The notes beneath the pieces are model-generated. The model saw nothing but the letters and a program-made list of their open reading frames with translations. It made no database searches and was not told where the DNA came from. Made by a program: the position numbers and the translations under genes. Below, piece by piece: positions 1 through 64,000 of a stretch of DNA of 64,000 bases. Positions within the stretch are counted from its first letter, which is position 1, and every line of letters begins with the position of its first letter. Location: positions 434,001 through 498,000 of the forward strand of contig NZ_FNSF01000007.1 of assembly GCF_900105455.1 (NCBI RefSeq), written 5' to 3'. This stretch comes from Tenacibaculum sp. MAR_2009_124. Its GTDB lineage: Bacteria > Bacteroidota > Bacteroidia > Flavobacteriales > Flavobacteriaceae.

Positions 1-469
1 CATTTCCAAGTGAAAATTCTTTAAATAACCCAGATACTTTAATGATAATTGGATAAACACCAACTTCATGATCTCTATTTATTTCCACTTCGATGAGGTA
101 TTTAAAATCATTGTCTTCATGTTCTAAAACTAATTTTAGTTGTTGAAAATGAATAGACATTGCTTCATTTACTTCAATTTCATAAGTGTCTAAAGCTTCT
201 TTTAAATCATCTTTCTTTCCGTCTCTATCATGATAAAAATCAATATCATCATGAGCAATTTTAATAATGTTTGTAATATTCAACCCTCGGAAAGTCGCAT
301 TCAATTGTTGAAGTATCGCTACTGCGGTAAAGGTTTCACGCTCTTGCTTATCTGAAATACTGCCAAGAGTTAAATGGTGGAAAAACTTTTTAAATGCTTT
401 TGTGGGTTTAACTTTTTTTATCTCGGTTAACTGAGCTGGGTCAATGGTAAGAATTCCTTCTAAATACAT
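1..469 (-). CDS. Hypothetical protein, N-terminal 156 residues only (truncated by window edge)
   Basis: The frame is open from an ATG at 469 (MYLEGILTIDPAQ) to the window edge, so the C-terminus is missing. I do not recognise the family. The visible part is soluble, with no signal peptide or membrane segment. It mixes a helical N-terminal half with a beta-rich stretch after residue 120. Acidic and His residues cluster around residues 75-85 (a HDDIDFYHDRDGKKD-type stretch). It starts 8 bp after the stop of the upstream GRDP-like gene, so it is probably the distal gene of the same minus-strand transcript as the potassium channel and polyamine genes. That co-transcription is the only functional hint. 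Confidence 0.6.
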   Translation of the reverse strand, partial: MYLEGILTIDPAQLTEIKKVKPTKAFKKFFHHLTLGSISDKQERETFTAVAILQQLNATFRGLNITNIIKIAHDDIDFYHDRDGKKDDLKEALDTYEIEVNEAMSIHFQQLKLVLEHEDNDFKYLIEVEINRDHEVGVYPIIIKVSGLFKEFSLGN

Positions 470-477
470 AGTAATAA

Positions 478-879
478 TTAATTATGACAGGAACCACAAT
501 TACTTGCGGCCCAAATGTTAATAGCATGCACTCCCCAAATTAACTCAGAAGGTTTGCCATACTGTTGAATATAAAGTTCTATTGTTTTTTCATAAATAGC
601 ATGATCACTCGATTCACTTGGTGTATGGTGAATAAATCTATTAAAATATTTTAAACAAAAGACATTGTAATATTTTGTAAATAAAATGAATTCATGCCAA
701 GCTAAATCTACGATTAATGATGGTGATAGTTTTTTATTTGTAAGATGAATTAGGTTAAGGAATCGAAGCATTTCGATAATTAAATCTTCTTCATCAAAAT
801 CGTGATTATCGGTGATTTCTTTAATTTTTTTCTTGAATAAAGGAATTTGGGTTACAATATCGTCCAATTGGATTTTCAT
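478..879 (-). CDS. GRDP-like small protein (glycine-rich-domain-containing-protein-like, DUF1399 type)
   Basis: This is a 133-residue soluble protein. The motif DLAWHEFILFTKYY (about residues 58-71), then FNRFIHHTP (about 80-88), resembles the W-H-x-x-(I/L) and H-H-x-P signature of the GRDP-like/DUF1399 family. The C-terminus carries a CGSCHN tail with two Cys that could bind metal or form a disulfide. The biochemical role of the family in bacteria is unknown to me. It lies 3 bp after the potassium-channel gene and 8 bp before the unknown partial gene, which implies one operon. Family assignment rests on motif resemblance only. Confidence 0.6.
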   Translation of the reverse strand: MKIQLDDIVTQIPLFKKKIKEITDNHDFDEEDLIIEMLRFLNLIHLTNKKLSPSLIVDLAWHEFILFTKYYNVFCLKYFNRFIHHTPSESSDHAIYEKTIELYIQQYGKPSELIWGVHAINIWAASNCGSCHN

Positions 880-882
880 AGA

Positions 883-1890
883 CTAATTTAAATATTGTTT
901 GTTTTCTCCATTGGCGATATACACTAAAGTATCTTTTTCAAGTAGTTTTAAATCATTTTCAGGGTTTTTAATAAGTTCACCATTTCTACTTATAGCAACT
1001 AAAGTAATTCCTAAATCTTTTTTGAGTTTAAAAAAGACCTCAATGAAAGAAGCATTTATAAACTCATTGTTTATAGATAGTTCAGTTTCACAGATATCGA
1101 GGTTACTTTTCTCCGTTGATGTAGAAATAAGGTCTTCTGTTAATAATGCTACATTAGGTTCAAAAATATAGCTCGCGATAAACTTAGAAACAATTTCTTT
1201 TTTAGGAATTATAAACTGAACTCCGAGATAATTGAATGAAGATTTAAGTTCTACATTCTCAATAGCAACAACACAGTTAATTTTTTCGAAGCGCTTTTTT
1301 AAACTGATGGTATAAACTAATGTGTCCGTATCGTTTTCAAAACTAATATAAACTCTTCTTGAATCTAAAATATTGACTTTCTCAATAGATTCATAGTCTT
1401 TTAGATTGGTTTGTAAAACGAAGCATTGGTCGTCGGAATAAATTTGGCGAATATCTTTTAAATCCGATTCCTTATTTACAACAATGGCTAAAGGTTCGTC
1501 AGCTTTTACGATTTGTTCGGCTACGCTTTTAGAAAAAGAATTCCAACCGATAATTATGCAGTGATTTTTCATTTTTGTCCCAAAAAATCCCATTTCTCTC
1601 TTTTTTAAATATTCTGATATTTTTACACTTAATTCAGTAATAAGGTACCCTAAGAATCCTAAACTACCTAACACAAATAAAATTCCTATAAGCCTTCCCC
1701 AAAATGTTATCGGATAAAAATCTCCATATCCAACAGTGGTAAGAGTTACCAATGAGTACCAGTAGGCGTCAGCAAGATTTCGAATATTTGTATTTTCGAA
1801 GTTAGATTCAAAATAAAATAAACCGTATACTAGTATATTATAAACACCTACAATTATGATAAATAATATGAGTTTATGCTTACTCTTCAT
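883..1890 (-). CDS. Two-TM potassium channel with cytoplasmic RCK (TrkA-N/TrkA-C) domains
   Basis: The 335-residue protein has TM1 at about 7-27, a pore helix, the potassium selectivity filter TVGYGD at residues 52-57, and TM2 at about 63-86. A TrkA-N/RCK Rossmann domain starts near 108 and an RCK-C domain spans about 255-335. The usual GxGxxG nucleotide loop of the RCK domain reads IIGWNSFS (about 113-120), so the ligand may differ from NAD or ADP. Known members are tetrameric, ligand-gated potassium channels of the cytoplasmic membrane. Its start overlaps the 3' end of the SpeD-like gene by 11 bp, an arrangement suggesting translational coupling. This places potassium flux and polyamine synthesis in the same operon. 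Confidence 0.93.
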   Translation of the reverse strand: MKSKHKLILFIIIVGVYNILVYGLFYFESNFENTNIRNLADAYWYSLVTLTTVGYGDFYPITFWGRLIGILFVLGSLGFLGYLITELSVKISEYLKKREMGFFGTKMKNHCIIIGWNSFSKSVAEQIVKADEPLAIVVNKESDLKDIRQIYSDDQCFVLQTNLKDYESIEKVNILDSRRVYISFENDTDTLVYTISLKKRFEKINCVVAIENVELKSSFNYLGVQFIIPKKEIVSKFIASYIFEPNVALLTEDLISTSTEKSNLDICETELSINNEFINASFIEVFFKLKKDLGITLVAISRNGELIKNPENDLKLLEKDTLVYIANGENKQYLN

Positions 1891-2188
1891 TTGCCATTAA
1901 CTTTTGGAATTGATTTAATTTGTCTTCATTACAGCTACTTAATTCTACATAGGTTTTATTCCCTTCGGGAAAGGTATGAATAGCAAGATGACTTTCTCCT
2001 AATAACCAAAAACATGTATAACCTTGTACGTTGAAATAATGTTCACTGAAATTTAGCAATGTGAAATTACATTGTAATAACAATGATTCAAATTTTTCTT
2101 TCAAATATTTTGGTTCTGTTTCCGAAATCCATTCTTGAAGATTAAATATTTTCGCTTCTATTTTTTTATATTCTGTATTCATTCGCAT
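1880..2188 (-). CDS. speD: SpeD-like pyruvoyl-dependent (S-adenosylmethionine) decarboxylase, short form
   Basis: The 102-residue protein keeps the core of prokaryotic SpeD/SpeH. It has a GESHLAIHTFPEG block with the self-cleavage pair Glu65-Ser66 (Ser becomes the pyruvoyl group), the conserved His71, and the Cys of the following SSCN at about 86. SpeD makes decarboxylated S-adenosylmethionine, the aminopropyl donor for spermidine. The neighbour just upstream in the transcript is a spermidine-synthase-like protein, which fits that pathway. It is shorter than the usual 115-125 residues, chiefly at the C-terminus. Some SpeD homologues are known to act on ornithine or arginine instead, so the substrate is not certain. 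A second in-frame ATG lies two codons downstream of the chosen start. The 3' end overlaps the channel gene. Confidence 0.82.
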   Translation of the reverse strand: MRMNTEYKKIEAKIFNLQEWISETEPKYLKEKFESLLLQCNFTLLNFSEHYFNVQGYTCFWLLGESHLAIHTFPEGNKTYVELSSCNEDKLNQFQKLMANEE

Positions 2189-2191
2189 TTT

Positions 2192-3754
2192 TTAGTATAA
2201 ATCCCAATTCCCATCAAGGTAATATTGATACAACACAGGATTTTGAATTTTATTAATCTCTATTTCATTTATATTGGTGTTGAAAAAATCTTTCTTACCA
2301 AATGATGTCAAAAGAAGCATTGCTTCTTTATGTATCCATTTTGTTTCTACAGAAGAAAAATCAATGTTTCGTAGTCGATCTTTAAATCTTTCTTTAGACA
2401 AAGTTTTGTCTTTCGTTCCAATAATCCATCCCCATTCTCCCATAGATAAAACTTGATTATGCATTGGTACTGTGGTAAAACCTGCCGATTGCAATGTCAA
2501 GTTAATACATTGAAAGGCTTTGGTAGCATAATAAGGACTGCCAGATTGTGTTATGATAAGCCCGTTAGATCTTAATTTACGGTAACATAATGAGTAAAAC
2601 TCATGAGAATACAATCTTCCTAACTCTACACTTCTTGGGTCGGGTAAATCAATAATAATGATATCATAAAACGATTCATTGTCTTGTTCTAAATGAATAT
2701 AAGCGTCTTTATTATAAATAGTCAGCTTATCACTGCTCATTGAACCTTCGTTAATGTTAATCAAAACAGCGTGTTCTTTGCCAAGACTGGTCATATTTGG
2801 ATCCAAGTCTACCATATCAATTTTATCAACTGAAGGATATTTTAAAAGTTCTCTTACAGCGCATCCATCGCCGCCACCTAATATAAGTACTTTTTGAGGA
2901 TGTGGATGAACTTGCATAATTGGATGCACTAAGGGTTCATGATACATCTTTTCATCAATAGAGCAGAATTGGAGATTTCCATTAAGATACAACCAATGCT
3001 CATTTTTCCATTCGGTTAATACAATTTTTTGATATTTACTTTGTGCAGCATAAATAACCTTGTCTTTGTATTTTTTTTGTTCACCCCAAGTGATAATTGA
3101 ATCCGTAAAACTTATCCCCGCAGTTAATGTTATCAATACTACAGTAATCATAGCAAGCATGCTGTTTAACTGCTTTTTGAACATTTTACCTCTAAATCGA
3201 TAAAACACCATGCAGGCAACAAAAAAGTTAATAAGCCCAAGGATAAAAGGTGTGTAGGTAAGTCCTAATATTGGAAGACCAATAAAGGCGAAAAATACAC
3301 CACCAAGTAAACTACCATAGTAATCTTTTTCAAGAATTGAAGAAATATTGGTTTGTAAATCTTCATATTCTTCGTTAATCCTAACAACAAGAGGAATTTC
3401 TAACCCAATAAGTAAACCAACCAACATACTTAAAAAGTAGATGACAATATCATAATTGGATGAAATAGCGGCTAGAGTATATACTAAAACTGAAGAAAAT
3501 GCTACAATTAGAGATAAGGAGAGTTCTAATAGCAGAAAGTTTCTGATTAAATTTGTTTTAAAAAGCTTGCTTAGTCGACTTCCAAGCCCCATACAAAACA
3601 ACATTAAAGAAACAATCATTGTCCATTGAAAAACTGAGTTTCCTATGAAATAAGTTGCTAACGTGGATAAAACATATTCGGCTACGATTCCAGCGAAACC
3701 AGTAGCAAATATCGCTAGTTTTAGAATGAATGAATTGTTTTTTAAATGCTCCAT
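2192..3754 (-). CDS. speE: Membrane-anchored spermidine synthase-like aminopropyltransferase
   Basis: The 520-residue protein is a fusion. Residues about 10-225 hold seven or so hydrophobic helices, and about 235-500 form a polyamine aminopropyltransferase domain. The catalytic domain shows LILGGGDGCAVREL (near residue 293), an acidic VDLDPNM strand end, a DAYIHL segment and the catalytic DLPDPRS loop near 368. These are the landmarks of SpeE binding decarboxylated AdoMet. It would transfer aminopropyl groups to putrescine or another diamine at the inner face of the membrane. The gene overlaps the upstream DUF350 gene by 13 bp and lies 3 bp before speD. The membrane domain may position synthesis next to the channel and DUF350 protein (inference). 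Confidence 0.88.
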   Translation of the reverse strand: MEHLKNNSFILKLAIFATGFAGIVAEYVLSTLATYFIGNSVFQWTMIVSLMLFCMGLGSRLSKLFKTNLIRNFLLLELSLSLIVAFSSVLVYTLAAISSNYDIVIYFLSMLVGLLIGLEIPLVVRINEEYEDLQTNISSILEKDYYGSLLGGVFFAFIGLPILGLTYTPFILGLINFFVACMVFYRFRGKMFKKQLNSMLAMITVVLITLTAGISFTDSIITWGEQKKYKDKVIYAAQSKYQKIVLTEWKNEHWLYLNGNLQFCSIDEKMYHEPLVHPIMQVHPHPQKVLILGGGDGCAVRELLKYPSVDKIDMVDLDPNMTSLGKEHAVLININEGSMSSDKLTIYNKDAYIHLEQDNESFYDIIIIDLPDPRSVELGRLYSHEFYSLCYRKLRSNGLIITQSGSPYYATKAFQCINLTLQSAGFTTVPMHNQVLSMGEWGWIIGTKDKTLSKERFKDRLRNIDFSSVETKWIHKEAMLLLTSFGKKDFFNTNINEIEINKIQNPVLYQYYLDGNWDLY

Positions 3755-4620
3755 GTAATCAAAATAGCAGAACCAACATAGGCAAAAGCCTCAATTAAAC
3801 CAGCTCCAATATTTGGTTTTTCTTGATTGATAATTTCATCAGTTAAATTACGTTCAGGTATTAATACTTTATCCGTTATAAATCGCATGATAGGAAGTAA
3901 GATGATTCCTAAAATAGTTTGTATACAAACATCTATTATAGTGGTTGTCCAATCAACAAACGGATCTATTAATGCATTCATAATAACAATTCCAATGGCA
4001 AGAATAGCTCCACTGAAACTAACACCTACAGCAACATTATCTGCTTCAATTTCTTTATGAACATCAAAGCGAATCCAAAGGGTGTAAATTTTAGAAGCTA
4101 CGATTAGCATGATATTACCGATAAACCAATAGGTTATAAATGTGATAAGGCCTTCTTGTAAACTTGTAGATTCTCCTATAAGTGCGCCATGCAGTAATAA
4201 TGCATTAGAAATATATATACTGGCTTCAATAACTCCCGTTCCGTTGTTCTTATCAACTAAAATTTCTTTTTTGAGATCAAAGTTCGGTAGGATAAGTTTG
4301 TTACTTAGGCGAATTGAAATTTGTAATAATAAAATGCCAAGTACTCCGTATAATGCAATATGGCTGAGATCTGTATAAAAGCCTAAACTTTCTCCTAAAG
4401 TGGCTCCACCTACAATAATAACAAGAGCTATAAAATACCCTACATATGATAGTATAAAAGCAAAGTTATCTTTATGAACGAGTTCGGAGGTAATATCAAT
4501 TTTGGGGTTTAATAGTTTAAAAACTATCTTACCAATATAAAATATGATTAACGCGATTAGTATATATCCTAATGAGTGTCCAAAGCTTGTGATATCTATA
4601 TATTCATTTAGATTTCCCAT
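3742..4620 (-). CDS. DUF350 family integral membrane protein (two DUF350 repeats; YjfL-like)
   Basis: The 292-residue, strongly hydrophobic protein has about eight membrane segments. They are arranged as two similar halves (about 10-140 and 150-290), each with a 'G..L.....I..S.ALLL.G/AILI' pattern typical of DUF350 proteins. A related DUF350 protein (YjfL) sits beside a PspA homologue (YjfJ) in Escherichia coli, so the association with PspA seen here is a known theme. Molecular function is unknown. The 3' end overlaps the spermidine-synthase-like gene by 13 bp, which suggests coupled translation and perhaps a complex. Confidence 0.85.
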   Translation of the reverse strand: MGNLNEYIDITSFGHSLGYILIALIIFYIGKIVFKLLNPKIDITSELVHKDNFAFILSYVGYFIALVIIVGGATLGESLGFYTDLSHIALYGVLGILLLQISIRLSNKLILPNFDLKKEILVDKNNGTGVIEASIYISNALLLHGALIGESTSLQEGLITFITYWFIGNIMLIVASKIYTLWIRFDVHKEIEADNVAVGVSFSGAILAIGIVIMNALIDPFVDWTTTIIDVCIQTILGIILLPIMRFITDKVLIPERNLTDEIINQEKPNIGAGLIEAFAYVGSAILITWSI

Positions 4621-4646
4621 TTATTTATTCTTTATTTTGTTAGTTG

Positions 4647-5477
4647 TTATTTACCAAATCCACCACTTCGTGAGCGAAATGAAGAGCTTTTGTATCTCGA
4701 TTGACTTCTGCTCGTTTTGCTATAGCTTTTTCTTGAAGTGTAGCCTCGAGATTTTAATTCAGAAGAGCTTTTGGAAACTTTTGATTGTACATTATTTTTA
4801 AAGGATTGTGGTTTGCTAGACCAAGAAGTGTTTTTGTTACTTTTAGATTTAGTACCATATTCATTAGAGCCTCCATAGTATGATTTTTTACTACGATAAT
4901 TACGATTATAGTCATTCCAATCACGTCTAGGATAACCATATCCGTAGCCATATCCATAGGAAGGGCGAAAGAATAGATCCGAAAATAGGCGATAACGTCC
5001 GTAAAAAGCCCAAAATGAACTTCCACTACTATTGGTTCTCCATTCTCCATACCTTGGGTTTCCAACATAATTGTTAACGCCAGCCGGTGATGAATTTTTA
5101 TCTAGTTTTCCATTCTTTTTACTAAGAACAGTCATCCCTAAATCATTTTGATATTCTTCAAAAATAATTGGAGATACTTCCTTCCAATCGGTATTTATTA
5201 TTTTTACATCCGTCGGACTCGAAATGGTATCTTTTAATTGCTCTTTCGTTAGCCTAGGTGGAGTTTCTTCTATCAAAACACGGTATTTATGAAAGTACTT
5301 ATCTGTAGCTTCTTTGTAGTCCATGTCAGATAAAATTACACTGTAATTATCTTTGTCAATATATTTGGTAATAATATTGTCTAGTGGCGATTTTACAAAT
5401 TTAGGTTTTGGTTTTGAGCTGCATGAACTTACAATAACAATTGTAAAGAGTAGCAATATATATTTTAAAAAGCGCAT
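4647..5477 (-). CDS. Lipoprotein with Tyr/Gly and Ser/Arg-rich C-terminal half
   Basis: The signal peptide (MRFLKYILLLFTIVIV) ends in the lipobox VSSC, with lipidation at about Cys19. Residues 20-130 look folded. Residues about 150-276 are low complexity: a YGYGYGYG run, then Ser, Lys and Arg-rich sequence ending in SRSGGFGK. I do not recognise a catalytic domain. The layout (lipoprotein, Gly/Ser-rich tail, GGFG near the end) recalls the DUF1190 lipoproteins YgiB/YjfM, and yjfM also lies near a PspA-DUF350 operon in enterobacteria. This is a similarity of architecture, not demonstrated homology. It is 26 bp upstream of the DUF350 gene and is probably co-transcribed. Confidence 0.8.
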   Translation of the reverse strand: MRFLKYILLLFTIVIVSSCSSKPKPKFVKSPLDNIITKYIDKDNYSVILSDMDYKEATDKYFHKYRVLIEETPPRLTKEQLKDTISSPTDVKIINTDWKEVSPIIFEEYQNDLGMTVLSKKNGKLDKNSSPAGVNNYVGNPRYGEWRTNSSGSSFWAFYGRYRLFSDLFFRPSYGYGYGYGYPRRDWNDYNRNYRSKKSYYGGSNEYGTKSKSNKNTSWSSKPQSFKNNVQSKVSKSSSELKSRGYTSRKSYSKTSRSQSRYKSSSFRSRSGGFGK

Positions 5478-5486
5478 AGTTGTTTT

Positions 5487-6041
5487 TTATTGATTGTATG
5501 ATGGTAGAATATTACTGATTTCGAAAGCTTTAATTGTTTTACCAACACTTACTTCAAAATCATTATCATCCCATTGTTCTATTGTTAAACATTTTTCCTC
5601 ATCTTCATCTAAATAATCAAAAGAAATAAGTTCTTCCCATTCAGAAGTATCAACATCTCTATAATAACCAGGAGATTCTTCATCTAAATAATAGGTTATA
5701 TTATCATGAGTGAGTTGCTTCGGAGGTTTTCCTTTGCTTTCAATATGATCAATTATTTCCGGAGCTAGTTTACGATATTTTAACTTTTTTGATATTGTAA
5801 TGATTAGCTCGTCGTCATCTTCAATATGCAAAAATAGTTTTTCTCCTTGTGATTCGAGAACGAATTCTCTGGAAAAGTAATTATCACCCCAATCGTATTC
5901 ACACATTTTTTTTACGGTCCAGGTTCTTAAATCGTAATCTAGCAAATATCCTTTTTCTAGATCTGTTACTTTTATGTTAGTTGGATCGTAATGTGTTTCT
6001 TCTTTATCCTTGTTACTTTTGAATAAGTCAAAAAATCCCAT
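5487..6041 (-). CDS. DUF4178 domain protein
   Basis: The 184-residue acidic, soluble protein is beta-rich and has no signal peptide. The C-terminal half shows the DUF4178 pattern: a tyrosine-containing strand (YYRDVDTSEWEEL), an acidic turn, then a 'CLTIEQWDDNDFEVSVGK' strand pair. The family is repeatedly found beside DUF350, polyamine-synthesis and PspA-like genes, as I recall, but has no known activity. It begins 58 bp downstream of the large AAA ATPase stop and ends 9 bp before the lipoprotein gene. Confidence 0.8.
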   Translation of the reverse strand: MGFFDLFKSNKDKEETHYDPTNIKVTDLEKGYLLDYDLRTWTVKKMCEYDWGDNYFSREFVLESQGEKLFLHIEDDDELIITISKKLKYRKLAPEIIDHIESKGKPPKQLTHDNITYYLDEESPGYYRDVDTSEWEELISFDYLDEDEEKCLTIEQWDDNDFEVSVGKTIKAFEISNILPSYNQ

Positions 6042-6099
6042 TGCTTTATGTGTTAGTTGTTATATGTTTTTTTATTGAACTCGTTTACAATAAAAGAAG

Positions 6100-9000
6100 T
6101 TATTTTTCCAATCCTTTTTTTAGAACTGATTTAATTCCTTCCAAATTTTCAGTAAAAGCCATCATTTGACTTAATATTTGTGCCATTTCATTATTTTTAC
6201 CGATACCTTTAAGTTTGTTATTTTTGGTAAATATTTCCTTAATATTTGTCCAACGTTCAACTTCTTCGTCAGACAAACGATCAATTAATTCTTTATATTT
6301 TAAAAGATTTGCTTCTGCGGATGAGGTTAAGGTTTGCGATTCACTTTCATAATGAGATAATAATAACCTTTGCAATTCTTCTTGATTCATAATGGGAACA
6401 ATTTTAGCTACTAGCTTGTTCATATCACGATAAGAACCTTGTAGTTTAAAAGATGGTTCAACTCTGTAATCATCTTCCATTGCTGCAGATTGTATGTAGG
6501 CTTGATTTACCTTTAAAATCGTATCACGAATGGTAATTACTTTTTTAAGAACGGAAATATAATCCTGCACCTCTTGTTTTGTATGATTCCCTTTTAAATT
6601 AACCTCTTTTGAATTGTTTTCTACTTTATCTATTAAAGTGTATACGTCTTCAAAGTATTTGCTACTTAATTGATGTAGCACAGGGTTTGAAGTCATAGAG
6701 TTTTCAATTAAACTTAATTTAAATAAATGAGCTGTGTCTCCGATAATATCACCAAGGTTATAAATATCGGCCCTGTTGGCCAACATATCAGGAATTTGGA
6801 ATTTATCACCACTTTCGGTGTATGGATTTCCTGCCATAATCACACAGAACTTCTTACCTCTTAAATCATAAGTCTTAGGTTTTCCATTGTATACACCTTC
6901 AATTTTTCTGGTTCCATCGGAAAGCGAAATAAATTTTTGTAAAAACTCAGGATTACAATGTTGAATATCATCTAAATATAACATTACATTGTCACCCATT
7001 TCAAAAGCCAAATTCAATTTCTTAAGCTCTTCTCTCGAGGCTGAGTTGTTTGCAGCCATAGGGTCAACAGAGGTAACTTCGTGTCCAATGGCAGGGCCGT
7101 TAATTTTCATAAATACTAAGCCCAATCGATTAGAAATATATTCCATTAAGGTCGTTTTACCATAACCTGGAGGTGAAATAAGTAAAAGCATTCCCATCCT
7201 GTCGGTACGTTTGTTGTCTCCAACAGTACCTAACTGTTTGGCTAAATTGTCTCCAATTAAAGGGAAATAAACTTGGTCTATTAATTTATTTCTAACGAAT
7301 GAAGAAAGAACTCTAGGTTTAAATTCTTCAAGTTTTAACGCATCTTTTAAGTCTTCTGTAACCTGATGTTTGGCTTCTTTATATTTTATGAAATTAGGAA
7401 CTTCTACAGTGTTAAAGTATTCAAGGTCGTTAATAAACGTATGGTAGTTAAATTTCCATTTACTTTCATTAATGTTGGTATGGTTCCCCTTTAAATCTTC
7501 AATAACGGTTACTGGGTTAACATTAATGGTGTCGGCGGCTGATAGATCTTCAAACAATAATAAAGCTACAGTTTCATGTATATAATCAGAAGCTTCTAAT
7601 TCTTTTTCAGAAATAAAAGAACTTACCCATTGAATAGTAAGTTGAATACGTTCAATATAACTTTCTTGCTTCTGAATTCCTGTTTTAAATTTGTGCAAGG
7701 CATTTTGCTTATCCAGTTTTTTTAGGAAGCTTTCCTTAAGGTTTAGAGCCGTATTACTGGTGTGAAAGACATTATCACTTTGCAATTCTTTAAATAAATA
7801 CAGAGCAATGTTTTTAGTGTCTTCTTTTGATAACAATTGAAATTTCTCAGAAAATGTATCTAAAGAATTGGTTAAGTCATCAATAATGTAATTATGAGTG
7901 GCACTATTTGGGAATACTTTGAGTACTTCTCCAGATGCTTTTATATTAGTGTTATATGAGTTTTGATCGGCTTCTGAAAGATGATTCCAAAAGTAGCGAG
8001 CAAAAGCTCTTATTTTTGGTGTAAAAGTTAGAAGTCCGAGTTCGTGATGTTTGTGCACCAGTGTATGCAGAATTTTAGAAGAATCCACATCATGCACACC
8101 TTTTACGTATCCCTCTGCATATAAATTACGACTTTCTTTTTGAACTAATTTTAATAACTCTTCTTCAGTTAAATTAATAAGTTCGTCGTTGTTAAAGTTT
8201 TTAAAGAGTTTATAAGCTAAGTAAGACGCTCTGTAAATGGTTTCATTTTCCGAAATCAATTCCTGATTCCAATATTTTTTTGAAGCCAGTAAAATATCAT
8301 TGGTAATTTCTTCATAAAAATCTGTTCCAGTTAAGTGATAGCATAATTGTTCGTTTTTATAAACGATTGTTAAATCTAAAACTTGTCTGTTTACTCCAAA
8401 TTTATGACTACCAAGTTTGATGATGTTTTCACCGTCTTCATATAGTTCTTGTTTGTCTTTAAGTTTTCGTAACGTATCTTCTTTTGCAACTTTTAATTTG
8501 GTTTCAACAGTTTCTGCTTTACCAATATCATCTAGTTCTTTTAATTGTTTTACAATATCACGAACCTTATTAATCATTAAATCGGCAGCGAAATATCCAT
8601 TGATATCTTCAATAGAATCAAAAGTAGCAGCTTTTTTGGTAATTCCTTTTAAGATACGTTCGGCAGCAGTTTGTAAAGCGATTGTTTTTTTGTTCCTTTT
8701 TTCAATGAGGCTGTTTTTACGATTGTCAAAAGCCGTATGAACCTCCTCTCGTTTTTCAATGATTTGAGTAATGAACTCGTCATAATCGGCAAACTTACCT
8801 TCTAGCTCTTCTAATTGAATAGTGGTTTTGGTCAAAAATTCATCACACTTTTCAGGAGTGTTTGCAATATCAATATAATTGATAATACTTTGATCAATCA
8901 ATTTAAGCTGGGCATTAAAGTCGGCTTTGGCTTCTTTGCTACCTAAATTTTTAATGGCGTTTTTAATTCCTGATTTAAGCTGATTTAAAGTTGCAAAAAT

Positions 9001-10956
9001 CAACGAAATATTATCTATTATTTTGGTAGATTGTGAAGTGTCTTCTATTTCTAGGTTAGAAACAATATCGATTAACATTTCTAAATCAACAGTGATTTGA
9101 TTTACTTCTTTTTCTAAGGTCTTTGCCTCAATAACCTTTTTAATATTGGGCAAGGTTTGCTGTTTTTCTTTTACTCTAGTATGATAGGGTAGGAGTGCTT
9201 TATCATTTAAAAGAAACTGAACACATCGTTTTGAAATTAGGCTGTTTTGTTCAGCAACTTGCTCTTCTAATTTCTTTAATAAATTTATATTGATATAACG
9301 AATATCGTGAAGGCTAATAACTTCACCACGTAAGGAACGTAATTTACTTAAAAGAACAACAAAATCATCAATAGATTTAAAAGAAGTACTTCTTATCTTA
9401 CTAAAAAGCTCATCAGATTTTATATTTATTTCATTGGTTTCTTTTTCTGCTTGCTTTTTTAATTGAACAACTTTTTCAAATTCTTCAATCGCGGCATTCG
9501 CTGCTTCATTAATTTCAGCAACCGGTTGATTTAATTCGAAAGTTTCCTTTTCGTGTAACCAATAGTAGGTATCGTTAATATCCTTAGAAGTTTTCGCTAT
9601 ATCCGAATAGAGTCCTGTATAATTATCTTCTTTACTTAATAAGGTAATTAATTCATGACACTCGGCCATGGCTCTAACAATGTCTTTGTTACCTATTTTA
9701 TAAAGTAAACTGTCTTCATGTTGCGAAGGCATATAATCGCCCTTTAAATATGGTGTTTGCCATATTTGAACTACGTGATGTTTTGTTTGCTCGTTTTCAG
9801 TTTTAAAATAACAAAGTTCTCCATTTTCTAAAATGGTAAATCCGTTACAAATGATGGGCGTTTTAACACTTTGTTCAATAATATTATAGGACATTAAAAC
9901 GTATAAGCCTCTAATGGTTGCATAAAAAACATATAAAAAGTCTTCACCATTTGGAGAAATAACTTTTTCCTGAAATTTAACTTCCTTAACATCAATATCG
10001 AATATTTTATGCTCACCTGTTTGGAGATAGTACCCATTGGGAAAAATAATACCATGGTCGTCAGGAAGTTTAACAGCAGTATCTTTAATACTATCTATTT
10101 TTTGAACTTCTTGAAGTTTATGATTGTATACAAAATATCTCGACTCTTCTTGAAAAGGTTTAATTTCGAGAGTGATTAAATTCCCTAGATCTCCAAATCG
10201 AAACTGACCATCATCTAGGGTTTGATCGATTTGTTCTACTGGTTCTGAAAGTACTCCTTTTCCATCATCTGTATTATCCTCAACTTTAATAGTTAAATCA
10301 CCACCAATAGTTTCTACAAATATTTTATCTAGAATAGAAATGTGAGAATGTGTTCCATATCGATGCATGTCACGAGTTACTTCTTGCCATTTAAACTCAT
10401 GCTGTATTGGAAAAGTATATTCGTGCTCACTTCGGTTATCAACATAATGCAATTTAGTATCATTGATTAACCATTTAAAGGCTTTAATATCGCTTTTGTT
10501 ATCACTTAGTTGGAAAATCATGTACAAGTAATTTCCGATAACAGCAAACTTCGAAAATATTGTATTTCGATAGTATTTATATAAATTGGTGAAGTCGTCA
10601 ATAAAAATAGGATCGTTAAACAAGTCTAACGATTGAATATGAAATTGTTGGTCTTTGAATTCATAAACACTGAATACATCAGATAGTTTGATGTCGGTTC
10701 TTAAGCCAAAATGAACATTATAACCAAAAATTGATACGTTACCGAGAGAAATAATATCTTGGGCAATACAGTTGTTTTCTGTATTAATTCTGTTATTGGC
10801 AATTAGTTTGGTTTCTATGGTGCCAAATACATGTTTTCTGGCATCGTTTAAGTTATGGAGTCGTTCTTGTAGATGTTGCTTTTGTTTTTGCAATCTACTT
10901 TGAATGATTTCATATGTTCCACCATCTAGTTGTTGTTCAGTATGTTGGTTTTCCAT
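6100..10956 (-). CDS. Giant coiled-coil AAA+ ATPase (often labelled 'DNA repair ATPase')
   Basis: The 1618-residue protein has a beta-rich N-terminal region (about 60-440) with repeated F/Y-containing strands. A long charged coiled-coil region (about 470-870) and helical linkers follow. The C-terminal AAA+ module has Walker A PPGYGKTTL near residue 1262, Walker B VMLYLDD near 1325, a sensor-1-like MAGNP near 1390 and a candidate arginine-finger segment LANRAD. The ATPase core resembles MoxR/dynein-related AAA+ proteins that remodel complexes. No nuclease or helicase motif is visible, so the common 'DNA repair' label is weakly grounded. In this cluster it is the only ATP-driven remodeller and could act on the PspA or SPFH assemblies (inference). 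A 140-bp gap separates it from the upstream gene. Confidence 0.85.
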   Translation of the reverse strand: MENQHTEQQLDGGTYEIIQSRLQKQKQHLQERLHNLNDARKHVFGTIETKLIANNRINTENNCIAQDIISLGNVSIFGYNVHFGLRTDIKLSDVFSVYEFKDQQFHIQSLDLFNDPIFIDDFTNLYKYYRNTIFSKFAVIGNYLYMIFQLSDNKSDIKAFKWLINDTKLHYVDNRSEHEYTFPIQHEFKWQEVTRDMHRYGTHSHISILDKIFVETIGGDLTIKVEDNTDDGKGVLSEPVEQIDQTLDDGQFRFGDLGNLITLEIKPFQEESRYFVYNHKLQEVQKIDSIKDTAVKLPDDHGIIFPNGYYLQTGEHKIFDIDVKEVKFQEKVISPNGEDFLYVFYATIRGLYVLMSYNIIEQSVKTPIICNGFTILENGELCYFKTENEQTKHHVVQIWQTPYLKGDYMPSQHEDSLLYKIGNKDIVRAMAECHELITLLSKEDNYTGLYSDIAKTSKDINDTYYWLHEKETFELNQPVAEINEAANAAIEEFEKVVQLKKQAEKETNEINIKSDELFSKIRSTSFKSIDDFVVLLSKLRSLRGEVISLHDIRYININLLKKLEEQVAEQNSLISKRCVQFLLNDKALLPYHTRVKEKQQTLPNIKKVIEAKTLEKEVNQITVDLEMLIDIVSNLEIEDTSQSTKIIDNISLIFATLNQLKSGIKNAIKNLGSKEAKADFNAQLKLIDQSIINYIDIANTPEKCDEFLTKTTIQLEELEGKFADYDEFITQIIEKREEVHTAFDNRKNSLIEKRNKKTIALQTAAERILKGITKKAATFDSIEDINGYFAADLMINKVRDIVKQLKELDDIGKAETVETKLKVAKEDTLRKLKDKQELYEDGENIIKLGSHKFGVNRQVLDLTIVYKNEQLCYHLTGTDFYEEITNDILLASKKYWNQELISENETIYRASYLAYKLFKNFNNDELINLTEEELLKLVQKESRNLYAEGYVKGVHDVDSSKILHTLVHKHHELGLLTFTPKIRAFARYFWNHLSEADQNSYNTNIKASGEVLKVFPNSATHNYIIDDLTNSLDTFSEKFQLLSKEDTKNIALYLFKELQSDNVFHTSNTALNLKESFLKKLDKQNALHKFKTGIQKQESYIERIQLTIQWVSSFISEKELEASDYIHETVALLLFEDLSAADTINVNPVTVIEDLKGNHTNINESKWKFNYHTFINDLEYFNTVEVPNFIKYKEAKHQVTEDLKDALKLEEFKPRVLSSFVRNKLIDQVYFPLIGDNLAKQLGTVGDNKRTDRMGMLLLISPPGYGKTTLMEYISNRLGLVFMKINGPAIGHEVTSVDPMAANNSASREELKKLNLAFEMGDNVMLYLDDIQHCNPEFLQKFISLSDGTRKIEGVYNGKPKTYDLRGKKFCVIMAGNPYTESGDKFQIPDMLANRADIYNLGDIIGDTAHLFKLSLIENSMTSNPVLHQLSSKYFEDVYTLIDKVENNSKEVNLKGNHTKQEVQDYISVLKKVITIRDTILKVNQAYIQSAAMEDDYRVEPSFKLQGSYRDMNKLVAKIVPIMNQEELQRLLLSHYESESQTLTSSAEANLLKYKELIDRLSDEEVERWTNIKEIFTKNNKLKGIGKNNEMAQILSQMMAFTENLEGIKSVLKKGLEK

Positions 10957-11096
10957 AGGTGATTATAGGTGTTAAAACTTCGTTTTCTCGAAGTCTTTTA
11001 TCTTGTTCTTAAATTGTTTCTTTTCTGTTTCATTTGTTTTAAACCTCAAAGGCTCTTAAATCCGTGAAGTTTTTAATCGAAACTACTTTTTATTTT

Positions 11097-11624
11097 TTAT
11101 TCTGGAATTCCAATTTGATTTCTAGTTCTTCCCGTTTTTTCTTCAAGCTTAGATATTAAACTATCAATACCTACTAGATGAATGTGGGCTTTTATTGTTT
11201 TATTAGAACTTGATATTTTTATTTCTTGACTAGTCTTTCCAAAAGTAATATCGCTAATTTTATTATACCGAATTTTTTTAGTCTTACCAAAAATGGTTGT
11301 TTCTGTAATTTCAGAATCTGTGATTCTTATATTGGAAATGTATCCCTTTGTAAATAGCAATAATCCAACAATTAAAGCAATCGAACTACTTATGATAGCT
11401 AAGATTTGGTCATTTTTATTAGCGAAAAAGAATCCAAAAATTAATAGAGCTATTCCGCCAAGTATTACAAGTATACCTAACATGTAATAGAACTTTGGTA
11501 GTTGTAAAAGAAGATTTCCTAAATCATCTTGTTTTGGTTTCTTTTTTGAAGCAGCTAAAAGCAATCCCATTACAACTGTAATTATAAGTGCTGGCAAAAT
11601 ATTTTTTAATATCATATAATTCAT
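11097..11624 (-). CDS. Membrane protein with bacterial PH-like domain
   Basis: The 175-residue protein has an N-terminal membrane helix (about 8-25), two more helices (about 45-95), and a C-terminal cytoplasmic beta-rich domain. That domain has the strand pattern of bacterial PH domains: ISNIRITDSEITETTIFGKTKKIRYNKISDITFG, then strands to a final helix. Such domains are thought to bind lipids or act as assembly modules. It overlaps the GNAT gene upstream by 4 bp, so the two are surely co-transcribed. Fold assignment is by pattern only. Confidence 0.7.
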   Translation of the reverse strand: MNYMILKNILPALIITVVMGLLLAASKKKPKQDDLGNLLLQLPKFYYMLGILVILGGIALLIFGFFFANKNDQILAIISSSIALIVGLLLFTKGYISNIRITDSEITETTIFGKTKKIRYNKISDITFGKTSQEIKISSSNKTIKAHIHLVGIDSLISKLEEKTGRTRNQIGIPE

Positions 11625-12460
11625 ATTTCTAATTCCATCTCAAATTGATCAACGGTATTAATTAATTTTACTTTGTTGAGAATGGTAATTTTTTCATTTA
11701 ATGTTTTATCAATATTATTTATTTTTATTTTTTCTGAAACTTGTTTAATTCCCGAAAAAAGTCTTTTCCAGTTGTTTTTTTGATCCAATAATACATCAAA
11801 TTGTGCGATGTAATTGAGCTCTTTATTGATGATAAAATAAGACTCAACTTCTGCGTTTACTATAATTTCAAAATAGTTATAGGTCCCGTTTTTTATAGAT
11901 TCTTTCTGGTTGTCCCATGAATAAACATCCTGATTTGGCAAGGTGCTCCATTCAATTTTATTTAAGGAAACTTCCTTTAAAAGAATGTCATGCTCCAATA
12001 TGTTGTTTTGAATTTCTCCCTGACAGCAATGGTATTCTTTACAAATGTTAAATCCAATGTTTTTATAAAGTTGAATAGCAATTTTATTTTCTGTGATAAC
12101 CTCTAGTGTTGTTTTTTTTACACCATGTTTTCTTAAATTAGAAAGGGCATAAGCGTATATGGTTTGGATGATTCTTTTTCCTCTATGTTCCGGTATTACT
12201 CCTGTACCAGTATTAAATGCGGTTAAGAGACCATTTCTAGTATCGACTGCATGAATAATAAAGCCTATGAGTCTATTATTATCGAACATACCGTACGATA
12301 AATTGAAATCTACTTTTGAGGCTTTCCATCGTTTGATATAATAGTCTTTATCCGTAGGCATTTTAACAAAGTAGTTGTCAAACGCCAGTAGAAATGATTC
12401 TATAATTTCATCGATAGCTGTATTTCCTAAGTTTCTTACATCCATTTTCAAATCGAACAC
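11621..12460 (-). CDS. GNAT family N-acetyltransferase
   Basis: The 279-residue protein carries a GNAT domain in its first 150 residues. The acetyl-CoA-binding motif A is clear: TGVIPEHRGKRIIQTIY (about 86-102). Motif B, ENKIAIQLYKNIGF, follows (about 124-137). The C-terminal 120 residues form a second, divergent GNAT-like or unknown module. The substrate is unknown. Given the neighbouring polyamine genes a polyamine substrate is conceivable, but nothing in the sequence proves it. The start at 12460 could instead be the ATG five codons further in (MDVRNLG). It is the first gene after the intrinsic terminator that follows the SPFH gene. Confidence 0.85.
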   Translation of the reverse strand: MFDLKMDVRNLGNTAIDEIIESFLLAFDNYFVKMPTDKDYYIKRWKASKVDFNLSYGMFDNNRLIGFIIHAVDTRNGLLTAFNTGTGVIPEHRGKRIIQTIYAYALSNLRKHGVKKTTLEVITENKIAIQLYKNIGFNICKEYHCCQGEIQNNILEHDILLKEVSLNKIEWSTLPNQDVYSWDNQKESIKNGTYNYFEIIVNAEVESYFIINKELNYIAQFDVLLDQKNNWKRLFSGIKQVSEKIKINNIDKTLNEKITILNKVKLINTVDQFEMELEI

Positions 12461-12489
12461 GATTATTTGTAGAAAATTAAAGTAGGGGA

Positions 12490-12533
12490 GTACGAAAAAG
12501 AAAACAAAAGAAGTCGTTACAACTTCTTTTGTT
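12490..12533 (-). terminator. Intrinsic terminator after the flotillin gene
   Basis: AACAAAAGAAGT (12503-12514) pairs perfectly with ACTTCTTTTGTT (12522-12533) across a 7-nt loop. On the minus strand the hairpin is followed by a T-rich tract (complement of 12490-12502). It lies in the 84-bp gap between the SPFH gene and the GNAT gene. It therefore splits the long minus-strand cluster into two transcription units, or partly attenuates the distal genes. Confidence 0.8.
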
Positions 12534-12544
12534 ACTCTATACTA

Positions 12545-14671
12545 TTAAGATAATTTCTTATCAGATAAACCTAGACCTTTAGCCAAGTTAAAGAGGTTGC
12601 TAAATAAATTCTCTTCATCTGCACTAGAAGCTTTTGATTTTAAGTCTACCAATAAATTGGCAATACTTAAGTTCTTGATATCTTCAGATGAAATGCCATA
12701 TTTAGTAGCGAAGTCTTTTACTTTTTCAAGTAAATTACCTTTTACATCGTCACTACCTAAAATAGCATCTTTTACATCTTGGATGTTTGAGCTATGCTGA
12801 ACCAACCTGTCAACACCTTTAGCTTTGGTAATTTGCCCAATGATTTGGTCGAAGAACATAGTTTCACCACCAACAATATCAATATTGGCTGCCTTTAAAG
12901 CGTCACCAATAACTTGGGCTTGTGCATCGGCAATATCTTTTTGAACATTGATATGTGCTAGATCTACTTGCAATTCTTTTTCTAAACGTAGTTTAAATTC
13001 TTCATGCTCTTTACCTACACCATCAAGTTTTTTCATAGCTTCTGCTTTTTCTTCGATACCAGCAGCTTCAGCTAAAGCGATTTCTTTATCTCCTGTAGCT
13101 TTCGCAAGTGCCTTTTCTTTGATAACTTCAGCTTCTGCAATACCTTCTTCCTTATTAGCGGCAGCTTTTGCTAAAATTCCTGCTGCTTCTGCTTTTGCTT
13201 TTTTCTCGATAATTGTGGCCTCTACTAATCCTTCACGTTCATTAGCATCAGCTTTGGCATGCATAACTTGAGCTTCAGATAAACCTGCAGTTGCTTCTTC
13301 TTTAGCTTTAGCCTCCGCTAATGTTTTTCTCGCTTCGGCTTCTTTCTCGCTAGCCTCTTTTTGAGCTTGCGCTTCAATATTTATCTCTTCTGCTTTTTGC
13401 TTGGCTGCCTCTTTTTGCGCTTCTGCTTCTTTGATCGTTTTTATTAAAGACTCTTCAGCTTCAGCCTCAGCAACAGTAATTTTTACTTGTTTGTCACGAT
13501 CGGCTGTTTTGAAAGCTTCAATATCTTTCATGTTTTCCTTCTCTTCTACAACACCTTTTTCTAGCATTACTCTATCACGAATAACGTCTTGAATATTTTT
13601 CTTTTCAACTTCAACAACCTTTTCTTTTTCAATTTCTGCTAAAGTTACGATACGTTCACGCTCCGTAGCTTCCAAAGCCCTGTCTTTTTCAACACGCTCA
13701 GCTTCAACGGCCTCTGTACGTTGTTTGTTTTTCTCAGCAACAATAATTTGGCGTTGCATGTTTTCTTCAGCAACTTGAACTTTCTCTTCAGTCGCAATTC
13801 TTGCTGTTTCAGACTTTAAACGCTCTTCTTCAGCGACTTTTAAGATCTCAGCTTCTTCGCGTGCTTTTATGTTCGCAATTTCTCTCCTTTGTTGTTCTTC
13901 CTTTTCTGCTAATTGCTTGTCTAATTCTAAAATCGCTTCTCGAGCCTCAACATCTTGTTTACGAATAACTTTTTCTTCGTCTCGTTTAATTAAATTAGAT
14001 TTAACATTTTGGGCAGCTGTTAATTCTGTAATTTTTTTAATTCCTTCAGAATCTAAAATGTTATCTGGTTTTAAGAAAGAAACAGGAGTTTGCTCTAAAT
14101 AATCAATAGCGCAATCCTCTAAAGTGTATCCGTTTAGATCTTTACCGATTTCATTTATAATTTGGTTTCTAAATTCGCTTCTCGACTCGTATAATTGAAC
14201 AAAGTCAAATTGTTTTCCTACTGTTTTTAATGCTTCCGAGAACTTTGCTTCAAATAATTCTTCAAGAGTTTCTATATGCGAGGCACGTTCACAACCAATA
14301 GTTTGTGCTACTTCAATAATATCTTGTTTCGATTTGTTTACTTTAACAAAAAAGGCAACTTTAATATCTGCTCTCATATTGTCTTTACAGATAAGTCCAT
14401 CTGTTTCTAAACGATCGATCTCTATTTTTTTTACAGAAATGTCCATGATTTCCAATTTATGTAAAACAGGAATTACGTACATACCTTTGTCAAAGGCAAC
14501 AGCGGTTCCTCCGAAACCAGTTTTTACTAAAGCCTGACCTTGTGGTATTTTTCTGTAGAAAAGAGCAATAATTATTACAAATAGAAGGACGAGTGAGGCC
14601 AATCCGCCAACCACCATCCAAACGATATCTAGAATATCAATTTGTGCGAAAATTAATAGTGTATTAGTCAT
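12545..14671 (-). CDS. Flotillin-like SPFH/band-7 protein with long Ala/Glu coiled coil
   Basis: The 708-residue protein has an N-terminal membrane helix (about 12-40) followed by PQGQALVKTGFGGTAVAFDKGMYVIPVLHKLEIMD, a hallmark start of YqiK/flotillin SPFH domains (about 48-200). A very long Ala/Glu/Lys coiled coil runs from about 220 to 600, with repeats such as EAEV.KEKA and AKA.A. The C-terminal 100 residues are helical and less repetitive. Flotillins form membrane-bound oligomeric scaffolds or cages that order lipid microdomains. The upstream YqiJ/NfeD-like gene is the usual partner. It lies 9 bp downstream of a short SPFH paralogue. Confidence 0.93.
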   Translation of the reverse strand: MTNTLLIFAQIDILDIVWMVVGGLASLVLLFVIIIALFYRKIPQGQALVKTGFGGTAVAFDKGMYVIPVLHKLEIMDISVKKIEIDRLETDGLICKDNMRADIKVAFFVKVNKSKQDIIEVAQTIGCERASHIETLEELFEAKFSEALKTVGKQFDFVQLYESRSEFRNQIINEIGKDLNGYTLEDCAIDYLEQTPVSFLKPDNILDSEGIKKITELTAAQNVKSNLIKRDEEKVIRKQDVEAREAILELDKQLAEKEEQQRREIANIKAREEAEILKVAEEERLKSETARIATEEKVQVAEENMQRQIIVAEKNKQRTEAVEAERVEKDRALEATERERIVTLAEIEKEKVVEVEKKNIQDVIRDRVMLEKGVVEEKENMKDIEAFKTADRDKQVKITVAEAEAEESLIKTIKEAEAQKEAAKQKAEEINIEAQAQKEASEKEAEARKTLAEAKAKEEATAGLSEAQVMHAKADANEREGLVEATIIEKKAKAEAAGILAKAAANKEEGIAEAEVIKEKALAKATGDKEIALAEAAGIEEKAEAMKKLDGVGKEHEEFKLRLEKELQVDLAHINVQKDIADAQAQVIGDALKAANIDIVGGETMFFDQIIGQITKAKGVDRLVQHSSNIQDVKDAILGSDDVKGNLLEKVKDFATKYGISSEDIKNLSIANLLVDLKSKASSADEENLFSNLFNLAKGLGLSDKKLS

Positions 14672-14680
14672 AGTTTATTT

Positions 14681-15310
14681 TTAGTTATATGATTGAGTAT
14701 GTTTTTGCATTTCTTGAGTTAAATTAATTTTTTCCATGTAGTTGATGGAACATTGTTCTAAAGAAAATCCATAAAGATCTCTACCGATGTGTTGTACGAT
14801 TTCATTTTTAAATTCTGATATAGAATCTCTTAATGTTTCAAAGTTAAATTTTTTAGCGATATTATGTATCGATTCTAAAAATATCGGTGAAAATATTTCT
14901 TGAACATTTTCAATATTGGATGCTTTTTCACTTCCGATAGAATGAAGGGTATGTTCAATACTTTCTTTAGAGCAATTAACTTTCAATAAAAAGGTAGCGA
15001 CTATATCAATACGTTTGCCATCTTTACATAAAAGATTGCTTTTGTCAATTAATTTTAGCTCTATTCTTTTTATAGTCGTGTCCAATACGTCAAGTTTATG
15101 TAAAAAGGGAATTACATATATTCCTTTGTCAAAAACAATTACTGTATTTCCAAGGCCTGTTCTAATTAACGCTTGACCTTGTGTTGGTTTTTTGTAAAAA
15201 AGAACAGTTATTAAAGTAAAAAGAAAGATCATAGAGGTCAGTCCTCCCACTATTAACCAAACAATATTTATAATATTAATTTGTTCCATAGGCAATTTTG
15301 TGAATAGCAA
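14681..15310 (-). CDS. Short SPFH protein, paralogue of the flotillin N-terminus without the coiled coil
   Basis: This 209-residue protein matches the first ~205 residues of the adjacent 708-residue flotillin from the membrane helix onward. Examples are QGQALIRTGLGNTVIVFDKGIYVIPFLHKLDVLD against QGQALVKTGFGGTAVAFDKGMYVIPVLHKLEIMD, and SEFKNEIVQHIGRDLYGFSLEQCSINYMEK against SEFRNQIINEIGKDLNGYTLEDCAIDYLEQ. It then stops, with no coiled coil. The reading frame is clean and flanked by 6- and 9-bp gaps, so it looks like a kept duplicate and not a decayed gene. It may co-assemble with, or cap, the long flotillin (inference). Confidence 0.88.
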   Translation of the reverse strand: MLFTKLPMEQINIINIVWLIVGGLTSMIFLFTLITVLFYKKPTQGQALIRTGLGNTVIVFDKGIYVIPFLHKLDVLDTTIKRIELKLIDKSNLLCKDGKRIDIVATFLLKVNCSKESIEHTLHSIGSEKASNIENVQEIFSPIFLESIHNIAKKFNFETLRDSISEFKNEIVQHIGRDLYGFSLEQCSINYMEKINLTQEMQKHTQSYN

Positions 15311-15316
15311 TTATAA

Positions 15317-16024
15317 TTATTCATACGATTGTATAAAATAAAACTTCTTATCTGGCGATTCTTTTATGATCAGAATTTCTTCGCCTGATTTGATTTCTTC
15401 TCCATTTAAAGATTTTCCGTAAACATTAATTGGGTCATCGTTAACATATAACTTCACGCTCCCCATTCTGTTTTTTGAAATATTAGAACGTAAAATGCCT
15501 TTTCTACCAATAAGGTCAAGATTTTCAACACCTTTTCTGTCTAGATTTTTAAAAAAAGATTTAAATGGTGTGGTGAAAATTTTATTTAAAATTAATGCAG
15601 GAAGCATTGCTGACAGAAAAATAACAACACCAAAAGAATTGTCATAACTGTTGGTTAGATACGTGCCAATTACAGTAATAGCCCACCAAAAGAAAATCCA
15701 AGATGTAAAGGTGAAAAGGAAAGGTAATTCCACAAAGTTAAAGTATAGTAGAATTACCTGCCACCATTTTAGTGGTTTTCGTTTTTTACCCGTAACCGTT
15801 TCTTTCTTTAATTCAATATTAGTAACGTCTTCAAGATCAATGCCCGTAGAGTCAATGTCTAAATCGGTATCAATATCGGCATCAATGTCAATATCAACAT
15901 CTAAGTCGAAATCTAAATCGAGCCCCAGTATCATTGTAAAAACTCTATAAGCCGCTAAAGCTATAAGTAATATAGTTAGTGGAGCATTGATTGTAGAAAA
16001 AACTAAATCGGTTAGTGAGTTCAA
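15317..16024 (-). CDS. YqiJ/NfeD-like membrane protein with OB-fold and Asp-rich loop
   Basis: The 235-residue protein has TM1 (about 12-34), then an alternating Asp/hydrophobic stretch (about 35-66, pattern DLDFDLDVDIDIDADID). Two or three membrane segments follow (about 88-155). The C-terminal OB-like domain begins at about 165 (DLIGRKGILRSNISKNRMGSVKLYVND). This is the architecture of YqiJ/NfeD-type partners of flotillins, whose OB domain sits in the soluble phase. The gene directly precedes two SPFH genes, matching the known yqiJ-yqiK pairing. The Asp-rich loop could bind divalent cations (inference). Confidence 0.87.
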   Translation of the reverse strand: MNSLTDLVFSTINAPLTILLIALAAYRVFTMILGLDLDFDLDVDIDIDADIDTDLDIDSTGIDLEDVTNIELKKETVTGKKRKPLKWWQVILLYFNFVELPFLFTFTSWIFFWWAITVIGTYLTNSYDNSFGVVIFLSAMLPALILNKIFTTPFKSFFKNLDRKGVENLDLIGRKGILRSNISKNRMGSVKLYVNDDPINVYGKSLNGEEIKSGEEILIIKESPDKKFYFIQSYE

Positions 16025-16026
16025 AT

Positions 16027-16743
16027 TTATCCTTCTTTATTATCGTTAAGTCCTAATTGTTGTTTAAGTTTGGCTAAATCATCTTCGGCATTATTCTGTT
16101 TATCATCAATAGCATCATTCAACTCATCGTCAATGGTTTTTGTTGAATTGGCCAAATCACCGTATGCTTCAGCTAAAGCTTCCTCTTGAGTTACTTTATC
16201 TTTCATACGTTCTAACATCGTTACGGTACTGTTACTATCTAACTCTGCCATTTGTTTGTTCAGGTTTTTAGTAGCTTTTGATACTTTTACACGAGCCTTA
16301 AGTGTTTTCAGTTCATTTTCCCATTTTTGGATGTTATGTTTTATTTCCTGTACACTTTTTTCAAGTTGAGTAACTGAAGAATCTAGTTTTTCAGACTCTA
16401 ATTTAGTTCTACTTATTTCTTGAACATTTTCCTCTTTTTTAATAAGTGCTTGTTTGGCTAATCTATCAGCTTCATTTGCATCCATTTCTCCTTTTTGTGC
16501 TTTTTGAAGAACTAACATTGCTTTTTGTTGATAATCTTCAGCTTTTAAGGTAAAGGTTTCAAGGTCGTTTTTTGAACGAATAGCTAGTGCTTTTATTTGT
16601 GCTAATGACTCTAGGCTCTTTTCCAAATCACTTTTTAAATCTCTAATTCCTTGTTCTGTCATTTTAATAGGATCCTCCATTTTATCAATAGCAGAGTTTG
16701 CTTCTGCTTCTCCTATTCTAAATAATCTTCTAAATATATTCAT
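16027..16743 (-). CDS. pspA: PspA/IM30 (ESCRT-III-like) membrane-remodelling protein
   Basis: The 238-residue protein is almost wholly helical. It opens with an amphipathic helix (MNIFRRLFRIGEAEANSAIDKMEDPIKMTEQGIRDL), the membrane-binding helix and alpha-1 signature of PspA/Vipp1. Long coiled coils with the typical 'KA..GEMD.A..LA..AL' and 'LERMKDKV.QEEALAEAYGDL' segments follow. PspA family proteins polymerise on damaged membranes and are structural relatives of ESCRT-III. It lies 2 bp before the YqiJ-like gene and 11 bp after the YbjN/CesT-like gene, so it is the second gene of the cluster. Confidence 0.95.
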   Translation of the reverse strand: MNIFRRLFRIGEAEANSAIDKMEDPIKMTEQGIRDLKSDLEKSLESLAQIKALAIRSKNDLETFTLKAEDYQQKAMLVLQKAQKGEMDANEADRLAKQALIKKEENVQEISRTKLESEKLDSSVTQLEKSVQEIKHNIQKWENELKTLKARVKVSKATKNLNKQMAELDSNSTVTMLERMKDKVTQEEALAEAYGDLANSTKTIDDELNDAIDDKQNNAEDDLAKLKQQLGLNDNKEG

Positions 16744-16754
16744 GGTCTATTTTT

Positions 16755-17150
16755 TTAATACTTTGAAAATGCAATAATTTGCTCTGAAAACTCACTTAAT
16801 AATAAACTCAATGAGTTCAAGCTTGCTTCTAGTTCATTCAGATCTAAATTTTCTAACTGTAGGGTGTCTCTGAATATAACACGTTCACCACAGTCGTCTA
16901 ATACAAAGGCACCATGAACGATGTCTCTGTTTTTAATAAGAAGACTTTTAAAAATGTCTTCATTAGGTTCATTTACCTTGAAAATAAATTGTTCAATAAT
17001 AATAATTGGGTAGGCTACTCCAATTATGAGGTTTTTTATCCCAAAGTTTTCTTTTTCAATAACAAAAAGGCCGTTTTCAATATCCTCTTTAATGATATTG
17101 AAGTTTAGTTCTTGTAAAAAGTTTTTTGTTTTTATATAGTGATTGTCCAT
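16755..17150 (-). CDS. YbjN/CesT-type chaperone-like protein (DUF2170/YjfI-like), first gene of the cluster
   Basis: The 131-residue soluble acidic protein has an alpha-beta layout: an N-terminal helix, three strands around 'GLFVIEKENFGIKNLIIGVAYPIIIIEQFIF', and a C-terminal helix after 'LNELEASLNSLSLLLSEF'. This resembles type III chaperone-like (CesT/YbjN) folds. E. coli YjfI (DUF2170) occupies the same place before the PspA homologue YjfJ, so an adaptor or chaperone for PspA is the likely role (inference from fold pattern and context). It is the most promoter-proximal gene of the minus-strand cluster. Confidence 0.65.
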   Translation of the reverse strand: MDNHYIKTKNFLQELNFNIIKEDIENGLFVIEKENFGIKNLIIGVAYPIIIIEQFIFKVNEPNEDIFKSLLIKNRDIVHGAFVLDDCGERVIFRDTLQLENLDLNELEASLNSLSLLLSEFSEQIIAFSKY

Positions 17151-17302
17151 CTAGCAATTGAATTAGTTAATTAATGGTTTCTCTTAGCGGTGTAATATTA
17201 CAAAAAAGATTTGAATAGCGCACTGGTAATGTATAGTGTTATTGTTATCATAATTGTGTTTTTGTTTTAGTTGATATTATTTTTTTACGAGCTAGAACTA
17301 AC

Positions 17303-17390
17303 GATTTTAGCAAAAACTATGTATATTAGCTAATATTATTAGTGTAAAGATAGTGATTATTTTAATAATTGCAAATAAAATTAGCAAAAT
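17303..17390. promoter_or_regulatory. Operator-like palindrome and TTAGC half-sites between divergent regulator and PspA cluster
   Basis: A perfect 14-bp palindrome ATATTAGCTAATAT lies at 17323-17336. Two further TTAGC half-sites, each followed by AAAA, occur at 17307-17311 and 17381-17385. The last is 5 bp before the ATG of the XRE regulator. The arrangement suits autoregulation by that protein and control of the divergent PspA cluster. No clear TAnnTTTG promoter core is visible on either strand of the 240-bp gap, so the promoters themselves are not placed. Confidence 0.5.
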
Positions 17391-18143
17391 ATGTCGTTTT
17401 TTGGTAAAAATATTAAAAAGATAAGAGGTGTTAAAGGATTGAGTCAACAAGCATTTGCGGAGTTGTTTGGCCTGAAAAGAGCGACTTTAGGGGCTTATGA
17501 AGAAGGGAGGAGTGAACCGAAAATTGAAACAATAATTAAAATTGCTAATTATTTTAGCATAATTATAGATGACTTGCTAACGGCTGAGTTAACAGTAAAT
17601 CAGTTGTTGCAATTTAAAGGGAGTTTAACATTGGAGGTTGAGAAGTTCGAAAAAGAGAAAATGACAGACATACCTATAATAACGAATAAAAACCAAAATG
17701 ACTATATAAAGTATTTTGATAAACCGAAATTTATAAAAGATTTACCAGTAGTTTCTCTTCCAATTACTACTGAATTGGAGCTTAGGGCTTTTACCGTGAA
17801 TAATTTAGAAATGACTTCTAATGAAAATGGAGTTTATCCTAATGATTTTGTTGTTGGAGAAAAATACCCTGTGAAGAAACTAAACTCTTTGAAGGCAGAA
17901 AACTTGATGCTTGTTTTAGTGGAGGAAGAGTTGGTGCTAAGGCATGCGACTATTGAAGGAAAGGAGTTAGTGTTAAAGGCAGCTCATAAAAATATAGAAG
18001 ATAAGAAGTTTTTGCTCTCTGAAGTGAAGGAGTTGTGGTTGGTAAAGAGTACTTTTTTAAGAAGAGTTCCTGAGTTTAGAAATCCGTTTGAAGATAAATT
18101 GTATTTTTTAGAGAGGGAATTTTCGAAACTAAAAAACAAGTAA
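17391..18143 (+). CDS. XRE-family regulator with degenerate S24/LexA-like C-terminal domain
   Basis: The 250-residue protein begins with a Cro/CI helix-turn-helix (about 6-60: LSQQAFAELFGLKRATLGAYEEGRSEPKIETIIKIANYF). A linker follows, then a C-terminal beta-rich domain (about 120-220) whose strand order resembles the CI/LexA S24 fold. The usual catalytic Ser position (GDSM) reads NNLEM at 137-141, and the Lys position (VFKRV) reads LVLRHA, so self-cleavage looks impossible. It may instead sense a ligand or simply dimerise. It is transcribed divergently from the PspA/flotillin cluster and is the obvious candidate regulator. Confidence 0.85.
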   Translation: MSFFGKNIKKIRGVKGLSQQAFAELFGLKRATLGAYEEGRSEPKIETIIKIANYFSIIIDDLLTAELTVNQLLQFKGSLTLEVEKFEKEKMTDIPIITNKNQNDYIKYFDKPKFIKDLPVVSLPITTELELRAFTVNNLEMTSNENGVYPNDFVVGEKYPVKKLNSLKAENLMLVLVEEELVLRHATIEGKELVLKAAHKNIEDKKFLLSEVKELWLVKSTFLRRVPEFRNPFEDKLYFLEREFSKLKNK

Positions 18144-18200
18144 TTCCAATGTGTAAGTGGTATAATTCTAGTTTTTCAACTAATAATAAGATATTATAAT

Positions 18201-18245
18201 AGGTGAGTTTGGTGTAAGAGTCTATACCAAACTCACCTTTTTTAT
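18201..18245 (+). terminator. Intrinsic terminator between the XRE regulator and the PSD-family gene
   Basis: AGGTGAGTTTGGT (18201-18213) and ACCAAACTCACCT (18226-18238) form a perfect 13-bp stem with a 12-nt loop. A T-rich tract follows on the plus strand (18238-18243). It ends the regulator transcript; the convergent decarboxylase stops 13 bp further on. Confidence 0.85.
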
Positions 18246-18257
18246 TATTTGTATAAT

Positions 18258-19535
18258 TTATTTATTCCAATAAACAGCAGTCTGTCCATATTGAAAATGT
18301 ATTGGTTCATGCCCTGGGTCATTTTTAAACATGTATAATTCACTAGGTGGTTTTTGAAATAACATGATAATGTCAGATCCTCCAAATCTAAATTTCCCAA
18401 ATTCTTGTCCTTTTACAACTTCTTTTCCTTGTAATTCAGTGTACATATCAACTCCAGAAACTTGACACATTCCAATAGGTAAAATAGCTACTTTACCAAC
18501 TACTGGTCCAGCATCCATAACTACTAAACCTCTAGCTTGAGTAAACTCATAGCCATCTTCTGCACCATCTGGAGCATCCCATTGTCCGTTTTCTTGTAGT
18601 TCAACGTTTAAATATACTTTTCCTTCTACAGGGATTATTTCTAATACTTCTCCACTAACTGGAGTGTGGAATCTATGGTAGTCAAATGGACTTAAAAAGT
18701 AATGAATGAATGTTCCTCCGTAAAAATCAGAAGCGTACTCACTTTCTTGTAAAAGCTCGTCAATAGTTCCAATACTGTGAGTGCCCTTTAAAGAAACGCG
18801 TGTGTGTTTACCATTTGATTCCAATACATTTCCCTGGTCATCTATTGGGTAGTATTGTTTATAAGTACAATCAGCTGGTGAAACAATGTTTTCATTGTTT
18901 TCAGGATCTGAAATTGGACGCAAAGGACTTAGTCCAGTTTCTGGGTCGGCATGATTGAATTCTCTGTAGAAAAATTCATTAAAAGTGTTCCAGCTTCTTT
19001 CGTTATCCGCATATAAATGAAAATTATACATCGAGTCATGTTTGAATGAAAGTAAGCTTTCTTTTGTTAAAGATTCTTCAGTATCTAAAAATGTTCCCCA
19101 AGCATTTGCGAAATCGACTAACCAATTGGCAAATTTCTCAAAACTTTGCATGGTTAGATTGGTTCCAGGTATTTTTTGGTCAATTAGCCAGTATGATTGA
19201 CATAATAAATCATATACTTTTTGGTTGTAACCGTTTTGTTGTCCATTGCTTTTCCATGCATTAGGATATTCAGGGTCATTACTTTCGTTTGGAATTAAAC
19301 GTACATATAAGTCTAGGTAATCCAGATAATGGTTTGTTGTTGTTGGCCAACCATTTCCTTGAAAAACATTATCAATGGCTTTGTATAAATCTGCATTTAA
19401 TTTCTTTTTAGCGGATTCTACTGCAATGTTTAATGAAGCAATTAACGCTGCTTCCATTTTTGGGTCTTCTGAAAGAATTTCCTGCAAAGAGGCTACTACA
19501 GGTTCGTGAGTAGACTGTGAAATAAGTGTTTCCAT
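18258..19535 (-). CDS. Phosphatidylserine decarboxylase family protein with N-terminal PSDC-associated domain (PsiD-like)
   Basis: The 425-residue protein has an N-terminal helical 'decarboxylase-associated' domain (about 30-165). A PSD catalytic domain follows (about 200-415) with FNEFFYREF, the DYHRFHTPVSG histidine motif near 290 and the C-terminal GKFRFGGSD motif, where the Ser would be cleaved to give the pyruvoyl group. It lacks the N-terminal membrane helix of housekeeping PSD. This domain layout is shared with fungal PsiD, which decarboxylates tryptophan, so the substrate may be an amino acid and not phosphatidylserine. The motif is GGSD where bona fide PSD has LGST. It appears monocistronic. 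Confidence 0.85.
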   Translation of the reverse strand: METLISQSTHEPVVASLQEILSEDPKMEAALIASLNIAVESAKKKLNADLYKAIDNVFQGNGWPTTTNHYLDYLDLYVRLIPNESNDPEYPNAWKSNGQQNGYNQKVYDLLCQSYWLIDQKIPGTNLTMQSFEKFANWLVDFANAWGTFLDTEESLTKESLLSFKHDSMYNFHLYADNERSWNTFNEFFYREFNHADPETGLSPLRPISDPENNENIVSPADCTYKQYYPIDDQGNVLESNGKHTRVSLKGTHSIGTIDELLQESEYASDFYGGTFIHYFLSPFDYHRFHTPVSGEVLEIIPVEGKVYLNVELQENGQWDAPDGAEDGYEFTQARGLVVMDAGPVVGKVAILPIGMCQVSGVDMYTELQGKEVVKGQEFGKFRFGGSDIIMLFQKPPSELYMFKNDPGHEPIHFQYGQTAVYWNK

Positions 19536-20026
19536 ATTGATTGGTTTTTAATGTTTTAAGGTCGTTACTCAAAGGTGAGAAAAACAAAAACATCTTTAGG
19601 ATAAAATGTCACAAAGGAGAGGTTTTCATGTATAGTAGCTTTAAAATGAGGTACAAATGTTTTAATTGAAGTGAGATGGTTAAAGATGAGCTTCATAATT
19701 TACACCAGCTATGATTTGAAATTACAGTAAAACAAAATGATGATTTTTTCGTTATTCGAGTTTTAAAAATAGAGCATAGCTTTAGTTAATTTTTTTTCAA
19801 AAGAAGAAGAAGAAAGGAAAAAGGGTGTTTTATTATGGTGATTTCAACTGGTAAATGGTATTAATATAGAATGCTTTGAAAATGATTTCAGCTAGGTGTT
19901 CTGAAAGCTTTTATCAGGATGGTTTGTTAGTTGACGAATTGTTGACTTCAAATCGAGGTGTTGTTTATTGTTTTTTAGGAAAATTAAAAAGTTTAAAAGA
20001 GTTCTATATCAATAAAGAAGATAATG
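19536..20026. other. Gene-free stretch upstream of the PSD-family and NDH-2 genes
   Basis: About 490 bp of AT-rich sequence between two divergent genes. I see no RNA gene, repeat or convincing ORF. A 63-codon frame with a TTG start (19876-20067) overlaps the NDH-2 promoter and is not supported. Confidence 0.5.
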
Positions 20027-20058
20027 TTGAAGAAGAAATTATCTTTTTCTTAAATTTG
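20027..20058 (+). promoter_or_regulatory. Bacteroidota-type promoter for the NDH-2 operon
   Basis: A -7 element TAAATTTG (20051-20058, consensus TAnnTTTG) is preceded by TTG at 20027-20029 with a 21-bp spacer, within the 17-23 bp range of flavobacterial promoters. The predicted start point is about 15 bp before the ATG at 20079. Confidence 0.55.
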
Positions 20059-20078
20059 TTTTACTAAAATTTAATTGT

Positions 20079-21383
20079 ATGAATATACCTCAAACCAGTG
20101 CTCCAAGAGTTGTAATTGTTGGAGGAGGATTTGCAGGATTGGCGGCTGCTCGGGGATTAGAAGAGCAAGAACTTCAAGTAGTTTTAATCGATAAACATAA
20201 TTATCATACGTTTCAACCTTTATTATATCAAGTAGCAACAGGTGGGTTAGAGCCAGATAGTATTGCTTTTCCATTAAGAAAGAGATTTAACGATGTAGAA
20301 AATTTTTATTTTAGGTTAGCTGAAGTAGTCAAAGTAGATTCGGAAAGCAATAAATTAGAGACAACTATTGGGTGTATTGAGTATGATATTTTGATTTTAG
20401 CAACGGGTTCAACAACGAATTTTTTTGATAATACTAATGTTCAGAAATATTCAATGGAAATGAAATCTGTCCCTCAAGCACTGAATATAAGAAGTCTGGT
20501 ATTAGAAAATTTTGAAGAAGCTTTACTCGAATCAAATTTAGAAAAGAGATTGGCTTTAATGAATTTCGTTATTGTTGGAGGAGGTCCTACTGGGGTTGAG
20601 TTGGCAGGTGCGTTAGCAGAAATGAAAAAAGGAATTTTGCCGAAAGATTATCCCGATTTGGATATTAGGCAAATGAAAATAAACCTGATTCAGAGTAGTG
20701 GAGAGTTGTTGAAAGGAATGAGCAGTAAAGCTTCAAAAAAAGCTGAGGACTTTTTAAGAAAATTGGGGGTGGATGTATGGAAAAATTTGAGAGTACTTGA
20801 TTATGATGGAGAGACAGTAATGACGAACGGAGAAGATCATTTTAAAACACAAACCGTTATTTGGGCTGCGGGTGTTAAAGGAGCTTTGATTGATGGTATG
20901 CATGTGGATTGTATTCTGGAAAGGCCTTGTCGAGTTAAGGTTGATAAATATAGTAGAGTAGATGGGTATGATAATATTTATGCGGTTGGAGATGTTGCTT
21001 GTATGAAAACGGAGTCTTATGAGTATGGTCACCCAATGATGGCACAGCCGGCTATTCAACAGGGTAGATTAGTAGCAAAGAATGTAATTGCCGAATTAAA
21101 AGGAAACGCTCAGAAAGAATTTATTTATAAAGATAGAGGTTCAATGGCAACCATTGGAAGGAATAAGGCTGTGGTGGATTTACCAAAATGGAAGTTTCAA
21201 GGTGTTTTTGCTTGGTTTGTTTGGATGTTTGTTCACCTGTTTTCTCTAATAGGTTTTAGAAATAAAGTGATCGTGTTTATGAATTGGGTATATAATTATA
21301 TTCGTTTTGATCGCGAAACTAGATTAATTATTAGGCCTTACAAAAGGAAGAATAAATATTCATTTAATAAAGAACATGTCTAA
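20079..21383 (+). CDS. ndh: Type II NADH:quinone oxidoreductase (NDH-2-like FAD protein)
   Basis: The 434-residue flavoprotein has an FAD-binding Rossmann motif VIVGGGFAGLAAARGL (about 11-26), the HNYHTFQPLLYQVATGGL segment typical of NDH-2, and a second dinucleotide motif FVIVGGGPTGVELAG (about 163-177). A late FAD motif IYAVGDVA (about 302-309) and an amphipathic C-terminal region (FVWMFVHLFSLIGF) anchor it to the membrane. It oxidises NADH and reduces quinone without proton pumping. It starts an operon with a zinc-ribbon protein, a small membrane protein and an AraC-GyrI regulator; the next gene overlaps by 8 bp. Confidence 0.92.
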   Translation: MNIPQTSAPRVVIVGGGFAGLAAARGLEEQELQVVLIDKHNYHTFQPLLYQVATGGLEPDSIAFPLRKRFNDVENFYFRLAEVVKVDSESNKLETTIGCIEYDILILATGSTTNFFDNTNVQKYSMEMKSVPQALNIRSLVLENFEEALLESNLEKRLALMNFVIVGGGPTGVELAGALAEMKKGILPKDYPDLDIRQMKINLIQSSGELLKGMSSKASKKAEDFLRKLGVDVWKNLRVLDYDGETVMTNGEDHFKTQTVIWAAGVKGALIDGMHVDCILERPCRVKVDKYSRVDGYDNIYAVGDVACMKTESYEYGHPMMAQPAIQQGRLVAKNVIAELKGNAQKEFIYKDRGSMATIGRNKAVVDLPKWKFQGVFAWFVWMFVHLFSLIGFRNKVIVFMNWVYNYIRFDRETRLIIRPYKRKNKYSFNKEHV

Positions 21384-21687
21384 AACAAACTCAATGGTAA
21401 AATGTAAGCACTGTGGTGTGTTTACAGAAAATTCGGACTATTGTAAAAATTGTGGTGCTCTTATATCCTTTAAAAAGGAAAGAGAGTTGAGGGTAGAATC
21501 GTTTAAACAACAGCAAATCGATGAAGCCAAATTAGAGCTTGAAAACCCGAGTTTTGCGATTAGGTTAATGCAACATCCTAATTTTTTGTGTAAAATAGGA
21601 GGTTGGATTTTGCATTCTGTATTTTTAGTTATTAGTGCAATAGGAGCTTTTCTTGCTTGGTTTATCGCTATGGTTGCCGCTGGTTAA
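21376..21687 (+). CDS. Small zinc-ribbon membrane protein
   Basis: The 103-residue protein has an N-terminal zinc ribbon CKHCGVFTENSDYCKNCGALI (two CxxC pairs at about 10-13 and 24-27). A charged helix follows, and then a C-terminal hydrophobic helix pair (about 72-102). The ribbon should face the cytoplasm. Function is unknown. It overlaps the NDH-2 stop by 8 bp and is followed directly by another membrane protein gene. Confidence 0.8.
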   Translation: MSKTNSMVKCKHCGVFTENSDYCKNCGALISFKKERELRVESFKQQQIDEAKLELENPSFAIRLMQHPNFLCKIGGWILHSVFLVISAIGAFLAWFIAMVAAG

Positions 21688-21697
21688 TTTGGGGTTT

Positions 21698-22066
21698 TTG
21701 AAAAAAACTGACTACATATTTAAATACTTTTGGTTTTCCTGTGTTCTTGGAGTATTGGTATATTGTTTACAAAAGTTAAATATAGAACTTTCCTCATTTA
21801 TTCAGTTTTATCTTAATGATTTTTTAATTATTCCTATCGTATTAACAATCTGTCTTTATGTTGTTAGAAGGTTGTTGGGGTATAATAACTATAAAATACC
21901 TGTTCTTTATATTTTGTATATCTGTTGTGGCTATGCTATATTTTTTGAGTATTATTTGCCAGGGCTTTTAGACAGGTATACTTCGGATATTATGGATGTT
22001 ATTTTATATTTTTTTGGAGGAGGAGTATTTTATTTTCTTCAAAGAAACACTAAAACTATAGTATAA
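21698..22066 (+). CDS. Small four-helix membrane protein ('magnesium citrate secondary transporter'-type label)
   Basis: About 122 residues with four hydrophobic helices (for example YFWFSCVLGVLVYCLQ and DFLIIPIVLTICLYVVRRLL). I chose the TTG at 21698, giving MKKTDYIFKYFW, because it clears the preceding gene. An upstream in-frame ATG at 21653 would overlap it by 35 bp. Homologues in Bacteroidota are sometimes labelled magnesium-citrate transporters, but nothing here proves transport. It lies 2 bp before the AraC-GyrI gene, hence same operon. Confidence 0.7.
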   Translation: MKKTDYIFKYFWFSCVLGVLVYCLQKLNIELSSFIQFYLNDFLIIPIVLTICLYVVRRLLGYNNYKIPVLYILYICCGYAIFFEYYLPGLLDRYTSDIMDVILYFFGGGVFYFLQRNTKTIV

Positions 22067-22068
22067 TA

Positions 22069-22974
22069 ATGGAGCCAAGTAATAGTATTGTTGGAAGGAT
22101 ATATAAGGCACTTTTGTATATCGATAAGAATTTAAATAAAAAGCTTTCTTTGGAGTTAGTAGCGAAAGAAGCGTACTTTTCACCATATCATTTTCATAGA
22201 TTGTTTTCAGCGGTAGTTGGAGAAAAATTAAATGCATATATACTACGAAAAAGGATTGAAAGAGCTATGGTTTTGTTACTTCGGAATGATGATATGTTAA
22301 TTGTTGAAATTGCTGAAAAAGTTGGGTTTGATAGTGGTTCTTCTTTTTCAAGGAGCTTTAAAAAGTTTTACGGTATGAGTCCTTCAAAGCTTAAAAAGAA
22401 GGATATTGATCGATTTAGCAAGATTTGTATAGACGAAAGCAAGGATGGTCAAGATAGGATAAAGTTTAAAAAATATATTAGCAATATAAATAATCATTTA
22501 AATTTTATTCAGATGAAAGCTACTATTGAAATTAAAACACTATCAACTGTTAAAACTGCTTATATTGGTCATATAGGAAATCCTGAAAAGATAGCAAATG
22601 CTTTTAATAAATTAATTCAGTGGGCATTTCCTAAGGGGTTAATGTCGGAGAATACTCGAATGGGGACGGTATATCATGATAGTCCGAAAGTTACTGAGGC
22701 CGAAAAGTTAAGAATGAGTGCTTGTGTTTTCTTGGAAAAGGAAGTGGAGGTAAATGGAGAAGTAGGCTTGAGAGTTATTCCTGGAGGTAAGCATGTTGTT
22801 GCTCGATATGAAATAGGAGGGAGTGAGTTTCAAAAAGCTTGGGAGTCTGTTTTCGTATGGTTGTCGGAAAAAGGTTTTAAACCTCATGGTGAGCCTTTTG
22901 AAATCTATTACAACGATTATAATACACACCCTGAGAAAAAGTTTATTGTGGATATTTGTGTTCCTGTCGAATAA
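22069..22974 (+). CDS. AraC-family regulator with GyrI-like ligand-binding domain
   Basis: The 301-residue protein has two AraC helix-turn-helix motifs in the first 110 residues (LSLELVAKEAYFSPYHFHRLF, then IVEIAEKVGFDSGSSFSRSFKKFYGMSPSKLKK). A GyrI-like/SOUL-type effector domain follows (about 150-300), ending EIYYNDYNTHPEKKFIVDICVPV. Such proteins (Rob, BmrR-like domain) bind small hydrophobic or drug-like molecules. It is the last gene of the NDH-2 operon and is followed by a strong hairpin. Confidence 0.92.
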   Translation: MEPSNSIVGRIYKALLYIDKNLNKKLSLELVAKEAYFSPYHFHRLFSAVVGEKLNAYILRKRIERAMVLLLRNDDMLIVEIAEKVGFDSGSSFSRSFKKFYGMSPSKLKKKDIDRFSKICIDESKDGQDRIKFKKYISNINNHLNFIQMKATIEIKTLSTVKTAYIGHIGNPEKIANAFNKLIQWAFPKGLMSENTRMGTVYHDSPKVTEAEKLRMSACVFLEKEVEVNGEVGLRVIPGGKHVVARYEIGGSEFQKAWESVFVWLSEKGFKPHGEPFEIYYNDYNTHPEKKFIVDICVPVE

Positions 22975-22985
22975 ATTATAAGAAT

Positions 22986-23043
22986 AATTATCAGTTATCT
23001 GGACATTGCAAAGCGTAAGTATTGATAACTGATAATTTTATTT
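22986..23043. terminator. Bidirectional terminator between convergent AraC-GyrI and DUF6428 genes
   Basis: AATTATCAGTTATC (22986-22999) pairs perfectly with GATAACTGATAATT (23024-23037), a 14-bp stem with a 24-nt loop, followed by TTATTTT on the plus strand. It sits exactly between the convergent stops. Confidence 0.75.
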
Positions 23044-23046
23044 TGA

Positions 23047-23520
23047 TTAACAGCACCCAGATCCTGGGGCACATGAAGTTTCGGTGTTATTAAGGCTTGA
23101 TAATTTAACTTTAGGTTTTTCTTGCGGTGTTATACCGCATTGGTCTTCAGCTAAGCAAGCCGTAGCTTTATTTGTGAGAAGAAAATTGGTTCCATTAAAA
23201 TCTAAATTATATTTACCAATTGTATCATTTTGATACTCAACTTCAATTTCAAGATCTTCTAACTGTAGTGTTTTTTCAGATAATTCAATAATGTGGATTA
23301 GTTTTTCTGGGTGTAATCGATGGTCGTAGTCATCTTTATTCCATAGCTGAAAATTAATAACTTCTTCATTTCTAAGCGTTCCTCCGCAATCAATAAAGTG
23401 TTTGGATACTTTGCCGACTTCGGTAACATGAAAATGTGAAGGAACTAAGTTTCCATTGGGTAATTCAAAGGCGATTGTCTCTAAATTTTGAAGGTAATTT
23501 TTTATTTCTGAAAGTTTCAT
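23047..23520 (-). CDS. DUF6428 family protein of the arsenic-type operon
   Basis: The 157-residue soluble protein is beta-rich in the middle (LVPSHFHVTEVGKVSKHFIDCGGTLRNEEVINFQLW) and ends in a Cys-rich tail, CAPGSGCC. The family accompanies arsR and arsenate-reductase-like genes in Bacteroidota. The exact role is unknown; the tail Cys residues could bind arsenite or a metal (inference). It lies 6 bp downstream of the PTP gene. Confidence 0.82.
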   Translation of the reverse strand: MKLSEIKNYLQNLETIAFELPNGNLVPSHFHVTEVGKVSKHFIDCGGTLRNEEVINFQLWNKDDYDHRLHPEKLIHIIELSEKTLQLEDLEIEVEYQNDTIGKYNLDFNGTNFLLTNKATACLAEDQCGITPQEKPKVKLSSLNNTETSCAPGSGCC

Positions 23521-23526
23521 AAAGTG

Positions 23527-24135
23527 TTATTTTATTTGAGATAATACGTAATATAGCTCCGTTGCTATTTGAGTGCTTCTTTCTAAATACTTTTCATCCT
23601 GGAGTGGTGTGTTGTCAAAAGCTTTAGGGTCCTCAAATGTTAATGGAATTTTGTTGTCGGTACCTAAAACTAGCGGGCATCCTTCATCTGCTTGGGAGCA
23701 GGTCATAATAGCGATGAAATTTGATTTTGGATTGAAATCGCTAAAATATTCTTTCGAAAAACCAATAATTGGTGCTGTGTTTGAATCGTATTTTATTGCA
23801 TGTATAGGGTTTTTTCCTTGTGAAATAGTTTGAATATTAAACCCTTGGTCTTTTAGCGTTTTAATGATAGGGGAAGCAATAGCTGTTGATTCAGTACCAC
23901 CGCTATAGCAAAATACTTTGTCTAAATTGAAAAAGTTAGCCAAAGTTTGCATCCATATTTGTGATAAATGACTTCTTCTGGAGTTGTGGGTACATATAAA
24001 GTTTAAGTTTATATTTTTTTGCTCATCTTTTTTAGATTGCAAAAGTTGAGCAAAAGAATTTAATAGTACTGTTCTTTCTTTTGGTATAGACGATACTTTT
24101 AAGTTTTGAATAGTCTTAGTTAAATTAGTATTCAT
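23527..24135 (-). CDS. arsC: Arsenate reductase-like low-molecular-weight protein tyrosine phosphatase
   Basis: The 202-residue protein has the P-loop CTHNSRRS at 48-55 (CX5RS of LMW-PTP/thioredoxin-type ArsC) after the strand NLNFI. A later segment, IMTCSQADEGCP, supplies the conserved acidic and Cys residues. ArsC of this fold reduces arsenate to arsenite; the same fold also dephosphorylates proteins. The operon context (ArsR upstream, DUF6428 downstream) favours arsenic. An operator-like site lies just upstream (24141-24160). A paralogue is at 56766-57407. Confidence 0.82.
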   Translation of the reverse strand: MNTNLTKTIQNLKVSSIPKERTVLLNSFAQLLQSKKDEQKNINLNFICTHNSRRSHLSQIWMQTLANFFNLDKVFCYSGGTESTAIASPIIKTLKDQGFNIQTISQGKNPIHAIKYDSNTAPIIGFSKEYFSDFNPKSNFIAIMTCSQADEGCPLVLGTDNKIPLTFEDPKAFDNTPLQDEKYLERSTQIATELYYVLSQIK

Positions 24136-24140
24136 TTTTT

Positions 24141-24160
24141 ATTGTAATATTGCGATTAAT
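24141..24160. promoter_or_regulatory. ArsR operator-like site upstream of the arsC-DUF6428 genes
   Basis: ATTGTAATATTGCGATTAAT shares GTAATATTGC plus a following RAT with the minus-strand reading of the site before arsR (24519-24536). Two matching sites before two genes of one regulon suggest ArsR binding. Confidence 0.5.
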
Positions 24161-24174
24161 GATTTAAAATTTTT

Positions 24175-24507
24175 TTAGCTGCAGCAATTTGTATCGTTAT
24201 TTGATTCGGAAAATAAAGTTAATAAAGTAGTTTGAATATTTTTCCAGTTATCAGTATCAATACAATAGCAAACACTTGTGCCTTCAATATTTCCTTTAAT
24301 GATTCCTGTATTCTTTAATTCTTTTAGATGCTGAGAAATGGTCGGTTGGGCAAGACCAATTTCATTTACTAAATCACCACAAATACATGATTCAATTTTA
24401 AGTAAGTGTTGAATTATAGCTATTCGTGCCGGGTGCCCAAGAACTTTTGCTATTTTGGCAATGGTGTTTTGCTCATCAGTAAATATTTCAGATTTGGTTA
24501 CTCCCAT
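24175..24507 (-). CDS. arsR: ArsR-family metalloregulatory repressor
   Basis: The winged-helix protein has about 110 residues from the ATG at 24507 (MGVTKSEIFTDEQ). The thiol motif ESCICGDLVNEIG sits on the recognition-helix side, followed by the helix LAQPTISQHLKELKNTGII and wing GTSVCYCID. Paired Cys in the CxC motif are the usual arsenite-binding ligands. The frame stays open to an ATG at 24549, but that would place the operator-like palindrome inside the gene, so I prefer the internal start. A Cys pair also ends the protein (NCCS). Confidence 0.88.
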   Translation of the reverse strand: MGVTKSEIFTDEQNTIAKIAKVLGHPARIAIIQHLLKIESCICGDLVNEIGLAQPTISQHLKELKNTGIIKGNIEGTSVCYCIDTDNWKNIQTTLLTLFSESNNDTNCCS

Positions 24508-24518
24508 AATTATTAATT

Positions 24519-24536
24519 GTATTATTGCAATATTAC
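24519..24536. promoter_or_regulatory. ArsR operator-like imperfect palindrome
   Basis: GTATTATTGCAATATTAC centres on the perfect 10-bp palindrome TATTGCAATA and lies 11 bp upstream of the chosen arsR start. It resembles the second site at 24141-24160, consistent with autoregulation. Confidence 0.55.
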
Positions 24537-24547
24537 GATTAAATATC

Positions 24548-24593
24548 AAAACAAAAAAGGAAAAGCCTGTTGAAAATTAACAGAAGCTCTTCC
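24548..24593 (-). terminator. Terminator after the NAD(P)H oxidoreductase gene
   Basis: On the minus strand a hairpin pairs GGAAGAGC with GCTTTTCC (one mismatch) and CTGTT with AACAG, with a 7-nt loop, across 24559-24593. A T-rich run follows (complement of 24548-24558). It begins 6 bp past the stop of the oxidoreductase gene. Confidence 0.65.
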
Positions 24594-24598
24594 ATGTA

Positions 24599-25111
24599 TT
24601 AGTTTATCAGTGTTTTAAATGTTTCTAATTGTTGTTTCGCTTCTTCATTAATCTCACTACCATCTTCCGTAAACCAACCATGAACATTACCAAGGTAATT
24701 CATTCCTAAATAGTTCGCACTTTCTTTAAAAGGCATGTAAAACCCTTTTTTTAAGTCATTTGCGCCAGAATTACTTATTACTGCCATATTCTTTCCTCGT
24801 AAAAGCCTTCCTAATTCTTTTTCTTGATATAATAAATCAGAACATCTGTCAAAAAAAACTTTTAAAATACCACTCATTGAATACCAGTAAACTGGTGTGG
24901 CAAAAATAATGGTGTCGTAGTTTGGAATTACATTTTTTACTAATGGAATAAAATCGTCGTTTGTATTTTTAAATTCGTAATCGAAATGCCCAATATTCTT
25001 AGTTTTTAAATCAACAATGTCAAAATTGTTTTCAGGATTTAAGTAGTCAATTATTTTTCTTGTATTTCCGTAACTTTTTGAGCTACCTTGAATTACAATA
25101 GTGTTTTTCAT
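24599..25111 (-). CDS. Flavodoxin-fold NAD(P)H-dependent oxidoreductase
   Basis: The 170-residue protein has the FMN phosphate-binding loop QGSSKSYGNTRKI (about 8-20) and the aromatic loop FATPVYWYSMSGILKVFFDR (about 70-89) of NADPH-dependent FMN/quinone reductases. It would reduce flavins, quinones or nitro compounds in the cytoplasm. It is transcribed as a single gene and ends at its own terminator before arsR. Confidence 0.87.
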   Translation of the reverse strand: MKNTIVIQGSSKSYGNTRKIIDYLNPENNFDIVDLKTKNIGHFDYEFKNTNDDFIPLVKNVIPNYDTIIFATPVYWYSMSGILKVFFDRCSDLLYQEKELGRLLRGKNMAVISNSGANDLKKGFYMPFKESANYLGMNYLGNVHGWFTEDGSEINEEAKQQLETFKTLIN

Positions 25112-25257
25112 GATTGTTAAATTTAGTTACGACAAAATTCATAATAAATAACCTTAAAGATTACAAAAGAATATTGAATTAATTGATAAATACCAAGATA
25201 AAATCAATTAGAAAACACTTTAATTTTATTACTTTTATAGTATAATTTATAATTTTT

Positions 25258-26112
25258 ATGAATGTAAATGATTATAAAGCTTCTGAAGAAATACATTTGA
25301 ATAATATTCCTACCAAAGAATTGATATTTGATGCTAAGAAAGAGCTTAAGAAATTGAGAAAGGAAATTAGTAAACTTCAAGATACAATGTATGCCGAAGG
25401 TAAGCATAGTATGTTGATTTGTTTACAAGGAATGGATACAGCAGGGAAAGATAGTTTGATTCGTGAAGTATTCAAAGATGTAAATGCACGAGGTGTTGTT
25501 GTTCATAGTTTTAAAGTGCCTACGGAACTAGAGTTAAAGCATGATTTTTTATGGAGACACTATATAGCACTTCCAGCCAAAGGAAAAATAGGTGTGTTTA
25601 ATAGAACACACTATGAAAATGTATTGGTAACAAGAGTTCATCCAGAGTATATATTATCTGAAAATATACCTTCAGTTTCGTCTATAGAAGATATTGATGA
25701 TTGTTTTTATCACAATAGAATGGACAGGATTAATCAGTTTGAAAAACATTTGGAAGAGAGTGGTACTATAGTCTTGAAATTCTTTCTGCATTTGTCAAAA
25801 GAAGAGCAAAAAAATCGATTGTTAAGACGTTTGAATATTCCTGAAAAAAACTGGAAATTTTCAGCAGGAGATTTGAAAGAAAGAAAACTTTGGGATAAAT
25901 ATCAAGAGAGCTATGAGGATGTTTTGAATAGAACATCAACAGATTACGCGCCTTGGTTTATTATTCCAGCTGATGATAAGCCTTCTGCAAGATATTTGAT
26001 GGCGAAAGTTTTACTGGAAGAATTAAAGAAGTATAATTTTAAAGAACCTAGGTTGCCTCAGAAAGTACTGGGTCAAATAAACGACTTTAAAAAACAATTA
26101 AATAACGAATAA
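25258..26112 (+). CDS. ppk2: PPK2-family polyphosphate:nucleotide phosphotransferase (class III-like)
   Basis: The 284-residue kinase has Walker A GMDTAGKDS (58-66), the Walker B/lid region GKIGVFNRTHYENVLVTRVHP and the downstream RFKxxxx-like basic helix NRLLRRLNIPEKNWKFSAGDLKER. The motif variant (DTAGKDS, NRTHYE) fits the branch of PPK2 enzymes that phosphorylate nucleotides with polyphosphate. It is separate from the tandem PPK2 pair at 54973-56616, whose motifs differ. The following exonuclease gene is 43 bp downstream. Confidence 0.92.
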   Translation: MNVNDYKASEEIHLNNIPTKELIFDAKKELKKLRKEISKLQDTMYAEGKHSMLICLQGMDTAGKDSLIREVFKDVNARGVVVHSFKVPTELELKHDFLWRHYIALPAKGKIGVFNRTHYENVLVTRVHPEYILSENIPSVSSIEDIDDCFYHNRMDRINQFEKHLEESGTIVLKFFLHLSKEEQKNRLLRRLNIPEKNWKFSAGDLKERKLWDKYQESYEDVLNRTSTDYAPWFIIPADDKPSARYLMAKVLLEELKKYNFKEPRLPQKVLGQINDFKKQLNNE

Positions 26113-26155
26113 AAGAAAAGGGATTAGTAAATAAAGATCTCAAGAGATTTTAAAA

Positions 26156-26983
26156 ATGGAATTAAACTTAAAAAAACCAATCGTATTCTTCGATTTAGAA
26201 ACAACAGGAATTAATATAGCAAATGATAGAATCGTTGAGATTTCTATACTTAAAGTTTTTCCTAATGGAAATAAAGAAAGTAAAACATGGTTGGTAAATC
26301 CAGAAATGGAAATACCTGAAGAGTCAACAGCTGTTCACGGAATAACGAATGAAAAGGTAGTAGCAGAGCCAACTTTTAAAGAATTGGCAGAGACAGTAAA
26401 CGAAATGATTGCAGATGCTGATTTAGCTGGTTTCAATTCAAACAGATTCGATATCCCTTTGTTAGCGGAAGAGCTGTTAAGAGCGGGAATTGATTTTGAC
26501 ATGGTAAACAGAAAAGCCGTTGATGTTCAAGTAATATTTCATAAAAAAGAACAAAGAACATTAAGTGCTGGGTATAAATTTTATTGTGGTAAAGATCTGG
26601 ATGATGCGCATTCAGCAGAGGCAGATACGTTAGCAACTTATGAAATATTAAAAGCTCAGTTAGATAAATATGAGGATATTGAAAATTCAGTAGAAATGTT
26701 GAGCGAATTTTCTTCTCATAGAGAGAGAGCCGATTTTGCTGGATTTATTCTTTTTGATGATGAAGGGCATGAGATTTTTTCATTTGGAAAATATAAAGGA
26801 AGAATAGTTGAAGAGGTTTTGAAAGAAAATCCAGGGTATAATTCATGGATTCAAAATGCAGAATTCCCTCTGTATACTAAGAAAGTTTTAAGACAAATAA
26901 AAGAAAGAATGACTAGGCCGAGAAAAGTATTGTCGGAAGAGGAGAAATTAAAGGCATTACAGGCAAAATTTAATGCTAGGTAA
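26156..26983 (+). CDS. DnaQ-like DEDDh 3'-5' exonuclease
   Basis: The 275-residue protein has Exo I FFDLETTG (D13, E15), Exo II FNSNRFDIPLL with the catalytic Asp near residue 104, and Exo III HSAEADTLATYEIL (His and Asp near 152-157). The C-terminal 100 residues include a FSFGKYKGRIVEEVLKENPGY segment seen in exonuclease-type proteins. It is not fused to a polymerase. It resembles epsilon-like proofreading or RNase T-type nucleases; the substrate is unknown. Confidence 0.9.
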   Translation: MELNLKKPIVFFDLETTGINIANDRIVEISILKVFPNGNKESKTWLVNPEMEIPEESTAVHGITNEKVVAEPTFKELAETVNEMIADADLAGFNSNRFDIPLLAEELLRAGIDFDMVNRKAVDVQVIFHKKEQRTLSAGYKFYCGKDLDDAHSAEADTLATYEILKAQLDKYEDIENSVEMLSEFSSHRERADFAGFILFDDEGHEIFSFGKYKGRIVEEVLKENPGYNSWIQNAEFPLYTKKVLRQIKERMTRPRKVLSEEEKLKALQAKFNAR

Positions 26984-27015
26984 TTTTTAAGGAAGTTAAT
27001 TAATTTAAAGAAAAA

Positions 27016-27501
27016 ATGTTTGTAGAATATAAAGATTTACCTGAAAATTCAAGAGTTTGGGTGTATCAGTCAGATCGAGAGTTTACGGAAGAAGAAATAC
27101 TATATATTAATAATAAAGCAAAAGTATTTATTGAAAACTGGACACGTCATGGTGATGATCTAAAAGGATCGTTTACGATAAAATATAATCACTTTATCGT
27201 ATTGTCCGTAGATGAAAGTTTTAACAATGTTTCAGGGTGTTCAATTGATGCTTCGGTGCGTTTTGTTAAAGAATTGCAAGCCGAGTTAAAACTGGATTTA
27301 ATGAATAAAATGAATGTTTCATTTAAAGATGGTGATCACATAAATATTGTTAAGCTACCTGATTTTCAAAAATACATTAAAGAAAAAAAGATAACAGGAA
27401 GTACTACTGTGTTTAATAATATGGTTAATACAAAAAATGATTTTGAAACCCAATGGGAGGTTAATGCTGAAGAAAGTTGGCATAAAAGATTTTTGGTATA
27501 A
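27016..27501 (+). CDS. Conserved hypothetical protein (sometimes mislabelled ABC transporter ATPase)
   Basis: The 161-residue soluble protein has no Walker motifs, signal peptide or membrane helix. The N-terminus reads FVEYKDLPENSRVWVYQSDREF and a mid-section has GCSIDASVRFVKEL. It is conserved in Flavobacteria as far as I recall, with a careless ATPase label that this sequence does not support. It lies 32 bp after the exonuclease gene and 37 bp before the NagZ fusion. Confidence 0.75.
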   Translation: MFVEYKDLPENSRVWVYQSDREFTEEEILYINNKAKVFIENWTRHGDDLKGSFTIKYNHFIVLSVDESFNNVSGCSIDASVRFVKELQAELKLDLMNKMNVSFKDGDHINIVKLPDFQKYIKEKKITGSTTVFNNMVNTKNDFETQWEVNAEESWHKRFLV

Positions 27502-27538
27502 CTATTGAATACATTCAAGTGATATTATAATTAACAAT

Positions 27539-30493
27539 ATGAGGAAAAAGATACTTTTTTTATTTGCATTAACATTATTTAATTTCTTACAAGCACAGCA
27601 GTTAGATCCTTTGCAAGCTAAAGATACTGAAGCCCAAAATGTTTGGGTAGATAGTATAATGAAATCTATGACTATCGATGAAAAACTTGGTCAATTATTT
27701 ATGATTCAAGCGTATTCAAATAGAGATCAAAAGCATAAGGCTTATATCAATGATATGATCACGAGATACCATATCGGAAACTTGATATTTATGCAAGGAA
27801 CCCCTGAAAAGCACGTTGTTTTGAATAATTCTTATCAAGAAAAGGCTAAAATCCCTTTATTGATCGGTTTTGATGGAGAATGGGGATTAGATATGCGTTT
27901 GAAAAACTCTTTTCGTTTTCCTTGGAATATGACACTTGGTGCGGTACCTGATAATACTTTAATTAAAGAAACGGGACAAAGAATTGGAGAGCATTGTAAA
28001 AGAGTAGGAATACACATGAACTTTGCTCCTGTAGTGGATATTAATACAAATCCTGATAATCCAATAATTGGGAATAGATCTTTCGGAGAAAATAAGGAAA
28101 ATGTAACAGAAAAGGCAGTTGCATTTACTGAAGGTATGCAAGGAGCTGGAGTTCTTGCCAGTGCTAAACACTTTCCAGGGCATGGTGACACTGCAACGGA
28201 TTCTCATGCTGTACTACCTACCGTTAATTTTTCTGAAGAAAGACTTGACTCCATTGAGTTGTATCCCTACAAAAAGGCCATTGATAAAGGAGTAGCTAGT
28301 ATCATGGTCGCACATCTTAGCTTACCTCAATTAGAGAAGAATGCAGACTTACCTTCATCTCTTTCAAAAACAATAGTTACTGACTTGTTAAAGGAAAAGC
28401 TGGGGTATAAAGGTTTAGTGCTGACTGATGGATTAAATATGAAGGGAGCTGCTAATTATAACACTTCTGCTGCGATTAATTTAGCTGCTATTGAAGCAGG
28501 GAATGATATCTTATTAATTCCTTCTGATGTCCCTGGAACGCTAAAGCTTTTTAAAGCATCGTTGTTAAATGGTAAATTAACTGAAGACAGAATTAATGAA
28601 TCTGTAAGAAAAATATTAAAAGCTAAATATTTAGTTGGGTTACATAATTATACAGCAATAAGTACAGATAGTCTTCAAAAAGATTTGCACAGAGTTGAAG
28701 ATAAACTGTTGCATAGGAAATTAGTAAGAAATTCAATTACTGTTGTAAAAGATAGTGTTAAGAATATTCCAATTACTCATTTAGAAGATAAAAAAATTGC
28801 TTACGTTGGGTTGGGTGATGCTAAAGGAAACGATTTTCTTGCAATGTTGAGGAATTATGCTAAAGTTGATAAAGTTTCTAGCAAGTACTTGAAAACTCTG
28901 GTTCAAAAATTAAAAAAATACAATAGAGTAATTGTAGGTTTCCATAAGTCTAATAAGCACCCATGGAAAAGTTATAAGTTTTCTAAAAAAGACTTGACTT
29001 GGTTACATGAAATAGCAAAAGAGTCGAACGTTATATTGTGTGATTTTGCAAGCCCATATAGCCTACTTAAAGTTGATGAAGCAAATATAGAAACGATCGT
29101 TGTTGGTTATCAAAATAGTAAGATAGCTCAAGAATTAACAGCGCAAGCTTTATTTGGGGCTTTTAAAGTAAAAGGAAAGCTTCCAGTTAGTATCAATAAC
29201 TTTAAGGAGGGAACTGGTATTGAAACGTCTAAATTAAATGTTTTACAATATACAATACCTGAAGAAGCTGGTGTTTCTTCTGATAAGCTAGAGGTAATAG
29301 ATAAAAGAATAGATACGATATTAAAAAAAAGAATGGCTCCAGGAGGTCAAATTTTAGCGGCTAGGAACGGAAAAGTATTTTATTACAAAACGTTTGGTTA
29401 TCATACCTTGGCGAAAAAACGAAAAGTAAAGAAATCTGATATTTATGATTTGGCGTCTCTGACGAAAATTTTGGCGTCTTTACCCATGGTAATGAAAGCT
29501 GAAGAAGAAAGAAAATTAAGCCTTTTTTCAAGTGTAGGAGATTTGCTACCTAGGTATAGTAAATCTAATAAAGATACCTTGTTATTAAAAGAAATTCTAT
29601 CTCATTATGGACGTTTAAGGGCATGGATTCCATTTTATTTACATACCCAAGATGAAGAAACTGGAGAGAATTCTTTGGAGCTTTATAAAAAAAAATGGTC
29701 TAAAGACTTTAGTATAAAAGTAGCTAATAATTTATACTTGGCAAGAAGTTATAAAGATTCAATTTTTAAAGAGATTGTAGATTCTGAACAAAGGAGTAGA
29801 CCAGGGTATAAGTATAGTGATTTGGGGTATTATATGATCAAAGAAATAATTGAAAGAAAATATAAAAAACCTTTAAATATACTAACCGATCAGCTTTTTT
29901 ATAGCTCATTAGGAGCGAATAGAACTACTTATTTACCGTTAAAGAAGTTTAGAAAATCAGAAATTGTACCTACCGAAAAAGATAGTTATTATAGAAAGCA
30001 ATTAGTTCATGGTTTTGTTCATGATATGGGAGCAGCGATGATTGGTGGTGTAGGAGGTCATGCAGGTTTGTTCTCGAATGCAAATGATGTAGCTAAGATT
30101 ATGCAAATGTATTTGCAAAAAGGAGAATATGGAGGGGTGAGGTATCTCCAGCCAGAAACTCTGGCAAAGTTCAATAAAAGGTATTATGCTGATAGAAAAG
30201 TGCGTCGTGGTTTGGGTTTTGATAAACCTCAAATTAGACCAGAAGTAAAAGCTACGTGTGGATGTGTTTCTGAAGAAAGTTTTGGACATAGTGGTTTTAC
30301 AGGAACGTATACTTGGGCGGATCCTGAAAGTGGAATTGTTTATGTTTTCTTATCTAACCGTGTATATCCTACAATGAGAAACCGTGGTCTGGTGAGGAGT
30401 AATATGAGAACAAAAATTCAAGAAGATCTTCAGAATGCTATCCTGATGGAGTCGGCGCCAATTTCGTATACAGAAGAATCAATAGAAGACTAG
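27539..30493 (+). CDS. Exported GH3 beta-N-acetylglucosaminidase (NagZ-like) fused to a serine beta-lactamase domain
   Basis: The 984-residue protein has a signal peptide (MRKKILFLFALTLFNFLQAQ). A GH3 domain follows (about 25-370) with the NagZ loop KHFPGHGDTATDSH near 210 and the nucleophile Asp in LVLTDGLNM near 296. A GH3 C-terminal domain runs to about 580. The beta-lactamase/esterase-like domain (about 595-970) has SLTK near 640, YSD near 758 (YxN variant) and HSG near 917. Such fusions probably act in the periplasm on peptidoglycan fragments, removing GlcNAc and cutting a peptide or ester bond. Its last 56 bp overlap the convergent acyltransferase gene. Confidence 0.93.
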   Translation: MRKKILFLFALTLFNFLQAQQLDPLQAKDTEAQNVWVDSIMKSMTIDEKLGQLFMIQAYSNRDQKHKAYINDMITRYHIGNLIFMQGTPEKHVVLNNSYQEKAKIPLLIGFDGEWGLDMRLKNSFRFPWNMTLGAVPDNTLIKETGQRIGEHCKRVGIHMNFAPVVDINTNPDNPIIGNRSFGENKENVTEKAVAFTEGMQGAGVLASAKHFPGHGDTATDSHAVLPTVNFSEERLDSIELYPYKKAIDKGVASIMVAHLSLPQLEKNADLPSSLSKTIVTDLLKEKLGYKGLVLTDGLNMKGAANYNTSAAINLAAIEAGNDILLIPSDVPGTLKLFKASLLNGKLTEDRINESVRKILKAKYLVGLHNYTAISTDSLQKDLHRVEDKLLHRKLVRNSITVVKDSVKNIPITHLEDKKIAYVGLGDAKGNDFLAMLRNYAKVDKVSSKYLKTLVQKLKKYNRVIVGFHKSNKHPWKSYKFSKKDLTWLHEIAKESNVILCDFASPYSLLKVDEANIETIVVGYQNSKIAQELTAQALFGAFKVKGKLPVSINNFKEGTGIETSKLNVLQYTIPEEAGVSSDKLEVIDKRIDTILKKRMAPGGQILAARNGKVFYYKTFGYHTLAKKRKVKKSDIYDLASLTKILASLPMVMKAEEERKLSLFSSVGDLLPRYSKSNKDTLLLKEILSHYGRLRAWIPFYLHTQDEETGENSLELYKKKWSKDFSIKVANNLYLARSYKDSIFKEIVDSEQRSRPGYKYSDLGYYMIKEIIERKYKKPLNILTDQLFYSSLGANRTTYLPLKKFRKSEIVPTEKDSYYRKQLVHGFVHDMGAAMIGGVGGHAGLFSNANDVAKIMQMYLQKGEYGGVRYLQPETLAKFNKRYYADRKVRRGLGFDKPQIRPEVKATCGCVSEESFGHSGFTGTYTWADPESGIVYVFLSNRVYPTMRNRGLVRSNMRTKIQEDLQNAILMESAPISYTEESIED

Positions 30494-31484
30494 AGAAAAA
30501 GTAAATAACACCGATATAGGTGTCAAATTGTATTGAAACTATATAGGCTTGAAAAAAGTAAAATATAGGAATGAGTACTAAATTTGTTCCGAACCTAAAG
30601 GTGTCTACAAATTCTTTCTCATCAATGTTTTTTGATATAATCTTCCATAATGTATAAGGAAATATACTATTAAGAATGATCAAATATAAAATAGGTTTCA
30701 TAATGTTTATGGGGCCTTTTTTTCGGTCTAAACGTGTTTGATTATTCCTAATTATAGTATTGGTTTTTTTTACATCCGTGAAATCTAGCTTGCAGGAATT
30801 GAATCGATTGAATTTATCTTCGTAATTGTCGTCGTTAGGAATATGAACCGTTAATTCTTTTAAGTTTTTACGTAGTCTATTTTTTAAATCTTTTATTGTT
30901 TCGAATTTGTTGTCGTTTCTCAAATATTCATTGCAATTAATTGGCTTACCAAAATTTAGAGTTACATATGATGGGTATGACGAGGGGTTTTGATAAGTAA
31001 TTCCGATAGGAACCATAAAAAGTTTGATGTCAGGATTGTTTTTCAATACTTGAAAAATAATTCTGGTAAATCCTTTACTTAAAGGTCTAATGGTACGCTT
31101 TCTATTATGGCTTCCTTCAGGAAAAATCAGCAATGATCCTTCTGATGACAGGATCTGTTCCGATTTATCAAATACATCATTATTCTTTGAAAGTTGATTA
31201 AAACCATCTCTAATACGGTAAATAGGCATCATGCCTAAAGCTTTGAAAAACTTGGCTATAGCAGGGTTTTGAAAAACGGAAGCTCGAACGAGAAAATGAG
31301 TTTTTCTTTTGATATGTGTAGCAATTAGAATAGGGTCTATCAGCCCATTCGGATGATTGGCTGTAAATAGAATAGATCCATTTTTAGGAATGTTATCTAA
31401 ACCATAAGTTTTTACTTTTTTTGAATAAAAAAACAATCCAAGTCGAACATAAACTTTAAAGAAAAAATAGAGAAAGTTATTCAT
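30438..31484 (-). CDS. Lysophospholipid (1-acylglycerol-3-phosphate) acyltransferase family protein
   Basis: The 348-residue protein has the PlsC motif NHPNGLIDP (H-x4-D variant, about 39-47) and a second block FPEGSHNRKR (about 126-135). Two or three C-terminal membrane helices lie at about 265-340. It would acylate a lysophospholipid at the inner membrane. The 3' end overlaps the NagZ fusion on the other strand by 56 bp, so the two mRNAs are antisense at their tails. Confidence 0.88.
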   Translation of the reverse strand: MNNFLYFFFKVYVRLGLFFYSKKVKTYGLDNIPKNGSILFTANHPNGLIDPILIATHIKRKTHFLVRASVFQNPAIAKFFKALGMMPIYRIRDGFNQLSKNNDVFDKSEQILSSEGSLLIFPEGSHNRKRTIRPLSKGFTRIIFQVLKNNPDIKLFMVPIGITYQNPSSYPSYVTLNFGKPINCNEYLRNDNKFETIKDLKNRLRKNLKELTVHIPNDDNYEDKFNRFNSCKLDFTDVKKTNTIIRNNQTRLDRKKGPINIMKPILYLIILNSIFPYTLWKIISKNIDEKEFVDTFRFGTNLVLIPIFYFFQAYIVSIQFDTYIGVIYFFSSLLLILLYTKLAPTPSG

Positions 31485-31522
31485 GTTTCTTTTTTGACAG
31501 AGATTAAACTAATGAAAAGATA

Positions 31523-32440
31523 CTATTTTTTTCGTCCCCAATACGTTGCTAGCATCATTCCAGAAAAAATATCCCAAACTCCCCAAAAAGCGGCTAATAG
31601 TGCCATACCACCTAAACCATTAAAAAAGCTGAATATAAGAAGAAGCCCAAGACCACCGTTCTGAATTCCTGTTTCTATGGAAATGGTTTTCGTATCCTTT
31701 TTTGATAGTTTAAATAACTTGCTAACAGAATATCCTAGGAAATACGCGAATAGATTATGGAAAATTACAAGAAATAGTACCAAATGAATATAGTTTTTGA
31801 AAATATGAGCATTTTCATAGAGAGCAATAACTATTAAAACTAAAAAGAAGATAACTGAAAAAGGTTTGATAAACGTATTGATTTTATCTGCCATTTCTTT
31901 ATGATGGTATCTTACGAACATTCCTATTATTAGTGGAATACCCAAAATAAGTACGACTAACTTTGTTAAATCAAAAGGGTTTAAGGACACCTCCTTTAAT
32001 ATGTGTTCCGTTGGTTCATATAAACGTCCCCATATTTGAAGATTTAGCGGAGTTAGAAAAATACAGATCAATGTTGCAAAAGCGGTTAAACTTACTGAGA
32101 GAGCAGCATTACCATTAGCCATTTTACTGAAAAAATTAGAAACATTACCTCCAGGACAAGCGGCTATTAGCATCATTCCAAGGGCAAAACTGGGATGAGG
32201 CTTTAATACAATTACCAGTACATAGGTAAATAGAGGTAGTATTATGAATTGTGATAAGATACCTACAAACACAATTTTTGGAGAACTTAGAAGACGTTTG
32301 AAATCATTTAGAGTAATATCTAATGAAACTCCAAACATAATTATAGCTAATGCAATATTAAGCATCCATAAGGCATCGGTATCAAAATTGATTCGAATAG
32401 AATCTATATCTGAGTAACTAGTTTGTGAAAGCATATTCAA
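31523..32440 (-). CDS. Bile acid:sodium symporter (BASS) family transporter
   Basis: The 305-residue protein has about nine to ten membrane helices. The BASS crossover motif MLIAACPGGNVSNFFSKMANGNAALSVSLTA appears near 90-120, and a later helix-break ETGIQNGGLGLLL near 258 supplies the second sodium-site region. Members import organic anions with sodium. The start overlaps the DUF4159 gene by 23 bp. A second ATG two codons in is a possible start. Confidence 0.9.
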   Translation of the reverse strand: MNMLSQTSYSDIDSIRINFDTDALWMLNIALAIIMFGVSLDITLNDFKRLLSSPKIVFVGILSQFIILPLFTYVLVIVLKPHPSFALGMMLIAACPGGNVSNFFSKMANGNAALSVSLTAFATLICIFLTPLNLQIWGRLYEPTEHILKEVSLNPFDLTKLVVLILGIPLIIGMFVRYHHKEMADKINTFIKPFSVIFFLVLIVIALYENAHIFKNYIHLVLFLVIFHNLFAYFLGYSVSKLFKLSKKDTKTISIETGIQNGGLGLLLIFSFFNGLGGMALLAAFWGVWDIFSGMMLATYWGRKK

Positions 32441-33059
32441 TGATATTCGAACCCATTTTTAGTGCCTTTTCTCTTATTTCTTTTGGGTCGTTATGAATTG
32501 ATTGATCCTCCCATCCATCACTCAGGTCACTTTCATGGTCATAAAAAACTACAAGTCTGCTCTTATAAAAAATTCCTAATCCTTTAGGTTCTTTTTTGTC
32601 GTGTTCGTGAATTTTTGGAAGACCATTAGGGAAATCGTAGGTTTGGTGATAAATAGGGTGGTTAATTGGAATTTCTGTTAATTCTTCTTTAGGGAAAACT
32701 TTGCTTAGTTCTTTGCGTATGTATTTGTCTAAACCATAGTTATCTGAGATATGCAAAAATCCACCAGAAATTAAATAGTTTTTTAGTTTTCGAACATCTT
32801 CATCATCGAAATATACATTTCCATGGCCAGTCATAAAAACAATAGGATAATTGAAAATGGCATTATCATTTAATGATACGGTTTGAGGTTCTTTATTGAT
32901 ACCACATTTGGTAGATGAGTTCACAAAATTGATCAGATTTGGCAACGCAGTCGGATTGGAATACCAATCACCTCCACCTTTATATTTTAAAGTCGCAATT
33001 TGTTGAGATTGAGTTTTGTAAACAAAAAATAGAAATAAAAGAATTATAAGTTTTCTCAC
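32418..33059 (-). CDS. DUF4159 exported protein
   Basis: About 213 residues starting at a GTG at 33059, giving a clean signal peptide (VRKLIILLFLFFVYKTQSQ). The frame stays open to 33173, but that extension crosses a hairpin terminator, so I reject it. The mature part begins ATLKYKGGGDWYSNPTALPNLI and includes FMTGHGNVYFDDEDVRKLKNYLISGGFLHI, the DUF4159 pattern related to class I glutamine-amidotransferase-like folds. The function is unknown. It overlaps the BASS transporter gene by 23 bp. Confidence 0.8.
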   Translation of the reverse strand: MRKLIILLFLFFVYKTQSQQIATLKYKGGGDWYSNPTALPNLINFVNSSTKCGINKEPQTVSLNDNAIFNYPIVFMTGHGNVYFDDEDVRKLKNYLISGGFLHISDNYGLDKYIRKELSKVFPKEELTEIPINHPIYHQTYDFPNGLPKIHEHDKKEPKGLGIFYKSRLVVFYDHESDLSDGWEDQSIHNDPKEIREKALKMGSNIIEYAFTN

Positions 33060-33099
33060 TGAAATTAATTTAACAAGCAATATAGTGAACTTAAAATAA

Positions 33100-33135
33100 A
33101 AAACACCAACCTTAAATGTTGGTGTTTTCTTTTTT
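33100..33135. terminator. Hairpin terminator upstream of the DUF4159 gene
   Basis: AAAACACCAAC (33100-33110) pairs with GTTGGTGTTTT (33118-33128), an 11-bp stem and 7-nt loop, with T-rich runs on both strands. On the minus strand it would isolate the DUF4159 gene from upstream transcription. Confidence 0.7.
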
Positions 33136-33203
33136 CCCCTTAAGAAATTAATATCATTAGTGATAAATTTCAATGCAATATTAAATGATCTATATGAAAT
33201 AAG

Positions 33204-33243
33204 AGTCCGAAATCGTCCAGAATAGATGTTTTCGGACTTTTTT
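33204..33243 (+). terminator. Terminator-like hairpin carrying one arm of the 21-bp inverted repeat in its loop
   Basis: AGTCCGAAA (33204-33212) pairs with TTTCGGACT (33230-33238), followed by a T-run. No plus-strand gene upstream needs it, so its role is open. Confidence 0.45.
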
Positions 33244-33500
33244 ACTTTTTTGATAGTATAGTCTAATTGTTAATAAGGTAGTTTAAATAAAAAAAACATC
33301 AACGTTAGGTTAGTTGATGTTTCAGGCTGAGACCCTTTCTTTTTCATCATCAAGCGCGTACACTTAATAATATTTTATAGAACAAATATTTTAAAATAAT
33401 ATACTTTTAAAATATTTACGTTTTCAAGTAGTATCTGTCAGCAAATTTATACTATATAGGTAATATATAGGTACGGAATCATCTATTCTGGACGATTTCG
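33208..33500. repeat. 21-bp perfect inverted repeat flanking a 251-bp AT-rich core
   Basis: The left arm at 33208-33228 (core ATCGTCCAGAATAGATG) is the exact reverse complement of 33480-33500. The arms could be a MITE-like end pair, a regulator site, or the base of a long RNA hairpin. No transposase or target duplication is visible. Confidence 0.6.
33285..33322 (-). terminator. Intrinsic terminator downstream of the membrane AraC regulator
   Basis: AAACATCAAC (33294-33303) and GTTGATGTTT (33313-33322) form a 10-bp stem with a 9-nt loop. On the minus strand it is followed by a run of eight Ts. The AraC gene ends 200 bp upstream, so the transcript would carry a long 3' region. Confidence 0.75.
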
Positions 33501-33524
33501 AACTAATTTGTTAGATATTTTTAA

Positions 33525-34715
33525 TTATAAGGATTGTTTTCTATAAGAGAAGGGTGTTAACCCTGTGTGTTTTTTAAAAACAGTAAAGAAAGTAGACTTA
33601 GAATTGAACCCAGATTCTAATCCAATTGAGGCAATGGTATAGTTTTCATAGCTAATATTTGTTAATAACTCTTTAGCTTGTTGTACTCTCATTTCGTTTA
33701 AATAATCAACAAAAGTTTTTCCAGCAATATTATTTATAATAAATGAAAGAGTACTCGGGCTGAAATCTATTTCGGACGCCAGGTGCTGTAGTGTATATCT
33801 TGGAAGTAAAAACTTTTTCTCAGTCCTAATTAAAAAATCTATTTCTGAGAAAGAATCTTGGTACTTTTTATATTGCTCTTCAGTTACCGATAAGGCGTTA
33901 GAAGCCGTTAGGGTTAATTTTTCTTTTGAATTAGTAGCCAAGCCATTCAAAGACGAAGAAGGTGTTTCTAAGGCAATTCCTTTTCGAATATGTTGACGTT
34001 CTTTTAGTATACGAACCTGTCTTAATCCTTGGTAGCCCAACCAGTATATCAATATGGTTGTGTAAATTCGCAAAGGATAATAGGAGAACATAAACCCTTT
34101 AAAATTTAAACTAATCTTGATGATTAGTGCTGTGATCCATAATAGATAACCAATTGATGATAACTTAAAAAAGGTATTAATCCACTTTAAATTGTCATAA
34201 GAGAGTATTTTTTCAAACAAGTTTTCTTTTCTATATAGTAAATAATAAGAGTATACAAATAGACCTATTGAAATAATGAAACTAACTATTTCCTCAATTG
34301 AGGTATACTTTTCGTAAACAAAGTCTTGATAATTATTGTTTTCTATGTTACTGTAATAAAGTACAAACGATATTTGTGCGGCAATAGCCAAAAGAAATAT
34401 AGGAAATACAATTTTAAGTAGATTATATGTTTTTGAAGCAATATTCAAATAATTAATTAGAAACATATACAAAAACGGCATGGCTAAAAAATGCCAAGGA
34501 ATTTGAATATAATCGAGAGCAAATTTATGCTGAAAGAGTTGATTCTCGAGTACCCATGATTGAATGTTATTTAAAGATATTGAAAGTATTAATAAGTTTA
34601 AATAAAGCATGCTCTTATCTTTTCCATTTTTGGAAGAGAAAAGTATAAGGCTAAACGCAAAGCCGTGTAGCGCGCTAACCAGTAGAAATATGTTAAAAAA
34701 ATCTGCTGTACTCAA
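33525..34715 (-). CDS. Membrane-anchored AraC-family transcriptional regulator
   Basis: The 396-residue protein starts at TTG (34715). Seven hydrophobic helices fill about residues 5-235. A linker follows, then a C-terminal AraC domain (about 290-396) with YTLQHLASEIDFSPSTLSFIINNIAGKTFVDYLNEMRVQQAKELL and YTIASIGLESGFNSKSTFFTVFKKHTGLTPFSYRK. The architecture is common in Flavobacteriia, where the membrane part is thought to sense a signal at the envelope. It is monocistronic. The inverted and direct repeats just downstream may be its targets (inference). Confidence 0.88.
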   Translation of the reverse strand: MSTADFFNIFLLVSALHGFAFSLILFSSKNGKDKSMLYLNLLILSISLNNIQSWVLENQLFQHKFALDYIQIPWHFLAMPFLYMFLINYLNIASKTYNLLKIVFPIFLLAIAAQISFVLYYSNIENNNYQDFVYEKYTSIEEIVSFIISIGLFVYSYYLLYRKENLFEKILSYDNLKWINTFFKLSSIGYLLWITALIIKISLNFKGFMFSYYPLRIYTTILIYWLGYQGLRQVRILKERQHIRKGIALETPSSSLNGLATNSKEKLTLTASNALSVTEEQYKKYQDSFSEIDFLIRTEKKFLLPRYTLQHLASEIDFSPSTLSFIINNIAGKTFVDYLNEMRVQQAKELLTNISYENYTIASIGLESGFNSKSTFFTVFKKHTGLTPFSYRKQSL

Positions 34716-34756
34716 TAAAATAGGGTAAACTTTAGCCTTAAATATACAAAAAAGAA

Positions 34757-35467
34757 TTATTGATGTAAGAAACTAATGTTTTGAGTACTAGTTACTCCGG
34801 CTGTTTCGGTTCGTAATCGCGTATTCCCTAAGCTAATTGGGCAAAATCCTATAGCTTTTGATTTTTCTATTTCTTCAAATGTAAAGTCCCCTTCAGGACC
34901 AATGAGTATTGTGTATTTAGATCTTGGTTCCACCAATTGTTTTAACCCATTTTTTTGGTTATCATCTTCACAGTGAGCAATAAACAATTGACCTTCTAAA
35001 TTACTGTTTATAAAATCGTTAAAACTAGTTAGGTTATTGAGTTTAGTAAGCCGATATTGAAGTGATTGTTTCATAGCAGATTGTACAATCTTATTCAATC
35101 TTTCATATTTAATAACTTTCCTTTCTGAGTTTTTGCAAAGCAAAGGAGTTATCTCATCAATTCCTATTTCCGTAGCTTTTTCAAGAAACCATTCAAAGCG
35201 ATCAATATTTTTAGTAGGAGCGATGGCTACATGTAAATAATAATCTCTATTGTTTCCAATCTCTTTAAAGCTTGTTCTTTTAACAACGCACCTTTTATCA
35301 TTAGCAAATATTATCTCCACGTAAAAAAGAAAGCCTCTACCATTTGTAATATGTAAAACATCTCCTTCTTTTTTTCTTAGAACTCGCACAATGTGCCTAC
35401 TTTCCTCTTTATTAAAAGTTAATTCTTTAACTTCTTCAGATATTTCTGGATTATAAAATAACTGCAT
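34757..35467 (-). CDS. rsmE: 16S rRNA (uracil-1498-N3)-methyltransferase RsmE
   Basis: The 236-residue SPOUT methyltransferase has an N-terminal PUA-like domain (ESRHIVRVLRKKEGDVLHITNGRG). The C-terminal knot has the landmarks IAPTKNIDRFEWFLEKATEIGIDEI, ILIGPEGDFTFEEIE and LGNTRLRTETAGV, which bind S-adenosylmethionine. It methylates U1498 of 16S rRNA. Its ATG overlaps the upstream stop by one base (TAATG), so translation is probably coupled. Confidence 0.96.
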   Translation of the reverse strand: MQLFYNPEISEEVKELTFNKEESRHIVRVLRKKEGDVLHITNGRGFLFYVEIIFANDKRCVVKRTSFKEIGNNRDYYLHVAIAPTKNIDRFEWFLEKATEIGIDEITPLLCKNSERKVIKYERLNKIVQSAMKQSLQYRLTKLNNLTSFNDFINSNLEGQLFIAHCEDDNQKNGLKQLVEPRSKYTILIGPEGDFTFEEIEKSKAIGFCPISLGNTRLRTETAGVTSTQNISFLHQ

Positions 35468-36585
35468 TATAAATCAATTCTATACGTTCTTCTTCTTTTG
35501 TGGACGGTTGGGCTAAAGTCTTTCCATATTTTATGGATTGCTTCATTATCTTCAAGTTCAGGAGTTCGTATACAGTCTTGAATCCCTTTAGTACCAAATG
35601 TTTTAATATACTCCCTGAAAATAATAGCTGTAACCCCTTTATTTTGATATTCAGGGTGTACGCCGATAAGGTAAAAAATAACATCTTTAGAATTCTTTCT
35701 TGCACTTAACAAATGAAATAACCCGAAAGGGAATAGCTTACCTTTTGCTTTCTGAAGGGCTTTTGAAAAAGATGGCATTACAATTGCAAAAGCTACCATT
35801 TTATTTTCGTTATCTACTACAAATTTAATATACTCAGGGTTAATGAAGGAAATATACTTTTTCTTGAAATATTCAATTTGTTTATCAGAAATAGGAACGT
35901 AGGTAGAAAGCTTAGAATAGGTTTTACTGAAAAGATCAAACATTTCATCAACGTAAGGCATAATTTCTTTTGTAGAAGAAAAGGCTAATTCTTTTAAATT
36001 ATATCTTCTCTGAATGAGATTCGCAGCTTTTGTATATTTCTTAGCGTCAACATTTTTAAACGGAAACTTACTTTCTAAATATTCTTTTTCTTTTTTGAAA
36101 CCTAATTGTTCAAGATGGTTTTTATAGTAGGGATGATTGTACCATGTGATCATTGTGCCGATATGATCAAATCCATCAATAAGAACTCCTGTTTTATCAA
36201 GATTATTAAAACCAACAGGACCTTCAACATATTCTAAATTATTTTCTTTCCCAATCTCTTTAATTCTGTCTAATAAAGCCTTGCTTACTTCAATATCATC
36301 GATAACATCAAACCAACCAAAACGCATTTTTTTGATGTTCTGTGTTTCCACTTCATAAGTGTTTATAATAGCAATAACACGTCCAACAATTTGACCATTT
36401 TTAAAAGCTAATAAAAATTTGGCTTTAGCATCTTCAAAAACAGGATTTTTGCTTGAGTCGAAACTAGCTAATTCGTCATTAATAATTGGTGGTACCCAAT
36501 AAGGGGTGTTTTTATAAAGGGAAAAAGGAAATTTAACAAATTGTTTCATTTCCTTTTTACTGGTTATTTCTTTAACTGAAATCAT
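35467..36585 (-). CDS. GNAT-like acetyltransferase family protein
   Basis: The 372-residue soluble protein begins with FPFSLYKNTPYWVPPIINDELASFD, then a GNAT-type strand pair KFLLAFKNGQIVGRVIAIIN (about 57-76). A later HPEYQNKGVTAIIFREY (about 306-322) fits an acetyl-CoA-binding motif A. This family is widespread in Bacteroidota and uncharacterised; the substrate is unknown. It is coupled to rsmE by a one-base overlap. Confidence 0.75.
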   Translation of the reverse strand: MISVKEITSKKEMKQFVKFPFSLYKNTPYWVPPIINDELASFDSSKNPVFEDAKAKFLLAFKNGQIVGRVIAIINTYEVETQNIKKMRFGWFDVIDDIEVSKALLDRIKEIGKENNLEYVEGPVGFNNLDKTGVLIDGFDHIGTMITWYNHPYYKNHLEQLGFKKEKEYLESKFPFKNVDAKKYTKAANLIQRRYNLKELAFSSTKEIMPYVDEMFDLFSKTYSKLSTYVPISDKQIEYFKKKYISFINPEYIKFVVDNENKMVAFAIVMPSFSKALQKAKGKLFPFGLFHLLSARKNSKDVIFYLIGVHPEYQNKGVTAIIFREYIKTFGTKGIQDCIRTPELEDNEAIHKIWKDFSPTVHKRRRTYRIDL

Positions 36586-36608
36586 ATATTCAATATGTAC
36601 GTTCTCTT

Positions 36609-37982
36609 TTAATTATCTCCGTCTTTCTTTTTCTTTTCTTCTTCCTTCTTTTTTTTCTCTTCTTCTTCTTTTTTAATTTCTTCTTCCAACTCTTTTATTT
36701 CTTTTTCAAGCTCTAGTCGCTCTTTTTCTTTTCTTTTTGCTTCTTTTTCCTCTTCTTTTTTCTTTCGTTTGGCCTCTTTTTCTATTTCTTTTTGGGCTTT
36801 CTTGGCATCTTTTTCTGTCTGTTTTTGTGCTTTTTTCGCAGCTTTCTTTTCTTCTTTTGTTGTTTTTTTCTTTTGTTTTTCGTCTTCTTTAGAAATTACT
36901 TCTATTAAAGATTCTTGTCTACGTCTCCTTGGCTTTTCCGTTCTAACTTCTTTTTCATCCTTGTCAGGAGAAATATCCAGATCAACTTTTTGTTCTCGTT
37001 TTCCTGGTTTCTTTTTAAATAACTTTTTGGCTTTACTGAATAAACGACCAAAAAATCCTTTATTTTCGTCGTACTTAATAGGCTTGTCTTCTTCAATTTT
37101 GTTCCCAAACTCATCTAATTCAACAAATTTATCCTCATGCCTATCCATTCTATAAGAAACTCCTATAGCCGATGTAACACCGAATTCATTTCCTTCAAAA
37201 TTACCTCTTAGTGAAGCATTAAATTGAAGGTTTTCATTAAATAAATAAGCTGCTCCACCACCAATACTGCTCTTATTTTGATGTTTTTCAAAAACACCTT
37301 GGAGTTCGGCGAAACCTGACCAATAATCATTGAAATTATAGGTTCCAGTAATAACGTATGAGTATTCAGGAAAATCACTTCCTATATTATCATAATATAG
37401 ATTGGAAATAACGTTTAGTTTGTCAGAAAATTCATTTTGAAGTAATACCCCTACTTTCGGACTAATTCCTCCTCCTTTAGCATGGTAGTCTGATAAAATG
37501 CTACCAAAGTTAACACCAGCATAAACTCCCACATGAGGAATCCACCTTTTCCAATCAAAAGAGTGTCTTGCTTTCCAACTTCTTATTTCTTTCGATTTGT
37601 CTTCGTATTTGGGAGCATATACCAAATATTTCGCTCCTAAAGTAAATCTACTAAAACCAGTAGTATTAAAAGAAGATTCAAAAACGTTTTTAAATCCTAT
37701 TTTATCACTTGACAATGTAGTATTTAAATTAAATTCTAATTTTTCAAATAAAAAACTTGTTCTAAAGAGTAAATTAGCACCGAAAGATTCTGGATTGCTA
37801 AAAGTTTCGATAAAAGGTACTTTTCTATAAAAGAAAGTAGATTCGAGCTGATAGACTCCAGATCCAACACTATAAGGACTTTCCGAAAGTCCTGGTCTAT
37901 TTGAATTTATAACAGATGTATACTGAGCTTGAACCAATATTGATGAACAAAAAGTAAAAAGAAAGAGGAGTCTTTTAATCAT
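36609..37982 (-). CDS. Outer-membrane beta-barrel (MetA-pathway/transporter type) with Lys/Glu-rich C-terminal tail
   Basis: The 457-residue protein has a signal peptide (MIKRLLFLFTFCSSILVQAQ) and a barrel of alternating strands (about 20-290), opening NSNRPGLSESPYSVGSGVYQLE, a motif shared with PF13557-type outer-membrane proteins. After residue 300 a basic linker (GRLFSKAKKLFKKKPGK) leads to about 115 residues that are nearly all Lys, Glu and Arg. A long charged helix on an outer-membrane barrel is unusual; it might reach into the periplasm to touch peptidoglycan or another envelope partner (inference). It lies 23 bp upstream of the GNAT-like gene. Confidence 0.8.
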   Translation of the reverse strand: MIKRLLFLFTFCSSILVQAQYTSVINSNRPGLSESPYSVGSGVYQLESTFFYRKVPFIETFSNPESFGANLLFRTSFLFEKLEFNLNTTLSSDKIGFKNVFESSFNTTGFSRFTLGAKYLVYAPKYEDKSKEIRSWKARHSFDWKRWIPHVGVYAGVNFGSILSDYHAKGGGISPKVGVLLQNEFSDKLNVISNLYYDNIGSDFPEYSYVITGTYNFNDYWSGFAELQGVFEKHQNKSSIGGGAAYLFNENLQFNASLRGNFEGNEFGVTSAIGVSYRMDRHEDKFVELDEFGNKIEEDKPIKYDENKGFFGRLFSKAKKLFKKKPGKREQKVDLDISPDKDEKEVRTEKPRRRRQESLIEVISKEDEKQKKKTTKEEKKAAKKAQKQTEKDAKKAQKEIEKEAKRKKKEEEKEAKRKEKERLELEKEIKELEEEIKKEEEEKKKKEEEKKKKDGDN

Positions 37983-38088
37983 GTTATAAAATCAATTTAA
38001 TAGTAGTACAAACATACCATAAAAATATGAAATACTACAGAGTTATAAGTTTTGTAAAGTCTTAACGCTACCTTTTGCGTCAAATTGT

Positions 38089-38096
38089 TATTTTTG
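38089..38096 (+). promoter_or_regulatory. Candidate -7 element for the polysaccharide operon
   Basis: TATTTTTG matches TAnnTTTG and lies 50 bp before the chosen DUF4834 start. I see no well-spaced TTG element upstream, so support is partial. Confidence 0.35.
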
Positions 38097-38145
38097 AGTA
38101 ATTTTTTGAACATTTTTTTAGATGATAATACATCAAGCAGGACCT

Positions 38146-38397
38146 ATGAATTTTTTAAGAACACTTTTAATAATCCTTTTAGTATACTATGCAGTAAAAT
38201 TTGTTGTCAAATTATTTGGTCCATATTTGCTGAAAAAAGCAGTAGATAAGGTACAAAAAAAAGCACAAAGAGAGTTTGGTAATAAACAGGATACTACTGT
38301 AGAAGAAGGAAAAACAGTTATTGATAAAAAGCCTGGCAATGCCAAGAATAGTAATAAAGATGTAGGAGAGTACGTTGATTTCGAAGAGATAGATTAG
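38146..38397 (+). CDS. DUF4834 family small membrane protein
   Basis: About 83 residues from the ATG at 38146 (MNFLRTLLIILLVYYAVKFVVKLFGPYLL), giving an N-terminal membrane helix followed by a charged soluble tail ending VGEYVDFEEID. An in-frame ATG at 38122 would add eight residues. The family is of unknown function and is typically placed before a YfhO-like gene. It ends 2 bp before that gene here. Confidence 0.78.
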   Translation: MNFLRTLLIILLVYYAVKFVVKLFGPYLLKKAVDKVQKKAQREFGNKQDTTVEEGKTVIDKKPGNAKNSNKDVGEYVDFEEID

Positions 38398-38399
38398 TC

Positions 38400-40820
38400 A
38401 TGAAATACAAAAAGTTTTTACCATACATCATTACTGGTGTTGTTTTTACAATTGCATCGTTGCTTTATTTTAATCCTGTTTTAAGTGGAAAAAAAATAAA
38501 ACAAGGCGATATAACACAATATATTGGTATGGCTCGTGAGTCATCTCAATATAGAATGGACAAAGGAAAGGAGTCATTTTGGTTAAATAACGCTTTTAGT
38601 GGTATGCCTACTTATCAAGTGGGAGCTTATTACCCTAACGATTTTATAAGATATGTTGATAAAGTTATTCGATTTTTACCAAGACCAGCTGATTATTTAT
38701 TCTTGTATTTTCTGAGCTTTTTTATCTTATTGACGGCATTGAAGGTCGATTGGAAGCTTGCCGTTTTAGGAAGCCTCTCCTTTGGTTTTTCAACGTATCT
38801 CATAATTATATTTGGAGCGGGACATAATGCTAAAGCGCATGCAATAGGGTACATGCCTATGGTTATTGCTGGTATTATGTATGTTTATCAAAAACGATAT
38901 TTACTCGGTTTTGTATTAACCTCATTTGCAATGGCATTGGAAATAGCTGCAAACCACCCACAAATGACTTATTATTTGGGGTTCAGTTTGTTGATTTTTG
39001 GTATTGTTGAATTGATCGAATCTTATAAGAACAAGGAATTACCTTTATTCGTGAAAAAGACAGTACTAGTTTTGGCCGCCTGCTTTTTAGGTATAAGTGT
39101 TAATTCAACACGTTTGCTAGCAACAAAAGAGTACGCAGCCGAAAGTACACGTGGAAAGTCAGAATTAACAATTCATCCAGATGGAAGTCCTAAAGAAAAA
39201 TCAAATGGTTTAGATAAGGCATATATTACTGAATATAGTTATGGAATTACTGAAACATTCAATTTACTTATACCTAGATTTATGGGAGGAGGTACTGTTG
39301 AGAAATTGGATGAGAATTCTACCTTTTATGAAACTGTAAAATTAAAAGCAGGTGATAGTGTTGCTAGAGATTTTTCAAGTCAAGTACTAACTTATTGGGG
39401 AAAACAACCAATAGTAGAAGCTCCTGCATATATTGGTGCAGTAGTTTTCTTTTTGTTTTTCCTTGGTATCTTTTTAGTTAGAGGAAAACTTAAATACTGG
39501 TTAGTGAGTGCCACTGTATTTTCAATTATTATGAGTTGGGGGAAGAATTTTCCATTACCAACGAATTTATTTATAGATTATTTTCCATTATATGACAAGT
39601 TTAGAGCTGTATCGTCTATTCAGGTAATAGCTGAGTTGTGTGTACCTTTACTGGGGGTTTTAGCTTTAAAACAGTTCTTTTCAAAGGAGGTGTCAAAAGA
39701 AGAAAAGCTAGAAGGTTTAAAAAAGGCTCTTTATATTATAGGAGGAGTTACTTTGTTGTTTGCGTTAATGGGATCAAGTCTGTTTGATTTCGAAGGATTA
39801 AGAGATTCTCAGTACCAACAGCAGCTTCCAGAATTGGTGGATGCATTAATTGCCGATAGAAAATCTATGCTAACTAGTGATAGTTTTAGATCATTAATAC
39901 TCGTTTTAATTGCAGGAGGTGTTCTTTGGGCAACATTAAATGAAAAATTAAAGAGTCATTTTGCCATTATGGCACTTGCAGGTGTAATTATTTTCGATTT
40001 GGTTTCTGTCAATTTGAATTATGTTAACAAGGAAGATTTTACTACGGCAAGAAATGTAGATAAACCTTTTGTGGCAAATAATGCTGATAAAGAAATTTTG
40101 AAAGATAAAGGATACTATCGTGTTGCCAATTTTTCAGGGAATATTCTGAATGAAGCAAGAACATCCTATTTTCATAATTCAATAGGAGGTTATCATGCAG
40201 CAAAAATGAAGCGTTATCAGGAATTGTTTGAATACCAAATAGCGAAGAATAATTTTGAAGTGTTAAATATGCTAAATACCAAGTATTTTATTGTTGGTGA
40301 GGGCAAGGTTCAAGAAAATCCAGAGGCTAACGGTAGTTCATGGTTTGTGAATACTTTAAAAATTGTTGATTCTGCGAATGGTGAAATACAAGGTTTAGAT
40401 AGTTTAAAGACTAAAAAAGAAGCTATTATAAGAAGTGAAAGCTTGAAAAATATTGGCTTAACGAAGAAGACGAAATTTAAGAATGATTCTACGGCAATCA
40501 TAAATATGATTGAAAGAGATGCAGCATATTTAAAATATAAAAGTTCTTCAAAGGTTGAACAATTTGCTGTTTTTTCTGAAATATACTATAAACATGGTTG
40601 GAATGCTTATTTAGATGGTGATCAAGTGCCATACGAAAGAGTAAATTATGTGTTACGAGGAATGACTGTTCCTTCGGGCGATCATGTAATTGAGTTTAAG
40701 TTTGAGCCAACTATTATAAGTACAGGAAATACCATTAGCTTGATATCATATGCGTTTATGATAATTATACCTTTTGGCTTTATCGTTTTTAATAAAAGAA
40801 AACAAAAAGAAAAAGTATAG
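38400..40820 (+). CDS. YfhO-like GT-C membrane protein
   Basis: The 806-residue protein has about 12-13 membrane helices. A large loop after helix 1 contains KQGDITQYIGMARES and SFWLNNAFSGMPTYQ, a GT-C-type pattern. The C-terminal 250 residues form a soluble domain (IVDSANGEIQGLD onward) before a last helix. YfhO-type proteins are implicated in glycosylating lipoteichoic acid or similar polymers in Gram-positives; the acceptor in Bacteroidota is unknown. It opens a run of sugar-transfer genes. Confidence 0.85.
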   Translation: MKYKKFLPYIITGVVFTIASLLYFNPVLSGKKIKQGDITQYIGMARESSQYRMDKGKESFWLNNAFSGMPTYQVGAYYPNDFIRYVDKVIRFLPRPADYLFLYFLSFFILLTALKVDWKLAVLGSLSFGFSTYLIIIFGAGHNAKAHAIGYMPMVIAGIMYVYQKRYLLGFVLTSFAMALEIAANHPQMTYYLGFSLLIFGIVELIESYKNKELPLFVKKTVLVLAACFLGISVNSTRLLATKEYAAESTRGKSELTIHPDGSPKEKSNGLDKAYITEYSYGITETFNLLIPRFMGGGTVEKLDENSTFYETVKLKAGDSVARDFSSQVLTYWGKQPIVEAPAYIGAVVFFLFFLGIFLVRGKLKYWLVSATVFSIIMSWGKNFPLPTNLFIDYFPLYDKFRAVSSIQVIAELCVPLLGVLALKQFFSKEVSKEEKLEGLKKALYIIGGVTLLFALMGSSLFDFEGLRDSQYQQQLPELVDALIADRKSMLTSDSFRSLILVLIAGGVLWATLNEKLKSHFAIMALAGVIIFDLVSVNLNYVNKEDFTTARNVDKPFVANNADKEILKDKGYYRVANFSGNILNEARTSYFHNSIGGYHAAKMKRYQELFEYQIAKNNFEVLNMLNTKYFIVGEGKVQENPEANGSSWFVNTLKIVDSANGEIQGLDSLKTKKEAIIRSESLKNIGLTKKTKFKNDSTAIINMIERDAAYLKYKSSSKVEQFAVFSEIYYKHGWNAYLDGDQVPYERVNYVLRGMTVPSGDHVIEFKFEPTIISTGNTISLISYAFMIIIPFGFIVFNKRKQKEKV

Positions 40821-40867
40821 TGCTTATATCCCTAAGCATTTAATGTTTGATAAATGAATTAAGATAG

Positions 40868-41383
40868 ATGTATAGTAAACTTCCAAAGAAAAGATATAAT
40901 CATACATTAGAATTTTTAAAAAAACATATTCCAGCTCCAGCGAAGATTTTAGATTTAGGAGTAAGAAACCCGTTTAGTGAAATAATGGAGCAAAATGGGT
41001 ATACCGTTTTTAATACAGAAGGTGAGGATTTAGACTTGTTACCTGAATTAGTTAAGAAGTTTGATGTTGATGCCGTAACTGCATTTGAAATATTTGAACA
41101 CCTTTTGGCTCCCTTTAATGTTTTAAGAGAAATAGAAGCGACTAAAGTGGTAGCTACAGTTCCTTTAAAATTGTGGTTTGCGAATGCTTACAGAAGTAAA
41201 ACTGACATGCGTGACAGACATTATCATGAATTTGAAGATTGGCAATTTGACTGGCTAATGGAAAAATCGGGATGGAAGGTAAAGAATACTGAAAAATGGA
41301 CAAATCCAATTAATAAATTAGGAATTAGACCCGTTTTAAGAAGTTTTACACCTAGGTATTATGCAGTATATGCTGAAAAATAA
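40868..41383 (+). CDS. SAM-dependent methyltransferase, class I-like
   Basis: The 171-residue protein has a motif I ILDLGVRNPFSEIM (about 23-36) with acidic follow-up TEGEDLDLL, then AVTAFEIFEHLLAPFNVLREI, the usual post-motif loop. The glycine-rich loop is slightly degenerate (LGVRNPF). It probably methylates a sugar or lipid intermediate, given glycosyltransferase neighbours (inference). It lies 6 bp before the first glycosyltransferase. Confidence 0.8.
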   Translation: MYSKLPKKRYNHTLEFLKKHIPAPAKILDLGVRNPFSEIMEQNGYTVFNTEGEDLDLLPELVKKFDVDAVTAFEIFEHLLAPFNVLREIEATKVVATVPLKLWFANAYRSKTDMRDRHYHEFEDWQFDWLMEKSGWKVKNTEKWTNPINKLGIRPVLRSFTPRYYAVYAEK

Positions 41384-41389
41384 AGAAAA

Positions 41390-42568
41390 ATGAGAGTAGG
41401 AATGATCTTGGATAATGTGTATCCACCTGATCCAAGAGTTGAAAACGAGGCTTTGGAGCTCATAAAAGACGGACATGAGGTTTTTCTTTTTTGTTTAACC
41501 TATGGACAAGAGGTAAATGAAGAACTTGTGAAAGGAATTCACGTTCGAAGATATAAAACGAATATGTTCGAATATAAGATGTCTGCCTTAGTGTATACAA
41601 TTCCTATCTATACATTTTTGATGAAAAAGAAAATAAAAGACTTTATTGTTAAAAATAAGGTTGATATAGTTCATATTCATGATATGAAAATTGCACAGGC
41701 AGCGTTTGAAGCAAATTATAATGATTTACCGACTATTTTAGATTTACATGAAAATAGGCCAGAAATTATGCGATTTTACCCGCATATGAAAAAACTGCGT
41801 GGTAAGTTGTTAATATCTATTGAGAAATGGATAAAAAAGGAAGAAGAGTTTGTAAGGAAAGCAACAAACGTGGTAGTGGTAACGGAAGAAGCAAAAAAAG
41901 AATTGGCGAGCAGAGCGAAAATTTCATTGGAAAAATTGGTAGTTGTTCCCAATACGGTTAGAACCGCTTTTTTTGAGGATACAAAACATCCAAGTATTCC
42001 ATTTAAGAAATCGGAAGATGAGTTTGTGTTGTTGTATTTAGGAGATACAGGAGAAAGAAGAGGATTGGATACTGTATTCGAAAGTATGGTAAAACTGAAA
42101 AATGAAATCCAAAATCTAATTTTTGTGGTGGTAGGGAAAAGCTCTCAACGTCTTGAAAACAAGGTGTCGGAATTAGGGTTGGAGAATCAAGTAAAAATAA
42201 TGGGATGGCAAAATGATGCTACATTTCCTGAATGGATAAAAAATTCAGATGTGTGTCTTTCTCCATTACATAGAAATATTCATCACGATACCACTTATGC
42301 AAATAAGATATTTCAATATATGAGTTTAGGGAAACCTTTGCTAGTTAGTGATGCTACCGCACAGGAAGAAGTTGTTATGCGAGTGAACTCAGGATTAGCA
42401 CATCAAGCAAAAAATATTGATGATTTTACCGAAAAACTTCTTCGTCTATACAAAAATGAAGGACTTAGAACTGAATTAGGTAAGAATGGAAGTGAGTTTG
42501 TAAGGAATACATTTACTTGGGATAAAACTTCAAAAGATTTAAAAGAACTATATAAGAAATTAGCTTGA
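41390..42568 (+). CDS. Glycosyltransferase family 4-type protein
   Basis: The 392-residue GT-B protein has an N-terminal acceptor domain (MRVGMILDNVYPPDPRVENEALELIKDGHEV) and a donor domain with VVVVTEEAKKEL, VLLYLGDTGERRGLDTV and the C-terminal KIFQYMSLGKPLLVSDATAQEEVV region, where the donor nucleotide-sugar Glu sits. It acts in the cytoplasm on polysaccharide precursors. It overlaps the next gene by 4 bp (TTGA). Confidence 0.9.
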   Translation: MRVGMILDNVYPPDPRVENEALELIKDGHEVFLFCLTYGQEVNEELVKGIHVRRYKTNMFEYKMSALVYTIPIYTFLMKKKIKDFIVKNKVDIVHIHDMKIAQAAFEANYNDLPTILDLHENRPEIMRFYPHMKKLRGKLLISIEKWIKKEEEFVRKATNVVVVTEEAKKELASRAKISLEKLVVVPNTVRTAFFEDTKHPSIPFKKSEDEFVLLYLGDTGERRGLDTVFESMVKLKNEIQNLIFVVVGKSSQRLENKVSELGLENQVKIMGWQNDATFPEWIKNSDVCLSPLHRNIHHDTTYANKIFQYMSLGKPLLVSDATAQEEVVMRVNSGLAHQAKNIDDFTEKLLRLYKNEGLRTELGKNGSEFVRNTFTWDKTSKDLKELYKKLA

Positions 42569-43851
42569 AAGTATTAATTGTTACTTACTATTGGCCACCA
42601 GCAGGAGGACCCGGTGTGCAACGATGGTTAAAGTTTGTGAAATACCTTAGGGATTATGGGGTAGAACCTGTAGTTTTTACGGCAGATAATCCATCGTACC
42701 CAATAATTGATGAATCTTTAAAGAAAGATATACCAGAAGGGATTGAGGTTATTAAATACCCTATTCTTGAACCAAATGGTATTATATCAAAATTTAAAAA
42801 AGGAAATACTCAAAAAAGTATGGGGTTTTTAAATCCTAATCCTAGTTTTATTGAGAAACTGATGCTTTACATTCGAGCCAATTATTTTATACCTGATGCA
42901 AGAATGTTTTGGATAAAACCTTCGGTAAAAAAGTTAAAGAAGTACTTAGAGGATAATAAAATTGATGCTCTTATAACAACAGGACCGCCTTATAGTGTTC
43001 ATTTAATTGGTTTGCACTTAAAAAAAGCAATGGGCGTAAAGTGGATCGCAGATTTTCGTGATCCTTGGACAAGTGTCGATTATTTTCATTTGTTACCACT
43101 AAAGAAGAAATCTATAAAGAAACACTATGAACTTGAAGAAAAGGTATTGAAGACAGCCGATAGTGTTTTAATGGTGAGTAATCATGCCATGAAGAAGTAT
43201 AAGGATACCGCAAGATCTATAGATGTAATAACGAACGGTTTTGATGAGGATGGGGATTTTGCTACCCAAAGCATAGTTTTGGACTCAAAATTTACATTGA
43301 CACATATTGGTATGATGAACTCTGAGAGAAATCCCAAGAAATTATGGGAGGTACTTTCGGAAATTTCGGAAGAGAATGTGGATTTTAGAAAAGATTTTGT
43401 ACTAAGATTCATTGGTAAAATAGATAAAACAGTTGCTGAAGATCTTGATCGGAGTTCTATTAAAAATATTGAAAAAGTAAGTTATGTACCACATCCTAGA
43501 GCGAAGCAATACCAACGTGAATCGCAGCTGTTGTTAATTGTTGTGAATGATTATCCTAGTTCGAAAGAAATGATTCCAGGTAAAACTTTTGAATACCTGC
43601 AAGCAAGGAGGCCAATATTAGGAATAGCACCTACCGATGGAGATTTGGCTGGAATTATAGCGGAAACCAATTCAGGGAAGGTTTTCGATTATGATTTAGA
43701 AAAAGCTAAACTTAAAGAGCATATTTTAAATCTTTATAAAATTTATAAAACATCAGGTATCAATAATTTAACAGATGACGTGTCAAGATTCCATAGAAAG
43801 GAATTAACTAAAAAATTAGTAACTTTCATCAATCAAACTTCTAAAAATTAA
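42565..43851 (+). CDS. Glycosyltransferase (GT4-like), TTG start
   Basis: The 428-residue GT-B protein opens VLIVTYYWPPAGGPGVQRWLKFVKYL, a common beginning of GT4-like enzymes of Bacteroidota. A later block KTFEYLQARRPILGIAPTDGDLAGII carries the donor-site pattern. The start is TTG at 42565, overlapping the previous TGA by 4 bp. The middle contains IADFRDPWTSVDYF. It likely adds another sugar in the same pathway. Confidence 0.88.
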   Translation: MKVLIVTYYWPPAGGPGVQRWLKFVKYLRDYGVEPVVFTADNPSYPIIDESLKKDIPEGIEVIKYPILEPNGIISKFKKGNTQKSMGFLNPNPSFIEKLMLYIRANYFIPDARMFWIKPSVKKLKKYLEDNKIDALITTGPPYSVHLIGLHLKKAMGVKWIADFRDPWTSVDYFHLLPLKKKSIKKHYELEEKVLKTADSVLMVSNHAMKKYKDTARSIDVITNGFDEDGDFATQSIVLDSKFTLTHIGMMNSERNPKKLWEVLSEISEENVDFRKDFVLRFIGKIDKTVAEDLDRSSIKNIEKVSYVPHPRAKQYQRESQLLLIVVNDYPSSKEMIPGKTFEYLQARRPILGIAPTDGDLAGIIAETNSGKVFDYDLEKAKLKEHILNLYKIYKTSGINNLTDDVSRFHRKELTKKLVTFINQTSKN

Positions 43852-43865
43852 CAAAACAATTTACT

Positions 43866-45353
43866 TTGGGAATTATTTTTAAACAATCACTGAGAAATAC
43901 CTTAATTATATATTTAGGATTTTTAATTGGTGGTATTAATACCGTGGTTTTATATGCTCGGTTTTTAAAAGAAGAGTACTATGGACTCGTAACGTTAGTC
44001 TTATCTACCTCCAACTTGGTGATGCCCTTAATGGCTTTAGGTATTCATTTTACAATCGTAAAGTTTTTTTCGAGCTATGATAAAAAAGAACAAAAAGATA
44101 GATTTTTAAGTTCAATCATCTTCTTTCCTTTAATTATTGCAATTATAATTGGTTATTTCTGGAATTACTTCCATATACTTATTATGAAGTTTTTATCGGA
44201 AGATAATGTAGTCGTCGAAAATTATACCTTATATATTTATATCGTAGCGATCAGTTGTGCGTACTTTGAGGTATTTTATTCTTGGGCTAAAGTTCAAATG
44301 CAATCAGTATTCGGTAATTTTTTAAAGGAATTATACAATAGAATTGCTGTGATGATTTTACTTTGTGCGGTTTATTTTGAGATTATAACCAAACAGGAAT
44401 TTGTAATTTATCTTTCATATGCATATGTTATAAGAACGATTATAATGTCTACTTATGCATTAAAATTATATGCTCCTAAATTTTACTTTGGTGTTCCAGA
44501 TAATTTTAAAGAAGTAATTCGATATTCTTTATATATTATTTTGGCAGGAAGTGCAAGTGCTATTATACTTGATATAGACAAATTAATGATAGGAGGAAAA
44601 GACACATTAAGTGTTGCAGCTTACTATGCTGTGGCAGTGTTTATAGGTTCCTTTATTGAGGCGCCAAGCAGGGCGATGACACAAATATTGGATCCGTTAA
44701 CTTCAAAATCTATAAATGAGGATAATAATGAAGAGGTTGTAAGCTTGTATAAAAAGAGTTCTATTAATTTGATGTTGGTAGGTGGATTGTTTTTTGTGCT
44801 CGTGAACACGAATGTTACTGAATTATTTAAAATAATGCCAGAAGGTTATGCTGGGGGTGAGCTTGTGGTTTTTTTTATTTCATGTGCTAAACTATTCAAT
44901 ATGTCGTTGGGAAATAATAGAGCAATCATAAATAATTCTAAATATTATAGAATTACGTTGTTTAATGGATTAGGAATGGCCTTAATGCTCGTTTATTTAA
45001 ATAAGTATTTTTATTATGATTTAAATTATGGAACAGAAGGCTTGGCTTTTGCGACTTTTTTATCAATAATATTTTTCGGGCTCTTTAAAACATGGTTTGT
45101 TCATCACAAGTTAAAAATGTTCCCATTTACCTTAAAAACAATTTTACAACTAACTATAATTGTGGGTTTTTATTTTGTGTTTAATTATTGGAACTTTAAT
45201 GTTCCGGAATTGAATGTTTATAGGTTTAATATTAGCCCAATAATAAATATCATATTAAAGAGTGTTATTATCATAATATTATATATGACAGTGGTAATAA
45301 AGTTGAAGGTATCGGATCAAATTAATGATGTGATAAAAAGATTTATAAAATAA
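43866..45353 (+). CDS. Polysaccharide flippase (Wzx/MATE-like)
   Basis: The 495-residue protein has about 13-14 membrane helices and a TTG start 14 bp after the preceding stop. The N-terminus SLRNTLIIYLGFLIGGINTVVLYARFLKEEYYGLVTLVLS is typical of oligosaccharide flippases, and DIDKLMIGGKDTLSVAAYYAVAVFIGSFIEAPSRA is a mid-protein family region. It would turn lipid-linked glycan to the periplasmic face. It is the last gene before a strong terminator. Confidence 0.9.
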   Translation: MGIIFKQSLRNTLIIYLGFLIGGINTVVLYARFLKEEYYGLVTLVLSTSNLVMPLMALGIHFTIVKFFSSYDKKEQKDRFLSSIIFFPLIIAIIIGYFWNYFHILIMKFLSEDNVVVENYTLYIYIVAISCAYFEVFYSWAKVQMQSVFGNFLKELYNRIAVMILLCAVYFEIITKQEFVIYLSYAYVIRTIIMSTYALKLYAPKFYFGVPDNFKEVIRYSLYIILAGSASAIILDIDKLMIGGKDTLSVAAYYAVAVFIGSFIEAPSRAMTQILDPLTSKSINEDNNEEVVSLYKKSSINLMLVGGLFFVLVNTNVTELFKIMPEGYAGGELVVFFISCAKLFNMSLGNNRAIINNSKYYRITLFNGLGMALMLVYLNKYFYYDLNYGTEGLAFATFLSIIFFGLFKTWFVHHKLKMFPFTLKTILQLTIIVGFYFVFNYWNFNVPELNVYRFNISPIINIILKSVIIIILYMTVVIKLKVSDQINDVIKRFIK

Positions 45354-45355
45354 AG

Positions 45356-45387
45356 AAAAGGTTTGTTAAAAACAAACCTTTCTTTCT
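45356..45387 (+). terminator. Terminator of the polysaccharide operon
   Basis: AAGGTTTGTT (45358-45367) and AACAAACCTT (45371-45380) form a perfect 10-bp stem with a 3-nt loop, followed by TTCTTTCTG. It starts immediately after the flippase stop. Confidence 0.85.
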
Positions 45388-45487
45388 GTAAGGGGAAACT
45401 AAATAATTTGGGGAATCCCAATTATTAATATTTTAAGTGTCAAATATATGTTTAATATCAAACAGAAAGATTAACATATGTTTATAA

Positions 45488-46069
45488 TTAAACAGAGTAT
45501 AGTTTTTTTCGTATCCTACTGAGTTGCACTGGAGTAACGTTCAAAAATGAGGCAATATGGTACTGGGGAATAAGATTATCAATCTCTGGAATATCTTTTT
45601 TTAGTTTTAAATAGCGTTCAGTAGCGTTTAATAAAGCTAACTCATCGACTCGCTCTTCGGTTCTAATAAATATTTTTTCCATTACTTTAGAATAGAGTAA
45701 GGACATTTCGTGATTGGACTTTGTTATTTTAACAAGTTTTTTAAAGTTTACCATAAGGCAATCACAGTCTGTTAAACACTCATAAGTTGCGTTAGATTTG
45801 GATTCTGAAATTAATGATGAAAGGGCGCCACATGTACTCATAGCCGTATATATAGTGCGGGTATGCTCTCTATTATTATTGTTTTTTATGAAACTTCTGG
45901 CAACTCCATTCGTAAGTATATAAAAGTTAGTTGGAACCTGACCTTGCTTAATAATTACTTTACCTTTTGAAAAATGTTTATGTATGGTTATAGAACTAAA
46001 AAGATTCAGAGAATAGTCTGAAATATTAGGCATAAAGTATCGAACAAAGTGTTCTAAATTGTGTTGCAT
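45488..46069 (-). CDS. Crp/Fnr-family cyclic-nucleotide-type regulator
   Basis: The 193-residue protein has a cNMP-binding-like beta roll (HKHFSKGKVIIKQGQVPTNFYILTNGVARSF, about 30-62). A C-terminal region ends IDNLIPQYHIASFLNVTPVQLSRIRKKLYSV, a winged-helix DNA-binding motif. It has no Cys motif for an iron-sulphur cluster, so it is not a classical Fnr. The signal is unknown. It is monocistronic. Confidence 0.88.
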   Translation of the reverse strand: MQHNLEHFVRYFMPNISDYSLNLFSSITIHKHFSKGKVIIKQGQVPTNFYILTNGVARSFIKNNNNREHTRTIYTAMSTCGALSSLISESKSNATYECLTDCDCLMVNFKKLVKITKSNHEMSLLYSKVMEKIFIRTEERVDELALLNATERYLKLKKDIPEIDNLIPQYHIASFLNVTPVQLSRIRKKLYSV

Positions 46070-46146
46070 GTCTTATTTGTATAAGATGAGCAATTAAACG
46101 AAGGGCTTCTTAAAGTGCTTATAGTAAATAGGTTGGGGGTAAGTGT

Positions 46147-46764
46147 CTACTTCAAATTTACTGAAATTTTTTCTAAAAAACTAATCGTATTACGCCCTTC
46201 CATAAACAGAAGATCTAGTATCGATAGATTTGGAAGAAAACCGTGCTTGTCATCAAACATTTGGATATAAGAATCCATTTCTATTGAAATACCTTTTTTG
46301 GCAAGAGCTAATTGACGAAAATCGTTGTCTACTTCAATAACATAATCCTCTGTTTTGATATAATCATGATCCAATTCAAGAGCTTCTGAAACAAAGCTAT
46401 ATGTATCGAGATTTACATCATGCAAATACTTGTATTTCTTAGAGAATATCGTAGTTAATTCGTCTTCGAAAAATTCGAAAAAAGGAGAGGATCTGTAGGC
46501 TGTTTGTAGCGATTTCAAATGCTGCTGTTGCCATGGGAAGTCATTTTCTACAAGAGTATCCCTAGTTTTCTTTCTGCCTTCGTTTGTTTTATGTTTTACT
46601 GGTATACTTAATGAAAGTTTTCCATTAGCTCCGTATATGCAGAAACGATTGCGATAGGTTTGTTTTTGAAAGTTATCATGAACTTCAAAAACAACACGAT
46701 CTGATTGATAAATTGCTGCATATTGAGAAATAGGAGCAAAGTAGGTGGGGATGAATAATGCCAT
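46147..46764 (-). CDS. WbqC family protein
   Basis: The 205-residue protein has LFIPTYFAPISQYAAIYQSDRVVFEVHDNFQKQTYRNRFCIYGANGKLSLSIPVKH, the WbqC N-terminal pattern, and YKTAYRSSPFF-like LKSLQTAYRSSPFFEFFEDEL. The family has been linked to glycan modification but is poorly understood. Its ATG overlaps the lepB stop by one base, showing a shared operon with lepB-dapB-DUF5683-parB-parA. Confidence 0.88.
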   Translation of the reverse strand: MALFIPTYFAPISQYAAIYQSDRVVFEVHDNFQKQTYRNRFCIYGANGKLSLSIPVKHKTNEGRKKTRDTLVENDFPWQQQHLKSLQTAYRSSPFFEFFEDELTTIFSKKYKYLHDVNLDTYSFVSEALELDHDYIKTEDYVIEVDNDFRQLALAKKGISIEMDSYIQMFDDKHGFLPNLSILDLLFMEGRNTISFLEKISVNLK

Positions 46765-48335
46765 TATACTTTTTTCTTCTTACTCTTTTTGATACTGTAA
46801 AAAATGTATCCAGCAATAAGTATTACTACAACCCATAAATAAGAAACGGGCTTACCACTACCCCCAACGGTAGTAAACATTCTATCCCAGCGAATTTTAT
46901 TGGTGTCTTTATCAATACTGAACCAAATCATAACAGGTTTCCCCACTACATGATCAAAAGGTACGTAACCCCAGTTTCTTGCATCTAAAGAACGTTGACG
47001 GTTATCACCCATCATCCAATAGTAATCTTGCTTAAAAGTATATTCAGAAACCTTTTTTCCGTTAATATAAATATCATCACCAAAAATAGTTAAGTCATTA
47101 TTCTCATATCTACGAATAATTTGTTCATAGAACGGAATAGTGGCATCATTAAGTTTTACAGTAACACCTTCTTTAGGAATATATATAGGTCCAAAATTAT
47201 CAGATGATGAAGGATATCTAGCATCATGAGGGAATACTGATTTATCAAAATTACCTCTAGGTTTTAATAATTTTTCAATACTTTTTACAATTGAATTCTT
47301 TTCTAAAGAAGCGGCCTCCTCGTCGGTCAAATTTAGGTAGTAGATACCATCATCTCCCACTTTACCTTCTTTAGCCATTTTATATCTCTCAATATCACCA
47401 CGACTGAATTTATTTCCGCCAACATCTACTTTAAAATACCATTGCGGTTTAGCTCTATCTGGTAAAATAGTTTTTTCACCATTAATATACACGTAACCGT
47501 CTCTAACTTCTAAACTATCGCCAGGTATTCCAACACATCTTTTAACATAGTTAGTTCTTTTATCAATAGGTTTATAAGTTTGTTTTCCTGAAACATCTCC
47601 CCACATAGTCTTTGTAGTATCAGCAGGCCAGCTAAATACAACAATTTCATTTCTTTTTATCTTTTGAACCCCTGGAAGCCTCATATATGGTAAAGAGAGC
47701 TTATTCTTCCAATTGTTCTTGTTTTCAGCTTTATCTTCAGACAAAAAAGATTTAACACCCAAGCCAGGAACTGTATCATGCACCATAGGTACAGAAACTG
47801 TTGTCATCGGAACGCGCGCACCATAATGAAATTTACTAACGAATAAATAATCTCCTACTAGTAATGTTTTTTCTAATGATGAAGTTGGTATGGTATAAGG
47901 TTGCATAAAGTAGGTATGCACCAAAGTGGCTGCAATAATAGCGAACGCAATTGAACTTAACCATTCATCAACCGCCGTAGGAGGTTTTAAACTTCTATTT
48001 TCCTTATATACAGCATCCGTTGCATAATTTATATAGAAAAGATAAAAGCCAAAAGTAACAATGGCAAGGATCGTATCTTTTCCTTTATTAAAACCAAAGC
48101 TTCTACATGTTTCTACCCAAACAATAGGGAACATTAAAAGATTTACGATAGGAATGAATAAAAGAATTACCCACCATTTTGAACGATTAATAATTCCCAT
48201 TAAAACAACAGCGTTGTATATCGGAACAGCTGCTTCCCAAGCCTGTCTTCCAGCCTTAACGTACAACTTCCATGTTCCAAGGAAATGAATTACTTGGATT
48301 ATCAAAAAGAAAATAAACCATTCAGTAAATGTCAT
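46764..48335 (-). CDS. lepB: Signal peptidase I, large Bacteroidota form
   Basis: The 523-residue protein has an N-terminal set of three to four membrane helices (DUF5684-like, about 1-115), then the peptidase. The catalytic Ser sits in TIPTSSLEKTLLVGDYLFVSKFHYGARVPMT near 152. The general-base Lys is in YVKRCVGIPGDSLEVRDGYVYINGE near 263. The C-terminal YYWMMGDNRQRSLDARNWGYVP box is near 440. A final membrane helix and Lys-rich tail end the protein. It cuts Sec signal peptides at the outer face of the inner membrane. The insert between Lys and the GDNR box is larger than in E. coli LepB. Confidence 0.96.
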   Translation of the reverse strand: MTFTEWFIFFLIIQVIHFLGTWKLYVKAGRQAWEAAVPIYNAVVLMGIINRSKWWVILLFIPIVNLLMFPIVWVETCRSFGFNKGKDTILAIVTFGFYLFYINYATDAVYKENRSLKPPTAVDEWLSSIAFAIIAATLVHTYFMQPYTIPTSSLEKTLLVGDYLFVSKFHYGARVPMTTVSVPMVHDTVPGLGVKSFLSEDKAENKNNWKNKLSLPYMRLPGVQKIKRNEIVVFSWPADTTKTMWGDVSGKQTYKPIDKRTNYVKRCVGIPGDSLEVRDGYVYINGEKTILPDRAKPQWYFKVDVGGNKFSRGDIERYKMAKEGKVGDDGIYYLNLTDEEAASLEKNSIVKSIEKLLKPRGNFDKSVFPHDARYPSSSDNFGPIYIPKEGVTVKLNDATIPFYEQIIRRYENNDLTIFGDDIYINGKKVSEYTFKQDYYWMMGDNRQRSLDARNWGYVPFDHVVGKPVMIWFSIDKDTNKIRWDRMFTTVGGSGKPVSYLWVVVILIAGYIFYSIKKSKKKKV

Positions 48336-48410
48336 AATTTTAATATTTTATCCTCAACGTTTGAGTGAGATTCAGTTTATAAGTTTACTTTTAGTAAAAA
48401 AGTTACGTAT

Positions 48411-49112
48411 TTAACCTAAGTTTAACACATCTTTCATGCTAAAAACTCCCGTTTTATCAACTAACCATTCGGCAGCAATTACTGCACCTAAAGCAAAACC
48501 TTGTCGGTTATGAGCGGTATGTTTTATATCAATAGAATCAACAATTGATTGGTATGAAGTTGTGTGAGTTCCAGGAACATCAGGAGTTCTTATAGCGGTA
48601 ATAGGAATGTTATTATTATCAGTATCACCATCCAAAGTCCAAGTGTTTTTTAGTGAGTTATTAATAATATCTTCAGCTAAAGTTATTGCGGTACCACTAG
48701 GAGCATCTAATTTTTTGGTATGATGAATTTCTTCAATACTCGTAGTATATTGCTCCAAATTTTTCATCATTTTAGCCAATTGCTTATTCAATTCAAAAAA
48801 GATATTGACTCCCAGGCTAAAGTTAGAGGCGTAAATAAAACCGCCCTTGTTATCATTGCAAAGCTTTACTACGTCGTCATAGTTATCCAACCAACCAGTG
48901 GTTCCTGAAACAACAGGAATATTGTTTGTTAAGCAGTTTGTGATATTATCATAAGCAATAGTTGGAATGCTAAAATCTATGGCAACATCGGCGTCTTTTA
49001 TATTATAGTTTTCTTTTCCAGAGTATTTTATTACGATTTCATGCCCACGTTGTAAAGCTATTTTCTCAATTTCTTTACCCATTCTACCGTATCCTAGTAA
49101 GGCTATTTTCAT
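48411..49112 (-). CDS. dapB: 4-hydroxy-tetrahydrodipicolinate reductase
   Basis: The 233-residue protein has the NAD(P)H loop ALLGYGRMGKEIE (about 3-15), the substrate loop VVSGTTGWLD, and the active-site region IEEIHHTKKLDAPSGTAITLAEDI with the catalytic His-His and Lys. It performs the second pathway-specific step of lysine and diaminopimelate synthesis, needed for peptidoglycan. It lies 4 bp after the DUF5683 gene stop. Confidence 0.97.
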   Translation of the reverse strand: MKIALLGYGRMGKEIEKIALQRGHEIVIKYSGKENYNIKDADVAIDFSIPTIAYDNITNCLTNNIPVVSGTTGWLDNYDDVVKLCNDNKGGFIYASNFSLGVNIFFELNKQLAKMMKNLEQYTTSIEEIHHTKKLDAPSGTAITLAEDIINNSLKNTWTLDGDTDNNNIPITAIRTPDVPGTHTTSYQSIVDSIDIKHTAHNRQGFALGAVIAAEWLVDKTGVFSMKDVLNLG

Positions 49113-49116
49113 TATT

Positions 49117-49695
49117 TTAGAAAGAATATTTAAAAGTTAAACCAACTCGCGGAGCCTCCTGAAACATGGGGTCCGTTGTGAGAGATGGGTTTATTGTTAA
49201 ATTGTCGTTTGTTTCGAACTGAAGTAAATGCGCGTTTACACTAGCTTCAACGATTTGAAGAACGTATAAAAGAACCCCTGTAAGTAATGATAAATCACGG
49301 TTTTTTCTTAATACTTTTTGGGCATTTTCTAAACCTGAAGTTGAAATTATTTGGTTACCATTATCATCCGTGAATTCATCTTTCAATCCTTGGGATCTTA
49401 ATCTGAATGCAGTTCTAAATCTGTCGTAGTCGTTACTATTTGTTATATAGTAGTAAGCACTTGCTCCAATCGCACCCCAAACAATTGGGGCTTTCCAGTA
49501 TTTTTTATTATATATCTGCCCTCCACCAGGAAATATAGCTGAATAAAAAGCAGCTTTAGATGGTGATAAAGGATTGTATAAATCTGTAGTTATTTGTGTT
49601 TTTTTGACCTTAATGTTTAATGAATCTTTTTGAGCATAGGTACTAAAAGATAACAAGAAGACTAAAAAAACAAATATGATTCTTTTTACTAACAA
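49117..49695 (-). CDS. DUF5683 family exported membrane protein
   Basis: The 192-residue protein has a signal peptide (MLVKRIIFVFLVFLLSFSTYAQ) and the DUF5683 core SPSKAAFYSAIFPGGGQIYNKKYWKAPIVWGAIGASAYYY. A second hydrophobic segment is LTGVLLYVLQIVEASVNAHLLQF. The function is unknown. It is placed between parB and dapB, a conserved order in Flavobacteriia. The TTG/ATG spacing to parB is one base. Confidence 0.88.
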   Translation of the reverse strand: MLVKRIIFVFLVFLLSFSTYAQKDSLNIKVKKTQITTDLYNPLSPSKAAFYSAIFPGGGQIYNKKYWKAPIVWGAIGASAYYYITNSNDYDRFRTAFRLRSQGLKDEFTDDNGNQIISTSGLENAQKVLRKNRDLSLLTGVLLYVLQIVEASVNAHLLQFETNDNLTINPSLTTDPMFQEAPRVGLTFKYSF

Positions 49696-50583
49696 TTATT
49701 GTAATAATTTTTTTATTCGATTAAAATCTTCTTCTGAATTAAAGTTAATCGATATTTTTCCTTTACCTCTATTGTTTACCGTTACATCAACTTTGTTGCC
49801 AAAGTAATCCGTCATCTCTTTCGCTCCATCAACTATATGTTTTGGTAAAGCTTTTTTCTTAGCAGCTTTAGTAATTGTTCCTGCTTTTAAGTTTTTAACC
49901 AAATCTTCAGTCTGTCTAACTGAAAGTTTATCACGAACAATTTTTTCGTAAATGTTTAATTGATCAGTATTGCTATCTACGTTAATTAAAGCTCTTCCAT
50001 GTCCCATTGAAATAAAACCATCTCTCATTCCCGTTTGAATGATTGGGTCTAATTTTAAAAGACGTAGATAATTTGTAACAGTAGAACGCTTTTTTCCCAC
50101 ACGAGTACTTAATTCTTCTTGAGTAAGCTGAATTTCATCTATTAAACGTTGATATGAAAGAGCTACCTCGATTGGATCCAGATTTTTACGTTGAATATTT
50201 TCAACTAATGCCATTTCCAGCATTTCCTGATCATTCGCCAATCTGATATAAGCAGGAATCTTTGTGTTGCCAATAAGTTTTGAAGCTCTAAAACGACGTT
50301 CTCCTGAAACTAACTGAAACTTATCACTATCAAGTTTACGAACGGTAATTGGCTGAATTACACCTAATTCTTTTATTGAACTGGCTAATTCTCTTAAAGC
50401 TTCTTCATCAAAATAAGTTCTGGGTTGGAAAGGGTTAACTTCTATCGACTTAACATCAATTTCTATAATGTTTCCTACCAGTTTGTCCGCATTCTTATCA
50501 GATGCTGAGCTAACTTCAGCTGTTTCTTTTAATAATGCCGATAAACCTCTACCTAGAGCTTGTTTTTTTGTTGCTTTTGCCAT
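49696..50583 (-). CDS. parB: Chromosome-partitioning protein ParB
   Basis: The 295-residue protein has the N-terminal ParA-stimulating Arg/Lys segment (KKQALGRGLSALL), the CTPase and ParB box ELASSIKELGVIQPITVRKL and LVSGERRFRASKLIG (GERR), and the helix-turn-helix LTQEELSTRVGKKRSTVTNYLRLLKL. A C-terminal dimerisation part follows. ParB loads at parS and acts with ParA in origin segregation. It is 8 bp downstream of the ParA coding region. Confidence 0.97.
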   Translation of the reverse strand: MAKATKKQALGRGLSALLKETAEVSSASDKNADKLVGNIIEIDVKSIEVNPFQPRTYFDEEALRELASSIKELGVIQPITVRKLDSDKFQLVSGERRFRASKLIGNTKIPAYIRLANDQEMLEMALVENIQRKNLDPIEVALSYQRLIDEIQLTQEELSTRVGKKRSTVTNYLRLLKLDPIIQTGMRDGFISMGHGRALINVDSNTDQLNIYEKIVRDKLSVRQTEDLVKNLKAGTITKAAKKKALPKHIVDGAKEMTDYFGNKVDVTVNNRGKGKISINFNSEEDFNRIKKLLQ

Positions 50584-50591
50584 TATTGTTT

Positions 50592-51357
50592 TTACGCTTT
50601 TTTGTTTAAAATTTCATTCGCCAAACTTAAGTAATTTACCGCACCTTTACTGGTTGCATCATAAGAAATAATGCTTTCACCATAACTTGGGGCTTCACTT
50701 AAACGAATATTTCTATGAACCACAGTTTCAAAAACCATTGAACTAAAATGTTTACGAACTTCTTCAACCACCTGATTCGATAAACGTAAACGTGGATCAT
50801 ACATGGTCAATAGTAAACCTTCAATAGCTAGACTTTGATTATGGATTTTTTGAACACTTTTAATAGTATTCAATAGTTTTCCAAGACCTTCAAGAGCAAA
50901 ATATTCACATTGGATAGGAATAATTACAGAATGAGCCGCAACTAATGAGTTTAGAGTAATTAAACCGAGAGAAGGGGCACAATCAATTAAGATATAATCA
51001 TAAGAGTCTATAACACTTTCTAAAGCTTTTTTCAACATGAACTCTCTTTGCTGTTTGTCAACTAGTTCAATTTCAATAGCTACTAAATCAATATGCGCCG
51101 GTATTAAGTCTACATTTGGAGATTCCGTAGTAACGATAGTTTCTTTAGGATCAATTGTATGTTCTAAAACTTGATATGTTCCAGCTTCAATACTTTCAAC
51201 ATCTATACCAAGTCCAGAAGTTGCATTTGCTTGAGGGTCAGCGTCTATCAATAGTACTTTTTTTTTCTAAAACACCTAAAGCTGCCGCTAAATTAACAGT
51301 TGTTGTTGTTTTACCAACACCACCTTTTTGATTTGCTATTGCAATAATTTTACCCAT
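50592..51357 (-). CDS. parA: Chromosome-partitioning ATPase ParA, frameshifted at an A9 homopolymer
   Basis: An ATG at 51357 starts [33 protein letters not shown] with the deviant Walker A motif (residues 11-18). The downstream frame continues [18 protein letters not shown] (Walker A-prime/switch) to the stop at 50592, ending [11 protein letters not shown]. The two parts are in different frames. The coding strand has nine As at 51258-51266 where eight would give the expected [12 protein letters not shown] join. Restoring the frame gives 254 residues, the normal ParA length. The cause may be a sequencing error, a real mutation or slippage on the A-run. The sequence is otherwise intact, so I list it as a CDS and not a decayed gene. 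Confidence 0.92.
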
Positions 51358-51720
51358 CGTAATTTGTCTAGTTTGAAAGACGTAAATTTACAATTATTTA
51401 TGGTTTTTAAAAGGGAAATGTATTAACAATAATTAAAGCTTTGTTAATTATTTCTTTTAGGTCTTGTCTTTTAATGAAAACCAAGGGGAATTAAATGAAA
51501 AAAAAAACCTGTTTTTTTATGTTTTTTCCCCCTTCTAATTATAGTTTTTAACATTACTTTAATGAATATGAGGTGTTTTAGTTTTGCATAGTCACTAACT
51601 AATACTAGTTCAAGTTTCGTGACGATGTTTGGTGTATTGTAACACACTAACTAATCAAATTTGTAATTTATCGCGGTAACCGAAAAGCGCAAGAGTAGGT
51701 AAAACTAAAACCATAACCTT
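51358..51720. promoter_or_regulatory. Intergenic region with candidate promoter for the 51721 lipoprotein
   Basis: TAGTTTTG (51579-51586) matches the TAnnTTTG -7 element. No well-spaced TTG is seen. The predicted 5' leader is about 130 nt, with GC-richer sequence near 51670-51700 (CGCGGTAACCGAAAAGCGC) that could fold. No known riboswitch is recognised, and no gene is seen on either strand. Confidence 0.4.
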
Positions 51721-52692
51721 ATGAAAAAAATGATTGCATTAATCATGTTAAGTATCATGATTATTTCGTGTAAAGAAGAAGAAATGTCTAATCCAGAAAA
51801 TCAAAATGATTTATCTGTATTCAAGAGTAATGAAAATAATATGCTGCGTTTTGGAAGCATAGATGAATTAAAGGAGTTTATATCTATAAGGCAAGAAGGT
51901 GAAGTAGATTTGCTTGATGAGGCAAGAAAAATGTCTGAAGAAGGAAAATACAACCCTTTGTTGTTAGTTTACAATCTTGAGGGAAAAGAGGCGGAACAAC
52001 TAGGAATAAAAGAAAGAGATACCCCTATAGTATCATCAAATGATGACATGTTATTATTGTTATTGAATGAAGACGGGGAGATTGGTATTGAAGACAACAC
52101 TTATAGAATTGATGGAGATTTTGTTTACAGTTATTCAGTAGGAGGAGCATCGAGTATTCCGAAGTTTCTGTCTGCCTACAATGCAGGCGAAGTTAGAATA
52201 GGGAATGGAGATACCTACAAGTTTAGTAAGGAGTTAACTATATATAAACATAATAACCAGCCAGAAAGAGAGGTAGAAGGAAAAGGGCTTCGTGGGGCAA
52301 CTTCGTATAAGTATTTTAGTAATAACTATCGTATGAAGGCGAGGCAATACAATGGATATTGGTTGTTTTATAGTTCAATTGGCGCAAAAACTAAAGTAGA
52401 AGAGCGTAAAAAGTTTTTATGGTGGTCTTGGTGGAAAACAGTAAAAACAGATAACAGATTGGAGTATCAGATAACGTACGAAATTACTTCTACATTCGGA
52501 TTTCCTCCAGTAACTTTAAGTGCATCTAGTCATAAATACTGTTATTGTAATTCGGCGAATAAAGTATATGATTGGTCAGTAGGTTTTCCTGCAGCTCCAA
52601 ACATTTATAAACCTTTGGAAGGATATACAAAACACTGGGCACATTGGTACAGCACAAATCCAAACACAGTTTCCGCAACAATATATTATTAA
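51721..52692 (+). CDS. Unknown lipoprotein
   Basis: The 323-residue protein has a lipoprotein signal (MKKMIALIMLSIMIISC, lipidated near Cys17) followed by an acidic linker. A region around 44-130 looks folded (LRFGSIDELKEFISIRQEGEVDLLDEA). After about 200 it is aromatic and basic (RKKFLWWSWWKTVKTDNR; HKYCYCNSANKVYDWSVGF), ending TKHWAHWYSTNPNTVSATIYY. I do not recognise a family. The Trp-rich and Cys-containing C-terminal half suggests a compact secreted domain. It is monocistronic and ends at a bidirectional terminator. Confidence 0.85.
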   Translation: MKKMIALIMLSIMIISCKEEEMSNPENQNDLSVFKSNENNMLRFGSIDELKEFISIRQEGEVDLLDEARKMSEEGKYNPLLLVYNLEGKEAEQLGIKERDTPIVSSNDDMLLLLLNEDGEIGIEDNTYRIDGDFVYSYSVGGASSIPKFLSAYNAGEVRIGNGDTYKFSKELTIYKHNNQPEREVEGKGLRGATSYKYFSNNYRMKARQYNGYWLFYSSIGAKTKVEERKKFLWWSWWKTVKTDNRLEYQITYEITSTFGFPPVTLSASSHKYCYCNSANKVYDWSVGFPAAPNIYKPLEGYTKHWAHWYSTNPNTVSATIYY

Positions 52693-52713
52693 TATATGAT
52701 TGCAATGAAATAA

Positions 52714-52745
52714 AAAAGGTAGCCGTTTAGGCTACCTTTTGTTTT
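52714..52745. terminator. Bidirectional terminator between the lipoprotein gene and dnaN
   Basis: AAAAGGTAGCC (52714-52724) and GGCTACCTTTT (52730-52740) form an 11-bp perfect stem with a 5-nt loop, with T-rich runs on both sides. It serves the convergent lipoprotein and dnaN transcripts. Confidence 0.85.
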
Positions 52746-52765
52746 ATATATCTTAAATGATAATC

Positions 52766-53884
52766 TTATCCATTTAACATAACTGGCATTACAAGCATTG
52801 TAATTAACTCTCCGTCTTCGGTTCCGTCAATTGGAGTTAAAATTCCAGCTCTGTTAGGTAAACTCATCTCAATTAAAACATCATTAGAGCTTAAATTGTT
52901 CAACATTTCACTTAAAAAGCGAGAGTTAAATCCAATTTGCATATCATCACCTTGGTAGTCACACATTAAACGTTCATCAGCTTTGTTCGCGTAATCTAAA
53001 TCTTCAGCAGAAATATTTAACTCTGTACCCGCCATTTTCAAGCGAATTTGATGAGTAGTTTTACTAGAGAAAATTGAAACACGACGAACAGAGTTTAAGA
53101 AAGTAGCTCTGTCAACGGTTAACTTGTTTGGGTTTTCCTTTGGAATTACGGCTTCGTAATTAGGGTATTTTCCATCGATTAAACGACAGATTAAAACAAC
53201 ATTGTCAAATGTAAACTTGGCATTGGTGTCATTATATTCAATAATTACATTTTCTTCAGAACCTCCTAAAATTCCTTTCAATAAATTTAAAGGTTTTTTT
53301 GGCATGATGAATTCTGCTGATTTATCGGCAGTAACATCTGTTCTTGTATATTTTACAAGTTTGTGAGCATCGGTGGCAACAAAGGTCAATTCTTTCGAGT
53401 TAAATTGAAAAAATACACCACTCATAACTGGTCTTAAGTCATCGTTCCCTGTAGCAAAAATTGTTTTATTAATTGCTGTAGCTAGAATATGAGAAGGTAT
53501 TTCAGTATTGCTTGGAGAAGGAAGTTCAACAGCTTTGGGGAATTCATCTCCGTTAAAGTAAGCCATATCATATTTTCCTTGCTCGGAAATAATCTCAATC
53601 GTACTCTCTCCTTCAGTTTTGAAGGTTAAAGGTTGATCAGGAAATGTTTTTAAAGTATCTAATAGAAGCTTTGCGTTGATAGCAATGGCACCAGTATCTG
53701 TACTTTCAACTTCTACCAATGAACTCATAGTGGTTTCAAGGTCCGAAGATGATATTTTAAGTTTGTTTTCAGATAACTCAAACAAGAAGTTGTCTAAAAT
53801 AGGTAATGTATTGTTGCTATTTATAACCCCTCCTAAAACCTGTAGTTGTTTTAATAATTGAGAGCTAGATACGATAAATTTCAT
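52766..53884 (-). CDS. dnaN: DNA polymerase III beta sliding clamp
   Basis: The 372-residue protein shows the three-domain clamp pattern. It starts MKFIVSSSQLLKQLQVLGGVINSNNTLPILDNFLFEL and has FATGNDDLRPVMSGVFFQF in domain 2 (variant of the usual TRPVL.GV box). It ends GILTPIDGTEDGELITMLVMPVMLNG, the expected C-terminal hydrophobic-site tail. The clamp encircles DNA and holds polymerases and mismatch-repair proteins. It is monocistronic here and not next to dnaA. Confidence 0.98.
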   Translation of the reverse strand: MKFIVSSSQLLKQLQVLGGVINSNNTLPILDNFLFELSENKLKISSSDLETTMSSLVEVESTDTGAIAINAKLLLDTLKTFPDQPLTFKTEGESTIEIISEQGKYDMAYFNGDEFPKAVELPSPSNTEIPSHILATAINKTIFATGNDDLRPVMSGVFFQFNSKELTFVATDAHKLVKYTRTDVTADKSAEFIMPKKPLNLLKGILGGSEENVIIEYNDTNAKFTFDNVVLICRLIDGKYPNYEAVIPKENPNKLTVDRATFLNSVRRVSIFSSKTTHQIRLKMAGTELNISAEDLDYANKADERLMCDYQGDDMQIGFNSRFLSEMLNNLSSNDVLIEMSLPNRAGILTPIDGTEDGELITMLVMPVMLNG

Positions 53885-53911
53885 TGATTGTGTTTCTAAT
53901 GATTCGAACTA

Positions 53912-53919
53912 CAAATATA
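53912..53919 (-). promoter_or_regulatory. Candidate -7 element for dnaN
   Basis: On the minus strand the sequence reads TATATTTG (TAnnTTTG), 28 bp upstream of the dnaN ATG. No clear TTG at 17-23 bp spacing. Confidence 0.4.
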
Positions 53920-53956
53920 TTTTAATTTGATGATTTTTAAAATTTATTTTTTTTAT

Positions 53957-54907
53957 CTATTCAAATTGATAGTTAATCTGGATAGTTCCGAAGAAATTTC
54001 CCCTTGGAACTTGAATGCTTTTGAGTTTTTTGGAGTGGTAATTTACGGCGTATCCAAAGTTAAAATTGCCCGCTGTAAATCGAATGCCAAACTCTGTTGT
54101 AAATACAAAAGGCATAGCTGAATAGGTGATTGGACTACTTGTGTTAAGGAAACTTCCTTGTATGGTAGCATCGTACAAAACATATTCAATTTGCGGTTTT
54201 ATATAAAAAAAAGCCTCCTTTTCATTATACAAATCAGAACCTTTTTTGTTTAGGCTACTATTAAATGCTATCGAATTGATGATTCGTTGCAAAGGTTTAA
54301 GCCCAATTCTTGAATGAAAACCAGTAGAGATGCTGGTTAAAACTGTACCGAAATTGGCTGTATTAATCCAGGTTACATCAAAATGGTTTAATGTGTTTTT
54401 AGTAATTGTTTTCCCAAAAGATGATTTAAAATTAAGAGCAAAGGCATTCCTAATTTGATACTTCCATCCGATAGCTCTTCTAAAACCGTAAATATCATGT
54501 ATGAAATTTTGAAGCTCTTCTGCCATAGAGCCTGGACCAATAATACCTATTTCAATTGAGTTTTTTAAAAAAGAGTTGTTCTCGAAGAAGTGATGTATAC
54601 CTAAAGCTCCATATAAATACCCTGCAAAAGGACGATCATGTTGTTCAGGAGATTGAACAACAGCTTTGAAAGGAGTAAAGATTTTATGCCCTACCTCAAT
54701 GTTGAATATTTTTTTTGCAATTTGAAGGGTAGAATCCTTGCTTATAAAGCGGTAATTGAAAAACATTCCATTGGTATAGTACCTGTCTTGCTGAAAAGAA
54801 ATGTAAAGATCATTGTCGTTTATAAAGCTAAATTCTGTGCTAAACTGCTTTTGAGAATAAGACAAAAAGGGAAACATTAGAAATAAAAATGCTTTAAAAT
54901 TTTTCAT
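53957..54907 (-). CDS. LpxR-like lipid A 3'-O-deacylase family outer-membrane protein
   Basis: The 316-residue protein has a signal peptide (MKNFKAFLFLMFPFLSYSQ), then FINDNDLYISFQQDRYYTNG, the Asn/Asp and YYTNG motif near the N-terminus of LpxR/DUF2219 barrels. Alternating strands continue to a C-terminal QINYQFE that looks like a barrel end. LpxR removes acyl chains from lipid A at the outer membrane. The catalytic His of LpxR is not securely placed here, so activity is unproven. Confidence 0.8.
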   Translation of the reverse strand: MKNFKAFLFLMFPFLSYSQKQFSTEFSFINDNDLYISFQQDRYYTNGMFFNYRFISKDSTLQIAKKIFNIEVGHKIFTPFKAVVQSPEQHDRPFAGYLYGALGIHHFFENNSFLKNSIEIGIIGPGSMAEELQNFIHDIYGFRRAIGWKYQIRNAFALNFKSSFGKTITKNTLNHFDVTWINTANFGTVLTSISTGFHSRIGLKPLQRIINSIAFNSSLNKKGSDLYNEKEAFFYIKPQIEYVLYDATIQGSFLNTSSPITYSAMPFVFTTEFGIRFTAGNFNFGYAVNYHSKKLKSIQVPRGNFFGTIQINYQFE

Positions 54908-54972
54908 AGTACAAATATCATTTTATTTTAGCGTACCATGTGTTAAATTTATAAAATAATTATTATCTCCAT

Positions 54973-55830
54973 ATGAAGGAAGGACCAAAGTTGACTATTA
55001 GTGATTTTCAAAGTATTAAATCGAATGAAGAATTGATTGAAGTGGTCAAGAAGAAAGGGATTTCTATAGAAAAAGTTGAATCTAAGATTAAGTATGAAAA
55101 TGAGCTAAAATTGCTTCAGGTTGAATTAGTAAAGTTGCAGCAATGGATAGCGAAAAATAATAAGAGAGTAGCGGTAATTTTTGAAGGAAGAGATGCGGCA
55201 GGAAAAGGTGGTAGTATAAGAAGGTTTACTGAACATTTAAATCCGAGAACTATGCGATTGGTTGCCCTTAACAAACCTACTGAGGTTGAAAAAGGACAAT
55301 GGTATTTTCAAAGGTATATAAAGGAATTACCAAATCCAGGTGAAATTGTTTTTTTTGATAGAAGCTGGTACAATAGAGCGGTTGTTGAACCAGTCATGGG
55401 ATTCTGTACAGAAAACCAATACAAGAAATTTTTAGTGCAGGTTCCAGAATTTGAACATATGCTATACGAAGATGGAGTTGTTATTATTAAGTTTTGGTTG
55501 TCAATTTCAAAAACTGAACAATTGAGAAGATTTAATGCAAGAAATAACGACCCGCTAAAGCGTTGGAAATTTAGTCCAGTAGATAAGAAAGGGCAGGAGT
55601 TATGGGATAAGTATACATTTTATAAAGATGAAATGTTTAGCAAAACTCACACAACATATAGTCCTTGGATTGCAGTTAAAACAAATGATAAGAAAAAGGC
55701 TCGTATAGAATGTATACGACATGTTTTATCTCAGTTTAATTACGAAGGAAAAGAAGAATCAAAAACAATTTTAAACCCCGATCCGAATGTGGTAATGCGT
55801 TATTACCGATCGGTTAATCACTTAGATTAA
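54973..55830 (+). CDS. ppk2: Polyphosphate kinase 2, class I-type (first of a tandem pair)
   Basis: The 285-residue kinase has Walker A EGRDAAGKGGSI (71-82), an NPRTMRLVALNKPTEVEKGQWYFQRYIKELP block and the Walker B/lid stretch IVFFDRSWYNRAVVEPVMGFC. These are class I PPK2 landmarks (phosphorylating NDP with polyphosphate or the reverse). It has an N-terminal extension of about 40 residues relative to the minimal domain. The next gene, a clear paralogue, starts 3 bp after its stop. Confidence 0.95.
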   Translation: MKEGPKLTISDFQSIKSNEELIEVVKKKGISIEKVESKIKYENELKLLQVELVKLQQWIAKNNKRVAVIFEGRDAAGKGGSIRRFTEHLNPRTMRLVALNKPTEVEKGQWYFQRYIKELPNPGEIVFFDRSWYNRAVVEPVMGFCTENQYKKFLVQVPEFEHMLYEDGVVIIKFWLSISKTEQLRRFNARNNDPLKRWKFSPVDKKGQELWDKYTFYKDEMFSKTHTTYSPWIAVKTNDKKKARIECIRHVLSQFNYEGKEESKTILNPDPNVVMRYYRSVNHLD

Positions 55831-55833
55831 ACT

Positions 55834-56616
55834 ATGGAAAACTTAACTCAAAAAGACGTTAATAAGCTTAATACAACGAGAGGTTTAAAAGCGATATTGT
55901 CAAAAGAGCCTTACAATTTAGAAAGAGCTATTCGATATGTGAACTACGAACGAAAACTGAAAAAACTTCAGGTTGAATTAATTCGTTTGCAAACATGGGC
56001 AATAAAAAACGATGAAAGAATTATAGTAATTTTTGAAGGAAGAGATGCAGCCGGAAAAGGTGGTGCTATTCGAAGAATTACAGAACGTATAAACCCTCGA
56101 CATATGAGGATTGTTGCTTTACCTAAGCCTAATGAAGATGAGAAAACACAATGGTATTTTCAAAGATATGTAGAGCGATTTCCTAAAGCGGGTGAAATGA
56201 TTTTTTTCGATAGAAGCTGGTATAATAGGGCGGTAGTTGAACCTGTAAATGGTTTTTGTACTCCTGAAGAATATGAGGTTTTTATGAATCAAGTAAATGA
56301 TTTTGAAAGAATGATACTTGAGTCGGGAATTCGTTTGGTGAAAATATATATGTCTATTACGAAAAAGGAGCAAGCGAAACGATTTAACGAGATAAAAAAT
56401 GATCCATTAAAGCAATGGAAAATGACTCCTGTTGATGAGCGCGCTCAGGAACTTTGGGATGAATACACCAAATATAAACGCACGATGTTTTCAAAAACTA
56501 ATACAAAAACCTCTCCATGGAAAGTTATTAGAGCCAATAGAAAAACTATTGCAAGAATTAATGTGATAAATCATATTTTAAAAAGCATCCCTTACGATAA
56601 GCATACAGAAGTTTAG
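55834..56616 (+). CDS. ppk2: Polyphosphate kinase 2, class I-type (second of a tandem pair)
   Basis: The 260-residue kinase has Walker A EGRDAAGKGGAI (68-79), NPRHMRIVALPKPNEDEKTQWYFQRYVERFP and FFDRSWYNRAVVEPVNGFC, closely matching the preceding gene. Differences concentrate in the N-terminus and the last 40 residues, so the two may prefer different nucleotides or have become subunits of one enzyme. The 3-bp spacing indicates co-transcription and a local duplication. Confidence 0.94.
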   Translation: MENLTQKDVNKLNTTRGLKAILSKEPYNLERAIRYVNYERKLKKLQVELIRLQTWAIKNDERIIVIFEGRDAAGKGGAIRRITERINPRHMRIVALPKPNEDEKTQWYFQRYVERFPKAGEMIFFDRSWYNRAVVEPVNGFCTPEEYEVFMNQVNDFERMILESGIRLVKIYMSITKKEQAKRFNEIKNDPLKQWKMTPVDERAQELWDEYTKYKRTMFSKTNTKTSPWKVIRANRKTIARINVINHILKSIPYDKHTEV

Positions 56617-56765
56617 TTTACTTTGTAGAGTAGATTTTTCTAATGAATAAGTTGTTCAAAATGAATTACATACTTTCTTAATTTTAATATAGTATTGCTT
56701 TAGTTGAATTTTAAAAAAAGAATCAATTGTTATATCTTATAATAGAAGTTGTGATTTGGGGTCAA

Positions 56766-57407
56766 TTAGTTTTCTGAAATTTGTCTTTTTATCTCTTCGA
56801 AAATAAAATAGACTTCACCAGCAATTTGTTTACTGGTAGCAATATAGGTTTCTTTGGTGTTATCTTTACTATCAGATGATTTTGGATCACTATAAGGTAA
56901 GTGAAAACGATGTGTTGCATCAGGGATAAACGGACATTTTTCATCTGCACTGTCACATGTTGTAATAGCGATATATGGAAACTCGTTAATAGGGTTTTCA
57001 AAGGTCTTGGAAAAAGCACTCAAAGGAGATTTGCTGCCTCTGAAAGATATAAGATATTTTGGGTTTTGATGAGAGAAATCTTCAACATTAAATTCAAATC
57101 CTGCGTATTGTAAGGCTCTGACAGTATTTCTATGGAAGGCTGTGGCTTCAGTACCTCCCGAGAAGGTAGAAAAATTAGAAAGCTCAAAGTAATTGGCTGC
57201 AAAATAAGACCATACTTGTGCAAATTGACTCCTTCTTGAATTATGTGTACAAATAAAGTTTATGTTTACTTTTTCTCGATCAAAATATTCATCAGAAATT
57301 GTATCAGCTATTTCCAATAATAAATCTTCTCTTTCTTCTGTTAAGCGTAAACTATTCTTTGCGTTTTCGAAAAAAACTTTTGTGTTAATGTTTTTTGAGC
57401 TAATCAT
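56766..57407 (-). CDS. Second arsenate reductase-like LMW protein tyrosine phosphatase
   Basis: The 213-residue protein has the same CTHNSRRS P-loop (53-60) as the arsenic-operon enzyme, followed by QFAQVWSYFAANYF and a later IAITTCDSADEKCPFIPDATHRFHLPYSDP segment. It is a paralogue of the gene at 23527-24135 but stands alone, with no ArsR or DUF6428 beside it. It may be a protein phosphatase or a second arsenate reductase. A minus-strand TACATTTG (57442-57449), 34 bp upstream of the ATG, may be its -7 element. Confidence 0.8.
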   Translation of the reverse strand: MISSKNINTKVFFENAKNSLRLTEEREDLLLEIADTISDEYFDREKVNINFICTHNSRRSQFAQVWSYFAANYFELSNFSTFSGGTEATAFHRNTVRALQYAGFEFNVEDFSHQNPKYLISFRGSKSPLSAFSKTFENPINEFPYIAITTCDSADEKCPFIPDATHRFHLPYSDPKSSDSKDNTKETYIATSKQIAGEVYFIFEEIKRQISEN

Positions 57408-57488
57408 TTATTTAACGTTCTTTTGCATCTAGAAATATCTGCAAATGTAAAGGCTAACTTTCTTTAGTAAATTAAATAATAGTTAAGT

Positions 57489-58034
57489 ATGTGTTTTGAA
57501 ATTGGTAACAAAGTTGCTGTAATTGATGATGTTATAGAAGGGGTTGTGGTTGGTGTTATTAAAAATGAGGTTCTCGTTAAAGACAAGGAAGGGATGGAGT
57601 ATCGGTTTTTTAAAGAAGAATTAGTAAAGATAGGTGTCGATCAAAGTGATTTAAGTAAGTATATTGATATTCATAGTGAAATGCTCAGAGAAAAAAGAGT
57701 AGAGGTGAAGAAAAAGGTGAAATCTTTTGTAAAGACCAAAAATGAAATAGTGATGGAGGTTGATTTACATATAGAAAAACTATTGAAATCAACAAAAGGA
57801 ATGGATACATATGATATCTTGTCATATCAAATTGATATTGCTCGAAATAAAATAGAATACTGTATTCAAAAAAGAATATCTAAAATTGTATTTATACATG
57901 GAGTAGGAGAAGGTGTTTTGAAATCTGAATTAAACTTTCTACTTAATAATTACCCTGTTAAATATTATGACGCTTCTTATCAAAAATATGGATTGGGAGC
58001 AACTGAAGTGTATATATTTCAAAACCCTAATTAG
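57489..58034 (+). CDS. Smr-domain protein (MutS2 C-terminal-like)
   Basis: The 181-residue protein has an N-terminal beta-rich segment (GNKVAVIDDVIEGVVVGVIKNEVLVKDKEGMEYRFFKEEL). A C-terminal Smr domain carries VDLHIEKLL (the DLHG-like box), IVFIHGVGEGVLKSEL (HGxGxGxL) and YDASYQKYGLGATEVYI. Smr domains cut RNA or DNA, and some act in ribosome rescue. The DLH box has Ile where Gly is usual (DLHI), as in related Bacteroidota proteins. It lies 12 bp before the cysteine desulfurase gene. Confidence 0.88.
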   Translation: MCFEIGNKVAVIDDVIEGVVVGVIKNEVLVKDKEGMEYRFFKEELVKIGVDQSDLSKYIDIHSEMLREKRVEVKKKVKSFVKTKNEIVMEVDLHIEKLLKSTKGMDTYDILSYQIDIARNKIEYCIQKRISKIVFIHGVGEGVLKSELNFLLNNYPVKYYDASYQKYGLGATEVYIFQNPN

Positions 58035-58046
58035 TATCTTTGCTTT

Positions 58047-59183
58047 ATGAATACAATTTATTTAGACAACGCAGCTACTACGCCTGTTTTACCAGAAGTA
58101 ATTGAAGTGATTAACAGATCAATGTTTGAGAATTTTGGAAACCCATCTTCAACACATCAATTTGGTAGATCAGCGAAGGCTTCAATTGAAAAAGCTAGAA
58201 AAAATATAGCTAGTTATTTTAATGTAACCAGTAGTGAGATTGTTTTTACTTCAGGGGGTACGGAAGCTGATAATCTAATATTACAAAATGCTGTTATAAA
58301 TTTGGGAGTTGATACGATTGTTACTTCCAAAATAGAACATCATGCAGTACTTCATACAGTCGATTTTTTAAGAGAAGCATATAATATTGAAGTTGTTTAT
58401 TTGAATATAGATGCTAAAGGTAATATCAGTACAAAAGAACTTTCCAATATTCTTTCAGAGGTTAGAGGTAAAGCCTTGGTTAGTTTGATGTGGGTGAATA
58501 ATGAAATAGGAAATTTATTACCTATTCAAGAAGTAGCGAACATTTGTAAACAAAATAATGCCTTATTTCACTCAGATACCGTTCAAGCAATAGGTCATTT
58601 TAATCTTGATCTACAAGAGGTATCTTTAGATTTTATGACAGCAAGTGCTCATAAGTTTCACGGTCCTAAAGGGGTTGGTTTTGCTTATGTTAAAAAAGGA
58701 TGTGTGGTTAAACCATTGTTTCATGGAGGAGATCAAGAAAGAGGAGTTCGCTCTAGTACAGAAAACGTACATTCAATTTTAGGAATGGAAAAAGCTATGG
58801 AGCTTTCTTATAGTAATATGAATGAAGATAGGGAATTGATAGAAGGTATAAAGGTGCATTTTATTGAAAGATTGAAGGGAGAATTTACTGAAGTAAAGTT
58901 TAACGGAGAATCAGAAAATTTAAACACAAGTAGTTATACAATTTTAAATGTTAGGCTTCCTTGGGTGAATGAAATGATGTTGTTTTCATTGGATATGAAG
59001 GGGATAGCTGCGTCAGGTGGAAGTGCCTGTCAAAGTGGAAGTAATAAAGGCTCTCATGTTTTGAATGAGTTTTTATTAGCTGAGGAAAAGGAGAAAACCT
59101 CTGTCCGTTTTTCTTTTAGCAAACTAAATACCATAAAAGAAATAGAAACTACTATTAATGTATTAAAAGAGTTTTACGTTTAG
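58047..59183 (+). CDS. Cysteine desulfurase (NifS/IscS-like aminotransferase class V)
   Basis: The 378-residue PLP enzyme opens with YLDNAATTPVLPEV. The PLP Schiff-base Lys is K203 in SAHKFHGPKGVGF, with LFHGGDQERGVRSSTENV nearby. The catalytic loop Cys is C328 in SGGSACQSGS. It mobilises sulfur from cysteine for iron-sulphur clusters or thio-modified tRNA. A TATCTTTG motif (58035-58042) ends only 4 bp before the ATG, hinting at a second, nearly leaderless transcript besides read-through from the Smr gene. Confidence 0.94.
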   Translation: MNTIYLDNAATTPVLPEVIEVINRSMFENFGNPSSTHQFGRSAKASIEKARKNIASYFNVTSSEIVFTSGGTEADNLILQNAVINLGVDTIVTSKIEHHAVLHTVDFLREAYNIEVVYLNIDAKGNISTKELSNILSEVRGKALVSLMWVNNEIGNLLPIQEVANICKQNNALFHSDTVQAIGHFNLDLQEVSLDFMTASAHKFHGPKGVGFAYVKKGCVVKPLFHGGDQERGVRSSTENVHSILGMEKAMELSYSNMNEDRELIEGIKVHFIERLKGEFTEVKFNGESENLNTSSYTILNVRLPWVNEMMLFSLDMKGIAASGGSACQSGSNKGSHVLNEFLLAEEKEKTSVRFSFSKLNTIKEIETTINVLKEFYV

Positions 59184-59484
59184 TAAATCCTTTTCTTTGA
59201 AAAAAAACTCAAAGTCTTTTTATCTTGCATTACCCTAGTACTTTAGAAGGGTTTAATAGTTTTTGATTATCAAATTTTCATATAGGATAAACAAAAAGTA
59301 AAAACAGATTTTTTTATCTCATAATTTTATATATATATTTGCAGCCTCTTTAGTATATCCCCCCAAACGTAAATTAGTCGTATATCGACTGAAACGTGTA
59401 TGGGATATACTGCATTATATATTTCCATACTATTTTATAACCAAAACTAAGTATAGATCCTAATTTAGGGTCCAAGGGGAAATT
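59184..59484. promoter_or_regulatory. Promoter region and long leader of the repeat adhesin
   Basis: A -7-like element TATATTTG lies at 59334-59341, with no matching TTG upstream. The leader that follows (about 59349-59484) can fold (see the element at 59352-59411). No gene is seen. Confidence 0.45.
59352..59411 (+). ncRNA. Structured leader element upstream of the adhesin gene (unclassified)
   Basis: AGTATATCCC (59352-59361) pairs with GGGATATACT (59402-59411). Inside, ACGT (59367-59370) can pair with ACGT (59394-59397), and AGTCG (59376-59380) with CGACT (59386-59390) around a TATAT loop. This is a three-tier stem with two internal loops, entirely within the predicted 5' UTR, 73 nt before the start codon. 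I do not recognise it as a known riboswitch. Confidence 0.5.
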
Positions 59485-62400
59485 ATGATTAATTCAATGA
59501 ATTTGGAAAGGGATACCTTTTCCGGAAAGAGGAGTTCATGTGTCTACTTTGAAACGAAAAAAACTACAAGCTACAAGAGAAGTAATAAGATATTCATCTT
59601 ATTGATCCTGTTTCTTTTAATCCAATTGCAAACATTTGCGCAAACGCCTTCAATTGCATCAAGTGAGGGAACTGTTAATTGCGATAATTGTAGACCAAAT
59701 ACTAATTGGACAATAGTAATAGGAACTCCTGATGTTTCTAATAGATCAGTATCGGCAGCTGGTTCAATAACAGGAGGAGGAGAATCTTGGTATGAAGAAC
59801 CATTACCGTTACCTCCAACAGGCCATGAATATTGGATCTCACTTCGCGATCTAGGAGGTTCTTTCCTAGAAGAAATTATCGCTACAAATATTACAGGTCT
59901 TGTTGTTGGTCAAACATATGAAATAGAATTATATACTATGACTACTCGAGGTGAGTATTCTGAAGAATATAATGATTCTTTCTCGTACAAAATCGGATCG
60001 CTTACAAAACAAACTATAAGTTCAATTACCAGAGATAATTGGGGATTAACTAAAATAAGGTTTATAGCAAATGCATCAACTATGTCTTTGGAATTGTATC
60101 CAGGAAATAATTCTGGAGGGACAACAACTACATTTGAATCTGTGTTAATTTCTTTAGCGACAAATGCTATTAAATTAATCCCTGACTCAGACAATGATGG
60201 TGTTCTAGATGAGGCAGATTTAGATGACGATAATGACGGTATTTTAGATGTTGATGAATTAGGATGTTTTGTTCCTGAATCTTCAGCACCATCATCTGGG
60301 GTTATTGAATTCACGTCAACAACAACAAATATTGCTAGTGGTGAAAAATATGTTTTATCTAGTAGTCTTGATATGGGGATAAACTCTCTAACTATTGAAA
60401 CGGGAGGAGAGCTTTACTTATTACCGGATGTAGAACTAACAACGACTAATTTGAATGCAAGAGGTAAAATGTCTCTTTCGGATAAATCTGGAGTAATTAC
60501 TCGAGGAGCAATGGTTTTAGGCCAACATCCTGCAGCAGGAAGTGCAACGACTGAAATATTCATGGGAGTGGGGGCTTATTTTGTTGCTAGAGGTTCCATG
60601 GTTGTAGAGAATGATAAGGATTGGCCAATAGGAAATGTTACTATTGATATTTCTATGAGTTCGGCTTCATTTATAGAGGTATGTTCAACATTAACAGTTA
60701 GAGATAATAATGTATTCAAAAAAGTAGGGAATGACTTATATGGAAATGCTTTTGTTATCTCCAGAGATCAGGTGTCCTCTTCGAATTCGACATATACCTT
60801 ATCTAATACAGTAGGGGGAGGTATAAATTGGTTGGCATTATCAACAACAGGAGGAGTAACAGATAAATTAAACCCTGGAACAGCATCGTTTTGCGGAGAT
60901 AACGCCACCCCGGCTTCATGTTCATTTTGGCCTAATAATTTAACTATAGGAGCATGTGAAGAATCGAAAGCAATTATTGGAGATTTAGTAGATTTTTGTG
61001 CAGGAACCGGATGGCCATATTTTAGCAATGATGTTGATAAAGATGGAATTCCAAATTATTTAGATACTGATTCTGATAATGATGGATGTCCGGATGCAAT
61101 TGAAGGAGCTGAAAATGTTTCATCATCTGATTTAACTGGAGAAAGAATTAGTGGAGCAGTTGATGCTGATGGTGTCCCTATATTAGTCAATTCGGATGGT
61201 AGTCAAGGACAGGCGAATACTATTAATGTAGTTACGTCAAATCCAACGCCAGTTTCAGGAACGATAAACGGAGGAACAAATGTTTGTGTAGGTGAAACAA
61301 TTTCACTTATTTCGGATGGAGATTCTGGTGGTGTTTGGTCTAGTTCGAATACAGCTATAGCAACAGTAGATTCTTCGGGAGTCGTGGTAGGAGTAAGTCA
61401 AGGTTCTGCCAGTATTTTATATACTGTAACTTCATTAGGAGGATGTGAATACTCTTCTAGTATTAATGTTACAGTAAGTAGCCCCCCATCTACACCAGTA
61501 ACAGGAACAGTAACCCAACCAACATGTGTTGTATCAACGGGAAGTTTTCAGATTACAGATTACGATGCTAATAATACATATACCTTTTCTCCATCTATTG
61601 TTAGCTTATCAAAAAGTGGATTGGTAACAGCCAACACTGGTACTTATACATTCACAGTAACAAATACGGATGGATGTGTTTCTTCGGCGAGCGCGAATGT
61701 TGTTGTTAACGTTCAACCGTCTACACCAGTAGCACCAGTAGCAGGAACAGTAACCCAACCAACATGTGCTGTAGCAACGGGAAGTTTTCAGATTACAGAT
61801 TACGATGCTAATAATACATATACCTTTTCTCCATCTATTGTTAGCTTATCAAAAAGTGGATTGGTAACAGCCAACACTGGGACATATACATTCACAGTAA
61901 CAAATACGGATGGATGTGTTTCTTCGGCGAGCGCGAATGTTGTTGTTGACGTTCAACCATCTACACCAGTAGCACCAGTAGCAGGAACAGTAACCCAACC
62001 AACATGCGCTGTAGCAACGGGAAGTTTTCAGATTACAGATTACGATGTTAATAATACATATACCTTTTCTCCATCTATTGTTAGCTTATCAAAAAGTGGA
62101 TTGGTAACAGCCAACACTGGTACTTATACATTCACAGTAACAAATACGGATGGATGTGTTTCTTCGGCGAGCGCGAATGTTGTTGTTAACGTTCAACCAT
62201 CTACACCAGTAGCACCAGTAGCAGGAACAGTAACCCAACCAACATGTGCTGTAGCAACAGGAAGTTTTCAGATTACAGATTACGATGCTAATAATACATA
62301 TACCTTTTCTCCATCTATTATTAGCTTATCAAAAAGTGGATTGGTAACAGCCAACACTGGTATCTATACATTCACAGTAACAAATACGGATGGATGTGTT

Positions 62401-64000
62401 TCTTCGGCGAGCGCGAATGTTGTTGTTGACGCTCAACCGTCTACACCATCAGTACCAACAGTGGCAAGCACAGTTCAACCGACATGTGCAGTACCAACAG
62501 GAAGTATAGTATTTGCAACACAAGCAGGAGTAGCATATAGTATCGGAGGAGCTTTCCAAGCAAGTGAGACTTTCACAGGAGTAGCGCCAGGAACATATAC
62601 CTTAACGGTAAGAAGTACCACAGATAACACATGTACTAGGGATGCAGCTTCAACGGTAACAATTGATGCTGTACCCAATGCACCATCAGTACCAACAGTG
62701 GCAAGCACAGTTCAACCGACATGTGGAGTACCAACAGGAAGTATTGTATTTGCAACACAAGCAGGTGTAGCATATAGTATCGGAGGAGCTTTCCAAGCAA
62801 GTGAGACTTTCACAGGAGTAGCGCCAGGAACATATACCTTAACGGTAAGAAGCATCACAGATAACACATGTACTAGGGATGCAGCTTCAGTGGTAACAAT
62901 TAATGCTGTACCCAATGCACCATCAGTACCAACAGTGGCAAGCACAGTTCAACCGACATGTGGAGTACCAACAGGAAGTATTGTATTTGCAACACAAGCA
63001 GGTGTAGCATATAGTATCGGAGGAGCTTTCCAAGCAAGTGAGACTTTCACAGGAGTAGCGCCAGGAACATATACCTTAACGGTAAGAAGTACCACAGATA
63101 ACACATGTACTAGGGATGCAGCTTCAACGGTAACAATTGATGCTGTACCCAATGCACCATCAGTACCAACAGTAGCAAGCACAGTTCAACCGACATGTGG
63201 AATACCAACAGGAAGTATAGTATTTGCAACACAAGCAGATGTAGCATATAGTATCGGAGGAGCTTTCCAAGCAAGTGAGACTTTCACAGGAGTAGCGCCA
63301 GGAACGTATACCTTAACGGTAAGAAGCACTACAGATAACACATGTACTAGGGATGCAGCTTCAACGGTAACAATTGATGCTGTACCCAATGCACCATCAG
63401 TACCAACAGTAGCAAGCACAGTTCAACCGACATGTGCAGTACCAACAGGAAGTATTGTATTTACAACACAAGCAGGTGTAGCATATAGTATCGGAGGAGC
63501 TTTCCAAGCAAGTGAGACTTTCACAGGAGTAGCGCCAGGAACATATACCTTAACGGTAAGAAGTACCACAGATAACACATGTACTAGAGATGCAGCTTCA
63601 ACGGTAACAATTGATGCTGTACCCAATGCACCATCAGTACCAACAGTGGCAAGCACAGTTCAACCGACATGTGCAGTACCAACAGGAAGTATAGTATTTG
63701 CAACACAAGCAGGTGTAGCATATAGTATCGGAGGAGCTTTCCAAGCAAGTGAGACTTTCACAGGAGTAGCGCCAGGAACATATACTTTAACGGTAAGAAG
63801 CACTACAGATAACACATGTACTAGGGATGCAGCTTCAACGGTAACAATTGATGCTGTACCCAATGCACCATCAGTACCAACAGTAGCAAGCACAGTTCAA
63901 CCGACATGTGCAGTACCAACAGGAAGTATAGTATTTGCAACACAAGCAGGAGTAGCATATAGTATCGGAGGAGCTTTCCAAGCAAGTGAGACTTTCACAG
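59485..64000 (+). CDS. Giant secreted SprB-type repeat adhesin, 5' part (runs off the window)
   Basis: The open frame from ATG 59485 continues for more than 1500 codons to the window edge. A long charged N-region precedes a signal sequence (IFILLILFLLIQLQTFAQ, near 38-55). An unknown domain follows (about 60-230), then a thrombospondin type-3-like calcium motif (DSDNDGVLDEADLDDDNDG, near 233), a beta-helix-like stretch (about 275-430), a second calcium motif (DVDKDGIPNYLDTDSDNDG, near 515) and a Big-2-like Ig domain (about 590-670). Then come four 80-residue repeats and six-plus 79-residue repeats with PTC and TC cysteines. The repeat style matches SprB-type gliding adhesins exported by the type IX system. 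The C-terminal secretion domain is outside the window. Confidence 0.9.
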   Translation, partial: MINSMNLERDTFSGKRSSCVYFETKKTTSYKRSNKIFILLILFLLIQLQTFAQTPSIASSEGTVNCDNCRPNTNWTIVIGTPDVSNRSVSAAGSITGGGESWYEEPLPLPPTGHEYWISLRDLGGSFLEEIIATNITGLVVGQTYEIELYTMTTRGEYSEEYNDSFSYKIGSLTKQTISSITRDNWGLTKIRFIANASTMSLELYPGNNSGGTTTTFESVLISLATNAIKLIPDSDNDGVLDEADLDDDNDGILDVDELGCFVPESSAPSSGVIEFTSTTTNIASGEKYVLSSSLDMGINSLTIETGGELYLLPDVELTTTNLNARGKMSLSDKSGVITRGAMVLGQHPAAGSATTEIFMGVGAYFVARGSMVVENDKDWPIGNVTIDISMSSASFIEVCSTLTVRDNNVFKKVGNDLYGNAFVISRDQVSSSNSTYTLSNTVGGGINWLALSTTGGVTDKLNPGTASFCGDNATPASCSFWPNNLTIGACEESKAIIGDLVDFCAGTGWPYFSNDVDKDGIPNYLDTDSDNDGCPDAIEGAENVSSSDLTGERISGAVDADGVPILVNSDGSQGQANTINVVTSNPTPVSGTINGGTNVCVGETISLISDGDSGGVWSSSNTAIATVDSSGVVVGVSQGSASILYTVTSLGGCEYSSSINVTVSSPPSTPVTGTVTQPTCVVSTGSFQITDYDANNTYTFSPSIVSLSKSGLVTANTGTYTFTVTNTDGCVSSASANVVVNVQPSTPVAPVAGTVTQPTCAVATGSFQITDYDANNTYTFSPSIVSLSKSGLVTANTGTYTFTVTNTDGCVSSASANVVVDVQPSTPVAPVAGTVTQPTCAVATGSFQITDYDVNNTYTFSPSIVSLSKSGLVTANTGTYTFTVTNTDGCVSSASANVVVNVQPSTPVAPVAGTVTQPTCAVATGSFQITDYDANNTYTFSPSIISLSKSGLVTANTGIYTFTVTNTDGCVSSASANVVVDAQPSTPSVPTVASTVQPTCAVPTGSIVFATQAGVAYSIGGAFQASETFTGVAPGTYTLTVRSTTDNTCTRDAASTVTIDAVPNAPSVPTVASTVQPTCGVPTGSIVFATQAGVAYSIGGAFQASETFTGVAPGTYTLTVRSITDNTCTRDAASVVTINAVPNAPSVPTVASTVQPTCGVPTGSIVFATQAGVAYSIGGAFQASETFTGVAPGTYTLTVRSTTDNTCTRDAASTVTIDAVPNAPSVPTVASTVQPTCGIPTGSIVFATQADVAYSIGGAFQASETFTGVAPGTYTLTVRSTTDNTCTRDAASTVTIDAVPNAPSVPTVASTVQPTCAVPTGSIVFTTQAGVAYSIGGAFQASETFTGVAPGTYTLTVRSTTDNTCTRDAASTVTIDAVPNAPSVPTVASTVQPTCAVPTGSIVFATQAGVAYSIGGAFQASETFTGVAPGTYTLTVRSTTDNTCTRDAASTVTIDAVPNAPSVPTVASTVQPTCAVPTGSIVFATQAGVAYSIGGAFQASETFT
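61507..62466 (+). repeat. Array A: four tandem 240-bp repeats in the adhesin gene
   Basis: Units start at 61507, 61747, 61987 and 62227, each opening ACAGTAACCCAACCAACATG. They encode 80-residue modules with TQPTC at the start and DGCVSSASANVVV near the end. Units are nearly identical at DNA level, differing at a handful of positions. Confidence 0.9.
62470..64000 (+). repeat. Array B: six complete and one partial 237-bp repeats in the adhesin gene
   Basis: Units start at 62470, 62707, 62944, 63181, 63418, 63655 and 63892, each opening ACAGTTCAACCGACATGTG. They encode 79-residue SprB-like modules (VQPTC...GVAPGTYTLTVRS...NTCTRDAASTVTI). The array continues beyond the window, so the copy number is unknown. 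Confidence 0.93.

Follow-up and report, generated by a model that had tools for sequence, protein, structure and literature searches.

A nine-adenine run splits parA in the genome assembly of Tenacibaculum sp. MAR_2009_124

Results

The parA-parB locus

The window analysed here is a 64-kb stretch of the assembled genome of Tenacibaculum sp. MAR_2009_124 (G000:C2:434001-498000), and all short coordinates below refer to it. Its minus strand carries a soj-type parA gene with its ATG at 51357 and its expected end at 50592. Exactly nine consecutive As (51258-51266) interrupt the gene, and the 5′ and 3′ parts lie in different frames. The 5′ part, from the ATG to the base before the run (51267-51357, minus strand), encodes the P-loop (KGGVGKT) in frame 0, as seen from the sequence, the Pfam family AAA_31 and unbroken relatives. 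Read as it stands, frame 0 (51238-51357, minus strand) yields 39 amino acids and closes at a TGA stop (51238-51240). The 3′ part (50592-51257, minus strand), identified by the same three kinds of evidence, continues in the shifted frame, which is open from 51266 over 224 codons to the normal stop ending at 50592 (...NKKA) and contains no internal stop. The two parts match positions 1-32 and 31-177 of the 177 positions of AAA_31, and the P-loop KGGVGKT and the LLIDADPQ strand of a ParA are both present in one domain, though in two frames. The split is thus confirmed in the sequence: an earlier note on this DNA, which placed a broken parA with two intact halves at the A9 run between 50592 and 51357, was right about the split and its place.

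Directly downstream, 8 bases from the parA stop, lies an intact parB of 295 aa (49696-50583, minus strand) that scores above the cut-off of TIGR00180, as expected beside a ParA. It is followed on the same strand by open reading frames of 192 aa (49117-49695), 233 aa (48411-49112) and 523 aa (46764-48335), of which we take the second to be dapB-like and the third to resemble the signal peptidase gene lepB. Of seven solved sequences matched by ParA, five bear the name ParA, Soj or segregation protein. A genome-wide search with the 219-aa 3′ part found one place in the source genome, a full-length ParA query of 254 aa gave four matches, and a search with AAA_31 returned both parA halves and three further matches, whose open frames measure 405, 822 and 278 aa.

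Rfam and tRNA scans of the window found nothing. At its far end (59485-63999) begins a very long protein that is repetitive and looks secreted, with 1505 aa inside the window before the frame runs off the end and with repeats of roughly 75-80 aa; short matches to this region are scattered over relatives, and the G+C content at 60001-64000 is 41%, compared with 30-33% in the remainder. Two adjacent related genes of 285 and 260 aa at 54973-56616 presumably belong to the polyphosphate kinase 2 family.

The break in relatives

The genus was searched with the 219-aa 3′ part (97 genomes) and with a full-length 254-aa relative (166 genomes, the source genome included). Not counting the source genome, the best ParA match had an E value of 7.1e-135 or better in 152 of the 166, and in the 150 of these that are listed it ran from query residue 1 to 252-254 of 254 without stops, in frames of 254-302 aa. 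Outside these 150, G039 was unbroken in the 219-aa search, and G143 is counted among the 152 by its E value, its locus lying outside those for which unbroken frames are shown. The 14 exceptions are the source genome itself; six genomes at least 95% complete that have no close match (G008, G018, G100, G101, G103 and G113), G008 and G018 giving nothing closer than a relative of 40-41% identity in the 219-aa search; four genomes that are 53-82% complete (G030, G056, G087 and G126); G068, where ParA lies in pieces on two contigs; G082 (69% complete), which is unbroken at the parA site and breaks later in the gene; and G078. The A9 break occurs in none of the unbroken relatives seen with either query.

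At the same site G078 has seven As, which break the frame in the opposite direction. G078 is a noisy assembly: in 80 kb, 5 of 27 genes with homologues are broken (six split regions, two of them parA). A run length that differs between related strains would mark a phase-variable gene; apart from the A9, the sequences read show one length change at the run that breaks the frame, the A7 of G078, and with so many broken genes around it this apparent second case of length variation was set aside.

Composition of the A run

Runs of nine As are in no excess in the window, where they occur at three places (four overlapping matches) compared with 25.9 expected from shuffles. In 800 kb of the 5.52 Mb of the source genome, open frames of 100 aa or more fully contain 21 A or T runs of exactly nine and two of ten; a nine-base run alone therefore does not imply a break. 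The share of A/T runs that lie inside open frames nevertheless falls from 1709 of 2124 at length six to 21 of 44 at length nine in the stretches taken, which have about 32% G+C.

The parA run was read in 124 loci, 80 family-wide and 44 from the genus, among which are four identical copies, some from one genome entered twice; G078 and G082 were left out of the counts. Eight As in frame are found most often (in 68 of the 124 loci and in 64 of the 120 distinct sequences), in agreement with the claim of the earlier note that one base separates the split gene from a fused one. The fraction of A at the third position of the three codons of the run is 0.825, 0.817 and 0.836, and the other columns of parA have means of 0.81 for Lys (10 columns) and 0.84 for Glu (14 columns). 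Multiplied together on the assumption of independence, with a correction for the few sequences that lack Lys, the fractions for the run predict A8 at a frequency of about 0.52, and the observed value is 0.53. A8 therefore needs no cause beyond codon use in the gene, and a conserved slippage tract was rejected, the codons of the run being no richer in third-position A than Lys and Glu codons at the other columns of parA.

A contrary comparison comes from Glu-Lys-Lys elsewhere, for which long stretches of three genomes use A8 in 10-24% of cases: 5 of 49 and 13 of 54 for the source genome, 26 of 111 for G002 and 11 of 55 for G116; in the same loci the figures are 52 of 143 (36%) elsewhere and 68 of 115 (59%) at the parA site, the control differing from that site in gene and ancestry. 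Because the within-gene control shows no excess, we read the difference as probably reflecting the codon use of the gene together with shared ancestry, and the numbers leave room for something that favours A8 at this site. The nearest of 17 relatives by dS, G158, has GAG AAA AAA, a run of six.

Selection beyond the run

Past the run, the parA codons compared with those of G158 give a dN of 0.025 and a dS of 0.53, and dN is 0.060-0.121 against the other 16 relatives compared. The source genome and G158 differ at 12 amino acids, three derived in the former, five in the latter and four ambiguous. As regards decay to a pseudogene, there is one frame break, there are no further stops, and dN/dS is still low. 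The codons beyond the run are still constrained, which leaves three readings: no break in the cell, a very young one, or one that is corrected during expression.

Slippage and frameshifting as possible correction

The earlier note suggested that, if the split is real, the level of ParA would depend on slippage. On such a reading the break would be real and kept, and transcriptional slippage on A9 would restore the frame in a minority of mRNAs, giving a low, set level of full-length ParA. The length of the run is suggestive, nine being where avoidance of A/T runs in genes starts in many bacteria (PMC1088944), and the fall of the in-frame share in the source genome points the same way. Rescue of poly(A)-tract frame breaks by transcriptional slippage has been proposed as a possibility in Blochmannia (PMC3017870), and in Citrobacter rodentium tssM an A11 run was shown by experiment to cause transcriptional frameshifting in which As are added (PMC4256274). 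Buchnera transcripts do show single-base deletions in runs, more of them the longer the run (PMC5574713), so that some A8 transcripts are possible. The commonness of A8 at the parA site relative to Glu-Lys-Lys elsewhere and the intact constraint past the run would also suit such a mechanism.

The direction of the repair speaks against it, because eight or eleven As are needed, that is, the loss of one A or the gain of two. The transcriptome survey of E. coli and Buchnera reports that one-base gains dominate in A/T runs, the loss of one being rarer; homopolymers held 151 of the 157 insertions in Buchnera and 16 of its 57 deletions, and the authors detected no restored frame (PMC5574713). The run does have the length of about nine or more As expected of programmed slippage sites, but neither the frame break nor the tract is conserved as such among the relatives seen: no unbroken relative shares the break, and A8, although the commonest state when the relatives are compared for conserved A runs, is only as frequent as expected from codon bias within the gene. 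If the DNA does have nine As, some leakage at the run is likely, given that avoidance starts at this length in many genomes (PMC1088944) and that the in-frame share falls here. Such leakage is not control, and on the sequences compared no conserved feature would support control; a level of ParA set by slippage, as the earlier note had it, is very unlikely. We give just as little credence to an A9 in the living cell with full-length ParA made from slipped transcripts only, in trace and noisy amounts, beside a ParB that has been kept. Were it true, a Tenacibaculum-like bacterium with a 5.5-Mb genome would partition its chromosome on that supply, and nine As in the DNA would make the locus a test case for slippage sustaining a housekeeping gene in a full-sized genome.

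Restoration of the ParA frame during translation, on the A run or at the stop, is more improbable still. The tract does contain A AAA AAA heptamers, and the frame-0 TGA is followed by C; UGA-C is a weak stop context (cf. prfB). On A AAA AAA ribosomes usually shift by -1, which here leads to the third frame and not to that of ParA. A +1 shift at the stop would give STIDRR in place of VLLIDA and spoil a conserved strand, and the break is not conserved in relatives. In the literature we found no paper on a Tenacibaculum ParA with a frameshift.

Quality of the assembly

The source assembly has 5.52 Mb in 8 contigs and is 99.99% complete. When it was compared with 400 kb of G002, 88 query frames were matched and one was split, namely parA. 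A census of contig C2 against G002, G116, G078 and the loci of other relatives likewise found parA as the one broken gene among 140, and the same census gave 0 of 115 for G002 and 0 of 127 for G116. Against G158, G003, G002 and G116, three of 192 genes were broken, parA and two more, each of the latter seen via a single G158 query. The first, which we take to be TonB-plug-like, lacks one base (about G000:C2:304706; 207 aa in G158), and the second has an extra T, with T8 where G158 has TTTCTTT (about G000:C2:410120; 347 aa in G158); two of the three changes thus consist of one base added to a run of A or T. The reverse census listed one case among 173 genes of G158, which we read as the second of these loci seen via the broken copy in the source genome and not as a true break in G158.

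Among the A/T runs in the stretches covered by homologues, eight nine-base and 38 eight-base ones, only the parA run and the T8 coincide with a detected split. A fourth candidate from a nucleotide alignment was dropped, as it lies upstream of the conserved start, and the other gaps in that alignment were mostly compensated or at gene ends. In 400 kb of contig C1, one gene had a homologue in the sampled relatives, which makes that stretch uninformative on breaks. Since two more breaks appeared on adding more of G158, the assembly is not called error-free; the three changes fit residual indel error and also an ordinary number of young pseudogenes, and the counts do not separate the two.

The partition system

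The six genomes without a close ParA also gave no match to the ParB of the source genome and none to TIGR00180, which is present in the other four genomes searched, the source genome included. These six genomes are 2.6-2.9 Mb in size, G101 and G113 being single-contig assemblies, and it looks as if they have lost both components of the chromosomal partition system together. With ParB intact next to a broken ParA, the source genome departs from this genus pattern, which favours either an error or a very young mutation.

The consensus parS has no exact site in the source genome. With up to two mismatches there are 26 places, compared with 9 for the reversed control, an excess that recurs in genomes lacking both ParA and ParB (22 vs 8 and 21 vs 9). 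Candidate parS clusters, each with four near-parS palindromes spread over about 7-9 kb, lie in two species at G000:C4:853194-859949 and G116:C1:88495-97358 (e.g. TGTTCCACATGGAACA and AGTTCCACGTGGAACT); the lack of an exact site and the equal excess in genomes devoid of ParA and ParB argue against them.

Discussion

We consider the ninth A to be a one-base length error in the assembly at a natural A8 tract, with a probability of roughly one half. The native tract would read GAA AAA AAA (Glu-Lys-Lys) and lead directly into the VLLIDADPQ strand of ParA, the extra base would be missing from the DNA of the cell, and the organism itself would have an unbroken parA-parB operon, as in its relatives. 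At least 150 genomes of the genus are unbroken and the site most often reads A8 in frame, the same assembly has two more frame breaks of a single base, the only other frame-breaking length change at the site comes from a noisy genome, and the codons beyond the run are constrained, all of which speak for this reading. So does the expectation of the GeneTack authors that lone, homology-supported frame breaks are sequencing errors (PMC3711429), and the earlier note was justified in warning that A runs of this kind attract them. Weighing against an error are the good quality of the assembly (8 contigs, 99.99% completeness and one broken gene in 140 against the other relatives), the splitting of only two among the eight nine-base and 38 eight-base runs, and the fact that three broken genes in 192 could be ordinary young pseudogenes. 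The contrast with G158, where none of 173 genes has a true break, is too small to prove error.

A real extra A is only somewhat less probable. It would have arisen by recent replication slippage in the A8 tract, perhaps in culture, and would have made parA a young pseudogene in a strain that keeps ParB and lives without ParA. Long A runs are likely hypermutable through replication slippage (PMC1088944), the assembly is otherwise fairly clean, and the otherwise unbroken halves suit a very recent event. Life without a close ParA is evidently possible in the genus, as the six genomes at least 95% complete illustrate, two of them in a single contig, but these also miss ParB, which is intact here, and the break is known from one genome of the species. 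If the extra base were confirmed in the DNA, this would be a strain with ParB and without ParA, where the six genomes tested miss both together. The split parA is a caution against reading such a break as a natural loss or a switch before the reads have been checked.

Comparison with known systems

The locus closely resembles the chromosomal arrangement of Soj/ParA beside Spo0J/ParB, with the same order of parA and parB and the P-loop, and differs from it in that parA is split in the assembly. The frame breaks in poly(A) runs of insect endosymbionts such as Blochmannia likewise arise from the change of one base in a poly(A) run, in genes that are otherwise constrained; some of those breaks are common to several species, whereas this one occurs in a single genome of 5.5 Mb (PMC3017870). 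C. rodentium tssM also has an A run beside a premature stop and an intact downstream part, but its run is A11, As are added and the frameshifting is experimentally established, while the A9 of parA is unconserved and would need one A fewer or two more (PMC4256274). The locus also resembles the singletons described by the GeneTack authors, in which one base in an A/T run of a single genome separates two open halves whose homologues are unbroken (PMC3711429), with the difference that the error proposed for the Tenacibaculum parA is deduced from the comparison of sequences.
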